This document shows, in pieces, positions 1 to 64,000 of a DNA stretch of 64,000 nt. Within the stretch, counting starts at the first letter, position 1; each line of letters starts with the position of its first letter. The DNA is from Verrucomicrobiota bacterium. Its GTDB lineage: Bacteria > Verrucomicrobiota > Verrucomicrobiia > Verrucomicrobiales > DEV007. Below the pieces are notes generated by a model. That model was given only the letters and a program-made list of their open reading frames with translations, did no database searches and was not told the origin of the DNA. The stretch spans positions 1 through 64,000 of the forward strand of contig DAOUQC010000010.1 in NCBI GenBank assembly GCA_030625775.1. The letters are read 5' to 3'. A program made the position numbers and the translations under genes.

Positions 1-325
1 CTGTCTTCGCTTCGCTACGGCTCCCACGGTCGGTCACCCTCCCGCAGTTGGCTTCGGATAGTTCTTTCCATTTTCATGTTCATTCTATAAACAGGGGACT
101 TGAACCCCTTTTGGTTTTCATTCATGCTGGGCGTACACAAGCGAGATCAGGTAATTCCTTCCCCATCTTTAGTTCTCTTGCCGTCTGACTTCGATTACAT
201 CACAATTTTATTCAAAAGCGACAGGGCTTCGTTTCAGGAATCACCTGTCTATTGACGTTCTCCTCAAAAATTGGGCATTGTCCCTGAAACTTGAAAAGCT
301 CACTTAATCTGGTAAAGTATTCGTC
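1..325. other. Intergenic, no gene recognised
   Basis: No convincing reading frame. Bases 1-23 are the reverse complement of a motif that returns at 28314-28336 (21 of 23 identical). Around 96-112 the minus strand has a stem-loop resembling a tRNA T-arm, but no acceptor or anticodon arms can be built round it. Confidence 0.5.
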
Positions 326-502
326 ATGATTGCGGAAGAATTAAAGACCAAAGTAGATACACTCTCCGCTGATGAGCGACATGAGCTTTCATCGTATCTC
401 ACGAAGATTGAGCTGGAGAGTGACCCTGATTACTGGAAGACAATTCGTCGCAGGGTCGATGATGATAGCCCGGATCGGTGGGTTAGTGCGGATGACCTCT
501 AA
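326..502 (+). CDS. Type II antitoxin, addiction-module-like
   Basis: This is a 58-residue, highly charged, mostly helical reading frame beginning MIAEELKTKV and ending in an acidic WVSADDL tail. Its TAA stop lies 6 bases before the ATG of the RelE-like toxin gene, and an alternative TTG directly abuts the stop. This is the usual antitoxin-first arrangement of type II modules, in which the antitoxin binds and masks its toxin and often represses the shared promoter. The length and Asp/Glu-rich C-terminus fit the addiction-module antitoxin class common in Verrucomicrobiota and Planctomycetota. No DNA-binding motif is visible to me. The call rests on context plus composition and not on a diagnostic motif. 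Confidence 0.66.
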   Translation: MIAEELKTKVDTLSADERHELSSYLTKIELESDPDYWKTIRRRVDDDSPDRWVSADDL

Positions 503-508
503 TTGGCT

Positions 509-766
509 ATGGCGCGGAATTACCGAGTTCTTCTCGATATTGAAGCCATAGAGGTTCTTCCAAAATCTGGGCGCCGTCGCCAGTCGGTATTATCTTTCGT
601 CAAAGGTCTGAGTCAGTTTGCTCATCTTGGCGGGGATTTTGAGGTGTCAGATCCTGAGACGCGACGACTCTTTCAAGTAACGACCGTGGCCGGATTTGCG
701 ATTACTTGGTGGGCAGATGACCCTGTAAGTGAAGTGAAGGTGGTGGATATTCGACCAACTAACTAA
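509..766 (+). CDS. RelE/ParE-family toxin
   Basis: An 85-residue basic protein. Its C-terminal half (about residues 52-82, RRLFQVTTVAGFAITWWADD then VSEVKVVDI) has the strand pattern of the RelE/ParE fold. RelE members cleave mRNA on the ribosome and ParE members poison gyrase; the sequence does not tell which activity applies. I chose the ATG at 509, while a TTG at 503 would add two residues. It is co-directional with the 58-residue antitoxin just upstream, so the two are almost certainly one transcript. A near-perfect hairpin lies about 95 bases downstream. Confidence 0.72.
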   Translation: MARNYRVLLDIEAIEVLPKSGRRRQSVLSFVKGLSQFAHLGGDFEVSDPETRRLFQVTTVAGFAITWWADDPVSEVKVVDIRPTN

Positions 767-860
767 ACTAACAGGAGAACAGGGCATGGCTTCGAACCTG
801 CTTTCTCTCTGGAGTTCTCAACAATTTTCGGTTTCGATAACCCTGAAACAAATATGAACG

Positions 861-890
861 ATGCTCGACCTCTTCCGCAGGTCGGAGCAT
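861..890. repeat. Hairpin downstream of the toxin-antitoxin pair
   Basis: ATGCTCGACCT and AGGTCGGAGCAT form an 11-bp stem with a one-base bulge and a 7-base loop. No T-run follows on either strand, so it may be a REP-like palindrome or a processing/termination structure between the convergent toxin and glutaredoxin genes. Confidence 0.45.
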
Positions 891-945
891 TCAAACGTTA
901 CTTACGTTACCGCGGTAAAGAGCACATATATTGCAGAATACAGCT

Positions 946-1188
946 CTATGGCCGGATATCGTTTTCCTTGAGAAAGGGAACCAACTCCTCCACGCCAAAA
1001 TCGGCGAGTATCAGACCATTCGGCATCACCATCGTTGGCGCCTTGGTCTGGCCTGACAATTCCTTCATTTCAGCAAAAGCGGCGACATCAGTCAGCACAT
1101 TCGCTTCTTCAAAGCTATAGTCATTGCCCTCCAACCAGCGAGTTGCTTCGACACACCAGGGACAACCAGGCTTGATAAATACTTTCAT
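946..1188 (-). CDS. Glutaredoxin family protein
   Basis: An 80-residue thioredoxin-fold protein that begins MKVFIKPGCPWC. The dithiol active site CPWC is at residues 9-12. The later KAPTMVM segment corresponds to the cis-proline loop and is followed by the Gly-rich region found in small glutaredoxins. It should reduce protein disulfides or glutathione-type mixed disulfides in the cytoplasm. It is full length for the family. It lies 70 bases downstream of proS on the same strand, so read-through is possible, but no functional link is evident. The NrdH/glutaredoxin-like subfamily cannot be separated by eye. Confidence 0.88.
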   Translation of the reverse strand: MKVFIKPGCPWCVEATRWLEGNDYSFEEANVLTDVAAFAEMKELSGQTKAPTMVMPNGLILADFGVEELVPFLKENDIRP

Positions 1189-1258
1189 TGTTTTTCGGTT
1201 TAGTTTTTAAATTCCAGAGTGCATCCGGTGAGTTCCATTCTATCTCCTGACTCCTTCC

Positions 1259-2785
1259 TCAATAAGCCTTGGCAAAAACCACTCGTCCTTCGGCGGGTTT
1301 CCCAGTGATCACACAAACGCCACTCTCTCCACGCAATTCAGGATCCGATGGTATGCAGCGAATCGTCACTTTACTCTCCTTTTGCAAAGCCTCCTCCTCC
1401 TCGGCCGTCCCTCCCCAATGTCCCAGGGCAAATCCCCCGTGGATTTCCGGCTGACCAGAATTTTGCGGAGTGAAAAAGGCATAGAACTCTTCAGCCGATT
1501 GAAGCTCTTTGGTATGTTCCTCACGGAAAGCCAAAGCGCGTTCCAATAGATTACTCTGAATAGACAACAAAGTCTCCGCCATCTGTGCCACCGCCTCATC
1601 CGACGCAATGAAAGACTTGTCCCGATGCCCGCCATCCCGCCGCGTCACCGCCACCGAACCTTTTTCCAAATCACGTGGCCCAATTTCGATTCGCACTGGC
1701 ACGCCCTTTTTGATCCACTCCCAGTTTTTCACTCCCCCGCCGAGATCACGTTCATCCACTTCCACTCTAAGCGGCGCGTTCCACGCACTTTCCGCACGAA
1801 GTTTTTCCTCCAGCTGATGACAAGCCGCCAGCACTTCCTCGCGTACTTCTTCTTTCGGGATAATCGGCAAAATAACCACCTGCGTGGGAGCCACCCTCGG
1901 AGGAATGATCAGACCATCGTCATCCCCATGGGCCATGATCAAGGTTCCGATCAAACGAGTGCTAACCCCCCAACTGGTCGTCCAGGCAAACTCCCGTTTG
2001 CCTTCGCGGCCTTCAAAATCAATGCCTGCCGCTTTGGAAAAATTCTGCCCCAGGAAATGGGAGGTGCCCGCCTGGATAGCCTTACGATCCTGCACCATCG
2101 CCTCGACCGTAAAAGTATTCAATGCACCGGGAAAACGCTCGCCCTCCGTCTTCTCACCAGGAATAACCGGAATCGCCAAATGCTCACGAAGAAACTCCTC
2201 GTAAACCCCGTGCATCTTACAGGTTTCCTCCATCGCCTGCTCCGGTGTTTCGTGAGCGGTGTGCCCTTCCTGCCAGAGAAATTCTGCGGTGCGCAAAAAC
2301 AAACGCGGACGCATCTCCCAACGCATGACATTGGCCCACTGATTGATCAATAAAGGCAAGTCACGGTAACTCTGCACCCAACGGGCAAAAGCCGCACCAA
2401 TGATGGTCTCCGAAGTCGGCCGGATCACATAAGGCTCAGAGAGCTTGCCCGCCGGCACCATTTTGCCATCCTGCAATTCGAGCCGGTGATGGGTTACCAC
2501 CGCACACTCAGTCGCAAAGCCCTCCACATGAGTTGCTTCTTTTTCAAGGTAACTCACCGGAATCAACAAAGGAAAATAAGCATTTTTGTGCCCGGTTTCC
2601 TTAAACATCACATCCAATTGAGCTTGGATTTGTTCCCACAATCCATAGCCCCAGGGTTTGATCACCATGCAGCCTCTTACTTCCGAATTCTCCGCCATGT
2701 CAGATGCTCTGACCACCTGCTGGTACCACTCCGGAAAATTTTTATCCCGGGCCGGGCTGATCGCATTTTGCTGTTGTTTTGCCAT
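1259..2785 (-). CDS. proS: Prolyl-tRNA synthetase, short type without editing domain
   Basis: A 508-residue class II aminoacyl-tRNA synthetase that charges tRNA-Pro. RPTSET sits at residues 122-127 and the motif 2 region RLFLRTAEFLWQEGHT at 161-176. A later stretch, WGVSTRLIGTLIMAHGDD, matches motif 3, and an anticodon-binding domain and the C-terminal extension follow. The INS editing domain of the long bacterial form is absent. This length and order identify the archaeal/eukaryal-like short form (type 3), which also occurs in many bacteria. The start gives MAKQQQNAIS, directly before the conserved first helix. Glutaredoxin follows downstream on the same strand. Confidence 0.96.
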   Translation of the reverse strand: MAKQQQNAISPARDKNFPEWYQQVVRASDMAENSEVRGCMVIKPWGYGLWEQIQAQLDVMFKETGHKNAYFPLLIPVSYLEKEATHVEGFATECAVVTHHRLELQDGKMVPAGKLSEPYVIRPTSETIIGAAFARWVQSYRDLPLLINQWANVMRWEMRPRLFLRTAEFLWQEGHTAHETPEQAMEETCKMHGVYEEFLREHLAIPVIPGEKTEGERFPGALNTFTVEAMVQDRKAIQAGTSHFLGQNFSKAAGIDFEGREGKREFAWTTSWGVSTRLIGTLIMAHGDDDGLIIPPRVAPTQVVILPIIPKEEVREEVLAACHQLEEKLRAESAWNAPLRVEVDERDLGGGVKNWEWIKKGVPVRIEIGPRDLEKGSVAVTRRDGGHRDKSFIASDEAVAQMAETLLSIQSNLLERALAFREEHTKELQSAEEFYAFFTPQNSGQPEIHGGFALGHWGGTAEEEEALQKESKVTIRCIPSDPELRGESGVCVITGKPAEGRVVFAKAY

Positions 2786-2886
2786 AATGATTCAAACGAT
2801 GTAGAAATCGGCATCCTAGCCCTAATCGAACAAAACGCCAGCCCCGAAACAAGCCTTTTGATTGAGCTTGAACCCCTGCCATTCCC

Positions 2887-4056
2887 TCAGGACAAAGTCT
2901 CCATGATTTTCTGGTAAAAAGCGGCACCTTCTTCCAATGCTTTCCGCTCAATCCATTCGTCTTCAGTGTGCGCCTGGGCGATTGATCCCGGCCCAAGCGC
3001 AATCGCTGGAATCCCCCCCGATGCCAACCAGGCCGCATCACAAAACCACGGAGCCCCAATGCATCTTGCCCCCAATTCACCCAACTGTTTCACAAAAGGG
3101 TTCTCCTGATCGGTGTTCAGTGCCGAACATTCCACCAACAGCTTGAGAACCACTTCTGGAAGCTTTCCCTCTCCCAACTGCTTGGACAGATAGCTCTGCA
3201 AGATTTTCATAAGCCCGCCCGCGGCCATCAGCTCTGGAGTCTCACGAAAATCCAACGTGGCTTCACAATAATCGGGAACGATGTTGGTTTTGGCTCCCCC
3301 TTGAATGGTACCAATATTTACCGTCGGGCTTCCCAGGATAGCATTTTTGTATTTTTCAGCCTTCAATTCAATCCGAAATTCCCTGTCGATTTTTTGCAAA
3401 ATTTCCACCATGGCCATGATCGCATTTTCACCACGCTCTGGAGTAGAACCGTGGGCTGCTTGCCCTTGAGTGCTTAGCTGGAGCCAGGTGCAGCCCTTGT
3501 GCTGGCAAACCACATCCAGCTCCGTCGGTTCACCAACAATGGCAAAATCCCATTCATCACCATGATGCTCGGCAAAATGACGCGACCCCGGCTGGCTGAT
3601 TTCTTCCCCCATCAGGCCAACAAATCCAAGCTCAACATCAAGATCAGCCAGCCTTCCGCCCAATTCGTGAAAAGCCCACAACATCGCAGCCATCGTGCCT
3701 TTGGTATCACTCGCCCCCCGCCCCCATATTTTGCCGTCCCTCAGTTCGCCTGCAAAAGGATCGATCGTCATGCCCGCGACACTCACTGTATCCGTGTGCG
3801 GCGCAAACAAGATTCTTGGTTTTTTCTTCCCCTCCGATATGGTCGTGGCAAAATGCCCAATCACGTTGGGACGGTTCGGCACAACTTCTTCCAGAACCAC
3901 TTCCGCCCCACATTGACGCAAAAAATCGGCAATATAGCAAGCACACGCCTCCTCCCCCGTCTGCGCCGTACCCGGATCGCCACTGCCTTCGGGGTTTACA
4001 CTTGGAATCGCAATCAGATCCTGCAGAAGTTCAACGACGTTTTGAGGCATTTTCAT
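2887..4056 (-). CDS. M20 family metallopeptidase/deacylase (ArgE/DapE-like)
   Basis: A 389-residue di-zinc hydrolase of the ArgE/DapE/CPG2 group, which removes acyl groups or C-terminal residues from amino-acid derivatives. Metal ligands are visible: H87 in HTDTV, D117 in GRGASDTKG, E151/E152 in MGEE, an acidic ligand in VGEPTELD, and a C-terminal His in AHTEDEW. A dimerisation lid domain lies between. I chose ATG at 4056, which gives MKMPQNVVELL; an upstream ATG at 4110 would add 18 residues without family similarity. The neighbouring genes do not belong to arginine or lysine synthesis, so the exact substrate (acetylornithine, succinyl-diaminopimelate or a dipeptide) is open. Confidence 0.86.
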   Translation of the reverse strand: MKMPQNVVELLQDLIAIPSVNPEGSGDPGTAQTGEEACACYIADFLRQCGAEVVLEEVVPNRPNVIGHFATTISEGKKKPRILFAPHTDTVSVAGMTIDPFAGELRDGKIWGRGASDTKGTMAAMLWAFHELGGRLADLDVELGFVGLMGEEISQPGSRHFAEHHGDEWDFAIVGEPTELDVVCQHKGCTWLQLSTQGQAAHGSTPERGENAIMAMVEILQKIDREFRIELKAEKYKNAILGSPTVNIGTIQGGAKTNIVPDYCEATLDFRETPELMAAGGLMKILQSYLSKQLGEGKLPEVVLKLLVECSALNTDQENPFVKQLGELGARCIGAPWFCDAAWLASGGIPAIALGPGSIAQAHTEDEWIERKALEEGAAFYQKIMETLS

Positions 4057-4292
4057 GCAGATCAGTCCACCGTATTTTTCATGCTGTAAAGCCTGCACTT
4101 TGCTCAGCAAAAGCTGATTTTGCCTACTGATTCAATGATTCCCCCACTTTGAGCAATCAAATTCAGGGGTAATAACAAAACTTCAGCAAATAAAAAGTTC
4201 AGCCCAGTACATCATTTATTGTATTATGGTATTGACATTCCACCCATTTTCCGGCCTAAATATAGGTTCAAAGTTTTTTATCGCCTATCAAA

Positions 4293-5276
4293 ATGAGTGA
4301 TTCCTCACCTACACCACCGGATCCACAGAAACCGTCCAAGAAGACGTCGACAGTTCCGTTGAAAAAAGAAACGGTTCGTATTACCCTTCGTGCACGCCCC
4401 GAGGACACAGGTCCCATCGTACCACAAGGGGTAACCCAACCTATCAGACCGGTAGGTGCATCTGTGGATGGAGGCGCTGTTTCGCCAGTGACCGGCTCGA
4501 TTCCACCCATCGGCAGCACCATGCCGATCCCGGGACAAGCAAATCCTACTGGAAGCGTTCCACCCATCGGCAGCACCATGCCGGTTCCAGCACAAGAAGG
4601 CCCTACGGGAAGTATTCCACCGATTGGCAGCACCATGCCAGTACCGGGAGCCGCTCCTGTTACGGCTACCGCGCCCTCTGCGCCACCTACCCCTACTATT
4701 GCTCCTGTCGGACCCAGACCCAATTCACCTACGGCCGCACCTGCACCACCCCCGGCACCTGCAACGCCGGCACCTGGCCAAGCTCCGCTTGCCCCGCCTC
4801 CTGCACCAGTAGCACCACCACCCACTGGAGGTGGAGCCAAAACAGTTACTTTAGGTGCTGCGGCTGCACCGCCTGCTCCCCAGCAGCGTGCTCAAACCGT
4901 GCCACTCTCTCAGGGAGTCGCTCCGGCGCCAACGGCCGCTCCTATAGGCGCAAAAACTATTCCTTTGGCCAAGGCCCCGGCACCAGCTGGACCAGCCATT
5001 GGGAAACAAACCACTCCGCTCGCTGCACCAGGCAGTGCCAAGCCTCTGCCAAAGGCAACCGTCAAACTGCAGCAAACCCAATCCATGGGAGCAGCAGGAG
5101 GTTCCCCCATCAGTGCCGCTCCTAACATTAAATCAACGGCAGCAGATGAAGCCGAAGAAGAATGGGAGGAAGATTTTGAAGAATCAGGCCTTATGCCTTT
5201 TGCTATTATTGTTATCATCCTTTCAATCGCCGTATTCTTAATTGAATTCATGGCATATCAAGTCGGCCAGGGCTGA
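4293..5276 (+). CDS. Proline-rich repeat protein with C-terminal membrane anchor
   Basis: Unrecognised 327-residue protein. A charged N-terminus (1-40) leads into three 19-residue repeats at about 67-122, each of the form TGSxPPIGSTMPxP. A long Pro/Ala linker follows, an acidic stretch (EEEWEEDFEE) and one membrane segment at about 301-323, beginning MPFAIIVIILS. Short Thr motifs of the kind TVPL/TVTL/TIPL occur at least six times (TSTVPL, AKTVTL, AQTVPL, AKTIPL, KQTTPL, KATVKL). The layout suggests a tail-anchored protein with a flexible cytoplasmic arm. The spaced Thr sites could be kinase targets, but that is inference. It is not a secreted protein because there is no N-terminal signal. 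A short homologous tail ORF follows. Confidence 0.72.
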   Translation: MSDSSPTPPDPQKPSKKTSTVPLKKETVRITLRARPEDTGPIVPQGVTQPIRPVGASVDGGAVSPVTGSIPPIGSTMPIPGQANPTGSVPPIGSTMPVPAQEGPTGSIPPIGSTMPVPGAAPVTATAPSAPPTPTIAPVGPRPNSPTAAPAPPPAPATPAPGQAPLAPPPAPVAPPPTGGGAKTVTLGAAAAPPAPQQRAQTVPLSQGVAPAPTAAPIGAKTIPLAKAPAPAGPAIGKQTTPLAAPGSAKPLPKATVKLQQTQSMGAAGGSPISAAPNIKSTAADEAEEEWEEDFEESGLMPFAIIVIILSIAVFLIEFMAYQVGQG

Positions 5277-5319
5277 TGAAACCAAACTTCTTGGAACGAA
5301 AAATTTAAAATCCGGTTCT

Positions 5320-5400
5320 ATGCTACTACCAATCATTGTTCTTGCTCTTTCGATCGGCGTGTTGGCGCTGGAAATCATGACAAAATCAGTAGGCGGCTGA
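5320..5400 (+). CDS. Candidate 26-residue membrane peptide, copy of the upstream tail anchor
   Basis: ATG at 5320 opens MLLPIIVLALSIGVLALEIM and ends SVGG before TGA. It aligns with the C-terminal anchor of the preceding protein: both have Ser-Gly-x-Met, a run of Ile/Val/Leu with the shared pair Leu-Ser-Ile, a Glu near the end of the segment, and a Val-Gly ending. The preceding reading frame stays open upstream of the ATG but has no start. It is either a very small membrane peptide or the remnant of a tandem duplication of the upstream gene's 3-prime end. Expression is unproven. Confidence 0.4.
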   Translation: MLLPIIVLALSIGVLALEIMTKSVGG

Positions 5401-5519
5401 GAGATCTTCTCACTCGCTCTGTTTTTCAGTCAGGATCTACTATCATGTAGGTATCGCAGCCTTGCCCCCTTTTCAGGCGGCATACTGGTATTTTTACAAT
5501 CCCATTTTACTGCTCGTAC

Positions 5520-5686
5520 CTTGTCAGGCTTAAGATGGTGGATTCACCGTGGGACAGAATTGCCTCCGGCTGTCTGCGTTACACTCCGGCTCCGATTCTG
5601 TCATTTAAGGCCAGCGTAAACCACCCCCGGCAAATATGAAAATTTGTCCTACGATCCCCATCATTTTAAGGTGGTCTAAACACTAG
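5520..5686. repeat. MITE-like intergenic repeat, copy 1
   Basis: A 167-bp sequence that recurs at 28047-28183. Both begin CTTGTCAGGCTTAAGATGG and end GTCTAAACACTAG. The ends are imperfect inverted repeats: CTTAAGATGGTGG near the left end matches the reverse complement of the CATCATTTTAAG region near the right, and GACAGAAT/ATTCTGTC forms an inner stem. Copy 1 carries about 30 bases in its centre that copy 2 lacks. There is no coding capacity. Confidence 0.75.
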
Positions 5687-5761
5687 CTATCCACCTTGAG
5701 AGAAAAAAAGGGCACCCGTGGCACCCGTCTGCCCCTCGTTGCCTAGCTAGTTAAGAAAGGT

Positions 5762-5790
5762 TTGACATCTTTTTAATTTCAAGGCAGAAT
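5762..5790 (+). promoter_or_regulatory. Candidate sigma-70 promoter for the beta-barrel gene
   Basis: A perfect TTGACA at 5762-5767 is followed after 17 bases by CAGAAT, with TATGGT slightly further on as an alternative -10. It lies about 40-60 bases upstream of the ATG at 5827. Prediction only. Confidence 0.4.
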
Positions 5791-5826
5791 ATGGTAAATA
5801 TGGATGTTTTATAAATTACATCAATT

Positions 5827-6429
5827 ATGAAAAAAAATATTTTTGCCTTTTCTTTTTTTGTCTTGGTTGCGGGTGGAGCTAACGCTCAAGACTCTTCAAC
5901 CCTTTCCCACAGTTATTTCGACCTTGGTTATGAGAGGGTATTTTATAGCGGTGATCTCGGCGCCACTCTGGAAGATGCCAACGGTTTCGATGTTGAGTTG
6001 TCAGCCGCCCCTACCGAACATTTTTTCCTTCTGGCAGATTACCACCACGCCAGCCCTGATCTTGTTGATAGCCCTGGATCCGTGGACACTCAGGACCTTC
6101 GTCTCGGCCTCGGAGCCAACACCCTGCTGGGAGGAATGGCTGACATCTACTTCCAGGCTGGAACCAGATATATCGAAATCCCTGCTGCCGGCAACTGGGA
6201 TCGCCTCGATGACTGGGGGTTTTATTTTGAACCCGGCGTGCGTTTAGCCATTTTTTCAAGCTGGGAAGTTTACGCTTCCCTTGACTACACCCGAATCGAT
6301 GAGCAAAATCTCTGGGGTGGAGAAGTTGGGAGTGTTTTCAAATTCACCGACATGTTGGGAGTCGAAATTTCCGGTCGATTCGAAGACAACCGCAGCACTT
6401 TGGGAATCGGCGGACGCCTGCAGTGGTAA
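5827..6429 (+). CDS. Outer-membrane beta-barrel protein, small porin-like
   Basis: A 200-residue protein with a Sec signal peptide (MKKNIFAFSFFVLVAGGANA, cut after residue 20). The mature part alternates hydrophobic and polar residues in short strands (YFDLGYERV, DVELSAAP, LRLGLGANTL, YFQAGTRYI, FYFEPGVRLA, VYASLDYTRI, GVEISGRFE, LGIGGRLQW). It ends in an aromatic residue, as expected for BAM-assembled eight-stranded barrels. It resembles the outer-membrane protein beta-barrel class. No enzymatic motif is seen. It is monocistronic, with its own candidate promoter and a strong terminator. Its function beyond an envelope protein is unknown. Confidence 0.78.
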   Translation: MKKNIFAFSFFVLVAGGANAQDSSTLSHSYFDLGYERVFYSGDLGATLEDANGFDVELSAAPTEHFFLLADYHHASPDLVDSPGSVDTQDLRLGLGANTLLGGMADIYFQAGTRYIEIPAAGNWDRLDDWGFYFEPGVRLAIFSSWEVYASLDYTRIDEQNLWGGEVGSVFKFTDMLGVEISGRFEDNRSTLGIGGRLQW

Positions 6430-6450
6430 GCCAGGGAATTTAAAAGAACG

Positions 6451-6483
6451 AAAGCTGATCCACTTGGCGGATCAGCTTTTTTT
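6451..6483 (+). terminator. Rho-independent terminator after the beta-barrel gene
   Basis: GCTGATCC pairs with GGATCAGC around a short loop (ACTTGGC) and is followed by TTTTTTT. It has A residues on the other side and may also serve the convergent nnr gene. Confidence 0.88.
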
Positions 6484-6503
6484 ATGCAGTAAGAGTGGAA
6501 AAA

Positions 6504-8003
6504 TCAGAATTCTCCATTTCGCAGAGCATCAAATGCCAGACCCAACTCACTACCGATCGTCCGTGCTGTCAGAGACTCTGCCGATTGAAGCCCTTCATAT
6601 ACAAATTTTTCCGCATTACGTCCGATCAGCCAACTTCCCAGACAAGCCGCATCGTAGAGGGAAAGTCCTTGTGCTATTAAACCGGCACATATGCCCGTCA
6701 GCACATCTCCTACCCCGCCGGTAGCCATTCCCGGGTGCCCGGTCGAGTTGATTGCCTGCGGCTGCCCTGCCGAGGCAATCAAGGTGCGGGCTCCTTTGTA
6801 TAACAGCACTCCTTGAAAAGATTTTTGCTTGATGAAATCATCGACCACATCAAAACGGTTTTCACAGGTGGCCGCCTCTGGAAAAAGACGCATCATTTCA
6901 CCCGGGTGCGGAGTTAAAAGACGCTGATGACCGCATTTGGCCAAACCGTCAAAAGAATTATCCCAACGAGCCAGGCAGTTTAAGGCATCCGCGTCGACCA
7001 CCATCGGGCGAGGATCATTCAAAATCAGATCCAACAAAGCCGGATCAGGTTCAACCCCCAAACCAGGACCCACCGCCAGCACTTCAACAGCATCTTCACG
7101 AATGTCCTCAAAGCAATCAATAGGCTTCACCATGACTTCCGGTGAAGCTTTTGTTGCGAGAATATCATAGATGGATTGCTCAGCATACAAAGTCACCAAT
7201 CCTGCCCCGGATTGCACTGCGGCTGTTGAAGCCAATACCGCCGCCCCGGTCAACCCTCTCGACCCAGCCAAAATACCCACACGCCCCGCTCGGCCTTTGT
7301 GACAATCAAAGTCTCTGCGCGGCAATAAACCTGCCAAATTACCAGGGGATAATACCACGGAACTATTACAACTCTCTGCAAATACAATCTCCGGCAAGCC
7401 AATCTGGGCAATTCTCCCAACATGATTGATCGCCACATCTTGAACGATACCCGCCTTGATCGCGGCAATCGACAGGGTGATGTCAGCCACCACCGCCCCT
7501 GGATAAGGCGTGCCAAGATCCCCATCCACTCCCGATGGAATGTCAATCGCGAAACAAGTGGCATTGCTTTCTAAACGTTGATGATTGAGTTGCTCTGCCC
7601 GTTCCCCGATAATTCCCCGCAGCGGGCCGCGTGCACCAATACCCAACAATCCATCCACCACAATGCCTCCGCCCATGCGATTTGAGGCAGCCCATTTACT
7701 CTCTGGCTCTGCTGCCAATTCAGCCAGTTTTTTGGCTGCCAAATCAGTCATCTCAGAAGGCTCTCCCGATAAAACCGCCTCTACCCTCCAACCCTGCTTG
7801 CGAAGCTCACGTCCTGCAACCAAGGCATCCCCGCCATTATTGCCCTTACCTACAAATAAAGTGGCCCGCCCCGGTACAGGGAAAAATTGCCTAATGGCCC
7901 GGGAGCAAGCCTGCCCCGCTTTTTCCATCAAATCCTCGGCCACAACGCCGGTCGAAAACAAGCGCTCTTCCGCCTGCTTCATTTGTTCACATGTAACGAT
8001 CAT
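6504..8003 (-). CDS. nnr: Bifunctional NAD(P)H-hydrate repair enzyme (epimerase + ADP-dependent dehydratase)
   Basis: A 499-residue two-domain protein that repairs hydrated NADH/NADPH. The N-terminal YjeF_N epimerase has GKGNNGGDALVAGR, with GNNGGD at 54-59. The C-terminal ribokinase-like dehydratase has GHPGMATGGVGDVLTG, whose Gly-Val-Gly-Asp is the catalytic/ATP-site signature. ATG at 8003 (MIVTCEQMKQAEERLF) is chosen. The longer frame to 8201 runs through the amidase terminator and lacks family similarity. The two domains are both full length. The gene lies downstream of the amidase on the same strand, separated by a terminator hairpin, so it is probably expressed separately. Confidence 0.94.
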   Translation of the reverse strand: MIVTCEQMKQAEERLFSTGVVAEDLMEKAGQACSRAIRQFFPVPGRATLFVGKGNNGGDALVAGRELRKQGWRVEAVLSGEPSEMTDLAAKKLAELAAEPESKWAASNRMGGGIVVDGLLGIGARGPLRGIIGERAEQLNHQRLESNATCFAIDIPSGVDGDLGTPYPGAVVADITLSIAAIKAGIVQDVAINHVGRIAQIGLPEIVFAESCNSSVVLSPGNLAGLLPRRDFDCHKGRAGRVGILAGSRGLTGAAVLASTAAVQSGAGLVTLYAEQSIYDILATKASPEVMVKPIDCFEDIREDAVEVLAVGPGLGVEPDPALLDLILNDPRPMVVDADALNCLARWDNSFDGLAKCGHQRLLTPHPGEMMRLFPEAATCENRFDVVDDFIKQKSFQGVLLYKGARTLIASAGQPQAINSTGHPGMATGGVGDVLTGICAGLIAQGLSLYDAACLGSWLIGRNAEKFVYEGLQSAESLTARTIGSELGLAFDALRNGEF

Positions 8004-8021
8004 CACCCTGATTCCTGTCAG

Positions 8022-8052
8022 CAAAAAGAAAGCCCGCACACGCGGGTTTCGC
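8022..8052 (-). terminator. Rho-independent terminator after the amidase gene
   Basis: On the minus strand AACCCGC pairs with GCGGGCTT and is followed by CTTTTT. It sits between the amidase stop and the nnr start. Confidence 0.8.
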
Positions 8053-8094
8053 AAGTCTGTTTCTGATCCGGACCCAGCCTGGCAAGTCCCTTGA

Positions 8095-8772
8095 TCAACG
8101 TTTTTTCCGGTATTCCAAAATACCGCGGGCAATGCTGTCTGCGACAACCTGGCGGTATCGGGGATCGAGCATAGAAGATCGTTCCCCCTTGTTGCTGACA
8201 AAACCGCCTTCGACGAGAACCGCAGGGTGGCGGGTTTTTCTAAGCACGGAAAAATTGGCCGTTTTGACCCCTCGATTGGTACAACCTATCTTCCGAATGA
8301 GCTGCCGCTGGATGTAATCAGCCAGATTGCGCGAGGTCGAGCTCCTGTAAAAAGTCTCAACCCCAGTCACTTTACTCTTCCAGCTCCAGTTGAAATGAAT
8401 GCTCACAAAAATAGCATTGCGGTATTTATTTGCTCGTGCCGAACGAGTCGAGAGAGGAATAAAGTCATCAGTATTTCGAGTCAAGACCGTCCGAAACCCA
8501 CTCTCCCGAAGAGTTCGTTCCAAACGCCTGGCCACATCGAGATTCAAATGTTTCTCATAAATCAATGAGCGGCTGGCACCCAAATCATGCCCACCGTGGC
8601 CGGCATCAATAATAACCGTATTAAAAGCCGCAGCTGCCTTCCCTGCCCCGATTGTAAGGCTCATAGCTATAAAACACAGCCCAAAAAAGATTTTGCCCCA
8701 AGTCGACTTAAATCGTGAGTTACGCAGTGCAGGTATCATCTTTTTTTTCAGCCTATTGATGCCTTCAAACAT
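8095..8772 (-). CDS. N-acetylmuramoyl-L-alanine amidase (Amidase_3)
   Basis: A 225-residue zinc amidase that cleaves the lactyl-peptide bond of peptidoglycan. A basic N-terminus and a hydrophobic stretch at about 27-48 (IFFGLCFIAMSLTIGAG) act as signal or anchor. The zinc ligands and catalytic residue are all present: His in IDAGHGGHDLGA, Glu in EKHLNLDVA, His in SIHFNWS, and the terminal Glu of VEGGFVSN. No SPOR, AMIN or LysM domain is attached, so septal targeting would need a partner. An in-frame ATG at 8739 is an alternative start. A terminator follows the gene. Confidence 0.93.
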   Translation of the reverse strand: MFEGINRLKKKMIPALRNSRFKSTWGKIFFGLCFIAMSLTIGAGKAAAAFNTVIIDAGHGGHDLGASRSLIYEKHLNLDVARRLERTLRESGFRTVLTRNTDDFIPLSTRSARANKYRNAIFVSIHFNWSWKSKVTGVETFYRSSTSRNLADYIQRQLIRKIGCTNRGVKTANFSVLRKTRHPAVLVEGGFVSNKGERSSMLDPRYRQVVADSIARGILEYRKKR

Positions 8773-8935
8773 AAATCCCCGTCTATCGTCTTCGGTTAAA
8801 TTGACTTTTTTCCCACAAACACACCTCTTTCTTCAGTCACAAGAAATACACTGTTATCCGCAAGTTAGTCAAGAAATCTTAATAAAACACCCTGCAGTTC
8901 TTCAATATCAGATTTTCACCGGTTTCACAGACCAA

Positions 8936-9847
8936 TCAATTGAGAGGCATGCCTGGAGGAAGTTCCGAGAGTTTATGGAATTCATTTTTCTCATACACCA
9001 CATCCTGCATTTCTTCAGGAATCCCCCCTTCGACGACAATGTCTCCACTCCCCACTCGAACCAGAAGCGGACGATTTTCACCCTTGGCAAAATAATACTC
9101 CTGGGGCTGGGCCTTACCCTCGACATCGATAATCGTATGCGCATACGCTTGCGGAGCTCCCATATGCAGAATATGCAGGCGGTTTTGGTTATCGACCCCC
9201 ATCTTGGGGTCGGTCACCATCAGCAGCTTGCCTAGCGAATAGGTCGTTATCACCGTCCCCGAGTCGGCTCGGCTGAGGCGAAAATATATCTCCTTCCGCC
9301 CCTGATAATCAAATCGCAGCACTGCGTATTTCCGGTAAGTTCCCGCTTCTTGATAACCTGGAGGCACTCCAACCGTCCACGAATCGAATTCATGCCCCTC
9401 AGCAACCTGCAACGATTGGATTGGGGTTCGGAAATAACGATTCAAGGGAGGAAAATAAACACTCGCTCGAAGCCGGTACACGCCATTGCGCCCCATAGGA
9501 TAACGGCGATTCACATACACCTGTTTTTTAAACACCCCCCCGGCCTGTATCATCACGGGATCCAACCCCGGACGTCCCACCACAGGAGTGAGAAGGCCTC
9601 CCTCGGCATCCGTTACCTGAAAATCCAACCAATTGGCCCCGTTGCGTCCCGCTATGACCAGATCACCACCTGATCGGTTTACGATGGTTAATTCCCCCGC
9701 CACAGCTTCGTGCGCCATATAAACCTTCTTATTCAGCTTGAATGTGACCTGAATTTGAGCCTGCATGCGATCAAGGTTCCCCACCAGAGGAAAAATCACC
9801 AGCAAGCTGATCGTCAAAAGAACACGTTTTGATATTGAGCGATTCAT
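8936..9847 (-). CDS. Secreted protein of unknown function
   Basis: A 303-residue protein with a signal peptide ending near residue 31 (MQAQ). The mature part is beta-rich: an N-terminal segment (VTFKLNKKVYMAHEAVAGELTI) resembling the Ig-like domain that precedes structural modules in secreted proteins, then a second beta domain. No catalytic motif, lipobox or membrane segment follows the signal. It is probably a conserved verrucomicrobial periplasmic protein, but I cannot name its family. It lies upstream of the amidase on the same strand with a gap of about 160 bases, so it is likely transcribed on its own. Confidence 0.65.
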   Translation of the reverse strand: MNRSISKRVLLTISLLVIFPLVGNLDRMQAQIQVTFKLNKKVYMAHEAVAGELTIVNRSGGDLVIAGRNGANWLDFQVTDAEGGLLTPVVGRPGLDPVMIQAGGVFKKQVYVNRRYPMGRNGVYRLRASVYFPPLNRYFRTPIQSLQVAEGHEFDSWTVGVPPGYQEAGTYRKYAVLRFDYQGRKEIYFRLSRADSGTVITTYSLGKLLMVTDPKMGVDNQNRLHILHMGAPQAYAHTIIDVEGKAQPQEYYFAKGENRPLLVRVGSGDIVVEGGIPEEMQDVVYEKNEFHKLSELPPGMPLN

Positions 9848-10006
9848 TGGGGAATCAAAGCCTGGTATTTTGTCTGCAAATCCTTTCAGAGGGTCTTGAT
9901 CTCAAGCGGCACAGCTTAGGCCGTTTTGTTTAAAATGTCCACCCACCCACCCCGGATTTGCTCTTAGCAGCACGAATCAATCTCACTGTCATTCCACAAT
10001 CTAGCA

Positions 10007-12214
10007 TTATTGCACTGCAGGCGGCGGAATACTTCTCACGGTCCGAAAACCAGTGTTCAATGCACTGTCTTCCGGACTGTTGGCAGGACGACGGCCCGTC
10101 AGTTCAAAGCCTTCTTCCGTCTGAAAAGAGTTGCCCCGACGAATGGGAACCTCCTTGTCCGGGTCATCAGGATGGGTATCCCATGAATCGGTCCATTCAC
10201 TGACATTGCCAGCCATCCCTTTGACGTCATAAGGGCTGACATCTCCCTCAAGAACATCCACCGGTGCCCAGTAGCGGTATTTATCACTGCCCTGCTGAGT
10301 TGCCCCTGAATTAAAACGGGAAAGATCCAGTTCATTGCCCCAGGGATAAAGATTACCGTCCGTTCCACGGGCTGCCTTTTCCCATTCATGTTCAGTTGGA
10401 AGGCGTCCCCCTTTCCACTTTGCGTAAGCGTAAGCATCCCACCAGTCGACCCCCATCACCGGGCAATTCAAATCAATCGCAGTTCCGTAATACTCTTTCC
10501 CTTTTACCGCAGCCCTGAAATACTTATTCCAATCGGAAGGACGATAGCTCTTTTTTGTTGCCGGCTGGTTGGGATGAGCCCACGTCTTTGCCCTCTCCTC
10601 ATCATTCTCAACGCTCTCGATGAACTTGGCATACTGGCTGATCGTAACTTCATACTCATCAATCCAAAACTGCTTCAATTTCACCTCTTCATCCTGCTGG
10701 TAAATAAATATACCCGCTGGAATTTGTACCATATAATCAAAATCTTTCCCTTTGGCATTACCTCCCATGGTCATCGCCATAATGATACCGGCCAGGACCA
10801 CTCCCCCGCCGATCATACTTCCTACAATAATAGCCGAACGATGGCTCGACTTCTGAGTGTGATCCGAACTGCTGCCTCCCAGCTTTTCTCCCAAATAATC
10901 CAAGGCAACCTTCAACTGGTCCAAGGTAACTATTGCCTGCCCCACATTGGCATCCCCTTGTCCATGCATCCGCACCATCAAGGCATGCAAAGCAAGCTCC
11001 CCGCCATACCGGCTTTTGGTCAACAGAGGAAAAACAGCATCTGCCAGCAAACCAACCTGCTCGGCTTCGTCAAACTTCAACTCACCCGAAATTACTGAAT
11101 TGATAACCTTGGGCTGCCCCTCTTTGCCGATACGAATCAGGTCAGCTGTAATGGGCCGGAAATTCATCCGGTTCTCAACCAAATAAATCACCGCATCCGC
11201 CACGGTGCCCAGCAATTGGATCACCGCTCCATCACTGAGTTTTTCTCCGTGATCCGCCAGCTCAGTCAAACTCGGATCATCAACCCGTTCCCGGGCATAA
11301 AAATTCACCCCATTCTCCTGATTGGCCTCATACACCAGGGCAATGACCGGATGATTCACCAATGCTCTGCTGCGCGCTTCCTTCAGCAACGCTTCCACTT
11401 TGGCGGGATCCCGTCGATGAAAGCGATGCAAAGCTTTGAGATTAACCGTTCGATTGATCCCTACCTGCTCTGCATCATAAAGAGCCCAATCTGGATTGGC
11501 TTCGATCAAGTGCTTCAGCTCATAGTCCCCCAGGCGGGAACCTACGGGCATTGGACCTTCCCCTTCAGGTATTTCAGCTACCGGCAACGACTCTATGGAA
11601 ACGGCTACGGGCACAGGCGGTAAATCCGTCACCGCACTGTCAACCGCTTCTTCAGGCACTTCAGCTACCGGCAGCGACTCTATGGAACCGGCTACGGGCA
11701 CAGGTGGTAAATCTATCGCAACACTCGCGACCGTTTCAGGCACTTCAGCTACCGTCAGTGACTCTGGTGTATCCACCTCATGTAGAACCGCCTCCGCCAT
11801 TTGCGAGGCTCTTTCTTTTTGTGCGCTATGCACCCATGCCACAAAAGCATCATCCGACAAAGGCTGGAAAAACAACTGCTCCCCGTGGATCCAGTCATAA
11901 TAGCCGTTCATATCCCCGGCACCGTAAAAGGCCCCCGGCAAAACACCAAAGCGTTCGACGATCTTATCCCGGAGAGCAAAAACCAAATCTCCTTTTTCCT
12001 CTGGGACCGAAGAAATCAGCATATCAAGATGATCAGCCTGAGAAACCATTGCCCAGGCTTCCCCGGGATCTGCAGCAAAGCTGATCTCCCCCCCAGGAAT
12101 CTCCTGATTCAACAAGGCGACCATGGCTTCAAGGCGGCTGGCAGATTCATCCACCACTAACACATAAAAACTCCCACCAGATACGTGGTTTGCATCACTA
12201 CTACTTGTCATCAT
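10007..12214 (-). CDS. Degenerate receiver + pseudokinase + membrane segment + FGE-like domain protein
   Basis: A 735-residue protein with an unusual order. Residues 16-130 look like a response-regulator receiver (FYVLVVDESAS), but the expected phospho-acceptor Asp after LDML is Ser and the Lys-Pro pair is Gln-Pro (117-118). Residues 151-217 hold two to three Pro-rich repeats (SIESLPVAEVPE type). Residues 228-440 have a protein-kinase outline with a possible beta-3 Lys (K260) but no glycine loop, HRD or DFG. One membrane helix spans 461-483. Residues 495-730 form a formylglycine-generating-enzyme/sulfatase-modifying-factor fold (GGRLPTEHEWEKAARG, GNVSEW, TGFRTV) without the paired catalytic cysteines. 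It is probably a sensory or scaffold protein and not an enzyme. Its start overlaps the TPR gene stop by 4 bases. Confidence 0.82.
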   Translation of the reverse strand: MMTSSSDANHVSGGSFYVLVVDESASRLEAMVALLNQEIPGGEISFAADPGEAWAMVSQADHLDMLISSVPEEKGDLVFALRDKIVERFGVLPGAFYGAGDMNGYYDWIHGEQLFFQPLSDDAFVAWVHSAQKERASQMAEAVLHEVDTPESLTVAEVPETVASVAIDLPPVPVAGSIESLPVAEVPEEAVDSAVTDLPPVPVAVSIESLPVAEIPEGEGPMPVGSRLGDYELKHLIEANPDWALYDAEQVGINRTVNLKALHRFHRRDPAKVEALLKEARSRALVNHPVIALVYEANQENGVNFYARERVDDPSLTELADHGEKLSDGAVIQLLGTVADAVIYLVENRMNFRPITADLIRIGKEGQPKVINSVISGELKFDEAEQVGLLADAVFPLLTKSRYGGELALHALMVRMHGQGDANVGQAIVTLDQLKVALDYLGEKLGGSSSDHTQKSSHRSAIIVGSMIGGGVVLAGIIMAMTMGGNAKGKDFDYMVQIPAGIFIYQQDEEVKLKQFWIDEYEVTISQYAKFIESVENDEERAKTWAHPNQPATKKSYRPSDWNKYFRAAVKGKEYYGTAIDLNCPVMGVDWWDAYAYAKWKGGRLPTEHEWEKAARGTDGNLYPWGNELDLSRFNSGATQQGSDKYRYWAPVDVLEGDVSPYDVKGMAGNVSEWTDSWDTHPDDPDKEVPIRRGNSFQTEEGFELTGRRPANSPEDSALNTGFRTVRSIPPPAVQ

Positions 12215-13332
12215 TGAGGAAATAAACTGCTGTCCGGACCACTCAAGGCCCCATTATTTACAGGTGGTGCACTTGGATTGAGCCCCATAAGTTTCCGTGG
12301 AGCTGCCACAACGTCCTGTAATTCATCCTGATAATACAACTCTACAATATAACCGTAATAAACCCTTTCACCCAGTTCCCGTTTTTGTTCATTAGTGAAC
12401 ACAGGTTGGTAATAACTCACTTCAATCTGTTCGCTTTCACCATTCTGCCAATCATAAGGAGCAGATATATACGATTCGGAGGTGTCCGCCGTCGAGGGTA
12501 AAAATCGCTTTCCGTCCACTAAATCATAAAAATACACCAGCAGGGCCATATCTGCACCTGCAGGGCGGGCTCCTGGCTTGGCTTGTATCTTCACACGCAG
12601 GGTAATTCTTTCTCCTGCAGTGACTGCCTTGTCTCGTATTTCAGCAATATCCCCAATGGAAAGCATAGAGTCCTTACCCGGCACCGGCTCGAGCTGCTTG
12701 CCTTTCAACACCATGTCTGCCATATCAAAATAAGCCCCCGCCCGCAGCTCTCCCAAACGATAAATTTTTTCCCAGTAAGAGGCCGCTTTATCCCCCAGTC
12801 CAAGCTGGGCATAGGCCCCCGCAATTTCGCTGAGGATGCGCGGGTGCTCAGGCAATTTCGCCTCTGCAGACTGCAAGGTGCGCAATGCTGCGTGCATATT
12901 ACCACTGGCCCGCAACTCGAGAGCGGTGTTCAAAAGTCTCTCAACCGCAGGGTCTTCAATAAGATGAGCCGAATGAATCTGCCGTGAAGCCGCGGGAATG
13001 CCCGCCTGCCCCCCACCTCCCAGGCCCGCCAGCGGTGGAGTCGGTAATACCGGCGACTGGCCTGCCTTCTCTTTCCTGAAAATTTCCGGCATCGGCGGTA
13101 GTCCGCCATTGGCAAGGCCTGCTACCGTCATTGAAGCTGGTTCCGCTGGCACAGGTACGGAGACAGCCCCAGTCACCTTTACCTTCGCCGAATCCGGTGT
13201 TGCAGGATGATGCCGCATGATCACCCATCCCATGGCTAGAAATTGCCCTCCAGCAAGTAAACCAAGAATCCACATCGCCACCGTGAATGTACGATTACTT
13301 TGACTATTGGTATTATACAATTCTTCTGCCAT
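12211..13332 (-). CDS. Single-pass membrane protein with TPR-like helices
   Basis: A 373-residue protein whose membrane helix lies at about 17-40 (TFTVAMWILGLLAGGQFLAMG). A Pro/Gly-rich linker, a helical TPR-like region (about 125-205, TALELRASGNMHAALRTLQ onward) and a beta-rich C-terminal domain follow. The C-terminal domain ends in a Pro/Ser tail. I prefer ATG at 13332; a TTG at 13347 would add five residues. Its stop overlaps the start of the pseudokinase/FGE-like gene (ATGA), so both proteins are made from one transcript and are likely partners. The topology puts the TPR part outside the cytoplasm. Function unknown. Confidence 0.72.
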   Translation of the reverse strand: MAEELYNTNSQSNRTFTVAMWILGLLAGGQFLAMGWVIMRHHPATPDSAKVKVTGAVSVPVPAEPASMTVAGLANGGLPPMPEIFRKEKAGQSPVLPTPPLAGLGGGGQAGIPAASRQIHSAHLIEDPAVERLLNTALELRASGNMHAALRTLQSAEAKLPEHPRILSEIAGAYAQLGLGDKAASYWEKIYRLGELRAGAYFDMADMVLKGKQLEPVPGKDSMLSIGDIAEIRDKAVTAGERITLRVKIQAKPGARPAGADMALLVYFYDLVDGKRFLPSTADTSESYISAPYDWQNGESEQIEVSYYQPVFTNEQKRELGERVYYGYIVELYYQDELQDVVAAPRKLMGLNPSAPPVNNGALSGPDSSLFPQ

Positions 13333-13545
13333 GTTCCGCTTTGACAACCGCTATTCGAAAAAGCAATGAGACTATGAATCTTGCCTCGCAGTGTCAATAC
13401 CGATGATGCTTTCTTATTCGACCGCAATCCGGGCTTACCGTTCGATTTGACTGCCCGGAAATCATTCCAGAAGCGTTCCACTTGAAATCCCCCCCGGCAA
13501 TGTGTATCCAGCATTAATACCAAACACCTTCACCATCCGGGCTAT

Positions 13546-14880
13546 ATGAAGCCATCCACCTGTCATTTGAAACCTGTAAGCGTCGATATCGACTATCGCC
13601 CGCTAGAGCTGGCCCGCGGGCTGAGCCAGCAAAGCGGTTTTATCTTTCTGGATTCCGCCTCCTCAGATTCCCCTTCCAATCCTTCCCCTGCTGGAGGGAT
13701 TTCCATCCTCGCCTCCAATCCCGAAAAAATTATCCAAGGCAATTGGCTGGAAGAAACCCAACCCGGCTACTCCGGCAATATGGGGCTTGAAACATTAAAA
13801 CAAGAGCTGCAGGCAGGAAAGTCACTCGGCACCTCATTCGATTGTGGTTTTCCCACAGGAGGCGCCATTGGTTGCTTTGAATACGATGGGCAATACTGCT
13901 TTGGCATCTACTTCCACATGCTGATTTTTGACCACCACCGTTCGCAATGGTTCGAGGTGGGAGACCAACAATCAAAAATCGACTGGTCACAAGTCAGCTC
14001 TTCCAGATCTTCTCTGCCCGCCTTGCCCTTCGAAGCAGGGTTCTCTTCCTCAATGGAACGCACTGATTTTTGCCACCGGGTTGAGCAAGCCCAGCAATAC
14101 ATCGCCGCAGGCGACATCTACCAGGTCAACCTCTCTCATGAATTTTCGACCTCCTGGCCAGGCTCCGCTCAGGAAAACAATACCACCTCCTTCGCTCTCT
14201 ACGAACGCCTGCGCACCAGCTCCCCCGCTCCTTTTGCCGCCTACCTGAATCTCGATTACCAACAAATCCTGTCCTCCTCTCCCGAGTTATTTCTGAGAAT
14301 CAGCGGGCGTGAAATTACCACCCGCCCAATCAAAGGCACCCGTCCCCGCTTCCGTGACCGCTCTGCCGACGAAAGATCAGCCTACGAGCTGATCACTTCT
14401 CCAAAAGAAATCGCCGAGCTCATTATGATCACTGATCTGGAACGTAATGATCTTGGCAAAATCTGTACAGCTGGATCGGTCAACGTAAGCGAATTGCTCA
14501 GGCTGGAACGTTTCGAACAAGTATTCCATCTGGTCTCGACCGTGAACGGCCAACTCCAAAGCGACGCCAATCCGGTCGATGCCCTGCTGTCCTGCTTTCC
14601 CGGTGGATCAATCACCGGTGCACCCAAAATCCGGGCGATGCAGATCATCGATGAATTGGAAACAAGTGCCCGTGGCCTTTACACCGGCACCATCGGTATT
14701 TTTGGCTTCAACGATGAGTCCATATTCAACATCGCCATCCGCACTGCCATCATCGAAGATCAAAAACTGAGTTTCAACGTCGGTGCTGGCATCGTCGCTG
14801 ATTCAATACCAGATCAAGAGTTTGAAGAAACCCTGCACAAAGCCCGCGGCATTTTCCAGGCTTGTGGAGTTGAGATGTGA
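13546..14880 (+). CDS. pabB: Aminodeoxychorismate synthase component I
   Basis: A 444-residue chorismate-utilising enzyme that makes 4-amino-4-deoxychorismate for folate synthesis. The decisive motif is PIKGT at 261-265: the Lys (K263) forms the covalent chorismate adduct in PabB, while anthranilate synthase has PIAGT. Other family signatures are DLERNDLGKI (297-306), HLVSTV (328-333) and GSITGAPK (354-361). The N-terminal domain is complete. No glutaminase (pabA) or aminodeoxychorismate lyase (pabC) is adjacent. It is followed by a bidirectional terminator shared with the convergent HU gene. Confidence 0.93.
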   Translation: MKPSTCHLKPVSVDIDYRPLELARGLSQQSGFIFLDSASSDSPSNPSPAGGISILASNPEKIIQGNWLEETQPGYSGNMGLETLKQELQAGKSLGTSFDCGFPTGGAIGCFEYDGQYCFGIYFHMLIFDHHRSQWFEVGDQQSKIDWSQVSSSRSSLPALPFEAGFSSSMERTDFCHRVEQAQQYIAAGDIYQVNLSHEFSTSWPGSAQENNTTSFALYERLRTSSPAPFAAYLNLDYQQILSSSPELFLRISGREITTRPIKGTRPRFRDRSADERSAYELITSPKEIAELIMITDLERNDLGKICTAGSVNVSELLRLERFEQVFHLVSTVNGQLQSDANPVDALLSCFPGGSITGAPKIRAMQIIDELETSARGLYTGTIGIFGFNDESIFNIAIRTAIIEDQKLSFNVGAGIVADSIPDQEFEETLHKARGIFQACGVEM

Positions 14881-14883
14881 AGA

Positions 14884-14925
14884 TAAAAAAAACCGCTGGC
14901 AGAAAACTGCCAACGGCTTTCGGTT
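14884..14925. terminator. Bidirectional rho-independent terminator (pabB/HU)
   Basis: CCGCTGGCAG and CTGCCAACGG pair around an AAAA loop. An A-run flanks the left side and T-rich sequence the right, so it can stop transcription from both convergent genes. Confidence 0.85.
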
Positions 14926-14945
14926 TAGTTTTAAAACTAAGGTTC

Positions 14946-15221
14946 TTACAGGGAGCCCTTCAATGCTGCGGAGGGCTTGAATCCCACAGACTTGGAAGCT
15001 TTGATTTGCATCGCTTCTCCCGTCTTAGGGTTGCGTCCCATGCGGGCCGCACGCTCTCTCACTACGAAGGTTCCAAAACCGATCAACTGAACGGTTCCGT
15101 CTGCTCTGACGCCATCAGCGATTGCGCCAAGAACAGCTGCTACAGCCTCTTCGGCATCCTTCTTTGATGCGCTTTCACCGAGTGCGCCCTGTACTGCTTC
15201 TACAATTTGTCCCTTGTTCAT
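14946..15221 (-). CDS. hup: HU-family DNA-binding protein
   Basis: A 91-residue histone-like protein, full length. MNKGQIVEAVQ starts helix 1. GFGTFVVRERAARMGRNPKTGE contains the beta-arm core, with the family signature GFGxFxxRxRxxRxGRNPxTG. It bends and compacts DNA. The proline-containing arm tip RNPKTGE is intact. It is monocistronic and divergent from the carbonic-anhydrase gene across about 150 bases. Whether it is HU or IHF-like cannot be told from this alone. Confidence 0.95.
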   Translation of the reverse strand: MNKGQIVEAVQGALGESASKKDAEEAVAAVLGAIADGVRADGTVQLIGFGTFVVRERAARMGRNPKTGEAMQIKASKSVGFKPSAALKGSL

Positions 15222-15369
15222 TGTCTTTTCATTAGGGTTTTCGTCATCGTTAGTAAAGAGCTTTGCGAAAAAAAATGCATTTTTTCTGAAAATAGGCCCG
15301 ATTTTACGGAATTTTCCTCATTTTCTCCTATACTGACGTCTTTCCAGCACCTTTCCATCCCTGTTCAAA

Positions 15370-15891
15370 ATGCCTGCCTGTAATCACCTTCATACCCCTC
15401 CCGCAATCCATTCTTCATCTTTTGTCGCTCCGGACGCCCAGATAATCGGTGCCGTCAGCCTGGCTGAAGAAGCTTCGGTCTGGTATCAGTGCGTGTTGCG
15501 TGCAGACATCGAACGCATCGCCATCGGACCTTCGTCAAACATTCAGGACGGCACCATCATTCACCTGTCCAGTGAGCTGGGAACCACTGTCGGCCAGTTT
15601 GTTACTTGCGGACACAAAGCCCTGCTTCACGCCTGCTGTATCGATGATGAAGTTTTGATCGGCATGGGCTCCATTCTCATGGACGGAGTGGAAGTAGGTG
15701 CTCGCAGCATCATCGGTGCGGGTTCTCTAGTCACCCAGGGCACGATTATCCCACCAGGCTCACTGGTAATGGGAAGTCCAGCACGTGTCGTTAGCTATTT
15801 AGATGCAGTGAAGCAAAAATCCATTCGTAAGTGGGCGGAAAAATATGTCCAGGTTTCCAAAGAACACGCTGATTTTTTAGCAAGCAGCTAA
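15370..15891 (+). CDS. Gamma-carbonic anhydrase family protein
   Basis: A 173-residue left-handed beta-helix protein made of hexapeptide repeats. The three His that bind metal in this family are present: H65 (GTIIH), H82 (CGHKA) and H87 (LLHAC). The family signature NIQDGTIIH is clear. The YrdA/PaaY/CaiE subgroup often lacks measurable carbonic anhydrase activity, so only the family can be named. It may form a short plus-strand unit with the nuclease-family gene 80 bases downstream. Confidence 0.88.
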   Translation: MPACNHLHTPPAIHSSSFVAPDAQIIGAVSLAEEASVWYQCVLRADIERIAIGPSSNIQDGTIIHLSSELGTTVGQFVTCGHKALLHACCIDDEVLIGMGSILMDGVEVGARSIIGAGSLVTQGTIIPPGSLVMGSPARVVSYLDAVKQKSIRKWAEKYVQVSKEHADFLASS

Positions 15892-15972
15892 ACAGTTTCC
15901 GTTTGCCTTATCTTGATCTATTCTTCACATTCATTAACTGAGAACCAAGCGTGTTCGTAACATTTTAAAACC

Positions 15973-16443
15973 ATGGGAAAAGACGTCATCGAAATCGGAG
16001 TCAGAGCCGTTCTGCCAACTAGTGGAGGTTGTGCCGTTTTTCTCGGTAATGACGACAAGGTCTTTGTAGTCTACGTCGACCAAGCGGTGGGCGCGGCAAT
16101 CACCATGTTCATGCATCACACGCCCAAACCACGCCCCCAGACCCATGACCTCTTTGCCGACCTTCTGACCACACTCGGCGCCAAAGTCAACCGAGTCGTG
16201 ATCATCAGCTTTGCTGACAGCGTTTATTACGCACGACTCATCATCACAGTTTCAAACGAGCTCGAAGAAAAAAAAATTATTGAACTCGATGCCCGGCCCA
16301 GTGATGCGGTCGCCCTGGCTATTCAGCAAGAAGCCCCCATTTACATCGCCCAAACTGTCTGGGACGAAGTTGAAGACATGTCCGAAGTGCTCAAGAAAAT
16401 GGAAGCTGGCGGCTTTCAGGCCCCAGATGAAGAAAACCTCTAA
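15973..16443 (+). CDS. Bifunctional nuclease family protein (DUF151)
   Basis: A 156-residue protein of the BFN/DUF151 family. The conserved core DLFADLLTTLGAKVNRVVI is followed by an alternating strand (YYARLII) and then LDARPSDAVALAIQQEAPIYI, which contains the family hallmark Arg-Pro-Ser-Asp-Ala. Some members show RNase/DNase activity and others are ligand-binding or regulatory. The C-terminal 30 residues are acidic. It lies on the same strand as the carbonic-anhydrase-like gene, probably co-transcribed. The true activity here is not determinable. Confidence 0.9.
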   Translation: MGKDVIEIGVRAVLPTSGGCAVFLGNDDKVFVVYVDQAVGAAITMFMHHTPKPRPQTHDLFADLLTTLGAKVNRVVIISFADSVYYARLIITVSNELEEKKIIELDARPSDAVALAIQQEAPIYIAQTVWDEVEDMSEVLKKMEAGGFQAPDEENL

Positions 16444-16525
16444 ACCCGCTATTTTGCCGCCAATCTTTAAAATTGCCTACACTCCGCCCGCAAGCACCTG
16501 AAAAGCGCCGCTCCTTAAAAAATCT

Positions 16526-17905
16526 CTAGGCCAAAGCGGGCAAACTAGCTGCGGCAATCGACTGTCCGTGACGTTTTTCTTTTTCGCCCGGAGTGCGCAA
16601 ACTGATCTTTTCACTCAACTCGGGAAACTCATCAGCCAGCACCGCTTCGGCATTTGAGATAATGCGTTCGCCGCCCTCTCCTGACGTCACTCGTCCAAGG
16701 ACAAGAACATTTTCGATATCATAGAAATCGGCATAATGGGCAATCGAATACCCAAAACAAGTGCCTATCGTATCGTAAATATTCGCCGCCCGGCGATCCC
16801 CGTCCTTCATCAAGTTCTGCACTTCGATCAAACGCTCGGGAAAGCCCATCTCATCCGGATATTCCAAGCCTTCCAGAGGAGCCAGTCGAGCAACGGCTTG
16901 CTGGCAAAAATACTGTGCCCCACAACCGTGATCCCCGCTCCACTCATCCACCGGAGCGCGATCGCGATAGTCCACCGGAGCAAAGGCCAACTCGTTCAAC
17001 CAAGGAGTGATGTGGCCCTCGGGATTGACGTAACCCACTGCTTCACTGGTGCCCATCGCCACTCCCAACACCCCGTTCGCCCCCGATGACATCGCCCCTG
17101 CGAGTGCAGTGACCTCTCCATCATTCACCACCTCAAAAGGCACGTCGTTCCATTCTTTTTTCAGATCAAAAAACATCCGCCGAACCCGCTTTTCAAAATC
17201 CTCCTTACTGACTCCGCGGAACAAAGAAGCAATGCGCACTTCGCTGTCCACATACACTCCTGCTGCACTTCCTCCGATCGCATCGACCCGGGGCAAATGT
17301 GCCGCCGCCCGTTTCAGACTATTGTTGATGCCCTGATAGTGGTACTCCGGATCAGTTTCAAAATAAGGATCCCATTCGATTTCCTCGGAAAACACCACTT
17401 CTCCGTCAATGACAGCTGCACTTTTGCGGTCACTGCCGCCCAGATCAAAACCAATCCGGCACCCGTCCAGATGTCGTCCGAGCAGGATTGTCGTTTCTTT
17501 TGCCTCCGGCACCTCATCCGCCCCCACCAATTGGAAGCTCAAAGCCTGGCGATAAACAGATTCTCCAATAAAATCAAAATCGAACGCACGCTCTCCCCCT
17601 GCCCGATAAAAAGAAGCCACCTTCTCCGCCACCGCTTGATTGCCGCCCAGATAAATCGTTGCCCCCCCGCGCTGCCACAAGAGGAATTTTAAAATCCGCT
17701 CAATATAACGGATTGACTGCTGCAACAAATCCCCATCAGGGTCGACGAATATTTTCGTATCAAAGCGGGAAACAGATCCTCCGGGTCGTTCGAGAGCTAT
17801 CACAAAGGCATCGCCACCTCCGCTTTGCTGAACACGATTCTGAAAATCCCGGTTCCAGAGAACGGCGGGAACAAAGGAAGGGTCGAGAGTAGGTTGATTT
17901 TTCAT
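16526..17905 (-). CDS. ROK-like ASKHA ATPase/sugar kinase family protein
   Basis: A 459-residue protein. An N-terminal extension of about 150 residues precedes the ATPase core. The phosphate-1 loop is IGFDLGGSDRKSAAV (about 152-166), followed by VNDGEVTALAGAM and GVAMGTSEAVGYV, which match phosphate-2 and the adjacent catalytic region of ROK-type kinases. The zinc motif CxCGxxGC of ROK repressors/kinases is absent, although GCGAQYFC is nearby. There is no DNA-binding domain. It is likely a sugar-kinase-like enzyme of unknown substrate. No sugar genes adjoin it. Confidence 0.68.
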   Translation of the reverse strand: MKNQPTLDPSFVPAVLWNRDFQNRVQQSGGGDAFVIALERPGGSVSRFDTKIFVDPDGDLLQQSIRYIERILKFLLWQRGGATIYLGGNQAVAEKVASFYRAGGERAFDFDFIGESVYRQALSFQLVGADEVPEAKETTILLGRHLDGCRIGFDLGGSDRKSAAVIDGEVVFSEEIEWDPYFETDPEYHYQGINNSLKRAAAHLPRVDAIGGSAAGVYVDSEVRIASLFRGVSKEDFEKRVRRMFFDLKKEWNDVPFEVVNDGEVTALAGAMSSGANGVLGVAMGTSEAVGYVNPEGHITPWLNELAFAPVDYRDRAPVDEWSGDHGCGAQYFCQQAVARLAPLEGLEYPDEMGFPERLIEVQNLMKDGDRRAANIYDTIGTCFGYSIAHYADFYDIENVLVLGRVTSGEGGERIISNAEAVLADEFPELSEKISLRTPGEKEKRHGQSIAAASLPALA

Positions 17906-17969
17906 AGGACGCCCACACCCATCCCAAAAAATCAGACTCTTTCAAGGATGAAGTTCAACACTTTGCGCC

Positions 17970-18260
17970 CTAGCCCTTGTCCTTCTCTTCACACAAACAC
18001 TTCTCGATCCGTCCCTTCGCTTCGTCAGACAATCCCTCTCCTTTTTCAAAATTCCCGCACTCCGGCAGATCCCTGCACACCCGGTTGAGAAACTTTATCT
18101 GTTTGCCATAACGTCGGCACCAACCGCACATCACACAATGCATCCACAGCGAACTCCGCCTCCACAACGAAAGCTTCTCATCCAAATTCCGGGACTGCAG
18201 TTTCTGTGTTTCCCGACAAGAGGGAATCACCAAAAACATCAAACGTTCTACAATTTTCAT
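17970..18260 (-). CDS. Zinc-finger anti-sigma factor candidate
   Basis: A 96-residue Cys-rich protein directly downstream (12-base gap) of an ECF sigma gene on the same strand. It contains HCVMCGWC (41-48), which fits the H-x3-C-x2-C zinc site of ZAS anti-sigma factors, and an upstream Cys in SCRETQKL (15) for the fourth ligand. No membrane helix follows, so it would be a soluble, possibly redox- or metal-responsive regulator. The pairing with the sigma gene is what makes the call credible. Confidence 0.72.
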   Translation of the reverse strand: MKIVERLMFLVIPSCRETQKLQSRNLDEKLSLWRRSSLWMHCVMCGWCRRYGKQIKFLNRVCRDLPECGNFEKGEGLSDEAKGRIEKCLCEEKDKG

Positions 18261-18272
18261 CTTTTCCTTTGC

Positions 18273-18857
18273 TCAGTTGTGCCTGCCACCCCAATTGCTC
18301 TCCATACAAGCGCGCAGCCCTTTGCGTGCACGATGCAGGATCACCCAGAAATTATTCTTCTCTATTCCTTTCAATTCACAAATTTCCTCCGTCGATAGCC
18401 CGTCGACCTCCCTCAAACGAAACACCTCCCCCGTATCCTTGGGCAAATGATCGATGCACTGCATTAAAACTCGCCAAAAATCCCCTCGCTGTGCCATGTC
18501 ATCGGGTCTCAATGGCCACTGCTTCGCTCCGAATTCCATATTGATGTGTCCGGTTTCACTGAACTCTCCCGGCATTTCATGATCCAGGTCTTCACCACTG
18601 AAGACCAATTTTTGCCTCGCTGCCTTACGCACAAAATCCACAATCTTATTGTGCAAAATAGTCGTCAGCCAGGTTTTGACCGAACTGCGACCCTCAAATT
18701 TATCAAAAGCCTTCCAGGCCGACAGCAGGGTTTCCTGCACCATATCCTCTGCCATGTGTTTGTCGCGCAATCGGTACATGGCATATCCATAGAGATGATC
18801 CCCGTGATCCTTCAGCCATACCCCTGGATCGGACTCTGGATTATTTATTTCAGTCAT
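18273..18857 (-). CDS. ECF-type RNA polymerase sigma factor
   Basis: A 194-residue sigma-70 family protein with region 2 at about 20-90 (AEDMVQETLLSAWKAFDKFEGRSSVKTWLTTILHN; the DMVQETLL core binds the polymerase clamp and -10) and region 4 at about 130-185 (LPKDTGEVFRLREVDGLSTEEICELKGIEKNNFWVILHRARKGLR, a helix-turn-helix for the -35). A loop of about 40 residues separates them. It is full length for an ECF. It is followed by a ZAS candidate and is divergent from arsS across about 150 bases holding a perfect palindrome, so it may regulate the arsenic genes, itself, or both. Confidence 0.92.
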   Translation of the reverse strand: MTEINNPESDPGVWLKDHGDHLYGYAMYRLRDKHMAEDMVQETLLSAWKAFDKFEGRSSVKTWLTTILHNKIVDFVRKAARQKLVFSGEDLDHEMPGEFSETGHINMEFGAKQWPLRPDDMAQRGDFWRVLMQCIDHLPKDTGEVFRLREVDGLSTEEICELKGIEKNNFWVILHRARKGLRACMESNWGGRHN

Positions 18858-18935
18858 GGATCTCGAACACCGTCTGGGAATACTTTTTTAGAAAGGCAGG
18901 AATATTCTCGTGTAATGGACGTTTTTACGACATTT

Positions 18936-18957
18936 ATCCTTACAACATTGTAAGGAT
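18936..18957. promoter_or_regulatory. 22-bp perfect palindrome between the ECF sigma and arsS genes
   Basis: Arms ATCCTTACA and TGTAAGGAT around ACAT give perfect dyad symmetry 52 bases before the arsS start and about 80 bases before the sigma gene start. A regulator site for the divergent pair is likely. A half-site (TGTAAGGA) recurs before arsM. Confidence 0.6.
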
Positions 18958-19008
18958 ATTCTGTATCCCTCGTCATGGGAAAACGGAAATCCATCTCTCA
19001 AAGCTGAA

Positions 19009-19992
19009 ATGCCAACCCTGCTACAACTCAATCATTTTGACCAGGCCCTCGCTGCCTGTGGCACCCCGCTGCAACGGAGCCGCCCGGAAATCCTCCAGCT
19101 CAACATCGGCAAACTCTGCAACCTGACCTGCAGCCACTGCCACGTGAACGCCGGCCCCAAACGCAAAGAGATCATGGCCGGCCAAACAGTTGACCGCATT
19201 CTGGGCTGGTTCGAACAAACGGATATTCCCACCCTCGACCTCACCGGCGGCACTCCGGAGATGATTCCCGATTACCGGCGTCTGGTGAAGAGTGTGCGTT
19301 CCTTCAGTCAAGCTCGTCGGGTGATGACCCGCCTCAATGCCACCATCATCAACGAGCCCGGCTACGAGTGGTTACCCGAATTCCTCCATGACCATCAGGT
19401 TGAAATCATCGCCTCCATGCCTTGTTACCAGCCCGACAACGTCAATGAACAACGTGGTGACGGTGTCTTTGACTCCAGCATTCTCGCTTTTCAAAAACTC
19501 AATCAGCTCGGTTACGGCAGCGATCCGGAACTCCGTCTGAACTTCGTCTACAATCCTAATGGAGCCTTCCTGCCACCTTGTCAGATCGAACTGAGTGCCG
19601 ACTACAAAAAGGCCCTGGATGAACACTTTGGAATCCAATTCAATGAGCTCTACTGCATCGCCAATATGCCGATTGCCCGTTTTGCCTCCCACCTGAAAAA
19701 CACCGGACAACTAGACCAATACAACCAACTGCTCAGGGAGTCATTCAATCCCGCCACCATCAAGGGCCTGATGTGCCGCAATACCATCAACGTCTCTTGG
19801 CTCGGTGAAGTTTTTGACTGCGATTTCAACCAAATGATGAAACTGCCACTCGCTGCGCAGAATGAAGAATCCACATTGCACCTCTGGGACATCGACCCGG
19901 ATACCTTTGCCGATATTCCCATCCATACCGGTTCCCACTGTTTTGGCTGCACCGCCGGCAGCGGCTCGTCCTGCGGCGGAGCGCTGACCTGA
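19009..19992 (+). CDS. arsS: Arsenosugar biosynthesis radical SAM protein
   Basis: A 327-residue radical SAM enzyme. The [4Fe-4S] motif is C37-x3-C41-x2-C44 (KLCNLTCSHCHVNAGP). The C-terminus has a Cys-rich auxiliary-cluster region ending CFGCTAGSGSSCGG. This Cys-rich end and the TGGTPE and SMPCY segments match ArsS, which transfers a deoxyadenosyl group to dimethylated arsenic on the way to arsenosugars. arsM follows 131 bases downstream, the canonical pair. The gene begins MPTLLQLNHFDQAL and has no strong Shine-Dalgarno sequence. Confidence 0.94.
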   Translation: MPTLLQLNHFDQALAACGTPLQRSRPEILQLNIGKLCNLTCSHCHVNAGPKRKEIMAGQTVDRILGWFEQTDIPTLDLTGGTPEMIPDYRRLVKSVRSFSQARRVMTRLNATIINEPGYEWLPEFLHDHQVEIIASMPCYQPDNVNEQRGDGVFDSSILAFQKLNQLGYGSDPELRLNFVYNPNGAFLPPCQIELSADYKKALDEHFGIQFNELYCIANMPIARFASHLKNTGQLDQYNQLLRESFNPATIKGLMCRNTINVSWLGEVFDCDFNQMMKLPLAAQNEESTLHLWDIDPDTFADIPIHTGSHCFGCTAGSGSSCGGALT

Positions 19993-20044
19993 AAGGCAAA
20001 TAGCTTGCGCTGAATTGGACGATCGCAGAAAATTATGTAAACTA

Positions 20045-20064
20045 ATGAGCAATTCCCTGTAAGG
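20045..20064. promoter_or_regulatory. Inverted repeat before arsM
   Basis: AATTCC and GGAATT flank CTGTAA about 60 bases before the arsM ATG. The central TGTAAGGA equals half of the 22-bp palindrome before arsS, so a shared regulator is possible. Positions are accurate to a few bases. Confidence 0.4.
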
Positions 20065-20123
20065 AATTTCCAATCTACCAAGTCTATTAAAAAAACCAGT
20101 TTCCACCCCTTCAACATCCCAAC

Positions 20124-21266
20124 ATGAAGACCGAATCCATAGTAAAAAAACGTTACGCCGATGGCGCCAATGCCCAGGAGCCCGCACTCTGCTGTCCCGT
20201 GGACTACGACCCACAATATCTCAAGGTGATTCCCGCTGAAGTGATCGAACGCGATTACGGTTGTGGCGATCCCAGTAAATATCTCAAACCAGGTGAAACC
20301 GTTCTCGATCTCGGATCCGGCACGGGCAAAATCTGTTTCATTGCGTCCCAGGTCGTCGGACCGGAAGGCAAAGTCATCGGAGTCGACATGACGGACGACA
20401 TGCTCGACGTCGCTCGCCGCAATGCACCTGTTGTCGCTGAAAAAATCGGTTATTCCAACGTCGAATTTTGCAAGGGCCGCATCCAGGATCTGGCGCTCGA
20501 TCTCGAAGAATTGGACAAAGAACTCCAGGCACAGCCCATCGACAACGCCAACCGCTACCTTGAAGCCGAGGAGCGGGCCGAGGAAATCCGGGTCAAAAAA
20601 ACCATGATCCCCAGTGACAGTATCGATGTGGTAGTTTCCAACTGCGTTCTCAATCTGGTTTCGATAAATAATCGTCTACAGCTCTTCGAAGAAATCTTCC
20701 GGGTACTGAAACTTGGTGGCCGCGCCGTCATCTCGGATATCGTCTCTGATGAAACCGTCACAGAAGATATGATGCGCGACCCCGATCTCTGGAGCGGGTG
20801 CATCTCCGGAGCTTTCCGCGAAGACGAATTCCTCCAGGCTTTCGAAGAAGCTGGATTCTATGGCGTTCAGGTTTTAAAGTTTGATAAAGAACCTTGGCAG
20901 ACCGTTCAAGGGATCGAATTCAGAAGTATGACCATTGAAGCTTTCAAGGGCAAACAGGGTGCCTGTCTTGATCACAAACAAGCAGTTATCTACAAAGGCC
21001 CATTCAAAAAGGTGCTCGACGATGACAACCATCCAATGGAACGCGGCAAACGCTACGCCGTCTGCGACAAAACCTACCAATTATACCGCAAAGCTCCCTA
21101 CGCTGAATTTTTTGAATTCATCGAGCCACGTGAAGAAGTCCCAGGCGACCAGGCCGACGCTTTTGATTGCAGCGAAATGCGCCTGCGCCACCCGAGGGAA
21201 AGCAAAGGAGAAAACTACGACGCCAACACCACTGCCTCGGAATGCTGCGGCTCGGATTGTTGCTAG
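20124..21266 (+). CDS. arsM: Arsenite methyltransferase, ArsM
   Basis: A 380-residue SAM-dependent methyltransferase. Motif I is VLDLGSGTGKICF (60-72). The three arsenite-binding cysteines of ArsM correspond to C47 (YGCGDP), C174 (VSNCVLNL) and C226 (WSGCISGAF). A C-terminal Cys cluster (ECCGSDCC) is typical of the family. It methylates As(III) to mono- and dimethyl forms, feeding ArsS immediately upstream. Cytoplasmic. DUF547 follows after 54 bases. All catalytic residues are present. Confidence 0.95.
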   Translation: MKTESIVKKRYADGANAQEPALCCPVDYDPQYLKVIPAEVIERDYGCGDPSKYLKPGETVLDLGSGTGKICFIASQVVGPEGKVIGVDMTDDMLDVARRNAPVVAEKIGYSNVEFCKGRIQDLALDLEELDKELQAQPIDNANRYLEAEERAEEIRVKKTMIPSDSIDVVVSNCVLNLVSINNRLQLFEEIFRVLKLGGRAVISDIVSDETVTEDMMRDPDLWSGCISGAFREDEFLQAFEEAGFYGVQVLKFDKEPWQTVQGIEFRSMTIEAFKGKQGACLDHKQAVIYKGPFKKVLDDDNHPMERGKRYAVCDKTYQLYRKAPYAEFFEFIEPREEVPGDQADAFDCSEMRLRHPRESKGENYDANTTASECCGSDCC

Positions 21267-21320
21267 ATTAAACACCCCTATCAACTCTCCAAGCATAAAA
21301 TACCAACAAGACTAACTTTT

Positions 21321-22067
21321 ATGATAACTGCAAAATCATTACCCTCCTTATTGGCCTGCTTGCTGGCAATTTTTACCAGCTCTACCGTATGGGCTTTTGA
21401 CCACACGCATGCCGGGCTGAATGAAGTATTGAAGACCTATGTCAACAGCGAAGGCATGGTCAATTACGGCGCACTCAAAGTAAATCGTTACGCCCTCGAT
21501 GGTTATCTGGAAAAAACCGGCGCCATCAGTGAAACCGCGTTCAAGGGCTGGACCCGCGATCAGCGACTTGCCTTCCTCATCAACGTTTACAACGCAGAAA
21601 CCTTGCAACTCATCATCGACAACTATCCGGTGAAAAGTATTAAAAAAATCGGCAGTCTCTTTGGCCAACCCTGGGATGTGGAATCAGTCACTTTGTTTGG
21701 CAAAAAAACCACCCTCAATCATATCGAACACAAAATCCTCCGACCAAAATACAAAGAGCCCCGGGTTCACTTTGTTATCATCTGTGCCGCCATGGGCTGC
21801 CCCCCACTGCGCAACGAGGCATTCGTCCCGGAGAATCTTGATGAGCAACTCGACGCCCGGGGGCGTGTGTTCCTTGGCCAGAAAAATAAAAACAAGGTGG
21901 ATGGGAAAATACTCTATCTCTCCCCTATTTTTGACTGGTTTACAGAGGACTTCACCGAAAACGGAAGCCTTCAGGATTTTGTTACTCCCTTCTTTGCAAG
22001 CGACATCAAAGGGCGGAAATTCAAAATCAAATACACCAGCTACGACTGGAGCTTGAACAAACAGTAA
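21321..22067 (+). CDS. DUF547 secreted protein
   Basis: A 248-residue protein with a signal peptide (about 1-25, SSTVWA end). The DUF547 core is intact: FLINVYNAETLQLIIDNYP and FVIICAAMGCPPLRNEAF, whose Cys and Pro-Pro pair are conserved in the domain. Function of DUF547 is unknown, although it occurs repeatedly in metal/arsenic gene neighbourhoods. Here it lies between arsM and a VTT membrane protein on one strand with short gaps (54 and 10 bases), so it is presumably co-expressed and exported to the periplasm. Confidence 0.9.
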   Translation: MITAKSLPSLLACLLAIFTSSTVWAFDHTHAGLNEVLKTYVNSEGMVNYGALKVNRYALDGYLEKTGAISETAFKGWTRDQRLAFLINVYNAETLQLIIDNYPVKSIKKIGSLFGQPWDVESVTLFGKKTTLNHIEHKILRPKYKEPRVHFVIICAAMGCPPLRNEAFVPENLDEQLDARGRVFLGQKNKNKVDGKILYLSPIFDWFTEDFTENGSLQDFVTPFFASDIKGRKFKIKYTSYDWSLNKQ

Positions 22068-22077
22068 CAGGCAAAGC

Positions 22078-22824
22078 ATGAGTGACCCTATTCCAACAAC
22101 CTCCCCCCCCGCTGCAAAAACAGGCTCCAATGTCGGCAATTGGATTCTCCGCATAACAATCGTCGCCGCGCTCATCGCTGCCCTGGTTTTTTTACCAATC
22201 AGCGAATGGTTGCAAAGTGCTATCGATTACATTGAAGACCTCGGTGCCACCGGAGTGATTGTTTTCATCGTTCTCTACATCATTGCCGCGGTTTTTTTCC
22301 TGCCGGGATCTGTTCTCACCCTTGGTGCTGGAGCCATCTATGGAGTTGCCTGGGGCTCGGTATGGGTTTCCATCGCTTCAACCCTAGGCGCCAGTGCCGC
22401 CTTCCTCGTTGGACGTTATTTAGCCCGTGACAAAATCGCACACAAAATAGAGGGCAACCCTTCCTTCACCGCCATCGACGAAGCGGTAGCCCACCAGGGA
22501 TGGAAAATTGTCGGCCTCACCCGTCTGTCTCCCGTTTTCCCTTTCACCTTGTTGAACTACGCTTTCGGTCTCACCAAAGTAAAATTCAGTCACTATGTTC
22601 TTGCCTCCTGGATCGGCATGATGCCCGGCACGATCATGTATGTCTATCTTGGATACGCCGCCCGTGCCGCCACCGAAGCATCCGAGGCCGGGCTTGCCCA
22701 GACAGCTTTAAAGGTAGGAGGACTGATCGCCACCATCGTGGTCACCGTCATTATCACCCACACTGCAAAAAAAGCTTTGGACAAAGCCGTCCCCATCACC
22801 CAGCAAGTCGATCCGGCAGAATAG
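22078..22824 (+). CDS. TVP38/TMEM64 (VTT) family membrane protein
   Basis: A 248-residue integral membrane protein. Membrane segments lie near 22-45, 57-78, 80-105, 155-175 and 195-235. The signature FFLPGSVLTLGAGAIYG (re-entrant loop start) and RLSPVFPFTLLNYAFGLTKV are conserved across VTT/DedA proteins, some of which move lipids. It follows DUF547 by 10 bases and precedes a flavoprotein by 33 bases. VTT plus flavoprotein disulfide reductase is a recurrent pair in metal-resistance-type loci. Confidence 0.9.
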   Translation: MSDPIPTTSPPAAKTGSNVGNWILRITIVAALIAALVFLPISEWLQSAIDYIEDLGATGVIVFIVLYIIAAVFFLPGSVLTLGAGAIYGVAWGSVWVSIASTLGASAAFLVGRYLARDKIAHKIEGNPSFTAIDEAVAHQGWKIVGLTRLSPVFPFTLLNYAFGLTKVKFSHYVLASWIGMMPGTIMYVYLGYAARAATEASEAGLAQTALKVGGLIATIVVTVIITHTAKKALDKAVPITQQVDPAE

Positions 22825-22857
22825 CCTCCTTGCAAACCTCCAGCTTCCTCTTTAAAA

Positions 22858-24402
22858 ATGAGCACCGACCCCATAGAAATCCCACCGATGGATGAGCACA
22901 ACCAAACGCTGATCTCCAACGTCCACCCGCCCGACTGGGCTAATCCCACACCCGAAGGCCGCTACAATCTGGTTGTCATTGGTGCCGGCACCGCCGGCCT
23001 GGTGACCGCCGCAGGAGCCGCCGGGCTCGGAGCCAAAGTCGCTCTCATCGAACGCCACCTGATGGGTGGTGATTGCCTCAATGTCGGCTGTATCCCCTCC
23101 AAGGGAATCATCGCCGCCGCCAAGGCTGCCCACGCCGCCAAAAACGGCGGGGCCAAATTTGGTATCCATGTTGATCCAGATGCGGTGAAAATAGACTTCG
23201 GCACAGCCATGGAACGCATGCGCAAACTCCGGGCAGGCATCAGCAAACACGACTCGGTCAAGCGTTTCTCCGATCTCGGTGTCGATGTTTTTCTCGGCCA
23301 GGCCTCCTTCCTTGATTCACAAACCGTCGCTGTCGGAGATCAGCAGCTGACTTTTAAAAATGCCGTCATCTGCTCAGGAGCCCGTGCCGATGCGCCCCCC
23401 ATTCCCGGCCTCGACGAAGTTGATTACCTGACCAACGAGAACCTCTTCAATCTCACCGAACTCCCCAAACGCCTCGGCATCATCGGCGCTGGCCCCATCG
23501 GCTGCGAAATGGCCCAGGCTTTTGCCCGTCTGGGTTCAGAAGTCCTGCTGGTCGAAGCCACCCACGGCATCCTGCCGCGTGAAGATCCCGACGCTTCAAA
23601 AATCGTCCGCGAATCCCTCGCTGCCGACGGGGTTCAGCTGCTCTGCTGCGGCAAAGAACTGGAAATCGCCAAAACCGCCAGCGGCCAGGGAGTCCGACTA
23701 ACGGTCGAATCCCACGGCAAATCCTACGACGAAGAAGTGGATCATCTGCTTGTTTCCGTTGGCCGCACTCCTAACATCGAAGGACTCGAGCTCGAAAAAG
23801 CCGGCGTCGAATACGAAAAATGGGGAGTCAAAGTGAACGACCAACTACAGACCACCCATCCCAACATCTATGCCGCCGGTGACATCTGTATGCAGTGGAA
23901 ATTCACCCACGCTGCTGATTTTGCCGCCCGTATCGTGATCCAGAATACCCTTTTTTCCATCGGCTCCCTTGGCAAGAAAAAACTCAGCTCCCTCACCATG
24001 CCCTGGTGCACCTACACCGAACCCGAGATCGCCCATGTCGGCCTCTACGAAAAAGAAGCCGAAGAACAGGGCATCGAAACTGTCACCTACACCCAGTCCA
24101 TGGCCGAAGTGGATCGCGCCATCCTCGAAGGCAAGACCGAAGGTTTTGTCAAAATCATGGTCAAAAAAGGCAGCGACCAGATTCTCGGCGCTACCATCGT
24201 GGCCGAAAATGCCGGTGACCTGATCAGTGAGATCACCACCGCCATGAACGCAAAAATGGGCCTCGGCAGCCTGGCCAGCGTTATCCATCCCTACCCCACC
24301 CAAGCCGAAGCCATCCGCAAAGTCGGCGACCAATACAACAAAACCCGCCTCACTGAACAGGTCAAAAAAATCTTCAACTGGTGGCTCGCCCGCCAACGCT
24401 AA
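22858..24402 (+). CDS. FAD-dependent pyridine-nucleotide disulfide oxidoreductase (MerA-like)
   Basis: A 514-residue flavoprotein. FAD binding is IGAGTAG (41-47). The redox-active pair is C73/C78 in GGDCLNVGCIPSKG. A central NAD(P) motif (GAGPIGCE), the second FAD motif (NIYAAGDIC) and the dimerisation domain (HPYPTQAEAIRK) follow. The length and motifs match mercuric reductase/dihydrolipoyl dehydrogenase relatives. It lacks the N-terminal HMA domain and the C-terminal Cys-Cys of true MerA, so Hg(II) reduction should not be assumed. It is the last gene of the arsenic unit and might reduce a thiol or metal substrate for ArsS/ArsM. Confidence 0.88.
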   Translation: MSTDPIEIPPMDEHNQTLISNVHPPDWANPTPEGRYNLVVIGAGTAGLVTAAGAAGLGAKVALIERHLMGGDCLNVGCIPSKGIIAAAKAAHAAKNGGAKFGIHVDPDAVKIDFGTAMERMRKLRAGISKHDSVKRFSDLGVDVFLGQASFLDSQTVAVGDQQLTFKNAVICSGARADAPPIPGLDEVDYLTNENLFNLTELPKRLGIIGAGPIGCEMAQAFARLGSEVLLVEATHGILPREDPDASKIVRESLAADGVQLLCCGKELEIAKTASGQGVRLTVESHGKSYDEEVDHLLVSVGRTPNIEGLELEKAGVEYEKWGVKVNDQLQTTHPNIYAAGDICMQWKFTHAADFAARIVIQNTLFSIGSLGKKKLSSLTMPWCTYTEPEIAHVGLYEKEAEEQGIETVTYTQSMAEVDRAILEGKTEGFVKIMVKKGSDQILGATIVAENAGDLISEITTAMNAKMGLGSLASVIHPYPTQAEAIRKVGDQYNKTRLTEQVKKIFNWWLARQR

Positions 24403-24513
24403 GTTGAACTCCTATCTCCTGAATTCTCTCTCCTGCCACCTGCAAGCCCATTACAAAATTTCCTCATTCTTGCAATGGCGTAAAGGCTCAAGCCTGCCTA
24501 TACTTCCAGCATC

Positions 24514-25023
24514 ATGAATGATGAATCGGTTATCTGGAAAAGTTCCCCCTCGCAGCTATTGAACATAGGCACCTATACGCTGGCTTTGCTCATGCTGATA
24601 GGCATTGGCATTGGTGGAGCCTTTTTTCCTCCTGCTTTTGCCGCCATGATCATTCCCATCGCGTGGGCTGTCTGGAAATGGTTGACTGTCAAATGCCGGG
24701 TTTACGAACTCACATCCCAACGCCTGCGTCTGTTCGAAGGCGTATTCAACCGCAAGATCGACGAAATCGAACTCTACCGGGTCAAAGACACCAATATCGA
24801 GCAACCCTTCTTCCTGAGAATGTTCGGACTCGGCATCCTCAATCTCGAAACCTCGGATCGCAGCCATCCCAAGGTTTCCATCGAAGCAATCAGCGATGTT
24901 GCCACTGTTCGCGAACACGTCCGCAAACACGTCGAGCTGCTTCGTGACCAGAAACGGGTGAGAGAGGTTGACTTTGAAGGCGGGGAAGACGCTGACTTCG
25001 ACAGCGACTTCGATCTCAATTAG
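24514..25023 (+). CDS. PH-domain membrane protein (bPH2/YdbT-like)
   Basis: A 169-residue protein with two adjacent membrane helices at about 18-62, followed by a bacterial PH domain (about 68-130, YELTSQRLRLFEGVFNRKIDEIELYRVKDTNIEQ). The Arg-Val-Lys-Asp segment and the later FGLGILNLETSD are characteristic of the family. The C-terminus is acidic. It may bind membrane or partner proteins. It is monocistronic between the arsenic unit and a small hypothetical gene. Confidence 0.86.
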   Translation: MNDESVIWKSSPSQLLNIGTYTLALLMLIGIGIGGAFFPPAFAAMIIPIAWAVWKWLTVKCRVYELTSQRLRLFEGVFNRKIDEIELYRVKDTNIEQPFFLRMFGLGILNLETSDRSHPKVSIEAISDVATVREHVRKHVELLRDQKRVREVDFEGGEDADFDSDFDLN

Positions 25024-25109
25024 GTCAATCTGCCGCCACTCCTCCACGTGCAACAGCGACGTCACACCACACCGTATCGCCCTCACCTAACCAACTAAGG
25101 ATTAACCCT

Positions 25110-25313
25110 CTAGCCGTCCTTTTTCAGAAAAGGCAGACCCGTTCGTTCGTTTTCAATAACGATATAACCCTCGGGTAGGGAATCGACCGCTTCGGGCCGC
25201 ACATCTCCTGCGAAATAATAGAGTTTGGTGATCCCCCCGTTCTTTCGGGGTTGCTCACGCAAATGCAGGTAATAAGTCTTGCCGGACTTTTTGCTGGGAA
25301 CGCTGAATGCCAT
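25110..25313 (-). CDS. Small conserved hypothetical protein
   Basis: A 67-residue protein starting MAFSVPSKKSGKTYYLHLRE and ending TGLPFLKKDG. It is beta-rich (KTYYLHLRE, TKLYYFAGDV, EGYIVIENERTG) and polar, without signal or membrane segment. Its codon use looks like its neighbours. No family recognised. An isolated minus-strand gene before rpmB. Confidence 0.6.
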   Translation of the reverse strand: MAFSVPSKKSGKTYYLHLREQPRKNGGITKLYYFAGDVRPEAVDSLPEGYIVIENERTGLPFLKKDG

Positions 25314-25447
25314 GGTATTGGGATCCTTTCATATAATCAGGTTTTCATCTAGCCCGCCGATGATTCCCGGGAGTTTTTCAACTCCCTGTAAATTCATCGC
25401 GGATAAATTCCCGACGCTAAAAGTCCCGCCCCCTGGCGAAGTGCGTT

Positions 25448-25711
25448 TTATATAAGGCCAGCCTTCTTCAAGGTGACGTAAGCGCCATTCTTATCGATAG
25501 TTTTCAATGCCCGTGCGGTCACTTTCACGCGGATAAAACGGTTCAACTCCGGCACCCAGATCCGCTTCACACGCAGGTTTGGCGAGAAGGTTCTCTTGAC
25601 TGTTTTTGTCACGTGACGACCCACACCGCCCTTTTTCTTAGCGAGACCACTGCGGTGAATTCTCCGCCCCTTTGTGACACGAGCACCTGTTATACTGCAA
25701 ACTCTGGACAT
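25448..25711 (-). CDS. rpmB: Large ribosomal subunit protein bL28
   Basis: An 87-residue basic protein. MSRVCSITGARVTKGRRIHRSG is the conserved N-terminus; the TFSPNLRVKRIW segment and RVKVTARALKTIDKNGAY complete the family. ATG at 25711 is chosen because the longer frame to 25861 adds 50 residues with no L28 similarity. It is located downstream of rph on the same strand. Confidence 0.96.
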   Translation of the reverse strand: MSRVCSITGARVTKGRRIHRSGLAKKKGGVGRHVTKTVKRTFSPNLRVKRIWVPELNRFIRVKVTARALKTIDKNGAYVTLKKAGLI

Positions 25712-25857
25712 GAACCTGTTTTTTAAAATAAATATTCCTGTGATTAGCACCGAAGCGCCTAGAGGGTAAGCCCCATTTTTCGCCGGAAAACAGCCCCAGG
25801 TCAAGTGATTTTCTATGCCGCCGTAAAATTGCGAAGAATCACCAAGCCCAGCCCTCA

Positions 25858-26652
25858 TCACCTTCTCCGCCCCTTTGCCGCTGCCCGCAGCCTGTCGATG
25901 ATAACAGAATTAGCCGCAGCGTCAAAATCAGCCAAAGCCGCATGTTGCAATTTGGCGATCTCCAAAACCCCTTTTTTACTTAATTCCAGCATCCTCAGCA
26001 TCTGCTGTTCAGTGAAAGTCGCCTCCTCTCCACTGCCCTGCATTTCGATCATATCGAGCTCCTCCGTGATCACATAGTTGAAATCGACCGAGGCATCCTT
26101 GTCCTCGTGATAGTTCAGATCCAACACACATTCATCCTCCCAAACCCCCGCACTCACCGCCACTGCCATTTTGGGCATCGGAGAACTCTCAATCAAACCT
26201 GCTTCGATCATCCGGAAAAAAGCCATCTGCACCGCAACACAGGCTCCGGTGATGGAAGCCGTTCTGGTTCCCCCGTCCGCCTGCAATACATCACAATCAA
26301 TCCACAGAGTGCGGGAACCCAGACGCTTCAGATCCACCACCGCACGCAAAGAGCGCCCGATCAATCTCTGGATTTCCGTGCTGCGTCCATCCACCTTGCC
26401 ACGGGAGGAATCACGCGACTTACGATCCAGAGTGGAATAGGGCAACATGCTGTATTCCGCCGTCAACCAACCCCCTTTTACGTTCTGCTGCATCATCCAG
26501 CGCGGAACCCCCTCTTGAATAGTTGCCCCGCAAATCACCCGGGTATCCCCAAAAGACACCAATACCGAACCGTGTGCATTCGGGGCAATATCCGCCTCGA
26601 AAGCAATCGTTCTCAATTCATCCACTCCACGTTGATCTATTCTCTCAATCAT
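25858..26652 (-). CDS. rph: Ribonuclease PH
   Basis: A 264-residue phosphorolytic 3-prime exoribonuclease that trims tRNA precursors. Motifs include VSFGDTRVICGATIQ, GWLTAEYSMLPYST, RSTEIQRLIGRSLRAVVDL (RNA binding) and CDVLQADGGTRTASITGA (phosphate site with the GGTRT signature). The chosen ATG gives MIERIDQRGVDELR, the usual N-terminus; the longer reading frame to 26781 has 43 unrelated residues. It is full length. Confidence 0.96.
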   Translation of the reverse strand: MIERIDQRGVDELRTIAFEADIAPNAHGSVLVSFGDTRVICGATIQEGVPRWMMQQNVKGGWLTAEYSMLPYSTLDRKSRDSSRGKVDGRSTEIQRLIGRSLRAVVDLKRLGSRTLWIDCDVLQADGGTRTASITGACVAVQMAFFRMIEAGLIESSPMPKMAVAVSAGVWEDECVLDLNYHEDKDASVDFNYVITEELDMIEMQGSGEEATFTEQQMLRMLELSKKGVLEIAKLQHAALADFDAAANSVIIDRLRAAAKGRRR

Positions 26653-26807
26653 GGGGCGAAACTCTGCGATTTGTGATTGATTGCAAGGTATTTGCAGTTG
26701 CTTTGACGAAAAAAACCGCGATTCTAGCGAGGATATTTCACGACTCCTTGTTGCGAGACGCAACAAACTTCCGGCTCTCACTCAACCGGATCGATTGAGC
26801 CGCTACT

Positions 26808-27998
26808 ATGAAAGAACATCTGGAACCGCTCGAACAGTTCGCCATCGACGTCATCATGGATCGTCGTAAGGGCAAACGTGCCGCTGTTTTGCGCATAGTT
26901 CTCAGTGCTTTTTCACGCTTATACGCCGTGATAGTTTCCGCCAGGCTTTCTCTCTACCGCAACCGGATCCTGCGAGAAAGAAATCTCGGTTGTCTGGTCG
27001 TCAGCATCGGCAACCTGACCGTAGGTGGCACAGGAAAAACCCCGGTGGTGGAAAAATTTGCCCGTGCCCTGCAGGATGGTGGTCGCAAAGTCGCCATTCT
27101 CAGCCGTGGATACAAAAGTGTTAAAATCCCCCTGTGGAAACGTCTGCTCGGGAAGTTGCGGGGAAAAAATGAAATCAACCCGCCACGTGTGGTATCCGAT
27201 GGCAAATCACTGCTGCTCGATTCCAAAACCGCGGGTGACGAACCCTACATGCTCGCCGCCAACCTCAAGGACGTCGTCGTCGTCGTCGACAAAGACCGGG
27301 TCAAGGGAGGACGGCACGCCATCGAAAAATACGATGCCGACACCCTTCTGCTTGATGACGGCCTGCAATACTTGAAACTCCGCCACCGGCTCGACATCGT
27401 GCTCGTTGATCGTTACCATCCCTTCGGCACTGAAAAACTCCTCCCTCGTGGAACTCTGCGTGAACCCCCGAAAAACCTCAAACGAGCCAGTTACATCTTC
27501 ATCACCAAGTGCAACGGCGAACCCAACACCGAACTCATCACCCGGATACGCCAATACAATCTCACTGCCGAAATCATCGAATGCGAACACCGTCCGCAAT
27601 ACCTCCAGCACATCGAAACCCGCAAAACCAGCCCGCTCTCCGAATTGAAAGGCAAAAAAATCGCCGCCATCAGTGGCATTGCCGTGCCTGAGAGTTTCGA
27701 ATATGGCGTAGAAAAATTCGGTGCAGAAATCATCCACCGCAAGCGCTATACCGATCACCACCGCTACAATGAACAGGAAATCCTGAGCTTCATCAACGAG
27801 TCTGTTGAAGCCGGAGTCGACATGATCGTGACCACTGAAAAAGACAGCGTTCGTTTCCCTCGACTGCAACGCATGGATGCCCCGATCTACTTCCTGCGGG
27901 TGGAAATCGGCATCCTCAGCGGCGAGGAAAGCTTCGCAGAATGTGTCAACCGCATCTGCCAGCCCCGCCCCATCGTGCCCGCCCGACGCTTTTTCTGA
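26808..27998 (+). CDS. lpxK: Tetraacyldisaccharide 4'-kinase
   Basis: A 396-residue inner-membrane-associated kinase that adds the 4'-phosphate to lipid A precursor, direct evidence of a lipopolysaccharide-bearing outer membrane. The Walker A motif is GGTGKT at 73-78 (SIGNLTVGGTGKTPVVE). VKGGRHA, LLDDGLQYLKLRHRLDIVLVD and LLPRGTLREPPKNL are all family signatures, and the start region has the usual hydrophobic N-terminal helix. It is monocistronic and divergent from rph. Confidence 0.94.
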   Translation: MKEHLEPLEQFAIDVIMDRRKGKRAAVLRIVLSAFSRLYAVIVSARLSLYRNRILRERNLGCLVVSIGNLTVGGTGKTPVVEKFARALQDGGRKVAILSRGYKSVKIPLWKRLLGKLRGKNEINPPRVVSDGKSLLLDSKTAGDEPYMLAANLKDVVVVVDKDRVKGGRHAIEKYDADTLLLDDGLQYLKLRHRLDIVLVDRYHPFGTEKLLPRGTLREPPKNLKRASYIFITKCNGEPNTELITRIRQYNLTAEIIECEHRPQYLQHIETRKTSPLSELKGKKIAAISGIAVPESFEYGVEKFGAEIIHRKRYTDHHRYNEQEILSFINESVEAGVDMIVTTEKDSVRFPRLQRMDAPIYFLRVEIGILSGEESFAECVNRICQPRPIVPARRFF

Positions 27999-28046
27999 TC
28001 CGGTATCACTACCCGGGATCGAAGAAAGATAACCATAGCCGAGTGT

Positions 28047-28183
28047 CTTGTCAGGCTTAAGATGGTGGATTCACCGTGGGACAGAACTCCGATTCTGTCA
28101 TTTAAGGCCAGCATAAACCACCCCCGACAAATATGGAAATTTGTCCTACGATCCCCATCATTTTTAGGTAGTCTAAACACTAG
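28047..28183. repeat. MITE-like intergenic repeat, copy 2
   Basis: A 137-bp sequence sharing both ends and most of its length with 5520-5686, including the GACAGA/TCTGTC inner stem and the terminal GTCTAAACACTAG. It lacks about 30 central bases of copy 1. It lies just 3-prime of lpxK. Its last bases are also part of a perfect palindrome (28180-28203). Confidence 0.75.
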
Positions 28184-28203
28184 TCCCGCAGTCGCGGGAC
28201 TAG
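28180..28203. repeat. Perfect 24-bp palindrome beside repeat copy 2
   Basis: CTAGTCCCGC and GCGGGACTAG flank AGTC. No T-run follows on either strand. It may mark an integration or recombination site or act as a strong hairpin; copy 1 has no such extension. Confidence 0.55.
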
Positions 28204-28313
28204 ACAGGTAGAGGTAAATGGACGCGAGCCGCAGCCTAGCGGAGACAGACGGAGTCAATAAACACGAGTAAGAATAAAAAAAGCAAAGTGATAATTAAAG
28301 GATTCTGACTCCT

Positions 28314-28336
28314 GAGCCGTAGTGAAACGAAGACAG
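28314..28336 (+). repeat. Short repeat shared with the window's left edge
   Basis: GAGCCGTAGTGAAACG followed by AAGACAG matches the reverse complement of bases 1-23 at 21 of 23 positions. It lies in the intergenic region that also holds repeat copy 2. Confidence 0.4.
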
Positions 28337-28355
28337 GCAGGGCCAATTCTTCCCC

Positions 28356-29402
28356 TCAATGCTTAATCTTCGAATAATGCTCCTTCAACACATCCACACC
28401 AAAATCCCCATTGAAGTCGCGCCAAGCCGCATGGGCGTGATTGGCGTCATTCTGGGTATTGGAGTATTCGAGTAAAAAAGTCGGCCCCTGCACCCGGTAA
28501 TAATTTCCCTCTCCCCTTTCTGTCCCCCCGGCCCAGACAAACAGGATCTTCCCGAATCCAGCCGCCTCGATTTTTTTCAAATCAGCAACTGCCAAAACCG
28601 GGCGCAAGCGATGCACATATTCTTCGATCAGCGAACGCAGTTGTTTCTGTTGCCCGGTATTCATTTTTTCGGCAAGCAAGCCCTTGCCTTCCAGTGGACT
28701 GATTTTTGCTTCAATAGGAGCGACCACATCACGCGGAGCCTTGTCGGCGATCAAGGCCACCGCACGCTGCCCTTCGTCCAGGGATTTCAACAAAGCACGC
28801 GCCAGATCCTCCTCAGCCGCCAGCACTCGCAGTCCCTTTCTCGGGCCGCTTTTCACTTCGGCGGGATTAGCTCCAAAAAAGTTTGGAGTCACCGAGACCA
28901 CCTTGCCCTCTACGATAGTAAAATTAACTGACACATGATGCCCTTCGATTCGCCATCCCCAGGTTTTTCCGGGAGCAGGTTTGCCGAAAATTGAAATATA
29001 ATAAGCATCGGCCCGGCGTTTAGGGGCCTGGTTTTCCATTTCCCACACCACCCGCTCCAGACTCATGATCGTCGCCGCCTGGGCAAATCCCCGGTGACTC
29101 ATGGCGGTGCTCAACAAAGCAAAAGTCAGCGCCTTCTGATCCTCACGCATCCCCATCATCGGCAACCCCTGCCGCATCTTCGGCCCCTCGAAAGGTTTGG
29201 GGATGTAGTGCCAGTTACGCCGCTCTTCGTCCTTCAGAGCCATCGACGCTTTGCTTTGCTGCTCATCATCCAGGGAATCGATAAAATTACTTGCTGCTTC
29301 CGCCATTGCGTCCGCCACTTCGTGGGCGGGTAATTGAGGAGCCATAAGGGCAAGGACTAAAACCAGAGAGCATACAGACAGCAGAGAAGTTTTGAGTTTC
29401 AT
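28356..29402 (-). CDS. DUF3500 family secreted protein
   Basis: A 348-residue exported protein with a Sec signal (about 1-27, LPAHE end). DUF3500 features include MGMREDQKALTFALLSTAMSHRGFAQA, PGKTWGWRIEGHHVSVNFTIV and TFLLEYSNTQNDANHAHAAWRDFNGDFG, all of which I recognise from that family; the His-rich segments may bind metal. No enzyme activity is established for the family. ATG at 29402 is chosen because it opens directly on the signal peptide. It is isolated on the minus strand. Confidence 0.88.
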   Translation of the reverse strand: MKLKTSLLSVCSLVLVLALMAPQLPAHEVADAMAEAASNFIDSLDDEQQSKASMALKDEERRNWHYIPKPFEGPKMRQGLPMMGMREDQKALTFALLSTAMSHRGFAQAATIMSLERVVWEMENQAPKRRADAYYISIFGKPAPGKTWGWRIEGHHVSVNFTIVEGKVVSVTPNFFGANPAEVKSGPRKGLRVLAAEEDLARALLKSLDEGQRAVALIADKAPRDVVAPIEAKISPLEGKGLLAEKMNTGQQKQLRSLIEEYVHRLRPVLAVADLKKIEAAGFGKILFVWAGGTERGEGNYYRVQGPTFLLEYSNTQNDANHAHAAWRDFNGDFGVDVLKEHYSKIKH

Positions 29403-29728
29403 CCTGACATCTTCCACGCAATCCACCCGCCTGTGCAATGTTTTTATTACTTGTCCCGCAAACCGACAGATGATGGCCCGGAATTCGAGTTGATTCAGTG
29501 GCCCCTCCCACTCGAAGCTCTTGGAAAGGCAATAAACAATAAAAAAGGGAAGCTGATTGATCCTAATCCAACATATAGCCAAAACAAAGGCTGACGGCAG
29601 TGAGGACGGATCAGCTCAGTGGTGTGCCGAGTTTCTTGAACCGCATCTGGAACTTCGAATGAATCGCTCGCATTGATTCATCGTCTCCCGTAACCATCGA
29701 GGCCTTGGTCTGATTAAATGTCTTCCTA
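29403..29728. other. Intergenic, nothing recognised
   Basis: No convincing ORF, palindrome or terminator was found between the DUF3500 gene and the end of the four-gene operon. Confidence 0.4.
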
Positions 29729-30661
29729 TTAGTTTTTCTTCACTTTCCGAATCACATATTCTTTGCCTGCACTGCTCCGTATGACCATTTTTTCTTCGGT
29801 GATGGAAAGAACAGTTGTTCGCTCAGGCTTCTCGGATCCAAATTTCTTGATGAGCACGTTGCCTTTGATACTCCAGATGCCAACCGGATCATCACCGGGC
29901 TCGGGGTCGAATAGAAAGGTGCCGTCCTTCCGGTAGTCGGTGATGTGCCGCCCACCGTCCCATTGACCGATGATCAACTTTAAGATCTGCTTTGCCGTTG
30001 GAACTTTACCGGAAGCTGTATGGGAAAACGTTTTTAAGCTTGTATTGGGAACTGAAGACGGTGCCTTTCCAGGCTTCACCGATTGGGTAGAGTCACCCTC
30101 CGGTGGATAATTAAACTCCTCCAGATCCAATGAAATACCTGAAATTGCGGTGTCGGAGTATTTACTGCCGGATGCAACTTTGATGATTTCAAACCTCACC
30201 CAGGGCGAATCGACTGGATGTGAGAGTCGGAGCGTCTGTTCACCATCAACATCGGCTACTTTAATCCGTTCACTCCCCCCTGCCCAGGAAACGGCAAATT
30301 CCAAAACCCGTCCATTGGCTTCGAATATTTTTTTTGATTTTTGATAGCCATTCAATAAAAAAATTGATCGGAACTTCATGCTTTCCTTGCCATCGGCCTG
30401 GATAATCTTGATCCATTCTCCCTTACCATCGGTCGCCACACCTTCAACCCAGGCTGTTTTTGGTCCAGAGAGCAAATTTTCGGGCCCATAGCTGTTTCCC
30501 CCCTGGGATTGGAGGCGTGAACTGACTTCAATGGTCCATTCTGCCAGCTGGGTCGGCTCGGCAACAAATCTGAGCGGCTCAGTTGCCTCGCTGTAAAGCC
30601 CGGTCGCATGAAGAAAAATTAAAGCAATTACTACCATTTTAGTATCAATTATTTTCATCAT
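29729..30661 (-). CDS. Secreted protein with NADase-type glycan-binding/discoidin-like domain
   Basis: A 310-residue exported protein (signal about 1-25). Residues 57-86, YGPENLLSGPKTAWVEGVATDGKG, carry the GPENLLDGDPKTAWVEG pattern of the NADase-type glycan-binding (discoidin-like) domain. A linker, then a C-terminal beta domain at about 225-308 (IIGQWDGGRHITDYRKDGTF), resembles small lipocalin-like folds. There is no catalytic NADase. It is the last gene of a four-gene operon: its ATG lies 2 bases after the stop of the TPR gene. Confidence 0.74.
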   Translation of the reverse strand: MMKIIDTKMVVIALIFLHATGLYSEATEPLRFVAEPTQLAEWTIEVSSRLQSQGGNSYGPENLLSGPKTAWVEGVATDGKGEWIKIIQADGKESMKFRSIFLLNGYQKSKKIFEANGRVLEFAVSWAGGSERIKVADVDGEQTLRLSHPVDSPWVRFEIIKVASGSKYSDTAISGISLDLEEFNYPPEGDSTQSVKPGKAPSSVPNTSLKTFSHTASGKVPTAKQILKLIIGQWDGGRHITDYRKDGTFLFDPEPGDDPVGIWSIKGNVLIKKFGSEKPERTTVLSITEEKMVIRSSAGKEYVIRKVKKN

Positions 30662-30663
30662 TC

Positions 30664-32148
30664 CTAACGGGATTTGAGTTGGGCTTTGTAACCAACCTTG
30701 TAGTTATTCTGCAAAGTTGCACTCTCGGGATACAGCTTGAGGCCATCGGCTGCTACTGATGAACATCTTTCCATGTTGTTAAGCTGCCCGTAAACAAACG
30801 ATAGGCCAATGAAATGAGCTTCGGATGGCTGCCCGTCTCCCCCAGCCTCTTTTAACCGACGTGCCGTCTCATAATTTTGTGCGGCATCACTATATAGTTT
30901 GAGATTTTTTTGAATGCTCGCAAGCGTGTAGGCATAACTGCTATCCGCAGAATCGAGATCAACGGCCTTTTGTGCCTGTAACAATGCTTCCTTCGTCTCA
31001 TTCTGATCAAAAAGTGCGCAAGCCAACACCCAATAGCCCCCGGCATCCTCTGGACGAAGAGATATATATTCGCGAGTAGGTGCTTCAAGCTCCACCCAGC
31101 GCTCGAGTGCAAACAGGGTGAGTCCTCTCAGGCGCAGGGTAGTTGGATCCGTGTTCCCATCATCGTTTAACAGCGCACTTGTCAAATAAGGGAGAGCCTC
31201 TTGGTATTGGTCGAGAAAAAACAAGCTTTTACCAAGAGCTTGCAAGACAGCAACGCTGGAGGGATCCTCAGCGTAAGCTTTCTTGAAATAACTGAGTGCT
31301 AATTCTTTTTTGCCATGTTTCCTGTCCAGAAATTTCCCATAGTCTACGTAAGACTGAGCGATTTCCTCTTCCGTTTTCCCGCTGGGCTGCCACGGAATCA
31401 CCTCGGTTTGAACAGCTGCTGAGAAATCCTTGGGTGTCATTTTCTTGCGGACATAACGGTCCAGGATACCGGCTTCCACCCGCATCTCCAATCTATCCAG
31501 CGTAGGCAATAGCAATCTGGTTTGCACACCACTCGCATCGATTTCAGACTGCTTGATCGCTCCATAGGCCAACAATAAAATTGGCAATGCCTCCTCTGGC
31601 TTGGTGATTTTTCCTTTACGGTTGGCTGCGGGAGGAAAATCCACACTGAGATAGGAATCAACGATTTGAATCCTCGAAGCCTGGGGCAGGCCAGATTTTT
31701 CAAGTTGTGCCAGCAGCGCGTAGCGAAGCTTTTGCATCTTGGGAAGATCCGGATCATGAAGCCCGGTAGTTCTTGGAGATTCGACCGCTGGTGACTGGAC
31801 CACCGGTGGCTCGACTGCAGAGGGCTCGACCGGCGGCGAAGACACCGAAGGAGGTGAGTCTGTGGGCCTTGAACTCAGAATCACCCAGCCCAGCGCCAGC
31901 AGGGCAAGACCAAGCACTCCGAGGCCGACTACACCCAGCAATATAGGGACGATCAACTTGACCTTTTGCGGAGGGGAAACTTTTTTGACAGGTGGTATCG
32001 CAGGTGTCGTCGCGGGAGGCAAATTATTGCGCTCCAAAGGCGGGGGAGTCGTTTTACTTTTAATCGGCTTACCACAAGACGAACAGAAAGCGGCACCTGC
32101 AGAAACCGGTGCCTCACAATGATCACATAAGTCAGGTGGATTATTCAT
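30664..32148 (-). CDS. Zinc-ribbon, membrane-anchored TPR protein
   Basis: A 494-residue protein. The N-terminal zinc ribbon has C8, C11, C22 and C25 (CDHCEAP, FCSSCGK). A Pro-rich linker and a membrane helix at about 65-92 follow, then a Pro/Ser-rich spacer (to about 130). Beyond about 260 there are several TPR-like repeats (LSYFKKAYAEDPSSVAVLQALGKSLF and similar). The zinc ribbon is cytoplasmic and the TPR region faces out. It is the third gene of the operon with an 18-base gap before it. It looks like a sensing or assembly platform. Confidence 0.8.
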   Translation of the reverse strand: MNNPPDLCDHCEAPVSAGAAFCSSCGKPIKSKTTPPPLERNNLPPATTPAIPPVKKVSPPQKVKLIVPILLGVVGLGVLGLALLALGWVILSSRPTDSPPSVSSPPVEPSAVEPPVVQSPAVESPRTTGLHDPDLPKMQKLRYALLAQLEKSGLPQASRIQIVDSYLSVDFPPAANRKGKITKPEEALPILLLAYGAIKQSEIDASGVQTRLLLPTLDRLEMRVEAGILDRYVRKKMTPKDFSAAVQTEVIPWQPSGKTEEEIAQSYVDYGKFLDRKHGKKELALSYFKKAYAEDPSSVAVLQALGKSLFFLDQYQEALPYLTSALLNDDGNTDPTTLRLRGLTLFALERWVELEAPTREYISLRPEDAGGYWVLACALFDQNETKEALLQAQKAVDLDSADSSYAYTLASIQKNLKLYSDAAQNYETARRLKEAGGDGQPSEAHFIGLSFVYGQLNNMERCSSVAADGLKLYPESATLQNNYKVGYKAQLKSR

Positions 32149-32166
32149 GACTGATCTCGTGCCCTC

Positions 32167-33603
32167 TTAGTGGTTACATCTGGGCCCGCAAACGTGTTTT
32201 GTGGGTTGAGTGACCCGCCTTCCTCCTGATCGACCGGAAGAGGATCTTGACGAAGACGATCCCGAGCTGGACACTCTCCTACTAGTAGATCTAACCGCCT
32301 TCTGTTTCGCTTTGTTTTCGGCGTTGACTTCATTTTTCGCTCCAGCTTGCAAGGTTCCCGTCACTTCTTGAGCAAGCTCGTTTTTCACATCTGTCTGTAA
32401 TTTTTCTGTGATCGTTTCGCCTGCATCGGAATTTTCCTCCTTCCCTCCACTTTTGGATACCAGTGTCTCGACACCTTTCAATGCGCCTCCGATATCGAAC
32501 TTATCATCAAAAGGAAGTGCGTTGTCAAAAGACGGTTTTGGATCAACCCCTGTGACGGCAACCTTGACATCCGGAAGAGTTTTCACCAGATCGCCCGCAG
32601 GGAAAATTTTTCCAGTATCCTTGGATACAAAAATTATATTTAGGGGCTTTTTATTATCGCCGGAAGGTGAATTATCAGTGTAGATACTCTCTGGCGAGCT
32701 CAAGACAAGTGTGTCACTCTCAAGAATCGATCCACCTCGATAACTGGAAGGGGTAGTGCTTGGGGGACCATTCAAGTCAATGTGAGTAGCTATCATGCCG
32801 CCCACCTTTTTGACGATTCCAGGCCCCACGGCCACAGTCGTATCCCAAGCCTCCCCTGCCAACCACGACGTACCGACAGCTGCCACAACAATCAATGCCC
32901 CCCCCGTTACGGTGGCCGCAGCTGCGGGGCCCACTACTGCGGTGGCTCCTGCTACGCCGAGGCCCCCAACCGAGTTTACCCAATACGCGCGCGAAAAGCC
33001 GGACGCAACAGTCTTTACCGAATCTTTGTATTGCCCACCAGCAACCTGCCCTGCAGCTTTTGAAGCGGGATCAAGGTAAGACATCACCGTCCCCCCCAAT
33101 TTGCCCCATAGCCCCCCCCTAGCAATGCTCTTCAATTTCGGGATCTTCTTCTTAGCCCCTGCAAGCTCATTCTTGGCCGGCACTAAAGACGAGTTCACAC
33201 CGCTGTATAGTCGAACTTTTAGGGATGACTTGGTAACTTTGTTACCAAAATTTTTCCTTACTTTATTTCCACCTTCTCCGACACCACCTTGAAATCCGTC
33301 ATTGGTTCCGACCTCCCCTATTTTATTTAGCCCCTTATTTTCTCCCCCGGAATTTATTACCGATTTTTTCCCAGAAACCAGTGAACCATAAAAGTCTTTA
33401 AGTCCTTGCTCGCCAGAGTGGCCATATTTATTATCGTAATGTGGCCCAATCAAATCGGGATCATTCTGTTGCTTAACAGACGTGATCGAAGAAGATTTAT
33501 CCTGGGATGATTTTGCCTCTTGTGCCTGAATGCCCGATGTCCTGACGGACAATAAGAGCGCCAAGTAAAACAATACACTGACAGGTCGTAATCTAACTTT
33601 CAT
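32167..33603 (-). CDS. Exported Gly/Ala-rich protein with Cys-His tail
   Basis: Unrecognised 478-residue protein. It has a signal peptide (about 1-27). A Gly/Lys-rich region (60-165) leads to a hydrophobic Gly/Ala/Val stretch at about 210-250 (GLGVAGATAVVGPAAAATVTGG), which resembles pore-forming or pre-toxin helices of polymorphic toxins, though no known toxin domain is visible. The end is Ser/Arg-rich (about 440-465) and closes with CGPRCNH, a possible metal site. Its start overlaps the lipoprotein gene stop by 4 bases (ATGA), so the two are translationally linked. Confidence 0.62.
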   Translation of the reverse strand: MKVRLRPVSVLFYLALLLSVRTSGIQAQEAKSSQDKSSSITSVKQQNDPDLIGPHYDNKYGHSGEQGLKDFYGSLVSGKKSVINSGGENKGLNKIGEVGTNDGFQGGVGEGGNKVRKNFGNKVTKSSLKVRLYSGVNSSLVPAKNELAGAKKKIPKLKSIARGGLWGKLGGTVMSYLDPASKAAGQVAGGQYKDSVKTVASGFSRAYWVNSVGGLGVAGATAVVGPAAAATVTGGALIVVAAVGTSWLAGEAWDTTVAVGPGIVKKVGGMIATHIDLNGPPSTTPSSYRGGSILESDTLVLSSPESIYTDNSPSGDNKKPLNIIFVSKDTGKIFPAGDLVKTLPDVKVAVTGVDPKPSFDNALPFDDKFDIGGALKGVETLVSKSGGKEENSDAGETITEKLQTDVKNELAQEVTGTLQAGAKNEVNAENKAKQKAVRSTSRRVSSSGSSSSRSSSGRSGGRRVTQPTKHVCGPRCNH

Positions 33604-34724
33604 TCGATGAGTCCTTCTTTTTTCAAGTTGGATCTGACTGGCTGAAGTTTCCCTTCATCAAGATTAAAAGATTGCATCTGAATATCTTCAAGCATAAAAG
33701 CTCCTCCTTTATTGAGGTAGCACAGGCTAAGGAATCCTGTGGGCGAACGGTTTGATGCCACAAAAAGAAAGACCCGCCCCCCGAGTCCGGGTGACACCGC
33801 GACTAAATTTGCGGTTTCCCACCACTGGCTTTGCGTTGCCATATGGCTGGCAACTTCACTCGCCGCTTGTGGCAGCTTTTGCGTTACCTTGTCGAAGTCA
33901 CCTTTCTCCAGATGAGTAATCAGCTCGAAAAAATTCTCACGCAAGGGTTTAGACGTTTCGTTGTAGAGAAAACTCAGCAGTTGGGTCTGGATAATACCAA
34001 ACTGCACAACCAGAGCATCCTCATTCGTCTCACGCCCTTTGCTGGATTCCAGAATCTCCAGGCGCGGTTGCCAGTTGCGAGGTTGCTCGGATTGAAAGGA
34101 ATCCTGATAAAGCTTCAAGAATGCCGAGAGAGATTCCCGGGTGCTCAAGAGCACCGCGAGCTGCGGCGGCACCTGTTCCATCCGTAGCCATTTTGGAAGG
34201 GGTTCGACCCGACTTACATCCGAAGGATGCCTGACCACATCACCATTTACGAGCTTCGCGTGATGCACTTTAGGATTCTCACCGAGCAATCGACGCCATT
34301 CAGTAAAAAGAAATGCATCGTTCCATGGCTGGTAATAGACAACGAGTTGAGTATACGGATCGAGTCCGGTGATCCCGATGATGGATGACTGGAAGAAATT
34401 ATTCCAAAGCCGCTGCTCAGTCTGTTGATCATTCTGTAGCTCACTTGTGGTGCTGATGGTCTTCATCACCTGTTTCAAGTCGCTCGTCCCATCAGGGCTA
34501 CAAAATTTCTCCATCGCCTCGACCATATTTCCTCCGGCATGCTGACGAAACGCTTCCGCTGTCTCCAGAGCAATTCCAATGGGAATGTATTCCTGAACAG
34601 ATTCCTCCGGATTCGATTCACTCGATTTTTCCCCTTTGCATCCCGCCGCAAATAATGCCAAACAGAGCCACCCGCCGCATAGAAATCTTATACTGATTAG
34701 AAAACTTTTTGCTCGTGGCTGCAT
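33600..34724 (-). CDS. Predicted lipoprotein of unknown function
   Basis: A 374-residue exported protein. A basic N-terminus and hydrophobic core precede LALFAAGC, a possible though imperfect lipobox (Cys about residue 29). The mature part is acidic/polar and predicted helical with no recognised domain. ATG at 34724 is preferred over a GTG at 34733. First gene of the four-gene operon, its stop overlaps the next start (ATGA). Which membrane it reaches is not clear. Family unknown. Confidence 0.66.
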   Translation of the reverse strand: MQPRAKSFLISIRFLCGGWLCLALFAAGCKGEKSSESNPEESVQEYIPIGIALETAEAFRQHAGGNMVEAMEKFCSPDGTSDLKQVMKTISTTSELQNDQQTEQRLWNNFFQSSIIGITGLDPYTQLVVYYQPWNDAFLFTEWRRLLGENPKVHHAKLVNGDVVRHPSDVSRVEPLPKWLRMEQVPPQLAVLLSTRESLSAFLKLYQDSFQSEQPRNWQPRLEILESSKGRETNEDALVVQFGIIQTQLLSFLYNETSKPLRENFFELITHLEKGDFDKVTQKLPQAASEVASHMATQSQWWETANLVAVSPGLGGRVFLFVASNRSPTGFLSLCYLNKGGAFMLEDIQMQSFNLDEGKLQPVRSNLKKEGLIE

Positions 34725-34922
34725 CTGTATCACTTTTACTTTCTAGACACTCCCTTACCACGTTACGATCAGATTTTTTCTCTCTTGGGCAGGATTGGCT
34801 CAGGTCACTGAAAGAATCGAGGGAAGTAAGGACCAATTATAAGTAAAATTTCTATAGGCCTGTCATCTTCGGGTCAATGTTTTTTAGAGCTTTCTACAGC
34901 AGCCCTTTTTAAAAATCATTTT

Positions 34923-35072
34923 TTATCGAACAGCTTTTAGGCACGAGGCAGTGATATTGACCAAATACCACAGGATCCAGAAGATCACGGGGAAGATTGT
35001 TAGCTTTGAAATGGATGAAGAATATATAATGGAAACCACCACCATAAAATTGGTGATGATGGGATGGGTCAA
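34923..35072 (-). CDS. Candidate 49-residue membrane peptide
   Basis: A minus-strand frame that begins at TTG 35072 (or an in-frame ATG nine codons later), directly after the stop of the 121-residue acidic protein. It contains a hydrophobic core, FPVIFWILWYLVNITASC. No family recognised and no strong ribosome-binding site; it may simply be non-coding. Confidence 0.25.
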   Translation of the reverse strand: MTHPIITNFMVVVSIIYSSSISKLTIFPVIFWILWYLVNITASCLKAVR

Positions 35073-35096
35073 TGGCGGAGGGCAGATGCCACTGTA

Positions 35097-35462
35097 TTAA
35101 GTAAAATCAACCCAGTCAAAGATCACTGTGAGATCAATGTCAGGCCATTCCAACCAGGACAGGTCAATATCCAAGTCCAAGAACGATCCGCCCTGGGCCA
35201 AGTCGGCCAGGACCTCTCCCTTCATTTTAATATAGTCACAAATTTCGCCAAGAGCCTCGTGAATCATCGTAAAGTCTTCCGGCGATGTGAAGATACAGTA
35301 TGCCCAGCATACGTAATCAAACTGGTAGCCTAGATCGAGTGTTGCTTGCTGAACCTCTTCAGGTTTGTAGTATTTCTTCTGACCATGTTGAGCAACCAAC
35401 CTCTCACCGACATCGCTGATCAGCTGCTTCTTGTCCTTTGGTTCTAGATGGCATGCTGACAT
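35097..35462 (-). CDS. Small acidic conserved hypothetical protein
   Basis: A 121-residue protein. N-terminal residues CHLEPKDKKQLISDVGERLV are charged and helical; the core KKYYKPEEVQQA and FDYVCWAYCIFTSPEDF is followed by a low-complexity Asp/Trp tail (LDIDLSWLEWPDIDL). I recall similar small proteins in related bacteria but cannot name a family with confidence. It has no signal or membrane segment. An 11-bp inverted repeat lies 32-62 bases upstream of its start and could be its operator. Confidence 0.6.
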   Translation of the reverse strand: MSACHLEPKDKKQLISDVGERLVAQHGQKKYYKPEEVQQATLDLGYQFDYVCWAYCIFTSPEDFTMIHEALGEICDYIKMKGEVLADLAQGGSFLDLDIDLSWLEWPDIDLTVIFDWVDFT

Positions 35463-35493
35463 ACATGCAACTTAAAGAGCACCGAAAATTGAG

Positions 35494-35524
35494 CGATTAC
35501 AAACCAGCTCAACGTTTGTAATCG
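35494..35524. promoter_or_regulatory. Inverted repeat upstream of the acidic-protein gene
   Basis: CGATTACAAAC and GTTTGTAATCG, perfect 11-bp arms around a 9-base spacer, 32-62 bases upstream of the start at 35462. Operator or transcript hairpin. Confidence 0.5.
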
Positions 35525-35825
35525 GGATTCCCCCTTCCATTTTCTGACAGGAGTTCTGGAGTATTTAACTTTTCATCTTTCGGCATTTTTCAGGGCCGTT
35601 ACCATACGGAAGTATGAGTTTTTGACCATTTTGAAGTGCGGGACAGCTTTGGTTTCTGATAGCCACTAATTTTGCGCCAGCTGTGTACGAACATAGTTTT
35701 TCTGATACACTACGGGGCACAGAACACCCCTTGCTTGGCCTCGCAAGCCCCATTATTATCGAATATCATATTCCTGCAGCCAATTCTGTGAAATTTTGTA
35801 AATTCTGTCTAAAGACGCTCAACAC

Positions 35826-36554
35826 ATGAAGCCCCACGTCCAACTTGCCCAGGCCACTATTCCCAATGGCACCCGTTTCTCCCTACATAAACACGACGGG
35901 AAGTTCTACCTCAATTACAACGGGCACGAACTCATGAGCACCGACCACACCTATTCCGAGCAACTCCTGGCCGAAATCGGATGTGCCGCTCTTCTCAAGG
36001 GAAAGCCCTCACGCCCAGCCCATCCTCGCATCCTCATCGGCGGCTTGGGCATGGGCTTCACCCTCAAACGCGCCCTGGAACTCGTCCGTCGTCCCGCCAC
36101 CGTGGAAGTCGCAGAACTGATACCGGAACTCGTGGAGTGGAACCGCACTTTTCTCGTCGAACACAATGGCCCCCTCCTCGACGATGAGCGCACCAAGATC
36201 TACCACGGTGATCTCTTCGACTGCCTCTCGAGTGGTAGTAAAAACACCTACGACGTAATCCTCCTCGACATCGACAACACCCCGGACGACCTCATCACAG
36301 CCGAGAATGCGCGCCTCTATACGCCCGATTTTCTTGTGACGATTCGAAGATCCCTCAAGCCCAGTGGATGCGTGGCCTACTGGCTCTCTGAGCCTGCACC
36401 TAAGTTCAAGAAAAAGCTTAGAAAAGCACACTTCGACGTCGAAGAATTCGCCGCCAAGCCACATAAAAATTCAAAGCGTGCGCGCCACTGTATCTATATT
36501 GCCCGGCCTCGTCGTGGTGAGGCCCACACAGTTTCCGGTGGGGTAGATCGTTGA
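35826..36554 (+). CDS. Spermidine-synthase-like SAM methyltransferase-fold protein
   Basis: A 242-residue protein of the spermidine synthase (SpeE-like) fold. The N-terminal beta domain (SLHKHDGKFYLNYNGHELMSTDHTYSEQ) matches the SpeE segment that precedes the Rossmann fold. ILIGGLGMGFTL at 69-80 replaces the usual GGGDG loop; V-E-V-A-E-L follows, and VILLDIDNTPDD corresponds to the catalytic-aspartate strand. Members of this family can be aminopropyltransferases or methyltransferases of unknown substrate. It has no polyamine gene beside it. Divergent from the acidic-protein gene. Confidence 0.76.
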   Translation: MKPHVQLAQATIPNGTRFSLHKHDGKFYLNYNGHELMSTDHTYSEQLLAEIGCAALLKGKPSRPAHPRILIGGLGMGFTLKRALELVRRPATVEVAELIPELVEWNRTFLVEHNGPLLDDERTKIYHGDLFDCLSSGSKNTYDVILLDIDNTPDDLITAENARLYTPDFLVTIRRSLKPSGCVAYWLSEPAPKFKKKLRKAHFDVEEFAAKPHKNSKRARHCIYIARPRRGEAHTVSGGVDR

Positions 36555-36711
36555 CATGAAAACACTACGGGTCAGGTAGACGGTATGAATTTGCGCTCCG
36601 AGGGCTGTAGTGAGCAACTTGGCTCTATGAATTTCACGGTTGCATGACCCAGGTGCCAGTGGGAGAATTGATGTGCTAAGCCTCAACCAGAACCCAAATA
36701 ATACTCCCCAA

Positions 36712-37656
36712 ATGAAAGTGATGATGAACAACAAGATTAGCTTCTTCTTTGTCGGCATAACATTACTGACCTTGATGTCTTCAGTGCAAGCTCAAGAGAG
36801 CCGGTTTCGCTTCCTCGCAACGGGTGATTTACCCTATGCAAAAACACAGGACGTGGCGTATCGCCACTTATTAAAACAGTCCGAGAAAGAGGACTTCGCG
36901 TTCCTGATGCACGTTGGTGACTTTAAAGCACAGGCAATGCCGTGTTCGGATGAGGAGTTTCTCAAGATTCGAGATCTCTTCCGGGCCTATCCTAAACCTG
37001 TGGTCTACACACCCGGTGACAACGAATGGACAGATTGCCATGGTGTCAACGCAGACCCCATTGAACGCCTCAACAAAATACGCTCACTGTTCTACAAGGA
37101 CCCGGCAACGTTACGGTTGAAGCAGTTGAGTGTGCAGCAGCAAAGCCGCGACCCCAAATTCTCGAAGCACGTGGAAAACTACCGGTTCACCAAAGCAGGT
37201 GTCTCCTTTATTGTCGCGCATGTGGTTGGAAGCAACAACAATCATCGAACGGACGACCCGCCGTCGATGGTGGAATTCAAAGAACGCAATGCCGCCAATT
37301 TGGCGTTCCTGAAAGAGAGTTTCGCCGAAGCGATCGCCAACGACGCCCCAGGCGTGGCAGTCATTATTCATGCGAATCCCGACTTCGAAAAAGGCAGCAA
37401 GGAAGGCTTCAACGACTTCCTTGCCAGCATGCGGTCGTTTCTGTCTGAGTATCCAAGGCCGGTCGTCTGCATTCACGGCGATACTCACTATTATCGAGTG
37501 GACAAGCCGCTTAAGGACTCCAAAGGAAAACTATTCACACATTTCACTCGGCTCGAAGTCTTCGGCTCGCCAAACGTTGCCGGAGTAGCGGTTTCAGTGG
37601 ATACAAAAGACCCTCAAGTGTTTAGCTTCCGTCCGTATTATACAAACAAAGAGTAG
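36712..37656 (+). CDS. Exported calcineurin-like phosphoesterase
   Basis: A 314-residue protein with a signal peptide (about 1-27, SSVQAQ). Metallophosphoesterase motifs appear in order: GDLPY (38-42), HVGDFK (67-72), PGDNEW (101-106), and near the end GDTHYYRVD (the His metal ligand). A family substrate is not clear. ATG at 36712 is chosen; the longer frame starts at TTG 36640 with no similarity. The next gene, convergent, is a PQQ-like propeller. Confidence 0.82.
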   Translation: MKVMMNNKISFFFVGITLLTLMSSVQAQESRFRFLATGDLPYAKTQDVAYRHLLKQSEKEDFAFLMHVGDFKAQAMPCSDEEFLKIRDLFRAYPKPVVYTPGDNEWTDCHGVNADPIERLNKIRSLFYKDPATLRLKQLSVQQQSRDPKFSKHVENYRFTKAGVSFIVAHVVGSNNNHRTDDPPSMVEFKERNAANLAFLKESFAEAIANDAPGVAVIIHANPDFEKGSKEGFNDFLASMRSFLSEYPRPVVCIHGDTHYYRVDKPLKDSKGKLFTHFTRLEVFGSPNVAGVAVSVDTKDPQVFSFRPYYTNKE

Positions 37657-37690
37657 TCGCGCTCTTATAGTGGCAACCATTAGCCAGAGT

Positions 37691-37740
37691 CGTACGCCCA
37701 TTTGGACACGGACGACAATGGATCCTATCCTAAATCTTCT
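37691..37740. repeat. Diverged intergenic motif, copy 1
   Basis: GCCCATTTGGACACGG followed by ACGACAATG and AT-rich sequence. The same pattern is at about 39251-39305 (19 of 24 core bases) and about 49475-49505 (21 of 28, most differences transitions). Found by eye; not proven. Confidence 0.4.
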
Positions 37741-37817
37741 GTGAGAAAGAAAGGATTGACCGTTTTCCACGTCCATGAATCGGTCGAGCCGGTCGGCTTT
37801 CCCAGTGCTGTCGTGGC

Positions 37818-39077
37818 TTATTGCCGTATACAATAGAGATGTGTTTTACTACGGAGATACAAGGCGTCTCCACTGACAGCAGGAGAAGCCAAACCGCCAT
37901 CATCCAGGACATTTTCAGCCAGAAGTTCAAATTTAGGTGCAGCTTTTACCACTCTAGTCTTCCCGTCTATACTGAAAAAATAAATTCTATCTTCGGATAC
38001 AATAGGTGAGGCAGAATACTGACCCCGGATTCTCTCCGACCATTGAACCTCACCGGTCTTGGAATCCCAGCAAGTTGCCGTGCCTTTATCGCTCACAGCA
38101 TAGAGATAATTACCCACCAATTGAAGGGAAGGCATTTTTGGCACATCCTTATTCACTTTCCACTTTACAACAGATTCATCAAGCACCCCTTCCAGCTTGC
38201 CTGATAAAGCAACCAGGTAAGGTTTGGAAAATCCAGTCGGCAAATAAATCGTATCTCCGGAAATTACAGGCCGCGTGCTGGCTGAGTGATTGGAGTGCTC
38301 ATCAAATCGCCATAACTCCTCCCCCGACAGTGGATCATAACCGTAGATCGCCATCGCTCCCTGGCTGATCAATACCTTCCGTCCCCCGAGGGTGGTGACA
38401 TGAGGCGTCGCATAGGCTTTACGCAAATCACCATCCATCTTGGGTTTGCCATCATCCTTCAGGTCTTTAAAATCCACAGATCGCTGGGTTTTCCAACGGG
38501 TCTTGCCAGTTTGTTTGTCGAAGGCCATGACAGACTGGTGGTCGGATCCGTCATAATTCATGATCAATAGATCTTCATGAAGGATCGCAGATGAACCGGC
38601 TCCCCGAAAATGGTTGCAGATAATGTCCTCCCGCGTCCAAAGCACTTTAAAGGTCTCAGTATCCAGACAGGCAGTGCCCGGCGATCCGAAAGTGACATAG
38701 ACTTTGCCCTCTTCTATTACCGGAGTCGGAGAGGCATAAGTGTTAAACTTGTGCGCAAACTGAGGTTCGGTGATGTCAAACAACTTGCGATCCAGAAGAA
38801 TTTTTCCTGACTGCTTATCCAGGCAGAGAACAGATAATTCCTTCCCGTCGGGAGTAGCAGTCGTCAGCCAGACTTGTTTGCCATAAATGACTGGTGAGGA
38901 CCATCCACGACCATGGATGGCGGTTTTCCAAACCACATTCTTCTCTTCACTCCAGGTGGTAGGAATGTCTGCATCTTGCGTCGACCCATCCCCCATGGGG
39001 CCTCGAAACTGCGGCCAGTTTTCACCTGCCAATAAGACGGTACCAGAAAGCAATAAGATGGATAGGGTTAGTTTCAT
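37818..39077 (-). CDS. PQQ-like beta-propeller protein, secreted
   Basis: A 419-residue exported protein. The signal ends near residue 17 (LLAGE). NWPQFRGPMGDG at about 20-31 is the start motif of the planctomycete/verrucomicrobial propeller group. Several repeats of strand plus Asp/Gly loop follow (LDKQSGKILLD, FDKQTGKTRWK, YDPLSGEELWRF, WDSKTGEVQW). Only the beta-propeller fold is implied; there is no dehydrogenase active-site or PQQ ligand set. It is likely an extracytoplasmic binding or catalytic partner. It is isolated, convergent to the phosphoesterase and upstream of the sulfatase-esterase gene's end. Confidence 0.9.
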   Translation of the reverse strand: MKLTLSILLLSGTVLLAGENWPQFRGPMGDGSTQDADIPTTWSEEKNVVWKTAIHGRGWSSPVIYGKQVWLTTATPDGKELSVLCLDKQSGKILLDRKLFDITEPQFAHKFNTYASPTPVIEEGKVYVTFGSPGTACLDTETFKVLWTREDIICNHFRGAGSSAILHEDLLIMNYDGSDHQSVMAFDKQTGKTRWKTQRSVDFKDLKDDGKPKMDGDLRKAYATPHVTTLGGRKVLISQGAMAIYGYDPLSGEELWRFDEHSNHSASTRPVISGDTIYLPTGFSKPYLVALSGKLEGVLDESVVKWKVNKDVPKMPSLQLVGNYLYAVSDKGTATCWDSKTGEVQWSERIRGQYSASPIVSEDRIYFFSIDGKTRVVKAAPKFELLAENVLDDGGLASPAVSGDALYLRSKTHLYCIRQ

Positions 39078-39250
39078 AAAGTGGAATGATAGGGATTTAT
39101 TTTAAAAAAATTAGTAACAAGTTATAGCCAAAGCAGTGCCTAGGATAATTACAAATACAATTGATTGGAAGGCTCCGCAATGCCTTCTCTCACCTCGGCA
39201 TTTTCTTGTGCAAGGCTGATTATAAGACTGAGGGTTCACATGGCATACGC

Positions 39251-39305
39251 TGTACCCCATCAGGACACGGGCGAAAACGTGAGATCATTCCTGTGTCTCC
39301 TGTGA
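39251..39305. repeat. Diverged intergenic motif, copy 2
   Basis: CCCATCAGGACACGGGCGAA with a CTGTGTCTCCTGTGA tail, upstream of the PQQ-like gene start and 3-prime of the sulfatase-esterase gene. Compare 37691-37740. Confidence 0.35.
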
Positions 39306-39325
39306 CAGCTTCCTGAAATGAGCCT

Positions 39326-41575
39326 CTATTTCAGTGTTTTTCCAAAAAAAGCGTCTGCCGTTTCAATCATTTCGTCGAACCAGACTTGTTTGCCCAGAAA
39401 CGGATGCGGCGCGTCCTTGATGACAGTGAGGTCGGACTGGATACCGAGTTTCTCCATTTTCTGACGGATTTTATTCGCATGCGTGCTGGGGTCATCGTGC
39501 TCGCCGGTGATAAACCAGCATGGAGGATCACCCTTATCGAGATGGCTTAGCGGAGAAGCAAGGCGATAGGTTTCGGGTTGCTCCTCTTGTGATCCACTGA
39601 GGAACTGTTGCCAGATTTCTTTTTGGCTCGATACCTCCCGATTGCGTTCCGACATGAAGTCGGTCTGCGCCCCCATCGGCACAGCAGCCTGAATCGTGCT
39701 GCTGATACCGGCATTCCCTCCTTCACCCTCGAGCTCCCTGGCCTCACCCGAGGTCGAGAGCAAGGCGACCAAGTGCCCACCTGCCGAATGACCGATCGCT
39801 CCAATATTGTCGGGATCGATTCCGTATTCTCTGGCGTTGGCGCGCAGAAACCGGACGGCCGCTTTGCAGTCTTGAATCTGTGCCGGGAAAGGCGCTTCCC
39901 CGCTCAAGCGATAGGAAATCGTTGCCGTGACATAACCGCGTGCGGCTAGCGCCTGAGCAGGATTTGCATGATTAACCCTGCTTCCTTTCCCCCAACCGCC
40001 GCCGTGAATGCAAACCACCGCGGGCAATTCGCCCCAGGCACCCTTGGGTCGGTAAATGTCCATCTCGAGCGTGCGATCCCCATAACGGGCGTAAGTCACG
40101 TTAAGCTTCGCGTCCAGACTGTCACTCACCGCTTGCGTGATCTCGGTTCTCCCGTCAGCGCGTGGCGGAGATGTAGCCTCCCCTGCCGATCGAACATCCA
40201 GCCGCATCTCCTCCTGGAACAGAACTGTCATGCCGCGCAACTTGCGTGTGATATCACGATTGCGAACTAGGCTGGATTCCCCGGGATCCTTCGCCAGGTC
40301 ATACAATTCAAGACTGGGATTCAAATAGAGTTTCCAGTTACGCCAACGCACAGCAGCCAGCGCGCCCTGACTACCGTGATAAAAAAAAGCGTCATTGTAT
40401 TCGTTACGATTGATAATCGGTGCCCATTCACCGGGCGGATTCCACCGACGCCGAAGGGGAACTGAAGCATTCAGCGATTTCTTCATTCCAGGTGGAGGTA
40501 CGATTTTTGTTTCGCCCTTCAACAATGGACTGATGTCACGCCCGTCAATGACGCGGCCTTTTGGAACCTCGAGCCCCGCAAACGTGGCGAGCGTCGGATA
40601 CCAGTCCATGGCACGCACGACCGCCGCGGATTTCACGCCCTCCTGCAAACCCAAGCCCGGCCCCCAGGCGATCGCCGGCACACGAATACCGCCTTCGTAG
40701 GTAGAAAGTTTGCGTCCGCGAATTTTCTGTTCCGGCGTGCGACCTGGACCACGACCATTGTCGGATGCATAGATGACAATAGTGTTATCATCGATACCCA
40801 GTCGTTTCAGCGAATCAAAGATACGACCTACGTTGTGATCAAGTTCTTGAATCGCGTCACCATATTCACCCCAGTTTGAACTGCCCTTGAACTCCTCGCT
40901 CACGCCAAGTGGATGATGAAGCATAGTGTGTGGCAGATAGATGAAAAACGGCCCGTCCTTGTTCTTCTCGATGAATTGAATGGCCTCATCAGTGTAGAGC
41001 TTCGTCAGTTGCGCGGGATCGGCCGGACGCTTAACAACCTCGTCATTGCGCATCAGAGGCACTCCTCCCTGCTCCTCGAAAAAGGAGACCTCAACCGGAT
41101 CAAGATTGTGCAGCAGTCCAAAGTAGTGATCAAACCCCTGGTTGCGTGGCAGGAACGGTTCATGAAAACCAAGATGCCATTTGCCGATGCACGCGGTTGC
41201 GTAGCCGTTGTCCTTTAACAACTCGGCGATCGTCAACTCATCCGGATGGATACCCGAGCGCGAATCCGCTCTGTGTACCCATATCTCGTTGCCCACTCGA
41301 CGTGGATAACACCCGGTCAGCAAACCGGCGCGTGATGGACTGCAAATGGGAGCCGCCGCATAATAATCCGTAAAACGCGTCCCTTCCTTTGCCATCGCAT
41401 CGATCCACGGCGTATTGACTTCGGTCGCTCCATAACAACCCAGATCATAGTAGCCCTGGTCATCTACAAAGATGAAGACGATGTTGGGCTTTGTGGTTGC
41501 AGCATGAATGGGCGTGGAATAAAGCCCAAAGACAAAAGCAAGAATCAAGAGAGGTAAGAGGAATTTCCGCATCAT
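39326..41575 (-). CDS. Sulfatase fused to an alpha/beta-hydrolase esterase
   Basis: A 749-residue two-domain exported enzyme. Residues 1-25 are a signal. Residues 28-470 form an S1-type sulfatase: metal pair D38-D39, formylglycine motif C78-S-P-S-R82, then GKWHLG (131-136) and SDNGRGPGR (271-279). Residues 490-749 form a carboxylesterase/lipase: oxyanion motif HGGGWG (524-529), nucleophile S597 in GHSAGG, acid D694/D695 and H724. The fusion could remove sulfate and ester groups from the same polysaccharide. Both active sites look intact. It stands alone on the minus strand, downstream of the Ser/Thr kinase. Maturation of C78 by a formylglycine enzyme elsewhere in the genome is required. Confidence 0.93.
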   Translation of the reverse strand: MMRKFLLPLLILAFVFGLYSTPIHAATTKPNIVFIFVDDQGYYDLGCYGATEVNTPWIDAMAKEGTRFTDYYAAAPICSPSRAGLLTGCYPRRVGNEIWVHRADSRSGIHPDELTIAELLKDNGYATACIGKWHLGFHEPFLPRNQGFDHYFGLLHNLDPVEVSFFEEQGGVPLMRNDEVVKRPADPAQLTKLYTDEAIQFIEKNKDGPFFIYLPHTMLHHPLGVSEEFKGSSNWGEYGDAIQELDHNVGRIFDSLKRLGIDDNTIVIYASDNGRGPGRTPEQKIRGRKLSTYEGGIRVPAIAWGPGLGLQEGVKSAAVVRAMDWYPTLATFAGLEVPKGRVIDGRDISPLLKGETKIVPPPGMKKSLNASVPLRRRWNPPGEWAPIINRNEYNDAFFYHGSQGALAAVRWRNWKLYLNPSLELYDLAKDPGESSLVRNRDITRKLRGMTVLFQEEMRLDVRSAGEATSPPRADGRTEITQAVSDSLDAKLNVTYARYGDRTLEMDIYRPKGAWGELPAVVCIHGGGWGKGSRVNHANPAQALAARGYVTATISYRLSGEAPFPAQIQDCKAAVRFLRANAREYGIDPDNIGAIGHSAGGHLVALLSTSGEARELEGEGGNAGISSTIQAAVPMGAQTDFMSERNREVSSQKEIWQQFLSGSQEEQPETYRLASPLSHLDKGDPPCWFITGEHDDPSTHANKIRQKMEKLGIQSDLTVIKDAPHPFLGKQVWFDEMIETADAFFGKTLK

Positions 41576-41784
41576 TATTTATTATACTCCCGGAGCCGAG
41601 CAATTTGCCCAAAATTTCTGTGAGAATGGTTTTACCAACAATAAAAAAGATTAAAAGCTCCCTGCGGCTTGCTGCGGGGAACACAACGGCTCAAGCGAAG
41701 CTTAATCGCTCCATACAAGCTTGCCTTCGAAAATATTACGAACTCGCTAACTCCGTGGCAACTCCTTCCACCATAGTGATAAAA

Positions 41785-42906
41785 TTAAAACAACCAGTAC
41801 GCGACCGCTGCAATCACCAGTAAAAGGATGATTGCCAGCCCATAAAATCTTAAGCCCGATCCCCCTTCTCCTTCGTTCTCATCCTGTGATTTTTTTCCGC
41901 TGGATCTTCCAAGCAGTGGGATATTGATCGCAGGCAAAGAAAAGGACAATTTAATCTCAGGCAGGGACAAACTGAGTGGCGGCGCTGTGACTGGCACATC
42001 CTCCTCGTCCGCTCCAGACTTGATCTTCGCTATAGGCTGACTCACAATCTGATCGATGTCTGCCCGAATTGCTGACGCTGAAGGGTATCGCTGCTCCGGA
42101 TCCGGTTCCATCGCATGCTGCACCAGACCGTCCAACCTCACATCCAGTTCCGGACGCAGTTCGCTCGGCAACTTGAAATTACCTTGTGGCAATTTGCCCG
42201 TGAGCATCTGGTATAACATTACGCCCACCGCATAAAGATCGACACGATGATCAAGAATGCTTCCAGATTCCATGGCCTCAGGAGCTAGATAAAACGGCGT
42301 GCCAAGAGCAAATCCAGTAGCACTGATACCAGGATTGCTCTCATCTTCGCTCACGCCAATTTTTTTCATCAACCCAAAATCCGCAATTTTCACTCGTCCC
42401 TCTTGATTGAGTAAAATATTAGCCGGCTTGATGTCACGATGGATAATGCCAAAACCGTGAGCATAAGCGAGACCATCAAGAACGTGCGCAGTGATGGAAA
42501 GCGCATACTCTTGAGACAAGTGTCCGCCGTGATGTTGCAGGTAATTATGAATGTCCATTCCATTTACGAATTCCATTACCAGGTAAAACTGGCCGTCGGC
42601 TGTCTCGCCGAAATCATACACCGAAATAATCGCCGGGTGATCGAACCTGGCCATCACTCGAGCCTCCTGTTTGAATCGTTCGATAGGGTTCACTCCCTTA
42701 TTACTCTGTATAGCGGATTTGCAGAGAACCTTGATTGCCACATCCCGCCCAAGACCTGCCTGCCTGCCTTTAAAAACAGCCCCCATAGCCCCCCTGCCTA
42801 GGATGTCGACAACATCAAATTGCGGAAGCATTCGATCCAGTTCCGCGGCTGTGGGAAGATCCCAGTCGCCTGGTGAACGGGGTGGGGTTGAGTCTGATAA
42901 CGACAT
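41785..42906 (-). CDS. Membrane-tail Ser/Thr protein kinase
   Basis: A 373-residue Hanks-type kinase. The kinase domain (residues 30-290) is intact: Gly-rich loop GRGAMGAVFKG (37-47), K59 in VAIK, HRDIKPANIL (156-165), DFG (176-178) and the APE motif. A Pro/Ser linker and one C-terminal membrane helix (about 352-372) anchor it with the kinase in the cytoplasm. There is no sensor (PASTA) domain outside. It is probably active. No dedicated phosphatase or FHA partner is adjacent. Confidence 0.94.
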   Translation of the reverse strand: MSLSDSTPPRSPGDWDLPTAAELDRMLPQFDVVDILGRGAMGAVFKGRQAGLGRDVAIKVLCKSAIQSNKGVNPIERFKQEARVMARFDHPAIISVYDFGETADGQFYLVMEFVNGMDIHNYLQHHGGHLSQEYALSITAHVLDGLAYAHGFGIIHRDIKPANILLNQEGRVKIADFGLMKKIGVSEDESNPGISATGFALGTPFYLAPEAMESGSILDHRVDLYAVGVMLYQMLTGKLPQGNFKLPSELRPELDVRLDGLVQHAMEPDPEQRYPSASAIRADIDQIVSQPIAKIKSGADEEDVPVTAPPLSLSLPEIKLSFSLPAINIPLLGRSSGKKSQDENEGEGGSGLRFYGLAIILLLVIAAVAYWLF

Positions 42907-43373
42907 TACAATACGCTGACTGCGGCAAGTTGAAGAAAACTAGACTGAGGCAGATGAAATAGGAAGCACGAAAGTCGATTGGAATTAATCACTCTTGCAC
43001 TACATGAGACGGGTCGGGCACCTCACCGCTCCTCATAAATGACAGCTGCTCACCCTCTACCCGCTTGACGCTCAAAAAAGAGGTCAGGAGAGAATAACAC
43101 TTAATTAGCGCGTGTTTGAGAGGCTAAGCATAGCGGGTTTGCGCGTCAGAAAATGGAGGACATATCGCGCCGCCGCCCTGGTGAGTGGAATACCAGTTCT
43201 TCAAGAGCTTCTACCAATTCCAATTGAAACGATTATGTACGAATATTCCGTACACAAAATTACTACACTCACTCGCTGCGGAGATGTAGTGGCTGCGAAT
43301 ACACAAAACCAGGCGACAGGGTTACGGTTAACTCAGAAAAGGGTATTAAATGCTAAATAACCTCAGTGATTCA
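42907..43373. other. Long intergenic region, weak palindrome
   Basis: No supported gene. TGTACG and CGTACA flank AATATTC at 43236-43254, 120 bases before the next gene; it could be an operator. A GTG-start frame at 43112-43360 lacks recognisable features and was not accepted. Confidence 0.4.
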
Positions 43374-44039
43374 ATGAAAACAAAATCCATATCTCTAGCC
43401 ATCATAGTATTAGCCGTTTTCTCTTTCGGCCTGAACGCTATCGCACAAAACAAGACTCCACCTGCTAAAAACCCAATCGCCAGTATTGCAGATCTCGATG
43501 GTTTTTTTACTGAAGCAAAAGCGAGCTTTATAGCAAAAAACAATAACAAGGTGTACATGGACATCAACAAGGCTGCTGTGCTTTTAAGCAACCAGGCGAG
43601 GGCCTCGACTGTTTCCAAAGTCTTTAAAAAACAATATGGAAAACCACTGGCTGAACAAGCTACGGAACTCAATAACCTAGCATTCGATGTGAGAGCGGGC
43701 AAAGTGAGCAAAGAAGCCGTCCTTGATCAGGAGTTTGCCAAAACCCACAAAGTACTGGCAGCTTACTTTCAGAGCGAGGCTACGCGTTCTATTGCTGAAA
43801 AAGCTAAAGATAAAGCGGCAACGGCGATGACCGCCACAGCCAATCACATTGAAGCGACTGCCAAGTGGAGCAGCCAAAAACTCAGCGACAGTGACGTGGA
43901 AACAGTAAGCCTTCTTCGCAAAACAAGTGCCGCAATAGCCATTGGAACAGGCACGGCTGTCGAAAAATCCAAGGACGCCCTCAAGCGTGGAAAGAAGCTG
44001 ATCAAAAATCTTGATAAAGTAATCAAAAAGAAAAACTAA
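43374..44039 (+). CDS. Small secreted helical protein of unknown function
   Basis: A 221-residue exported protein (signal ending at about AQN). The mature part is Ala/Lys-rich, helical and basic (LNNLAFDVRAGKVSKEAVLDQEF, and many Lys in the C-terminus). It has no recognised domain. ATG at 43374 (MKTKSIS) is chosen because it opens the signal peptide. It precedes the aminotransferase by 55 bases on the same strand. Confidence 0.62.
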   Translation: MKTKSISLAIIVLAVFSFGLNAIAQNKTPPAKNPIASIADLDGFFTEAKASFIAKNNNKVYMDINKAAVLLSNQARASTVSKVFKKQYGKPLAEQATELNNLAFDVRAGKVSKEAVLDQEFAKTHKVLAAYFQSEATRSIAEKAKDKAATAMTATANHIEATAKWSSQKLSDSDVETVSLLRKTSAAIAIGTGTAVEKSKDALKRGKKLIKNLDKVIKKKN

Positions 44040-44094
44040 CAACCCAACTTGAAAAAAAGAGACACAAAACCGAACAACTGCTCGTATTTTGCGA

Positions 44095-45300
44095 ATGACT
44101 GACATCGAACCCGAGAGCTTCATTGCAGATATTGTTTCCAGTAATGTCCACGAGGCGCGCATTTCAGCGATCAAGGAGATGGCTATGCTAAGCTCCAAGG
44201 TTGAGGGTGCCGCGTCACTGGCTTGGGGCCTGCCGTCGTTCCGCACACCGGAGTATATCCGCGAAGGTGTCAGTCGACTCCTCGCGGAGGATGTTGATGC
44301 TGGCAAGTACACTCTACCGGACGGTTTACCACAACTACGCGAACTGGCTGCAAGCCGCCACAAGGCAGAGACGGGACTCACCATTTCCGCCGAAGACAAT
44401 GTACTGATCAGCGCTGGCAATATGCAGGGGCTGAATACCCTCTTTCACACTATGCTGGATCCCGGTGATGAGATTATTCTCACCGATCCATGTTTTGCCT
44501 CACACATCCAGCAGATCAAATTATTCTCAGGTAAGCCGGTTTACTGGCCCTTGGATGAAGAGCAAAATTGGCAACTGGATGTCGACCTGTTGCCTTCTTT
44601 GATCACCGACAAGACTCAGGCGATTGTTCTTGTCAGCCCGTCAAATCCCACTGGGAAAATATTCACCCGAGAGGAACTGATGCGAGTTGGTAAAATCGCC
44701 CGCCAACACAAATTGCTGGTGATCATCGATGACCCTTACAGTGATTTTGTTTATGATCACAAGGAAAAATATTTCAATCTGGCTAGCGTTGAGGAGTTCA
44801 AGGAGCACGTGGTTTACCTGTATTCGTTCTCAAAGTCCTGTGCCATGAGCGGCTGGCGACTGGCCTATATGGTCATGCCCGCTGAACTGAAACGTGAGGC
44901 GCTCAAGGTTCATGATGCCACCATGATCTGCGCGCCGCGTATCAGCCAGCTGGCCGGTATAGTTGCGCTCAGTGAACCCTCTGACCACAGAGAACAGTTT
45001 GCCGACATCCTGAAAAGTCGCAGGGAATTAATCTGCCACCGACTGGACAAGGCAAGTCACATATTTTCCAATAATGATCCTGAGGGTGCTTATTATGCGT
45101 TCCCTAAAATCCTCGTTCCACACACCAGCTCCAGGGACTTCGCCATCGATCTGCTGAATAATGCCAGGGTTACGGTAACCCCGGGTAGCGCTTTTGGCCC
45201 CTCCGGGGAGCACCATGTCAGGATGGCTTACTGTGTCGATGAAGACACCATCAATCTGGCCTTCGACCGGATTGAGGATTACTTCGAATCCCACTTGTAA
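44095..45300 (+). CDS. PLP-dependent class I/II aminotransferase
   Basis: A 401-residue fold-type I aminotransferase. The PLP lysine is K247 in YSFSKSCAMSGWRLAY. NPTG (184-187) and DDPYSDF (212-218) bind the cofactor, as in aspartate/aromatic aminotransferases. Residues near the N-terminus (LAWGLPSFRTPEYI) bind substrate. Substrate unknown. The ATG at 44095 is preferred over a TTG at 44089. It may be co-transcribed with the upstream secreted-protein gene. Confidence 0.92.
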   Translation: MTDIEPESFIADIVSSNVHEARISAIKEMAMLSSKVEGAASLAWGLPSFRTPEYIREGVSRLLAEDVDAGKYTLPDGLPQLRELAASRHKAETGLTISAEDNVLISAGNMQGLNTLFHTMLDPGDEIILTDPCFASHIQQIKLFSGKPVYWPLDEEQNWQLDVDLLPSLITDKTQAIVLVSPSNPTGKIFTREELMRVGKIARQHKLLVIIDDPYSDFVYDHKEKYFNLASVEEFKEHVVYLYSFSKSCAMSGWRLAYMVMPAELKREALKVHDATMICAPRISQLAGIVALSEPSDHREQFADILKSRRELICHRLDKASHIFSNNDPEGAYYAFPKILVPHTSSRDFAIDLLNNARVTVTPGSAFGPSGEHHVRMAYCVDEDTINLAFDRIEDYFESHL

Positions 45301-45319
45301 CAACTCATTGATTATCTGA

Positions 45320-45459
45320 GGTGTAAATTTCACCTCCAACGCGTTAACTCACGCCCGAAACTTACAAATTCAGTAACTATTCAGGTCTGTGGATCCCTTA
45401 GTGTTGGACGCTACAAAGATGAGCTCAATAACAACCTGAATAGTTACCAAATTTACACC
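45320..45459. repeat. Outer inverted repeat around the mini-element
   Basis: GGTGTAAATTT at 45320-45330 is complementary to AAATTTACACC at 45449-45459, so the mini-element sits in or near a second palindrome. Confidence 0.45.
45365..45455. mobile_element. IS66-like mini-element with flanking duplication
   Basis: Terminal inverted repeats GTAACTATTCAGGT (45373-45386) and its complement (45434-45447) bound 75 bp. The flanks CAAATTCA (45365-45372) and CAAATTTA (45448-45455) form an 8-bp duplication matching at 7 of 8 positions. IS66 elements start with GTAA and make 8-bp duplications. The interior cannot code for a transposase. Confidence 0.6.
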
Positions 45460-45693
45460 GTAATTTTTCAGAACTCACTTATGTGATATACACTCAGGCA
45501 AGAGCCTTTACTCACCCCATACTACGCTGACCTGCTCCGTCAGAACCCGGGCATAAACTTAGTAGCCCTCGATACATGAAGGTTTTCCACCGATAGATAA
45601 AAAAATTCAGTCCATTCACCACTCGGTTTTTGCCCAGCAGGTCGTATGGTGTTAGTGTGCCCAACTGTTTTATCTCCTTGGAAAAATTCAAAT

Positions 45694-47895
45694 ATGACCA
45701 TCTTTATGAAACGCCTATTCATTCTTTATTCTATCTTCTTCGCCCTGACTTCTCCCGTCTGGGCTGAACCTCCTAATATTGTTTTCTTTTTCACCGATGA
45801 TCAGACCACGAGCACAATAGGTTGTTACGGAAATCCGGTGGTCAAGACACCCAACATCGACGGGCTCGCGGCCCGGGGAACACGCTTTAGCAATGCCTTT
45901 GTCAGTCACCCAATCTGCTGGGTCAGTCGCACCACGATTCTATCGGGCTTAACGGGACGCAGTTTTGGCACCTCAGGTGACCCGGATAAGGCCCGCCCCG
46001 ATGCGGTCGAGACTTTGTATTCCGATATTCTCAGAGAAAAAGGTTACCGCACAGGCTATTTTGGCAAGTGGCATGCGAAGATGCCCAAAGGCTACGTCAA
46101 AGAAGATCACTTTGATGAGATGGAGGTGATCGGGCGCAATCCCTTTTATAAAAAACAACCGGACGGCAGTCTGCGCCATGCGACGGAGCTAATCGTCGAC
46201 CGCGGGATTGAGTTTGTGAAAAACCAACCCAAGGGTAAACCCTTCGCATTGAACATGTGGTTCAATGCCTGCCATGCAGAGGACAGTGATCGTCGCCCGG
46301 GCATTGGTCATTTCCCCTGGCCACGAGCGGTCGATGGAATGTATGAAGATCTGGAAATGTACCCGCCGCGGTTGAATGATCCGGCGATTTTTGAGCAACA
46401 GCCCGATTTTTTGAAGACCACCATCAATCGTGAGCGCTATTTCTGGCGGTGGAATACGGACGAAAAATATCAAACCAACATGCGCGCCTATTACCGAATG
46501 GTCAGTGGAATCGATGGTGCCATCGGTCGCTTTATGAAAGCCCTGGAAAAAGAAGGTCTCGCCGAGAACACGATTATTATTTACTCGGCTGACAACGGCT
46601 ACCACATGGGCAATCGGGGTTTTGCCGGCAAATGGTCGCACTACGAAGAGTCCCTGAGGGTCCCTCTCATCGTGGCTGATCCACGGGTACCGAAAAAACA
46701 GCAGGGACAAGTTAGTGAAGCTTTCGCCCTCAATCTCGATCTGCCGGCAACCTTTCTGGACTGGGCGGGAGCCGTGATTCCCAAACGCTATCAGGGTCAT
46801 AGCCTGCAACCCATCGTTAATGCAGGCGAACCCGATGATTGGCGCAAAGAGACCTATCATGAGCATTTTGCCGTGCGCAATCGCATTCCCGCCTATGAAG
46901 GCTTGCGCAACGAAAATTTCAAATACGTGCGTTACATCGATGAAGATAACTATGAGTTTCTCCATGATCTAAAGAATGATCCGGACGAATTGGTCAACCT
47001 GGCAAACGACCCCAAATTCGCAGACACGTTGAAGCAGATGCGCGCACGTACTACCAAACGCATTTCGACACTGGGCGGACCTCTTGATGCAATGAAAACG
47101 AAATTATCGGCTTCGACTCCAGCGCACCCCAAGGCATCGGGCGCAGTCACAGAAAAACCAGGAGCGGACGGTTATTACAATCTGATAAAGGGGGGCAATT
47201 CCCTGAGAAACTGGAGTGGAGATCCGAAGTATTGGTCGGTCAAAAATGGAGTCATCACTGGAGTGGCCGATGGCTCGTTGAAAATGAATCGATTCCTGAC
47301 TTGGAAAGGATCGACGATTCGCAATTTTGATTTACAGGTGAAGGTCAAGGTGAGCCCTGGAGGCAACAGTGGTATTCAGTATCGTGGCAAATCCCGCGCG
47401 GATCTCGGACTGGATGTGGTCACCGGCTACCAATGCGATGTCGTGGCCAAGGTGCCGAAATACAACGGCATGCTCTATGAAGAAAAGGGCCGCCGCATTC
47501 TTTCCCATACAGGTGAAAAAGTCATTATCGACAGCAAAGGACAACCCTGGGTGGTTGGAGAAATGCCGGTCAAGGAATTCGCTGCCGATCAATGGCATGA
47601 CTATCGGGTGCTGGTACGCGGCAATCATCATCAGCATTGGATCGATGGACATCCAACCGCTGACCTGATTGATTTGGATGAAGCCGGTCGAGCGCTCGAA
47701 GGCGTCCTGGCGGTTCAAGTTCACGTCGGTCCGCCGATGGAAATTCAATACAAGGACTTCAGAATCAAACATCTGCCGGATGGCCTGCCCTTGATTCAGG
47801 CCAACGAGGTCACCATACCTGCAGAGGCACACGGAGTGCGTCCCCAAGGTAAGCTACCTAAAGACTGGAAGGCCCCGATTTACGGGAAGCAGTAG
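45694..47895 (+). CDS. Sulfatase fused to a DUF1080 domain
   Basis: A 733-residue exported enzyme. Residues 1-24 are a signal. The N-terminal S1-type sulfatase has D35-D36 and the motif C75-W-V-S-R79 in place of the usual C-x-P-S-R. GKWHAKMPKG and SADNGYHMG follow. The C-terminal segment (about 505-715) is DUF1080 (3-keto-disaccharide hydrolase-like), with GNSGIQYRGK and WHDYRVLVRGNHHQHWIDGHPT. Linking them suggests stepwise breakdown of a sulfated glycan. The start at 45694 follows GGAAAAATTC. It lies downstream of the mini-element and aminotransferase. Confidence 0.9.
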   Translation: MTIFMKRLFILYSIFFALTSPVWAEPPNIVFFFTDDQTTSTIGCYGNPVVKTPNIDGLAARGTRFSNAFVSHPICWVSRTTILSGLTGRSFGTSGDPDKARPDAVETLYSDILREKGYRTGYFGKWHAKMPKGYVKEDHFDEMEVIGRNPFYKKQPDGSLRHATELIVDRGIEFVKNQPKGKPFALNMWFNACHAEDSDRRPGIGHFPWPRAVDGMYEDLEMYPPRLNDPAIFEQQPDFLKTTINRERYFWRWNTDEKYQTNMRAYYRMVSGIDGAIGRFMKALEKEGLAENTIIIYSADNGYHMGNRGFAGKWSHYEESLRVPLIVADPRVPKKQQGQVSEAFALNLDLPATFLDWAGAVIPKRYQGHSLQPIVNAGEPDDWRKETYHEHFAVRNRIPAYEGLRNENFKYVRYIDEDNYEFLHDLKNDPDELVNLANDPKFADTLKQMRARTTKRISTLGGPLDAMKTKLSASTPAHPKASGAVTEKPGADGYYNLIKGGNSLRNWSGDPKYWSVKNGVITGVADGSLKMNRFLTWKGSTIRNFDLQVKVKVSPGGNSGIQYRGKSRADLGLDVVTGYQCDVVAKVPKYNGMLYEEKGRRILSHTGEKVIIDSKGQPWVVGEMPVKEFAADQWHDYRVLVRGNHHQHWIDGHPTADLIDLDEAGRALEGVLAVQVHVGPPMEIQYKDFRIKHLPDGLPLIQANEVTIPAEAHGVRPQGKLPKDWKAPIYGKQ

Positions 47896-48282
47896 GCAGG
47901 TGCGCTTGCCCGTTTCGCGGGAGAATTGCCGGCTTATTGCCTGGACGTTCCCTCCCTGTCTCACCCTTGCCTCGTTTGCCCCTGCCTCGTTCCGGCCTGG
48001 CATTTGGATCGTAATTTGGATTATCTTCAATGCCTCTCAGACTCCAGCTTTCTTAAATTGATTGTTCGGATTCATCTTGTAACGAACATTTGGCGGCATC
48101 AGGCATCAGAATTATAAGTGGCTATATCTTTTACCTCCCTTGGCATATCGGATCTACTGGTTGGTGCGGTCAACCATCATCCTGTCCCTACACCCGTGCT
48201 CCCCGCTACCATCTCCCGGCATCGGTGGCGTCAAAGGCCGCCGTAAGAGCAAAAAAGGCAGGAAGTAATTTTTCGCCGTCCG
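47896..48282. other. Intergenic, nothing firm
   Basis: Between the sulfatase-DUF1080 gene and the DEAD-box gene (convergent). A short open frame ending in a Lys/Arg-rich tail near 48266 has no start or family and was not called. Confidence 0.4.
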
Positions 48283-49398
48283 TTAAACCACTGCCCCTTT
48301 CGAATCGAGACGATTAATCAGATTCAAATCTCGTTCGGTCACCAAGTTTACGACTGTTCCCTTGCGGCCGGCACGAGCCGTTCGGCCGGCGCGATGGAGG
48401 TAGTTTTCCATTTCTTTAGGCAAATGATAATTGATCACACGATCAATGTTCTCCACATCCAACCCCCGGGCGGCGAGGTCGGTGGAAATCAGCAGATCCA
48501 CATTACCCTCTCTAAATTCTTTGAGATTCGTTCGCCGCTCCAACTTGTCCATGTCACCACGGTAAATCGCGCAATGATAACCATTCTCGATAAGTTCAGA
48601 GGCAAGTTTGTCGCATTGCGCGCGGGTATTGGTGAACAGCAGCGATCCGCCCTCAACAGGTTCCGCAAGAATTTCTTCCAGCAATGGAAACCTTTTTCCC
48701 CTGGGAACTTTACGGTTTACCGTGATCAGGCTAGAAACCTGGCGATGGTGCCCCGCGGTCTCGATCAGCTCCGCATGACTGAACATTTCCTGAATCAAAG
48801 CCTGAATCCCTGCCGGCGCCGTAGCAGTAAACAAGGCCATTTGCCGGTCGGTGGAACTAGACTTCAGGATGCGCTTGATAACAGGCAGGAAACCCTCGTC
48901 GAGGATCTGGTCAGCTTCATCAAATACGAGGAAGCGAAGATCGGAAAGGTTCACAAGCTTTTGCTGCATCAATTGCTCCAGGCGGCCTGGAGTGGCCAGT
49001 AGAATTTCAAATGGACTCGCCACGTTCCGACGGGCGACTCCCATGGTGATTCCGCCGAGTGCCGAGCGAACTCTTAGGCGAGTTTCATGGGTGAACACTT
49101 TCAAAACTTTGGTCACCTGCTCACCCAGATCACTGGAGGGAACAATGATGACGGCCCGGGGTTGCCCTGCCATGGAAACGGGATCTCCAGCTTCCTCCAA
49201 CTGCTTCATCTTATGCAAGACGGACAGGGCGTAAGCCAGCGTTTTTCCGCTCCCGGTTTCCGCGACTCCGACCACTGATTCTCCTTTCAATAATGCCGGC
49301 AAGGCACGCTCCTGAATTTCAGTAGGCGTGACAAAGCCTTGCTTCTTCAAGGTGGATTGCAGAGAAGGATTCAGTTCAAACGCTAGAAATGACGACAT
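48283..49398 (-). CDS. DEAD-box RNA helicase
   Basis: A 371-residue compact helicase core. The Q motif is around residue 29; the Walker A is AETGSGKT (46-53). VFDEADQ is motif II, FTATAP replaces the common SAT motif III, and RGLDV and HRAGRTARAG are motifs V and VI. No C-terminal RNA-binding extension is attached, so it is shorter than RhlE or DeaD. It unwinds RNA and may aid ribosome assembly or mRNA decay. It is isolated on the minus strand. Confidence 0.94.
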   Translation of the reverse strand: MSSFLAFELNPSLQSTLKKQGFVTPTEIQERALPALLKGESVVGVAETGSGKTLAYALSVLHKMKQLEEAGDPVSMAGQPRAVIIVPSSDLGEQVTKVLKVFTHETRLRVRSALGGITMGVARRNVASPFEILLATPGRLEQLMQQKLVNLSDLRFLVFDEADQILDEGFLPVIKRILKSSSTDRQMALFTATAPAGIQALIQEMFSHAELIETAGHHRQVSSLITVNRKVPRGKRFPLLEEILAEPVEGGSLLFTNTRAQCDKLASELIENGYHCAIYRGDMDKLERRTNLKEFREGNVDLLISTDLAARGLDVENIDRVINYHLPKEMENYLHRAGRTARAGRKGTVVNLVTERDLNLINRLDSKGAVV

Positions 49399-49474
49399 GG
49401 GCGCACCCTACAACGGTTACAGGGAAAGACATCGGAATTAACGCATACTTTCGTAAAGAGGACTGTCGTATCCA

Positions 49475-49505
49475 GCCCATCCAGGTATGGACGACAATGA
49501 ATAGT
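49475..49505. repeat. Diverged intergenic motif, copy 3
   Basis: GCCCATCCAGGTATGG followed by ACGACAATGAAT, 65-95 bases before the PSCyt gene, resembling 37691-37740. Could be part of a regulatory element of this gene class. Confidence 0.35.
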
Positions 49506-49569
49506 ATGCCGAACATCAGACACTCTGTGTGCTGGACAAAACTTCACTTTCTGTTTAGATTTTCTGTCG

Positions 49570-52404
49570 ATGAATCCCCCCCTCCACCTTCGGTTTGCTT
49601 TCAACCGGATGATCAAAGCTATCTTTGGATGGATTGCCATTTGCTGCGTGGGAACTATCCTGAATGCGGGAGAAGTTGATTTCAGTCGCGAGGTGCGACC
49701 GATCTTATCGGAAAACTGTCTCCACTGTCATGGCCCTGACGCGAACAAGCGTAAGGCTGATCTGCGATTGGATATCGCCGCGGGCGCAACGCAGGATCTG
49801 GGAAACGGATACGCAGCCCTGGTGCCAGGCAGTCCTGAAAAAAGCGCACTGGTCGAGCGCATCGAATCGACGGATCCCGATGAGCTGATGCCTCCACCGG
49901 ACTCGGGGAAAAAACTTTCTCCGGAACAAAGGCAAAAACTCCGTCAGTGGATCGAGAACGGCGCTAAGTACGAGGCGCATTGGTCCTTTCAACCAATCCA
50001 GAAAACCTCGCCACCAGCAACAAAAGATGATTCGGAGCTCACAGAAATCGACCACTTTATCGTCACGGCCTTGAATGAAAGAGAGCTTTCTTTATCGGAT
50101 CCGGCTTCGCGTAGCCAGCTTATTCGCCGGGCGACCTTCGGCTTAACTGGGTTGCCTCCAAGTTGGAGTGAGGTGGAAACCTTCGTGAATGATTCGGATC
50201 CGAACGCCTTTGAAAAAGTGGTCGACCGACTACTGGATTCATCGACTTATGGCGAGCGCTGGGGACGTCATTGGTTGGATCTCGCTCGATATGCGGATAC
50301 TCACGGAGCCAGCGCGATTGGGTTCAGGCGATTCCCCTTTTCCTACACCTATCGCGATTATGTCATTGCGGCATTCAATGCGGATTTACCCTACGACCGT
50401 TTCATTCTCGAACAACTGGCGGCGGACCAATTGGGACTCGATGAGAATAACCCCGCTCATGCTGGCCTCGGCTTCCTGACGGTTGGACGTCAGTTTCGCA
50501 ATCTCCATGACAGGCTCGATGACCAAATTGATGTTATCACCCGCGGCCTGCTGGGACTGACAGTTTCCTGCGCACGCTGTCACGATCATAAGTTCGATCC
50601 AATCCCGACGACTGATTATTATTCTCTTCACACTACCCTGGCGAGCAGCAGCGTGCCGGTAGACCTGCCCCTGGTGGGAAATCCACCGATACCAGAAAAT
50701 TACAAGATCGAGTTGGGAAAGCGAGAACGTCTCCGCGATGATATTGCCCGTGAACAGGGCCAGGTAATGCATGGACGGCTTCGCATGCAGATAGGCCTTT
50801 ATTTGCAGGAATTGGCCAAGGGTACGCCGGAACAGGACACGTCGACTTCGTTTCTTTCCTATCGCACGGATGACATACGGCCAGTGATCCTGGAACGATG
50901 GCGAAGCTACCTGAAAAACCTGAATGAAAATAACCCGGTGTTCGGACCGTGGCACAAGTTGGCGAAACTTAGTAAAGATGATTTCGAGATAGACTGCCAA
51001 TCACTTATTCAGAAACTTACCAAGGAGAATGGTGATCCCAGAAAGTTTGCCGACCAACATCGTCTCACCACCAAGCCGCCAAGATGGAACCCCATCGTGC
51101 TCGATGCTCTTCTGAAACGAAAACCAAAATCGTTCGTCGAAGTAGCAAAGGTCTACGGGGAAATCTTTACAAAGGCTCATCAACAGTGGATGACCGCACT
51201 ACTGGAAGCTTCGATCGAGGCAAGCCCCGGTGAAAAAATCATTCCCGACCAGGATCCCAAGCACCGTGTCGTCAACAGCTCGACCGAACGACAACTTCGC
51301 CGCCATCTTTATGCCCCAAATTCGCCAACCTCAATATCCCTCGACAAAGGACAAAATTTCAGACTTCTCAATCGCGGGGTACGGGACAACGTAGGCGGAA
51401 GCATGGGAGCAATCAGCCAGTTGAATCTCACGGCGACAGCGCCGCCCCGGGCCATGATTCTCCGGGAATCTAAAGACTCGGCGAATGACAGCTTTGTATT
51501 CCTACGGGGAAATCCGATTCAACGAGGTGAAAGAGTCGAGGCGAGATTTCTTTCGGTCTTGTCCTCTGGGAAAACCGCTCCTTTCTCGGCTGGCCAACGT
51601 CGTCTCGACCTGGCTAATGCAATCGTCGATCCAGCGAACCCTCTGACCCGCCGCGTCATCGTCAACTGGGTCTGGCAGCATCATTTTGGCAGAGGATTGG
51701 TGCGGACACCAGATGATTTCGGCACCCGCGGTGATCCTCCGTCGCACCCGCAGTTATTGGATTATCTAGCTGAAAAATTACTGGAAGACCGGTGGTCACT
51801 CAAAAGCCTGCATCGAGCAATCATGTTATCCGCAGTGTATCAGCAGGCGTCGATCGAAAAACAATCTGCCCGCAAAAAGGATCCCACCAATTTGCTGCTC
51901 TGGCGCATGCCTTCCCGCAAGCTCAAAATGGAAGCGATGCGTGATGCCCTTCTCGCGGTAAGTGGTGAGCTCGATCTAAAGCCAGGTGGACAGCCTTTCG
52001 AAGAAAAGGGAAATCGGACAAACCCGCGGCGAAGCATTTATCTCTTCGTGAATCGTGATGTCATTTCCTCAATGGCAGCAACCTTCGACGGAGCGGATCC
52101 CAGCGCCTGTACGGTGGAACGCCAGGAAACGATGGTTCCTCAACAAACACTCTTTGCGTTAAATTCCGATTTCGTTCGTCATCGGGCGCAGTCCCTCATT
52201 CAACTTCCCGATATTCAACAATCCAGTTCTGATGAGCTAAAAGTGCGACTGATCTACAAACGTGTATACTCGCGATCACCTGATGCAAACGAACTAAAGA
52301 TCGCTCTAAACTATCTCGGAAACGCAGAAAACAGGAAACCCAAAATCTGGGCTCACTACGTCCATGCCCTTCTTGCCTCGAACGAATTCCATTTTATCGA
52401 CTGA
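49570..52404 (+). CDS. PSCyt1/DUF1549/DUF1553 planctomycete-type cytochrome protein
   Basis: A 944-residue exported protein. After a signal (about residues 14-33) the PSCyt1 domain has one c-type heme motif, C50-LHC53-H54 (ILSENCLHCHGPD). PSCyt2/DUF1549 (about 150-360, SQLIRRATFGLTGLPP and WLDLARYADTHG) and PSD1/DUF1553 (about 650-900, TRRVIVNWVWQHHFGRGLVRTPDDFG) follow. The pair with a DUF1501 protein is the standard arrangement in Planctomycetota/Verrucomicrobiota. Function is not established; it is often near sulfatases. An ATG at 49609 is an alternative start. Confidence 0.93.
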   Translation: MNPPLHLRFAFNRMIKAIFGWIAICCVGTILNAGEVDFSREVRPILSENCLHCHGPDANKRKADLRLDIAAGATQDLGNGYAALVPGSPEKSALVERIESTDPDELMPPPDSGKKLSPEQRQKLRQWIENGAKYEAHWSFQPIQKTSPPATKDDSELTEIDHFIVTALNERELSLSDPASRSQLIRRATFGLTGLPPSWSEVETFVNDSDPNAFEKVVDRLLDSSTYGERWGRHWLDLARYADTHGASAIGFRRFPFSYTYRDYVIAAFNADLPYDRFILEQLAADQLGLDENNPAHAGLGFLTVGRQFRNLHDRLDDQIDVITRGLLGLTVSCARCHDHKFDPIPTTDYYSLHTTLASSSVPVDLPLVGNPPIPENYKIELGKRERLRDDIAREQGQVMHGRLRMQIGLYLQELAKGTPEQDTSTSFLSYRTDDIRPVILERWRSYLKNLNENNPVFGPWHKLAKLSKDDFEIDCQSLIQKLTKENGDPRKFADQHRLTTKPPRWNPIVLDALLKRKPKSFVEVAKVYGEIFTKAHQQWMTALLEASIEASPGEKIIPDQDPKHRVVNSSTERQLRRHLYAPNSPTSISLDKGQNFRLLNRGVRDNVGGSMGAISQLNLTATAPPRAMILRESKDSANDSFVFLRGNPIQRGERVEARFLSVLSSGKTAPFSAGQRRLDLANAIVDPANPLTRRVIVNWVWQHHFGRGLVRTPDDFGTRGDPPSHPQLLDYLAEKLLEDRWSLKSLHRAIMLSAVYQQASIEKQSARKKDPTNLLLWRMPSRKLKMEAMRDALLAVSGELDLKPGGQPFEEKGNRTNPRRSIYLFVNRDVISSMAATFDGADPSACTVERQETMVPQQTLFALNSDFVRHRAQSLIQLPDIQQSSSDELKVRLIYKRVYSRSPDANELKIALNYLGNAENRKPKIWAHYVHALLASNEFHFID

Positions 52405-52418
52405 ATAACGGATGCCAC

Positions 52419-53807
52419 ATGCTTGAACCAACCCGCACGGATTACTCCCGCAGACGATTCCTCCGCCAAAGCGGAATGGGCATCGGCTCGCTCGCGCTTG
52501 CCCGTCTTATGGAACAGGAAGCCGAAGCGACTACCCATTTTCCCGGGAAAGCCAAGTCGGTCATTCATGTATTCCTAAACGGAGGCATGTCCCAAGTGGA
52601 CACCTTTGACCCCAAGCCCGAACTCACCCGACTGGGCGGAAAGGTGCTGCCCTTTCAAAACCTGCAAACCGAACGACGAACCGGAGTAGCCTTACCCTCA
52701 CCCTTTAAATTCAAGCAGCACGGTCAAAGCGGCATCCCTGTGAGCGATCTGTTTCCGCACCTCTCCCAGTGTGTCGACAAAATGGCAATTATCCGGTCGA
52801 TGCACGCCGAACTCCCCAGTCACGAGTTCTCGCTCATGCTGATGAATTCCGGCGATCAGAGGTTGGTTCGGCCGAGCATCGGATCGTGGTTGAGTTGGGG
52901 CATGGGATCGGAGAATCAAAACCTGCCTGGCTTTGTTTCCCTGTGCCCGGGTGGACTCCCGGTAGGCGGAACAAACAACTGGCGATCCGCCTTTTTACCA
53001 GGCGTCTACCAGGGAACGCTTGTCGACACCTCCCAGTCCGATCCGAAAAAACTCATTGCCCACATACAGAATTCTCATCTCACCGGAAAAGAGCAGCGGC
53101 GGCAATTCGAGCTGCTGCGCCAATTGAATGGTCGCCATCTGGCAGCCCGGCCCGATGAATCTGCCCTGGAAGCACGCATCCAATCCTTCGAACTCGCCTA
53201 CCGAATGCAAACGGAGGCAACAGATGCTTTCGACATCAGTCAAGAACCCAAAGCAATCCAGGAAATGTATGGCGAAGGACCGCAGAATCGCCAGTTGCTG
53301 ATGGCGCGTCGACTAGTCGAACGTGGTGTTCGATTCGTCCAGACCTGGCACGGAAAAGGGCAGCCATGGGACAGTCACAGCAACATCGCAAGCTCACACA
53401 GAAAGGTTGCCAGTGAGTGTGACCAGGGATTGGCCGCACTCATCACAGATCTCGATCAACGCGGCCTCCTCGATGAAACCCTGATAGTGTGTTCAGGCGA
53501 ATTCGGACGCACACCCACCGTGGAACTGGGCACCCAGGGTGGTGGAGCAACTCTGGGACGTGATCACAACCACTGGGGATTTTCCCTGTGGATGGCAGGA
53601 GGTGGGATTAAAGGTGGCACCATCTACGGAGCAACCGATAAGTTCGGCTTTAAGGCCGTCGAGAATCCCGTTTCCGTGCACGATCTTCACGCGACGATTC
53701 TCCACCTGCTCGGCATCGATCACAAGCAGCTGACTTATCGTTATGCAGGCCGTGATTTTCGTTTGACCGATGTTCACGGCCAGGTGGTGAAAGACGTCAT
53801 CGCGTAA
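52419..53807 (+). CDS. DUF1501 family protein (alkaline-phosphatase-like fold), Tat substrate
   Basis: A 462-residue protein starting 14 bases after the PSCyt gene stop. The N-terminus RRRFLRQSGMGIGSLALARLM (about 11-31) is a twin-arginine-type signal. The DUF1501 core includes FLNGGMSQVDTFDPKP, GVRFVQTWHGKGQPWDSH, SGEFGRTPTVELG and GRDHNHWGFSLWMAGGGIKGG, the metal-binding segments of the alkaline-phosphatase-like superfamily to which sulfatases also belong. Together with its upstream neighbour it forms a two-gene unit. Confidence 0.93.
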   Translation: MLEPTRTDYSRRRFLRQSGMGIGSLALARLMEQEAEATTHFPGKAKSVIHVFLNGGMSQVDTFDPKPELTRLGGKVLPFQNLQTERRTGVALPSPFKFKQHGQSGIPVSDLFPHLSQCVDKMAIIRSMHAELPSHEFSLMLMNSGDQRLVRPSIGSWLSWGMGSENQNLPGFVSLCPGGLPVGGTNNWRSAFLPGVYQGTLVDTSQSDPKKLIAHIQNSHLTGKEQRRQFELLRQLNGRHLAARPDESALEARIQSFELAYRMQTEATDAFDISQEPKAIQEMYGEGPQNRQLLMARRLVERGVRFVQTWHGKGQPWDSHSNIASSHRKVASECDQGLAALITDLDQRGLLDETLIVCSGEFGRTPTVELGTQGGGATLGRDHNHWGFSLWMAGGGIKGGTIYGATDKFGFKAVENPVSVHDLHATILHLLGIDHKQLTYRYAGRDFRLTDVHGQVVKDVIA

Positions 53808-54105
53808 TAACTAATGCCACCGGCTCACTCTCCAAGAGCAGGCGTGTAAAACGTTCGTGATCGCTGTTATTGTCAGTTGTTGGCATGGATGAAAAAGGCA
53901 ACTTCTACTACAGGTCCAAGAAATAGAAGGTTTTTGGACAAAAAAGTGCAAAAAAGAGAACGCGAAGTTTTGGAATCCTCGACATTTGGAAGGGAACAGC
54001 TAAATAAGACCGAAAGCCTTGCCTACCAGTTTCGCGATGCTGGCATATGATTCAGCTCCGCACCTTTCCTGCCCGCCCCCTCTTATTGGCTTACGGATTC
54101 CTCGC
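53808..54105. other. Intergenic with one copy of a 23-bp direct repeat
   Basis: No gene was recognised. Bases 54017-54039 are one arm of the direct repeat that brackets the downstream-transcribed TolB-like gene. Confidence 0.5.
54017..54039. repeat. 23-bp direct repeat, copy 1
   Basis: Identical to 55271-55293 (starts CCTTGCCTACCAG and ends TTTCGCGATG); the next bases match with two changes. It lies 3-prime of the TolB-like gene. Confidence 0.75.
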
Positions 54106-55122
54106 CTATTTCGGAAGCCAAGTGAACCGACCCCAGTTTTTTCTACGCGGCACGATTGGCAACTCCCCTTCCCCGGATTTGGTTTCGATCATGACCTTGG
54201 GGCCACCCCGTTTGCGATCGGCAAAAGCCCTGGTCACAAATCCATCGGGTGACCAGGTAGGGTCATCGCCACGTCCGACTTTCCGTCGCTCTTTACCATC
54301 ACTGCTGACCACCCAGACATTAAAAGTGGCTGAGATCTGTTGATCCCGCTGCGGGTTTCTGATTCCAGTATACGGACTCATGTGAATCATCTCTACACCT
54401 TCCCAGTGAGCAATCCATTTGCCATCCGGCGACCACGTCGGGACTTTTTGCTCGATAGGCAGCTTGAGATTCTCGTCCTGTTCCGAGAGCGGTGTAGAGA
54501 TCATCCGCGCATTGCTCCCGTCAAATTCACTCACCCAGATTCGAAAGGTGCCGCTTCGATTGGAGACAAAGGCGACTTGCTTACCATTCGGGGAGATCGA
54601 GGGCATCCCATCGCTGAACTTGATTTGCTCCGGGTCGGTGAACAGTCTTCGGGATTCGCCCGTTTCACTATTAATAATGTGGATCTGACTGTTGCTGACG
54701 GGATCCTGCCGTTGCGGTCCCCGTTCCGATTTCATCCATACAATATGGCGCCCGTCGGGCATCCAGGACGGAAGCAAATTCATGCCCTCACTAACAAGAG
54801 CACGAGGGTTCTTACCATCGATGTCCGAAAGCCAAAGCGACAAGCTGTGATCTACCTGTTCCGCATAGACCAGTTTCTTGCCATCGGGCGAAACTGCCGG
54901 CATGCGGCAGCCCTTTATGGAATGCGTCAGTTGAACACTATTCGATCCGTCCTCTCTCTTGCGAAAAAGTTGAAGGATGCCGTTGTCATCAGAGTGACTG
55001 ACGATGACCTCACGCAGCTTCGCACCAGTTCCTAGGGAAGCGCTCTCTTCGGCAACGATGATTTCAGGAACAGCGATGATCGCAGCGAGAAAGCCGATCG
55101 CTAAGCTTTGGAAAGATTTCAT
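54106..55122 (-). CDS. TolB-like WD40/PD40 beta-propeller protein
   Basis: A 338-residue exported protein with a signal about 1-24. The propeller has repeats of the PD40 type: SPDGKKLVY, PDGRHIVWM, SPNGKQVAFVSN, SPDGKWIAHW and SPDGFVTRAF, each ending in a hydrophobic strand, as in TolB. ATG at 55122 (MKSFQSL) is chosen. It is the last of the 54-60 kb minus-strand cluster, 180 bases after the secreted-protein gene. Both flanks carry a 23-bp repeat, suggesting mobility or duplication. Confidence 0.88.
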   Translation of the reverse strand: MKSFQSLAIGFLAAIIAVPEIIVAEESASLGTGAKLREVIVSHSDDNGILQLFRKREDGSNSVQLTHSIKGCRMPAVSPDGKKLVYAEQVDHSLSLWLSDIDGKNPRALVSEGMNLLPSWMPDGRHIVWMKSERGPQRQDPVSNSQIHIINSETGESRRLFTDPEQIKFSDGMPSISPNGKQVAFVSNRSGTFRIWVSEFDGSNARMISTPLSEQDENLKLPIEQKVPTWSPDGKWIAHWEGVEMIHMSPYTGIRNPQRDQQISATFNVWVVSSDGKERRKVGRGDDPTWSPDGFVTRAFADRKRGGPKVMIETKSGEGELPIVPRRKNWGRFTWLPK

Positions 55123-55270
55123 ATGGCTTGGTAAAGCTTCATATTCTAACCCTATGCGGCTTCGGAAGTTTCGGATAGAGATTGCTCTTATTACCGAACA
55201 AGTCCTAAGAAGACTCCGGCAAACCCACCGCACATTCATCTCCTTCGCATTTCTCATCAAATTGGTTCTT

Positions 55271-55293
55271 CCTTGCCTACCAGTTTCGCGATG
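55271..55293. repeat. 23-bp direct repeat, copy 2
   Basis: Identical to 54017-54039, in the gap between the TolB-like gene and the next upstream gene. The two copies are 1254 bp apart. Confidence 0.75.
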
Positions 55294-55302
55294 TTAGCGC
55301 TA

Positions 55303-55917
55303 TCACTTGGCTTTATTAATCTTCAGCTCTTTTGTCTGAAGCGCTCCGGAAAAGTGTCCGACACCGGTTTTCTCAATTGGCTCGAGAAAGCGTTCACTCG
55401 TCACGGTGTATTTTTTACGACCGACGACAAGCGTCGCTTCATTGCCTTTAATAGTGACACTGACCTCATGCCACTTGCCGGCATCGGCGTGGTACTCGTG
55501 CTTGATAATCTTCGCCTTCTTTTTCTCCCTGGTACTGCCATCATAGGTGATCAGAGTCAGGTCGTCTTCCTTGCTTCTTTTCGACGGGCCACCATTAAAA
55601 TACACCTTCAGGGCATGGGTGGCCTTTCCGTTGGGCTTGCCATCAAAGACGAGGAGAAACTTCTGCTCCTTCTCCACTTTCCATGAGAGAGAGAAGGTGC
55701 CTTCCTGAAATGGAACATGGTAGTAAGTGATCGGTCCATGCCCGGTTGCGTCGGCCCCGCCGGTCACGGAACGAATGCCGTCGGCGATTTCCACGGTACC
55801 GCCTTTCGAAGTGGTTTGCTCCTCGCCGGGGACAATCTCCTCTGCTCGGAGAAAGCTCATACCTGCAAAACAAAGGAGCATTAAAATTCCAACCGCTTTA
55901 TATCGCTTCAATCTCAT
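55303..55917 (-). CDS. Secreted beta-rich protein, unknown
   Basis: A 204-residue exported protein (signal about 1-25). The mature part is beta-rich (GPITYYHVPFQEGTFSLSW, KFLLVFDGK, HEVSVTIKGNEATLVVGRKKYTV, GVGHFSGALQTKELKI), a concanavalin-like or DUF1080-like sandwich; the DGKPNG and GGPSK loops suggest a sugar or metal surface. No active site is visible. ATG at 55917 is used. It sits 80 bases after the membrane-protein gene. Confidence 0.65.
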   Translation of the reverse strand: MRLKRYKAVGILMLLCFAGMSFLRAEEIVPGEEQTTSKGGTVEIADGIRSVTGGADATGHGPITYYHVPFQEGTFSLSWKVEKEQKFLLVFDGKPNGKATHALKVYFNGGPSKRSKEDDLTLITYDGSTREKKKAKIIKHEYHADAGKWHEVSVTIKGNEATLVVGRKKYTVTSERFLEPIEKTGVGHFSGALQTKELKINKAK

Positions 55918-55997
55918 ATCTACTGTTTCCACATTCTGCCTTCGTTTGCCTGAAAATCTGATAAAATCCGATGGAAGTGAAATTGACGTTGAAGCCC

Positions 55998-56945
55998 TCA
56001 CTTCTCACGCTCAATGGTGAGCAAAGCGCTGTCGATCAAACCGAGAGCCGACTCGAAATTTTCATCAACATAGTAGAGAGCCCACACTTCCTTGCCGTCG
56101 TCATCACCTTCTTCCTTTTTGGGATAACCAACGAGATCGAGCAACTGAAAGGTTCGGGGATCGACGTTATCAATGTCGACCGCGTAGACGAGCGATGCCT
56201 GATCATCCCCCGCTTGATTGATTTCGATGAGCAGACGATAAGGCAAGGATTCATCGGTATTCTCAGGAAGAATGTAGTCGGCCGGATCGAAGGAACTGTT
56301 TTGGGTTGGGGCTGAGATAGCATCGACACCGAGTTCCTCGGCAAGATCCTTGCCGGAAGCATCGGCCTCTCGTTTGGCCTCTTCCCAGCCGCGTCGTTTG
56401 AAATCCCAGTAAGGCAACGCGCTAGCAGCGTCAGTCAGACCCGTCGGCGTGTGCAGGGTCTTGATGTGATAAAAGGAAGCATTCTCCAGCCAGATGGCGA
56501 AGTGAGGAGGTTTTGCAGGATCAAAACCCAATCCCGTACGAACGTTCAGCGCCATTTTGTAGCGTTCATCCGGCGCATACTGGTAGCTCAAACCTTGGTC
56601 AGTCACTTCAAAGCGGTCGATGGCTGGTCCGAGGTTACCGCTCAAACTCAGCACGCTACGAACGGGTGCGGGTTGCCAGAAGAACAGTGCGGCAAGAAGG
56701 AGAATAATCCCCAGAGTAGCCCAGACTCGGCTTCTTCGAAGGTAGCGATCCAGGTGTCCCGTGTTGTTCAACACATGCAGGACAATAAGCCCGATAAATA
56801 CAAAGCCGATCAAGGAATGCAGCCCGACGATCCGGATCGAAAAAGGACGGACAAACGCAAGGACTCCCGACACCGCCAGCACCAGAAAGCTGAAGGCGGT
56901 AAGCAGTGATATGGTGCTGCGTTTTGGAGGCATACTGCTAGGCAT
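55998..56945 (-). CDS. Membrane protein with DUF4405-like helices and periplasmic DUF2271-like domain
   Basis: A 315-residue protein. It has three hydrophobic segments (about 12-32, 42-60, 73-92). GLHSLIGFVFIGLIVLHVLNNTGHL contains three His, a pattern of cytochrome b561/DUF4405 heme-binding helices. The soluble part (about 110-310) resembles DUF2271 (HFAIWLENASFYHIKTLHTPTG, YRLLIEINQAGD). It could pass electrons across the inner membrane. Its start overlaps the FAD oxidoreductase stop by 8 bases. Confidence 0.72.
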   Translation of the reverse strand: MPSSMPPKRSTISLLTAFSFLVLAVSGVLAFVRPFSIRIVGLHSLIGFVFIGLIVLHVLNNTGHLDRYLRRSRVWATLGIILLLAALFFWQPAPVRSVLSLSGNLGPAIDRFEVTDQGLSYQYAPDERYKMALNVRTGLGFDPAKPPHFAIWLENASFYHIKTLHTPTGLTDAASALPYWDFKRRGWEEAKREADASGKDLAEELGVDAISAPTQNSSFDPADYILPENTDESLPYRLLIEINQAGDDQASLVYAVDIDNVDPRTFQLLDLVGYPKKEEGDDDGKEVWALYYVDENFESALGLIDSALLTIEREK

Positions 56946-58209
56946 TGCCTGGAACGATTTGTCCGTGTTCGCGTAGCAAGGCGTGTATCTCCTTCAAAGG
57001 CACATCCAGCGGCGGCGTTCCTGCCTTCGCGGCAAGAGTTGCAGCAACGCCGGCTGCTTGCCCCATTCCCATGCAAGACGCCTGAACGCGTAGCCCCGAG
57101 TTGGCAAGTTGATCACTACTGACACAACGGCCGGCGACGATGATGTTGGTACTGCCCTTGGGGATCAATGCGCTTAGCGGGATGGTAGGCACCGTTCCCG
57201 GCTTGAGCGGCTTGGGTTTGACGCCGGTTTTGGTATGGAGATCCACCGGATAAAAAGCGTAGCTGATGGCATCGTCAAAAACTCGGCCGGATCGGTAATC
57301 GTTGACCGTGACCAGGGTTTCTCCCTCGATGCGGTAGCTTTCGCGAAAGCCTGTCTCGGGTTGTAAGTGAGTGATGCGTTTGCCTTCTTTGCGGATTTTC
57401 CCGAGTATGGATTTTCGTCCTGTCATGTTGGCCACGGTTACCGTTCGGGAGTTGGTGGAGTCTGCGCCGTGCACGTAAAGACGATTAAGGCGGGTTCTCC
57501 CGGGTTCATGCCTATCACCGAGTCGGAACAGATAGGAACCGGGCTGACGTTCTTCTTCTCGAAGGCGGGAAAAACCTAACATGCCAACGACTTCAGCCCC
57601 GCCGGTGCAGTCGATGATTTGTTTGCAATTCACTCGTCGCTTGGTGCCGAAACCTACGCAATCCACCGTCCAGCCTTTCTCCGTTTTCGTCACAACTTGA
57701 GGGAATTCGTGATAAGCGATTTCCACACCTGCGTCCGTGCATTTTTCCTCGGCAAGCAAGACGTAGAGAAACTGATTCGTGAGAACTTGATTCTGCCAGT
57801 GACGTTGCGGCACTTTGGCGAAGTCCGGCAACTTACCTCCATCGAGTTCCACACTTTCTTTGACCAGTTCCCACCCGATGCCAGCAATGACCTGCTTACC
57901 CCAGGCGTCAAAGAGTCCCGGGAATGATACTCCGCCAGTGGTCGATGCACCGCCAAGCTGAGCGCCTCGTTCGACCAGCATCGTTTTCGCACCGGCGCGA
58001 GCGGCCTGGATCGCGGCGACGTGTCCTGCTGTGCCTCCGCCGACCACGAGAACATCGACATCGTTGGTGACTTCGGGCTCAAGAGCTTCGGGAGGGGCCT
58101 GAGCTGAGACGTTTGTTGTCGAGGCAATGGTCAGGCCTGCTGCCGCAGTGCCCAGTAATCCGCTTTGCAGGAATTCCCGGCGACCTGTTCCTTTAATTTT
58201 ATTACTCAT
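56938..58209 (-). CDS. FAD-dependent oxidoreductase with Tat signal
   Basis: A 423-residue flavoprotein. A twin-arginine signal RREFLQSGLLGTAAAG (10-25) precedes the FAD motif VVGGGTAG (55-62). Later segments IIDCTGGAEVVGMLGF and IIVAGRCVSSD are typical of the FAD-dependent oxidoreductase family (FAD_oxidored) that occurs beside sulfatases in Planctomycetota. Substrate unknown; possibly a sugar or steroid-like alcohol. The gene overlaps the next one by 8 bases and follows the sulfatase by 3 bases, so one transcript is likely. Confidence 0.85.
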   Translation of the reverse strand: MSNKIKGTGRREFLQSGLLGTAAAGLTIASTTNVSAQAPPEALEPEVTNDVDVLVVGGGTAGHVAAIQAARAGAKTMLVERGAQLGGASTTGGVSFPGLFDAWGKQVIAGIGWELVKESVELDGGKLPDFAKVPQRHWQNQVLTNQFLYVLLAEEKCTDAGVEIAYHEFPQVVTKTEKGWTVDCVGFGTKRRVNCKQIIDCTGGAEVVGMLGFSRLREEERQPGSYLFRLGDRHEPGRTRLNRLYVHGADSTNSRTVTVANMTGRKSILGKIRKEGKRITHLQPETGFRESYRIEGETLVTVNDYRSGRVFDDAISYAFYPVDLHTKTGVKPKPLKPGTVPTIPLSALIPKGSTNIIVAGRCVSSDQLANSGLRVQASCMGMGQAAGVAATLAAKAGTPPLDVPLKEIHALLREHGQIVPGNA

Positions 58210-58212
58210 GAT

Positions 58213-60051
58213 TTATTGTTTTCGTAATTGGATGCGGTCGATCTTCAGGATTTGTTTTTTGACTTTGGAGCTGAAGCGCAGCAGATGCAAACCCGCTTGA
58301 TCAAAACTGACGGTGCCTGCCGAAACAAGCTCTAAAACTCCCGCTTTGCTTTTCTCAATGTTGACTAACTCCTTCATCGGGTAAGCTGAATCAGCCTGTT
58401 TGACATCGTCGATAACGGCTGAAGTGGAGAGTGAACAGGCGCCCTGTGCCGAGAGCACTACAGAAAGCTCGTATTCCCCCGCCTTTTCGATCTGCACTAC
58501 AAACTCGATGTAACTTCCCTCCCCCTTGCGCAGGTCGGCGCAGACTACTGTGCCACCTGAGGCAGGCTCACGTTTCTTCGGATAGTGAAAGTTGCCGCGC
58601 TGGCCATAATCGGATGAGCTTTGATGAGGTAGATCCTCTGCTTCCAGCCACCCCTCTTTGTTTGCATTCGGATGCTTGATACTCAGGTGCCGGCTCAGTT
58701 TGGCGATGACCTCGGCATACTCGGGCTTGTCGGCCAGGTTGGTGAATTCGTGAGGGTCGCTGTCGAGTTGATACAACTCGGTTTCTCCTGTTGCGAATCG
58801 AGTCATGCGGTAGTCGTTGGAGAGAACGACGTCGTAACGGATGCCATCGGCCTCGCTCGACATGAGAACGGGTTTGTCCCATTCAGACTTGGGGTTCTTG
58901 AGCAAGGGCACCAGACTGTTGCCATCGAGTGCTTGTGGAGGCGGTGGTATCTCCAGTAACTCGACCAAGGTGGGGTAAAGATCCTGGAGAGAAACTGCCT
59001 TGTCACAGAACACCCCCTCGGCCAGACCCGGGCCTGCGATCATGAGGTTCACGCGGGAGGAGTCATACCAGGGTTTCATTTTTGACCAACCCTCTTTCTC
59101 GCTCAGTTGGTAGCCGTGGTCACTCCAGAGAACGACATAACCTTTTTCGGCGTGGGGGCTCGTATACCAGGCGTCCAAAATCCTCCCGACTTGTTCGTCG
59201 GCAAAGCTCACACAGGCGAGATAGGCCTGCACCTTTTCCCTGTCGTATCCCGAGGCCTCGAGTTTGTCGTGATAGCCAGGGCCGAACTTGGCTTCGTTGT
59301 GAGCCATCAATTTGAAACGCTCCGGCAAGTCCTCCAAATCGTCTTCCCGGTGCTCGGGCATAAGCAGGCTCTCCAAGGGATTTCGGTCGAAGTATTCCTG
59401 CGGGACGACCCAGGGCACATGGGGTTTATATATTCCCAGGGAGAGAAAAAGGCTGTCGGGATTCGACTTCAGAGCTTTGATCCCTTTGCTCACTGAAACG
59501 TAGTCGGGCATTTCAGTGGTCGGCACTGTGGCAACGCCCCATCTACCGGAGGCATTAATATTCCGGTATGTTTTGGGGATGGGTTTTGGCTCGTTATCAC
59601 GGCGAGTGTATTGGTCGAATTCAGCCCGGTCCCCATTGTGGAAATTTTTACCGATGCCAACGCTCTTCCAACCCTGGGCGCTGAGGTGTTTTGGCAGGGT
59701 AACAGCATCGGGGACATAACTTCGCCAGGATTTGCCGCCATTCGGGTTGGACTTGGCACCGGTGCGCGACGGATGCAGCCCGGAAAAAAGAGAGGTTCTG
59801 GAAGGAAAACAAACGGGCGACGAACAGATTGCGCGAGTGAAGGTGACGCTGCGAGCAGCAAAGTGCTCGAGATTCGGGGTGATCGCCTGCGGGTGGCCTT
59901 TAATTACGCTGTTCCAGTCGTTCCAATCGTCAATATTCAAAAAGAGCACACTGGGGCGCTGTGAACGGGCCACTTGAAGCAAAGAGAAAAAGGCAAGACA
60001 AAACGCTAAGAACCTGAAAGTTCTTCTTCTAGAGAAAGTTGGATGATTCAT
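58213..60051 (-). CDS. Iduronate-2-sulfatase-like sulfatase with C-terminal beta domain
   Basis: A 612-residue exported sulfatase. Signal about 1-30. Metal pair D41-D42, formylglycine motif C81-F-P-S-R85, GKNFHNG and LWSDHGYQLSEKEGWSK are consistent with the iduronate-2-sulfatase group. Residues about 500-612 form an extra beta domain (EYELSVVLSAQGACSLS), perhaps glycan binding. It is the first gene of the 54-60 kb cluster and is 3 bases from the FAD oxidoreductase gene. Confidence 0.92.
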   Translation of the reverse strand: MNHPTFSRRRTFRFLAFCLAFFSLLQVARSQRPSVLFLNIDDWNDWNSVIKGHPQAITPNLEHFAARSVTFTRAICSSPVCFPSRTSLFSGLHPSRTGAKSNPNGGKSWRSYVPDAVTLPKHLSAQGWKSVGIGKNFHNGDRAEFDQYTRRDNEPKPIPKTYRNINASGRWGVATVPTTEMPDYVSVSKGIKALKSNPDSLFLSLGIYKPHVPWVVPQEYFDRNPLESLLMPEHREDDLEDLPERFKLMAHNEAKFGPGYHDKLEASGYDREKVQAYLACVSFADEQVGRILDAWYTSPHAEKGYVVLWSDHGYQLSEKEGWSKMKPWYDSSRVNLMIAGPGLAEGVFCDKAVSLQDLYPTLVELLEIPPPPQALDGNSLVPLLKNPKSEWDKPVLMSSEADGIRYDVVLSNDYRMTRFATGETELYQLDSDPHEFTNLADKPEYAEVIAKLSRHLSIKHPNANKEGWLEAEDLPHQSSSDYGQRGNFHYPKKREPASGGTVVCADLRKGEGSYIEFVVQIEKAGEYELSVVLSAQGACSLSTSAVIDDVKQADSAYPMKELVNIEKSKAGVLELVSAGTVSFDQAGLHLLRFSSKVKKQILKIDRIQLRKQ

Positions 60052-60205
60052 ACGGGCTCTGTTCCTTTAATAAAGCCAACAGAATACTTATTGGACAAAA
60101 AAAATAAAAAAAAGATACGATAAGTATCAGATCCATGAAAATCGCCAATGCACCCGGGTAATCCGCCACTCCATTTCTTCAATGAGGCAAGTCTATATTA
60201 CGGGG

Positions 60206-60511
60206 CTAATTCTTTTTCTTCTTCACGCGAGGAATCTGGTCAAAAGGGAGGCCGGTTTTGCCCACTTCCTCTTCCCATTGCTCAAGCAGGTCGCTCATAG
60301 CTTTCAACCTTTCGGGATTGGCAGTCGCCAGATTGTTCTCTTCGGAGATGTCCTCACTCAAGTGATAGAGAGCAGATTGGTATCGGCCGCTTCCGATGGG
60401 CTTGTGAGTTTGCAGGTATTTTATTAAGCTAAGAAAACGTAAATCCCGGCGACCATCTTCATTCTTGCGCTTAGTCCACAATAATAAAATGGTATAGTCA
60501 AGGCAGTTCAA
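60206..60511 (-). pseudogene. C-terminal remnant of a sulfatase
   Basis: The frame codes 101 residues; the part SALYHLSEDISEENNLA followed by about 45 residues is typical of sulfatase C-termini (LYxLxxDxxExxNLA). No catalytic domain exists upstream: the preceding sequence has no CxPSR motif in any frame. The original gene is therefore truncated or decayed, between two intact sulfatase genes. Confidence 0.78.
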
Positions 60512-60689
60512 ATCAGAGCTGATTGCTGCCAGGAATTTGCTTTTTCACCTTTCGGGTTTGCTGGTCACCAGTTCCGATTTCAGAATAATCAGTTTGCCCA
60601 CCAAGACATCCTCTATATTGAGAAGTTGCCAACAAGCATATTTTTTCTGAATTACGAAGTTCGAAGCACTACTCTATAGAGTGCTCTGA

Positions 60690-62261
60690 TCATTTGGCTG
60701 GCGCATCCCATGGGACGTTTTTCCAATGCAACCCTCCATTGTGATTCTGCTGACGCTCTCCTGGATTACTGCGTCCGTATTCTATATATCGGCGAAGGAT
60801 CGCAGTAAGTTCGGACACGGTTTCGGGATGCTGTTGATAAACGTTCTTAGTTTCTTTCGGGTCGGTTTCCAGATTGTACAACTGAAGCTCGGGGAGCTTT
60901 TGTTTAGCGGCAACCGCTTCTCTCGGAGCACTCCAGCCTCCCGAACCACGGCAAAACAAAAGCTTCCATTTGCCCTTTCGGATAGCGAAATTACCGCTGG
61001 CAGAATGGCACACAATCGCTTCGTGAACAGGTTCCTGTATTTTTTTGCCGAGCAGTAAGGGTAAAAGGCTATAACTATCTTCGGCGGAATCATCCGGGAG
61101 TTCATGATCAACGACATCGGCGATCGTTGCCATTACATCGACAAGAGAAACGATCTCTTCACACCGGGAACCGGCAGCTATTTTTCCAGGCCAGCGCACG
61201 ATAAAAGGTACGCGATGCCCACCTTCGAAGGCATCGGCCTTATAACCTCGCCAGTTCTCAATAAGGTGAACACCACCCGCTTCCAACTCCTCAAAATTCG
61301 CTTTGGGTGAAGTGCCGTTGTCGGTCGAGAAAATCACCAATGTATTGTCCTTCTGCCCGCTTTCATCAAGTGCCTTAAGCACTTCTCCCACGGCCCAATC
61401 GGTTTCCAACAGGAAATCGGCGTAGTCGCTAATCCCACTCTTTCCTTTCCAGTTTTCATCGGGAGCAATGGGTGTGTGTGGCGAGGGCATGGGGAAATAG
61501 AGAAAAAACGGCTTGGTTTCGTTAGCTTGTTCACGAATATATTGCGAACAACGTTTTGCATACTCGGGCAGAACCGCCTCCAGGCTCCAATCGGCAACAG
61601 CCGGACCATCCCCGACGCCGGAATAAGAAGTGATACCCAACGCTTTTGCAGTAGTGGTGATTTCACCCAGTAAACGCTCATTTTCCCGCCAGGCATAGGG
61701 CGGCCAATTGGGAACATCATCACCGAACCAATAATCAAAACCCCGGTCGGTGGGTCCACCTGTGATCGGTCCGGTGAAATCGATCTCAGCCTCTTTTTCA
61801 GTGATACCACCGCCCCGTTTCGGCCAGTGAAATCCTAGATGCCATTTGCCGATCATGGTTGTGGCGTAACCATGTTCTTTGAGCATGGATGGCAAAGTGA
61901 GCCGCCCCTCTTCAATTAAGGGTCGTTCCCATTTTCCCACAATACCCCGCTTGAGTCTTGATCTCCAATTGTATCTCCCGGTGAGCAAACCATACCGTGA
62001 CGGGGTACACACTGCCGAGGTAGTATGCGCGTCCATAAACGACATGCCTTCAGAGGCAAGACGATTCAAATGCGGTGTTTCCAAGCCGAGTTTTTGATTA
62101 AAATCATCGACACTATCAATCCCCATGTCGTCTCCATAGATGATTACGATATTAGGTTTCTCAGCTGCTGATACAGAGAGCGAAAAGAGATTGATCAGCA
62201 CAATGAAGAGACAGACCACCCATGCAAATTGTAAAGTCCGGTCTCGTTGGCGTTCGGCCAT
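60690..62261 (-). CDS. Arylsulfatase-type S1 sulfatase
   Basis: A 523-residue exported sulfatase. Signal about 10-33. D44-D45, formylglycine motif C85-T-P-S-R89 (SAVCTPSRYGLLTG), GKWHLGFHWPKRGG, STDNGTSPKANFEELE and KWKLLFCRGSGGW are all present. Complete length for this class. ATG at 62261 (MAERQRDR) is chosen; an upstream ATG at 62336 would add 25 residues with no similarity. The gene follows the DUF1080 gene in the same orientation (195 bases). Confidence 0.93.
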   Translation of the reverse strand: MAERQRDRTLQFAWVVCLFIVLINLFSLSVSAAEKPNIVIIYGDDMGIDSVDDFNQKLGLETPHLNRLASEGMSFMDAHTTSAVCTPSRYGLLTGRYNWRSRLKRGIVGKWERPLIEEGRLTLPSMLKEHGYATTMIGKWHLGFHWPKRGGGITEKEAEIDFTGPITGGPTDRGFDYWFGDDVPNWPPYAWRENERLLGEITTTAKALGITSYSGVGDGPAVADWSLEAVLPEYAKRCSQYIREQANETKPFFLYFPMPSPHTPIAPDENWKGKSGISDYADFLLETDWAVGEVLKALDESGQKDNTLVIFSTDNGTSPKANFEELEAGGVHLIENWRGYKADAFEGGHRVPFIVRWPGKIAAGSRCEEIVSLVDVMATIADVVDHELPDDSAEDSYSLLPLLLGKKIQEPVHEAIVCHSASGNFAIRKGKWKLLFCRGSGGWSAPREAVAAKQKLPELQLYNLETDPKETKNVYQQHPETVSELTAILRRYIEYGRSNPGERQQNHNGGLHWKNVPWDAPAK

Positions 62262-62456
62262 GTTTTGAACAAGGCCATTACTTCTTAAGAATATACCATT
62301 TACATTCATCATTCTATTAGCAGCAGACTTCACCAACCGCGATTAATCAATATAGGAATAAAACCACCTATTATCAGATGTTTCCGAAAGAAAATTCAAC
62401 CGGGATAGGATTAAGATTCAGCCGGTAAAGGCGGCCCCGCCATCACTCTCTCACTC

Positions 62457-63137
62457 CTATTCAACTTCACGAATCTTGATGTTTTTCCAGCGGACGGAAA
62501 GAGTATCAGTTTTCTTACCTATGCCATGAACCTGGAAACCCAGGCGACCCTTTTTGAAATTTGTGCGAGTGTCTTTGCCGTCAGATATTTTCGTGCCGTT
62601 TACCCAAACCTGGATATGCTCACCCTTCGCGAGAACTCTATAACTGTTCCAGTCGTCTTTCTTGTAGGCCTTGTTTATTATTTCAGGTTTAGGATCCAGC
62701 AACCATCCACCGACACCTTCAAACCAGACACCAGCTGCGTTGCCATTTGCGGCAATTTCCACCTGAGGGCCAAAAAGCGATTTCCCATCAGCTTTCTTCT
62801 TGGCCTTCACGGCATCTTTTTCAGACAGACCGCTTGGAACCTCATTGGCATTGGATATGGAACGAATTTGCACGCCTGAGTTGAGGGCTGGATCACACTT
62901 AACGTCGAAGGTCAGTTCAAAATCGCCATGTTTTTTAGGCGGACACAAAAAGGTGTTCGGAGTATTGGGTTTGGTGATTCCAACAATACTGCCGTCCTCA
63001 ACTTTGTATGTTGCTTCGCCTCCTTTTTTCTCCCAACCATCGATATCTTTACCGTTGAAAAGCGCAACCCATTCGCCTGCACTTGCATTCATGCCTGATA
63101 GAATTGCTACCGCCGCCAATAAAATTATTTTTTTCAT
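62457..63137 (-). CDS. DUF1080 (3-keto-disaccharide hydrolase-like) secreted protein
   Basis: A 226-residue exported protein. Signal about 1-22. The DUF1080 core is complete: WVALFNGKDIDGW, NTFLCPPKKHGDFELTFDVK, NSGVQIRS and DWNSYRVLAKGEHIQVWVNGTKI. Some DUF1080 proteins cleave 3-keto-disaccharides made by FAD or GMC oxidases in sugar breakdown. ATG at 63137 (MKKIILL) is chosen; the longer frame has 71 unrelated residues. It pairs with the sulfatase downstream. Confidence 0.92.
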   Translation of the reverse strand: MKKIILLAAVAILSGMNASAGEWVALFNGKDIDGWEKKGGEATYKVEDGSIVGITKPNTPNTFLCPPKKHGDFELTFDVKCDPALNSGVQIRSISNANEVPSGLSEKDAVKAKKKADGKSLFGPQVEIAANGNAAGVWFEGVGGWLLDPKPEIINKAYKKDDWNSYRVLAKGEHIQVWVNGTKISDGKDTRTNFKKGRLGFQVHGIGKKTDTLSVRWKNIKIREVE

Positions 63138-63297
63138 ATAGATTTTTTTCTTAATTTGATACGCCCAAACTAAAAGACGGGATGAAAACTTCAAGGAGCA
63201 ATACCCGATTCCATGGGAGTTACTGTGCGTAGCCACGGCCTGATAGTCTGTGCCCTGCGTCTTGCGCCGCCGCCTCTTTCTGAGTATTGTCGACGAC

Positions 63298-64000
63298 ATG
63301 CGTTCGGTTCTCACCATTCTGATCCTATCCCTGGTCCTTCCATGCTCCAACTCCGCTGCTCAGGAGTGGACGCGCTTTCGCGGTCCCAATGGGTCTGGAA
63401 TCAGCACAGCTACCAGCATCCCTGTCAAATGGACCGCAAATGACTACAACTGGCAAATTGACCTGCCGGTACAGGGTAGCAGTTCACCTGTGTTATGGGG
63501 CAAAAAACTTTTTCTAACTGGAGATCATGCAGAGGACGGTCATCGCAGCATTCTCTGCATCGACGCGAACAGCGGTCGGATTCAATGGCGACGCGATTAT
63601 CCCATCAAGTCTCACTACTTGCATCGGGACAACGATTTTACCTCTGCAACGCCCTGTGTTGATAAAGACGGCGTCATCTTCGTCTGGTCAAACCCGGAAC
63701 AGGTTTTGATGACGGCACTAAGCTTGGATGGAGAGGAAATGTGGCAGCGGGATCTTGGACCCTATAAGGGACTGCACGGCTCTTCGAATTCTCCGATCAT
63801 CGCCGACGGGTTGGTGATACTGGCGAATGATCAGATGGATCCGAAGCGCTTTGCCTATTACCTGCCCAAGGACACGGATATGAAACCGGGAAAAAGCTTT
63901 CTGATTGCCCTCGATCGAAAGACCGGTGAGACAAAGTGGAAAGTGGACAGAAAATCTGAACTAGCCGGCTACGCGACGCCTTGCATCCGCCGCTCGGACG
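63298..64000 (+). CDS. PQQ-like beta-propeller protein, cut by the window end
   Basis: Partial exported protein of at least 234 residues. It starts MRSVLTILILSLVLPCSNSA and after the signal has EWTRFRGPNGSGIS, the verrucomicrobial/planctomycete propeller start motif. Repeats such as CIDANSGRIQWRRD and LDRKTGETKWKVD follow. The stop is outside the window. It is divergent from the DUF1080 gene. Confidence 0.9.
   Translation, partial: MRSVLTILILSLVLPCSNSAAQEWTRFRGPNGSGISTATSIPVKWTANDYNWQIDLPVQGSSSPVLWGKKLFLTGDHAEDGHRSILCIDANSGRIQWRRDYPIKSHYLHRDNDFTSATPCVDKDGVIFVWSNPEQVLMTALSLDGEEMWQRDLGPYKGLHGSSNSPIIADGLVILANDQMDPKRFAYYLPKDTDMKPGKSFLIALDRKTGETKWKVDRKSELAGYATPCIRRSD

Follow-up and report, generated by a model that had tools for sequence, protein, structure and literature searches.

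Chlamydia trachomatis Pkn1 is a fusion of a kinase with a domain resembling formylglycine-generating enzyme (FGE) (PMC3581485). Some membrane-linked pseudokinases whose activation loop is shortened or deleted serve as scaffolds, among them MviN of M. tuberculosis (family ActPs3), which regulates peptidoglycan synthesis, and EssB/YukC, which scaffolds a secretion system (PMC12599244). PorK has a cysteine-free FGE-like fold and was proposed as a docking hub for the beta-sheet of PorN (PMC12421860). Kinase-FGE fusions, bacterial pseudokinases and cysteine-free FGE folds are each already known. An earlier note on the DNA described here had proposed an as yet undescribed scaffold or ligand sensor; in the searchable literature (excluding subscription papers and preprints) no description was found of their combination in a conserved operon in which all kinase motifs are lost, which agrees with that proposal. 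The families treated in a pseudokinase review (PMC12599244) included neither a Verrucomicrobia family nor an FGE-linked one.

Gene layout and domains of the pair

The window is the whole stretch of DNA analysed, 64,000 nucleotides from a Verrucomicrobiota bacterium of the order Verrucomicrobiales. The genes and features concerned were as follows, with the evidence in brackets.

12211-13332, minus strand: gene of the TPR membrane protein, 373 aa (ORF translation, sub-threshold Pfam TPR_19, AF2, orthologues)
13213-13305, minus strand: predicted TM helix of the TPR protein, residues 10-40 (AF2, hydrophobic sequence)
12706-12993, minus strand: TPR helices, residues 114-209 (sub-threshold Pfam, AF2, Foldseek)
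12301-12663, minus strand: C-terminal beta-sandwich of the TPR protein, residues 224-344 (AF2 strands)
12211-12214, minus strand: ATGA, shared by the TPR stop codon and the fusion start codon (sequence)
10007-12214, minus strand: fusion gene, 735 aa, with pseudo-receiver, linker, pseudokinase, TM helix and FGE-like domain (ORF, Pfam, NCBIfam, AF2, Foldseek)
11810-12166, minus strand: pseudo-receiver, residues 17-135, Ser in the phospho-Asp slot and Gln in the Lys slot (AF2, alignment)
11555-11779, minus strand: fast-evolving linker, residues 146-220 (AF2 pLDDT 31-44, congener comparison)
10880-11545, minus strand: pseudokinase, residues 224-445, with glycine loop, HRD, DFG and activation segment all absent (profiles, alignment, Foldseek)
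11099-11101, minus strand: codon of Asn372, in the DFG-Asp slot (alignment)
10766-10843, minus strand: predicted TM helix of the fusion, residues 458-483 (AF2, hydrophobic sequence)
10025-10735, minus strand: FGE-like domain, residues 494-730, catalytic Cys pair absent (Pfam, alignment, AF2)
8936-9847, minus strand: third gene, exported 303-aa protein, working label "DUF303" (conserved neighbour)
8095-8772, minus strand: Amidase_3, exported N-acetylmuramoyl-L-alanine amidase gene (Pfam PF01520, E=5e-51)
6504-8201, minus strand: NAD(P)H-hydrate epimerase/dehydratase gene, after the amidase gene (Pfam)

Both open reading frames of the pair described earlier are present, and the ATGA overlap on which their translational coupling was proposed holds up. 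The TPR gene starts with ATG, and an in-frame TTG lies at 13347. A frameshift artefact was ruled out, the fusion frame being open and conserved in relatives. Each of the two proteins has one predicted TM helix, from AF2 and hydrophobic sequence. The AF2 models of both were single-chain and built from orthologue alignments; the fusion model reached pLDDT ~90 in its folded parts with a pTM of 0.40, and therefore the domain arrangement in it is unreliable.

In the TPR protein, a Pro-rich stretch predicted by AF2 to be disordered separates the TM helix from the TPR helices. The TPR_19 match (E=3e-4) was under the Pfam cut-off; membership in the TPR repeats was given by AF2 helical pairs of pLDDT ~90 together with Foldseek matches to TPR structures, a designed TPR and the TPR of LpoP (prob 1.0, with modest E-values). 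The likeness to LpoP was set aside as evidence, being generic TPR similarity, and MHC-like Foldseek matches were taken as chance Ig-like similarity. The beta-sandwich has a paralogue in a 528-aa protein of the same genome, whose N-terminus contains a signal-peptide-like hydrophobic stretch.

The Pfam search of the window receiver gave nothing at E<=1, while those of relatives do match Pfam (1.3e-8; 2.3e-14); AF2 modelled it as an alternating beta/alpha domain with pLDDT ~90. Receiver columns were mapped by alignment against locus L112. Of 36 aligned receivers, just three (L112, L113 and L187) have Asp in the phospho-Asp slot, and eight have Glu. The window has neither the phospho-acceptor Asp, as the earlier note had stated, nor the conserved Lys of a phosphorylatable response-regulator receiver. 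In 16 of the 57 fusions, Akkermansia included, the N-terminus is too short for any receiver, so the conserved core is pseudokinase-TM-FGE-like rather than the triple arrangement; the domain order put forward earlier recurs across the whole order, but with the receiver as an optional part. In L114 a DUF4388 domain replaces the receiver, and in L190 a 225-aa protein, receiver-like plus DUF4388 and without kinase or FGE-like parts, lies between the TPR gene and the third gene. Because of these DUF4388 arrangements, the cytoplasmic input part seems exchangeable. The linker behind the receiver contains an 87-bp repeat in 2.4 copies (11563-11765).

The window kinase scored E=0.015 in Pfam, under the cut-off, and E=1.6e-10 against NCBIfam PknB_PASTA. 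Pkinase was matched by 16 of 19 aligned family members (best 8e-12), and by relatives down to 2.2e-13 across the Pfam searches. Foldseek placed the AF2 kinase model with M. tuberculosis PknB (E ~1e-12, prob 1.0, TMt 0.63). By homology and bilobal fold the domain has the Hanks-type kinase fold, with a C-lobe lacking the activation segment. In an alignment of 57 distinct orthologous fusions with 10 active kinases (five from the same genome, five from other phyla), the HRD Asp was kept in 1/57 fusions vs 10/10 active kinases and the DFG Asp in 0/57 vs 10/10. The window has Pro and Asn in these slots, and thus lacks both Asp residues of an active Hanks-type Ser/Thr kinase. In 55 of 57 fusions an Asn takes the place of the DFG Asp, and neighbouring catalytic positions are not so constrained. 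From DFG to alphaF the fusions have a median of 14 residues vs 37-65 in active kinases, therefore the activation segment is gone. The loss of loop, HRD and DFG claimed earlier was borne out by this alignment, with beta3 Lys and alphaC Glu retained in the window. Catalytic residues shifted rather than lost were ruled out by alignment with the 10 active kinases and with a true FGE.

Pfam PF03781 (FGE-sulfatase fold family) matched fusion residues 496-727 with E=2.4e-40 and 139.3 bits, above the gathering score of 23.3. The true FGE of the same genome (L208:983-2128) shares this fold and has GGSFLCHHSYC, while the fusion has neither cysteine; aligned to it, the window and every one of the fusions lack both FGE cysteines, so that 0/57 have the catalytic pair of a formylglycine-generating enzyme. 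PF03781-fold proteins with roles other than sulfatase activation (PorK/GldK, EgtB, PvdO) usually lack the FGE cysteines. Because this absence is usual there, the domain reads as a repurposed fold and not necessarily a decayed enzyme. The missing cysteine pair of the earlier note stood, and its label "degenerate" need not apply to this domain. Sulfatases are encoded in the window; the fusion as their activator was ruled out, the Cys pair being absent and the true FGE encoded elsewhere in the genome.

Distribution, gene order and selection

The phylum-wide draw comprised 289 genomes, 38 of them from the window's order. The TPR gene and the third gene were each found in 38/38 order genomes, the third gene also in 198/289 across the phylum. 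The fusion was found at E<=1e-50 in 33/38, and in at least one of the remaining five a diverged copy occupies the same position. In a contig-wide scan most of the proteins retrieved were generic FGE-like ones, and orthologues were confined to roughly the first 13 loci.

Synteny was scored over 41 order loci. The TPR gene is directly followed by the fusion in 37 of the 39 order loci having a TPR match, with a gap of -4 or -1 in 12 of these 37, small gaps being approximate on the longest-ORF gene models used. At L077 the adjacent pair was scored apart by an over-extended ORF start, and L102 and L104 lie at contig ends. TPR gene and fusion are unlinked in two genomes, G010 (L101) and G313; therefore tight coupling is not obligatory. 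Of 40 order loci, 29 have the third gene next after the fusion, and the amidase gene follows the third gene in 12 of 29. In genome G162, probably that of A. muciniphila MucT, the TPR gene is located at 2,174,281-2,175,492, the fusion at 2,175,508-2,177,031 and the third gene at 2,177,066-2,177,908. The third gene product matched no Pfam or NCBIfam family; it and the amidase look secreted. Judged by gene order, the functional unit appears larger than the pair, with the third gene usually and the amidase gene sometimes included. The NAD(P)H-hydrate epimerase/dehydratase gene, found in nine of the 12 loci having the amidase gene, is probably housekeeping. The window amidase reads as a short form.

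Outside the order, the gene order TPR-fusion-third gene was also found in L112 (Spartobacteria LR76), L113 (Chthoniobacterales) and L187 (another family of the class). The receiver of L112 is intact-looking (Response_reg E=2.3e-14, phospho-Asp and Lys present), and its kinase is already without HRD and DFG. In an ML tree with four active kinase-FGE-like outgroups, a branch of 100/99 support separates the order's sequences from the outgroups, L112, L113, L187 and three more loci that are unplaced or from outside the order, the root being uncertain owing to long outgroup branches. Read most simply, these sequences place the death of the kinase before the loss of the receiver Asp, which would have happened inside the order.

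Within the genus, the pseudokinase is the most conserved part of the fusion, with 88% and 83% identity to two congeners (88% to L067), followed by the FGE-like domain and the pseudo-receiver; the linker evolves freely (53% and 32%). dN/dS was ~0.055-0.06 for the pseudokinase and ~0.06-0.1 for the domains of the fusion, these ratios being approximate since dS is near saturation. The catalytic residues are universally lost and yet the pseudokinase evolves slowest, so its fold would be kept for a non-catalytic purpose.

Comparison with described systems

Pkn1 and the fusions at L122, L143, L150 and L184 likewise join an N-terminal Hanks-type kinase fold to a C-terminal PF03781 domain. The kinases of these four loci keep HRD and DFG, whereas here 57/57 are dead with the activation segment deleted; unlike Pkn1-type fusions, the one described here sits in an operon with genes of a TPR and an exported protein.

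Like MviN of ActPs3 and EssB/YukC, the fusion has lost all three catalytic motifs, has a deleted or reduced activation loop and a TM helix after the kinase, and has a scaffolding role (proposed here). MviN and EssB/YukC belong to other phyla and have other partner domains, and the conserved Asn in the DFG slot is a feature of the family described here. Activation-loop deletion and a TM helix C-terminal to the kinase make a resemblance to ActPs3 rather than membership, the pseudokinase families ActPs3, GLW, CP1, DYD, DLHK and ActPs1-2 having been compared by their review description.

PorK/GldK of type IX secretion share an FGE-like domain without catalytic cysteines that is periplasmic (predicted here). 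PorK differs in being an outer-membrane-anchored lipoprotein which forms rings and has no kinase or receiver. Membership in PorK/GldK of the T9SS was rejected, NCBIfam TIGR03525 giving 53.1 bits vs a cut-off of 350.

Proposed role of the pair and other readings

We favour, with a probability of about 0.55, a reading in which the two proteins form the core of an adaptor that spans the membrane, works without catalysis, and has been conserved and passed down vertically in Verrucomicrobiales. This reading builds on what sequences and models show, namely the domain identities, the missing catalytic residues, purifying selection, a gene order that is conserved and the one TM helix of each protein. 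Also in its favour are the secreted look of the third gene product and the amidase, the paralogue of the TPR beta-sandwich in a protein with a signal-peptide-like start, and the precedents of PorK for the FGE-like domain and of MviN and EssB for the pseudokinase. The fusion would lie in the inner membrane, with the pseudokinase (and in many lineages the pseudo-receiver) in the cytoplasm and the FGE-like domain in the periplasm. The pseudokinase would be a folded protein-protein or dimerisation module instead of an enzyme, and the FGE-like domain may be a docking hub for periplasmic beta-rich partners, the likeliest being the TPR protein's beta-sandwich, the exported product of the third gene, or both. 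Such a complex would couple the cytoplasmic state to envelope upkeep, perhaps of peptidoglycan. The peptidoglycan link of the operon is weak, because the amidase gene adjoins in only those 12 of 29 loci and its short form could not be tied to the pair; the amidase association is the weakest link in the proposal.

A tentative alternative is an outside-in receptor, in which the FGE-like (C-type-lectin-like) domain would bind an external ligand (glycan, muropeptide) and the pseudokinase would signal allosterically to a cytoplasmic partner. The kinase-TM-FGE-like proteins with intact kinases in other phyla (L122, L143, L150, L184) are receptor-kinase-like, and FGE-like domains can be diversified binding proteins, as is the T. 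denticola variable protein 2y3c, a PDB match of the domain (E=0.0019). However, the conserved operon lacks a gene for a cytoplasmic partner dedicated to output, the exported and membrane proteins that it does encode would lie on the periplasmic side or at the membrane, and the receiver-like domain, where present, resembles an input more than an output.

We consider doubtful the idea of a Verrucomicrobiota-specific relay working from inside out, in which the receiver, ancestrally phosphorylatable, would set the state of the pseudokinase-TM-FGE-like part, and this part would recruit the TPR protein, the exported third protein and the amidase in the periplasm. If true, a two-component-type signal would lead to cell-wall remodelling without kinase activity in the relay.

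That the FGE-like domain is an enzyme of another kind, regulated by the pseudokinase, is unlikely; PvdO and the EgtB group would be the models, being enzymes of this fold that do not use the FGE cysteine chemistry. The FGE-fold residues R604, E610, W611, N670, E673 and W674 are strongly invariant, and there is similarity to the models of EgtB, SenA and PvdO; but PDB alignments found the same residues to be general to the fold, the three model scores fell far under their cut-offs (64.8 vs 360, 64.8 vs 420 and 15.4 vs 500 bits), and the Akkermansia branch lost several of the residues (N670 replaced, PWG lost) with the gene kept. Retained nucleotide binding or a non-kinase transferase activity of the pseudokinase, as in SelO and SidJ, seems less likely still: beta3 Lys and alphaC Glu are kept in the window and the DFG-slot Asn is near-invariant, unlike every other catalytic position, but across the family only 10/57 fusions have the beta3 Lys and 13/57 the alphaC Glu, and the glycine loop is lost. 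Decaying remnants or an assembly artefact, which the joint loss of several catalytic motifs could suggest, deserve hardly any credence and were rejected on the low dN/dS of the domains, a reading frame that stays open in every congener and throughout the order, the same losses in 57 orthologues and the conserved synteny.

The family would be a sizeable addition to the bacterial pseudokinases, at the core of an order to which Akkermansia muciniphila belongs, with its near-invariant Asn in the DFG-Asp slot and a set of candidate partners. After PorK, it would also give a second example of an FGE fold put to new use, possibly as a docking hub, and it offers an evolutionary series on one dead kinase, from an intact-looking receiver through a pseudo-receiver to none. 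Genes of the family occur in every sampled genome of the order, yet are without a named function; the conserved pair points to a scaffold or relay of the cell envelope that works without catalysis, and not to broken genes.

Receiver, linker and beta-domain

In the receiver alignment, the phospho-accepting Asp was retained in basal relatives outside Verrucomicrobiales (loci L112, L113 and L187). Within the order, family f4 (L075, L079, L080, L081, L095 and L096) carried Glu, the classic phospho-mimic, at the same position, and Ser, Ala or Gly occurred elsewhere. The linker of the fusion contained a tandem repeat encoding an acidic/proline repeat, and the C-terminal beta-domain of the TPR protein was also present in another protein of the window's own genome (G000).

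Window 11563-11765, within the fusion linker: 87-bp tandem repeat, 2.4 copies
L207:4306-5892 (G000 contig C115), minus strand: 528-aa protein with signal-peptide-like start

Genuine FGE, sulfatases and a separate kinase

A genuine FGE was found in the genome, which can serve the sulfatases encoded at window 39326-41575, 45646-47895 and 58213-60051; two of these are fusions. The window also encoded a separate kinase and a proline/alanine-rich protein; the Pfam search returned no family for the latter.

L208:983-2128 (G000 contig C73), plus strand: genuine FGE, both cysteines present
Window 39326-41575, minus strand: sulfatase with an alpha/beta hydrolase of the BD-FAE type joined at its C-terminus (Pfam E=2e-59 and 1e-50)
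Window 45646-47895, plus strand: fusion of a sulfatase with a 3-keto-disaccharide hydrolase domain
Window 41785-42906, minus strand: separate kinase, 373 aa, HRDIKPAN motif intact
Window 4293-5276, plus strand: 327-aa proline/alanine-rich protein, repeat-containing, TM segment at the C-terminus

Operon layout and the third gene

At locus L190, which belongs to a different order, a gene for a receiver-like protein took the place of the fusion in the operon and was followed by the third gene, the amidase and the hydrate dehydratase. Genomes G313 (L197/L198) and G010 (L101) retained both the TPR gene and the fusion, yet apart, and provide a natural test of the mutual dependence of the two genes.

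L190:8866-9543, plus strand: receiver-like and DUF4388 protein
Window 8936-9847, minus strand: third gene, exported 303-aa protein without Pfam or NCBIfam family

The third gene product was present in 198 of the 289 Verrucomicrobiota genomes of the phylum-wide draw; as a phylum-wide, family-less exported protein, it merits separate study.
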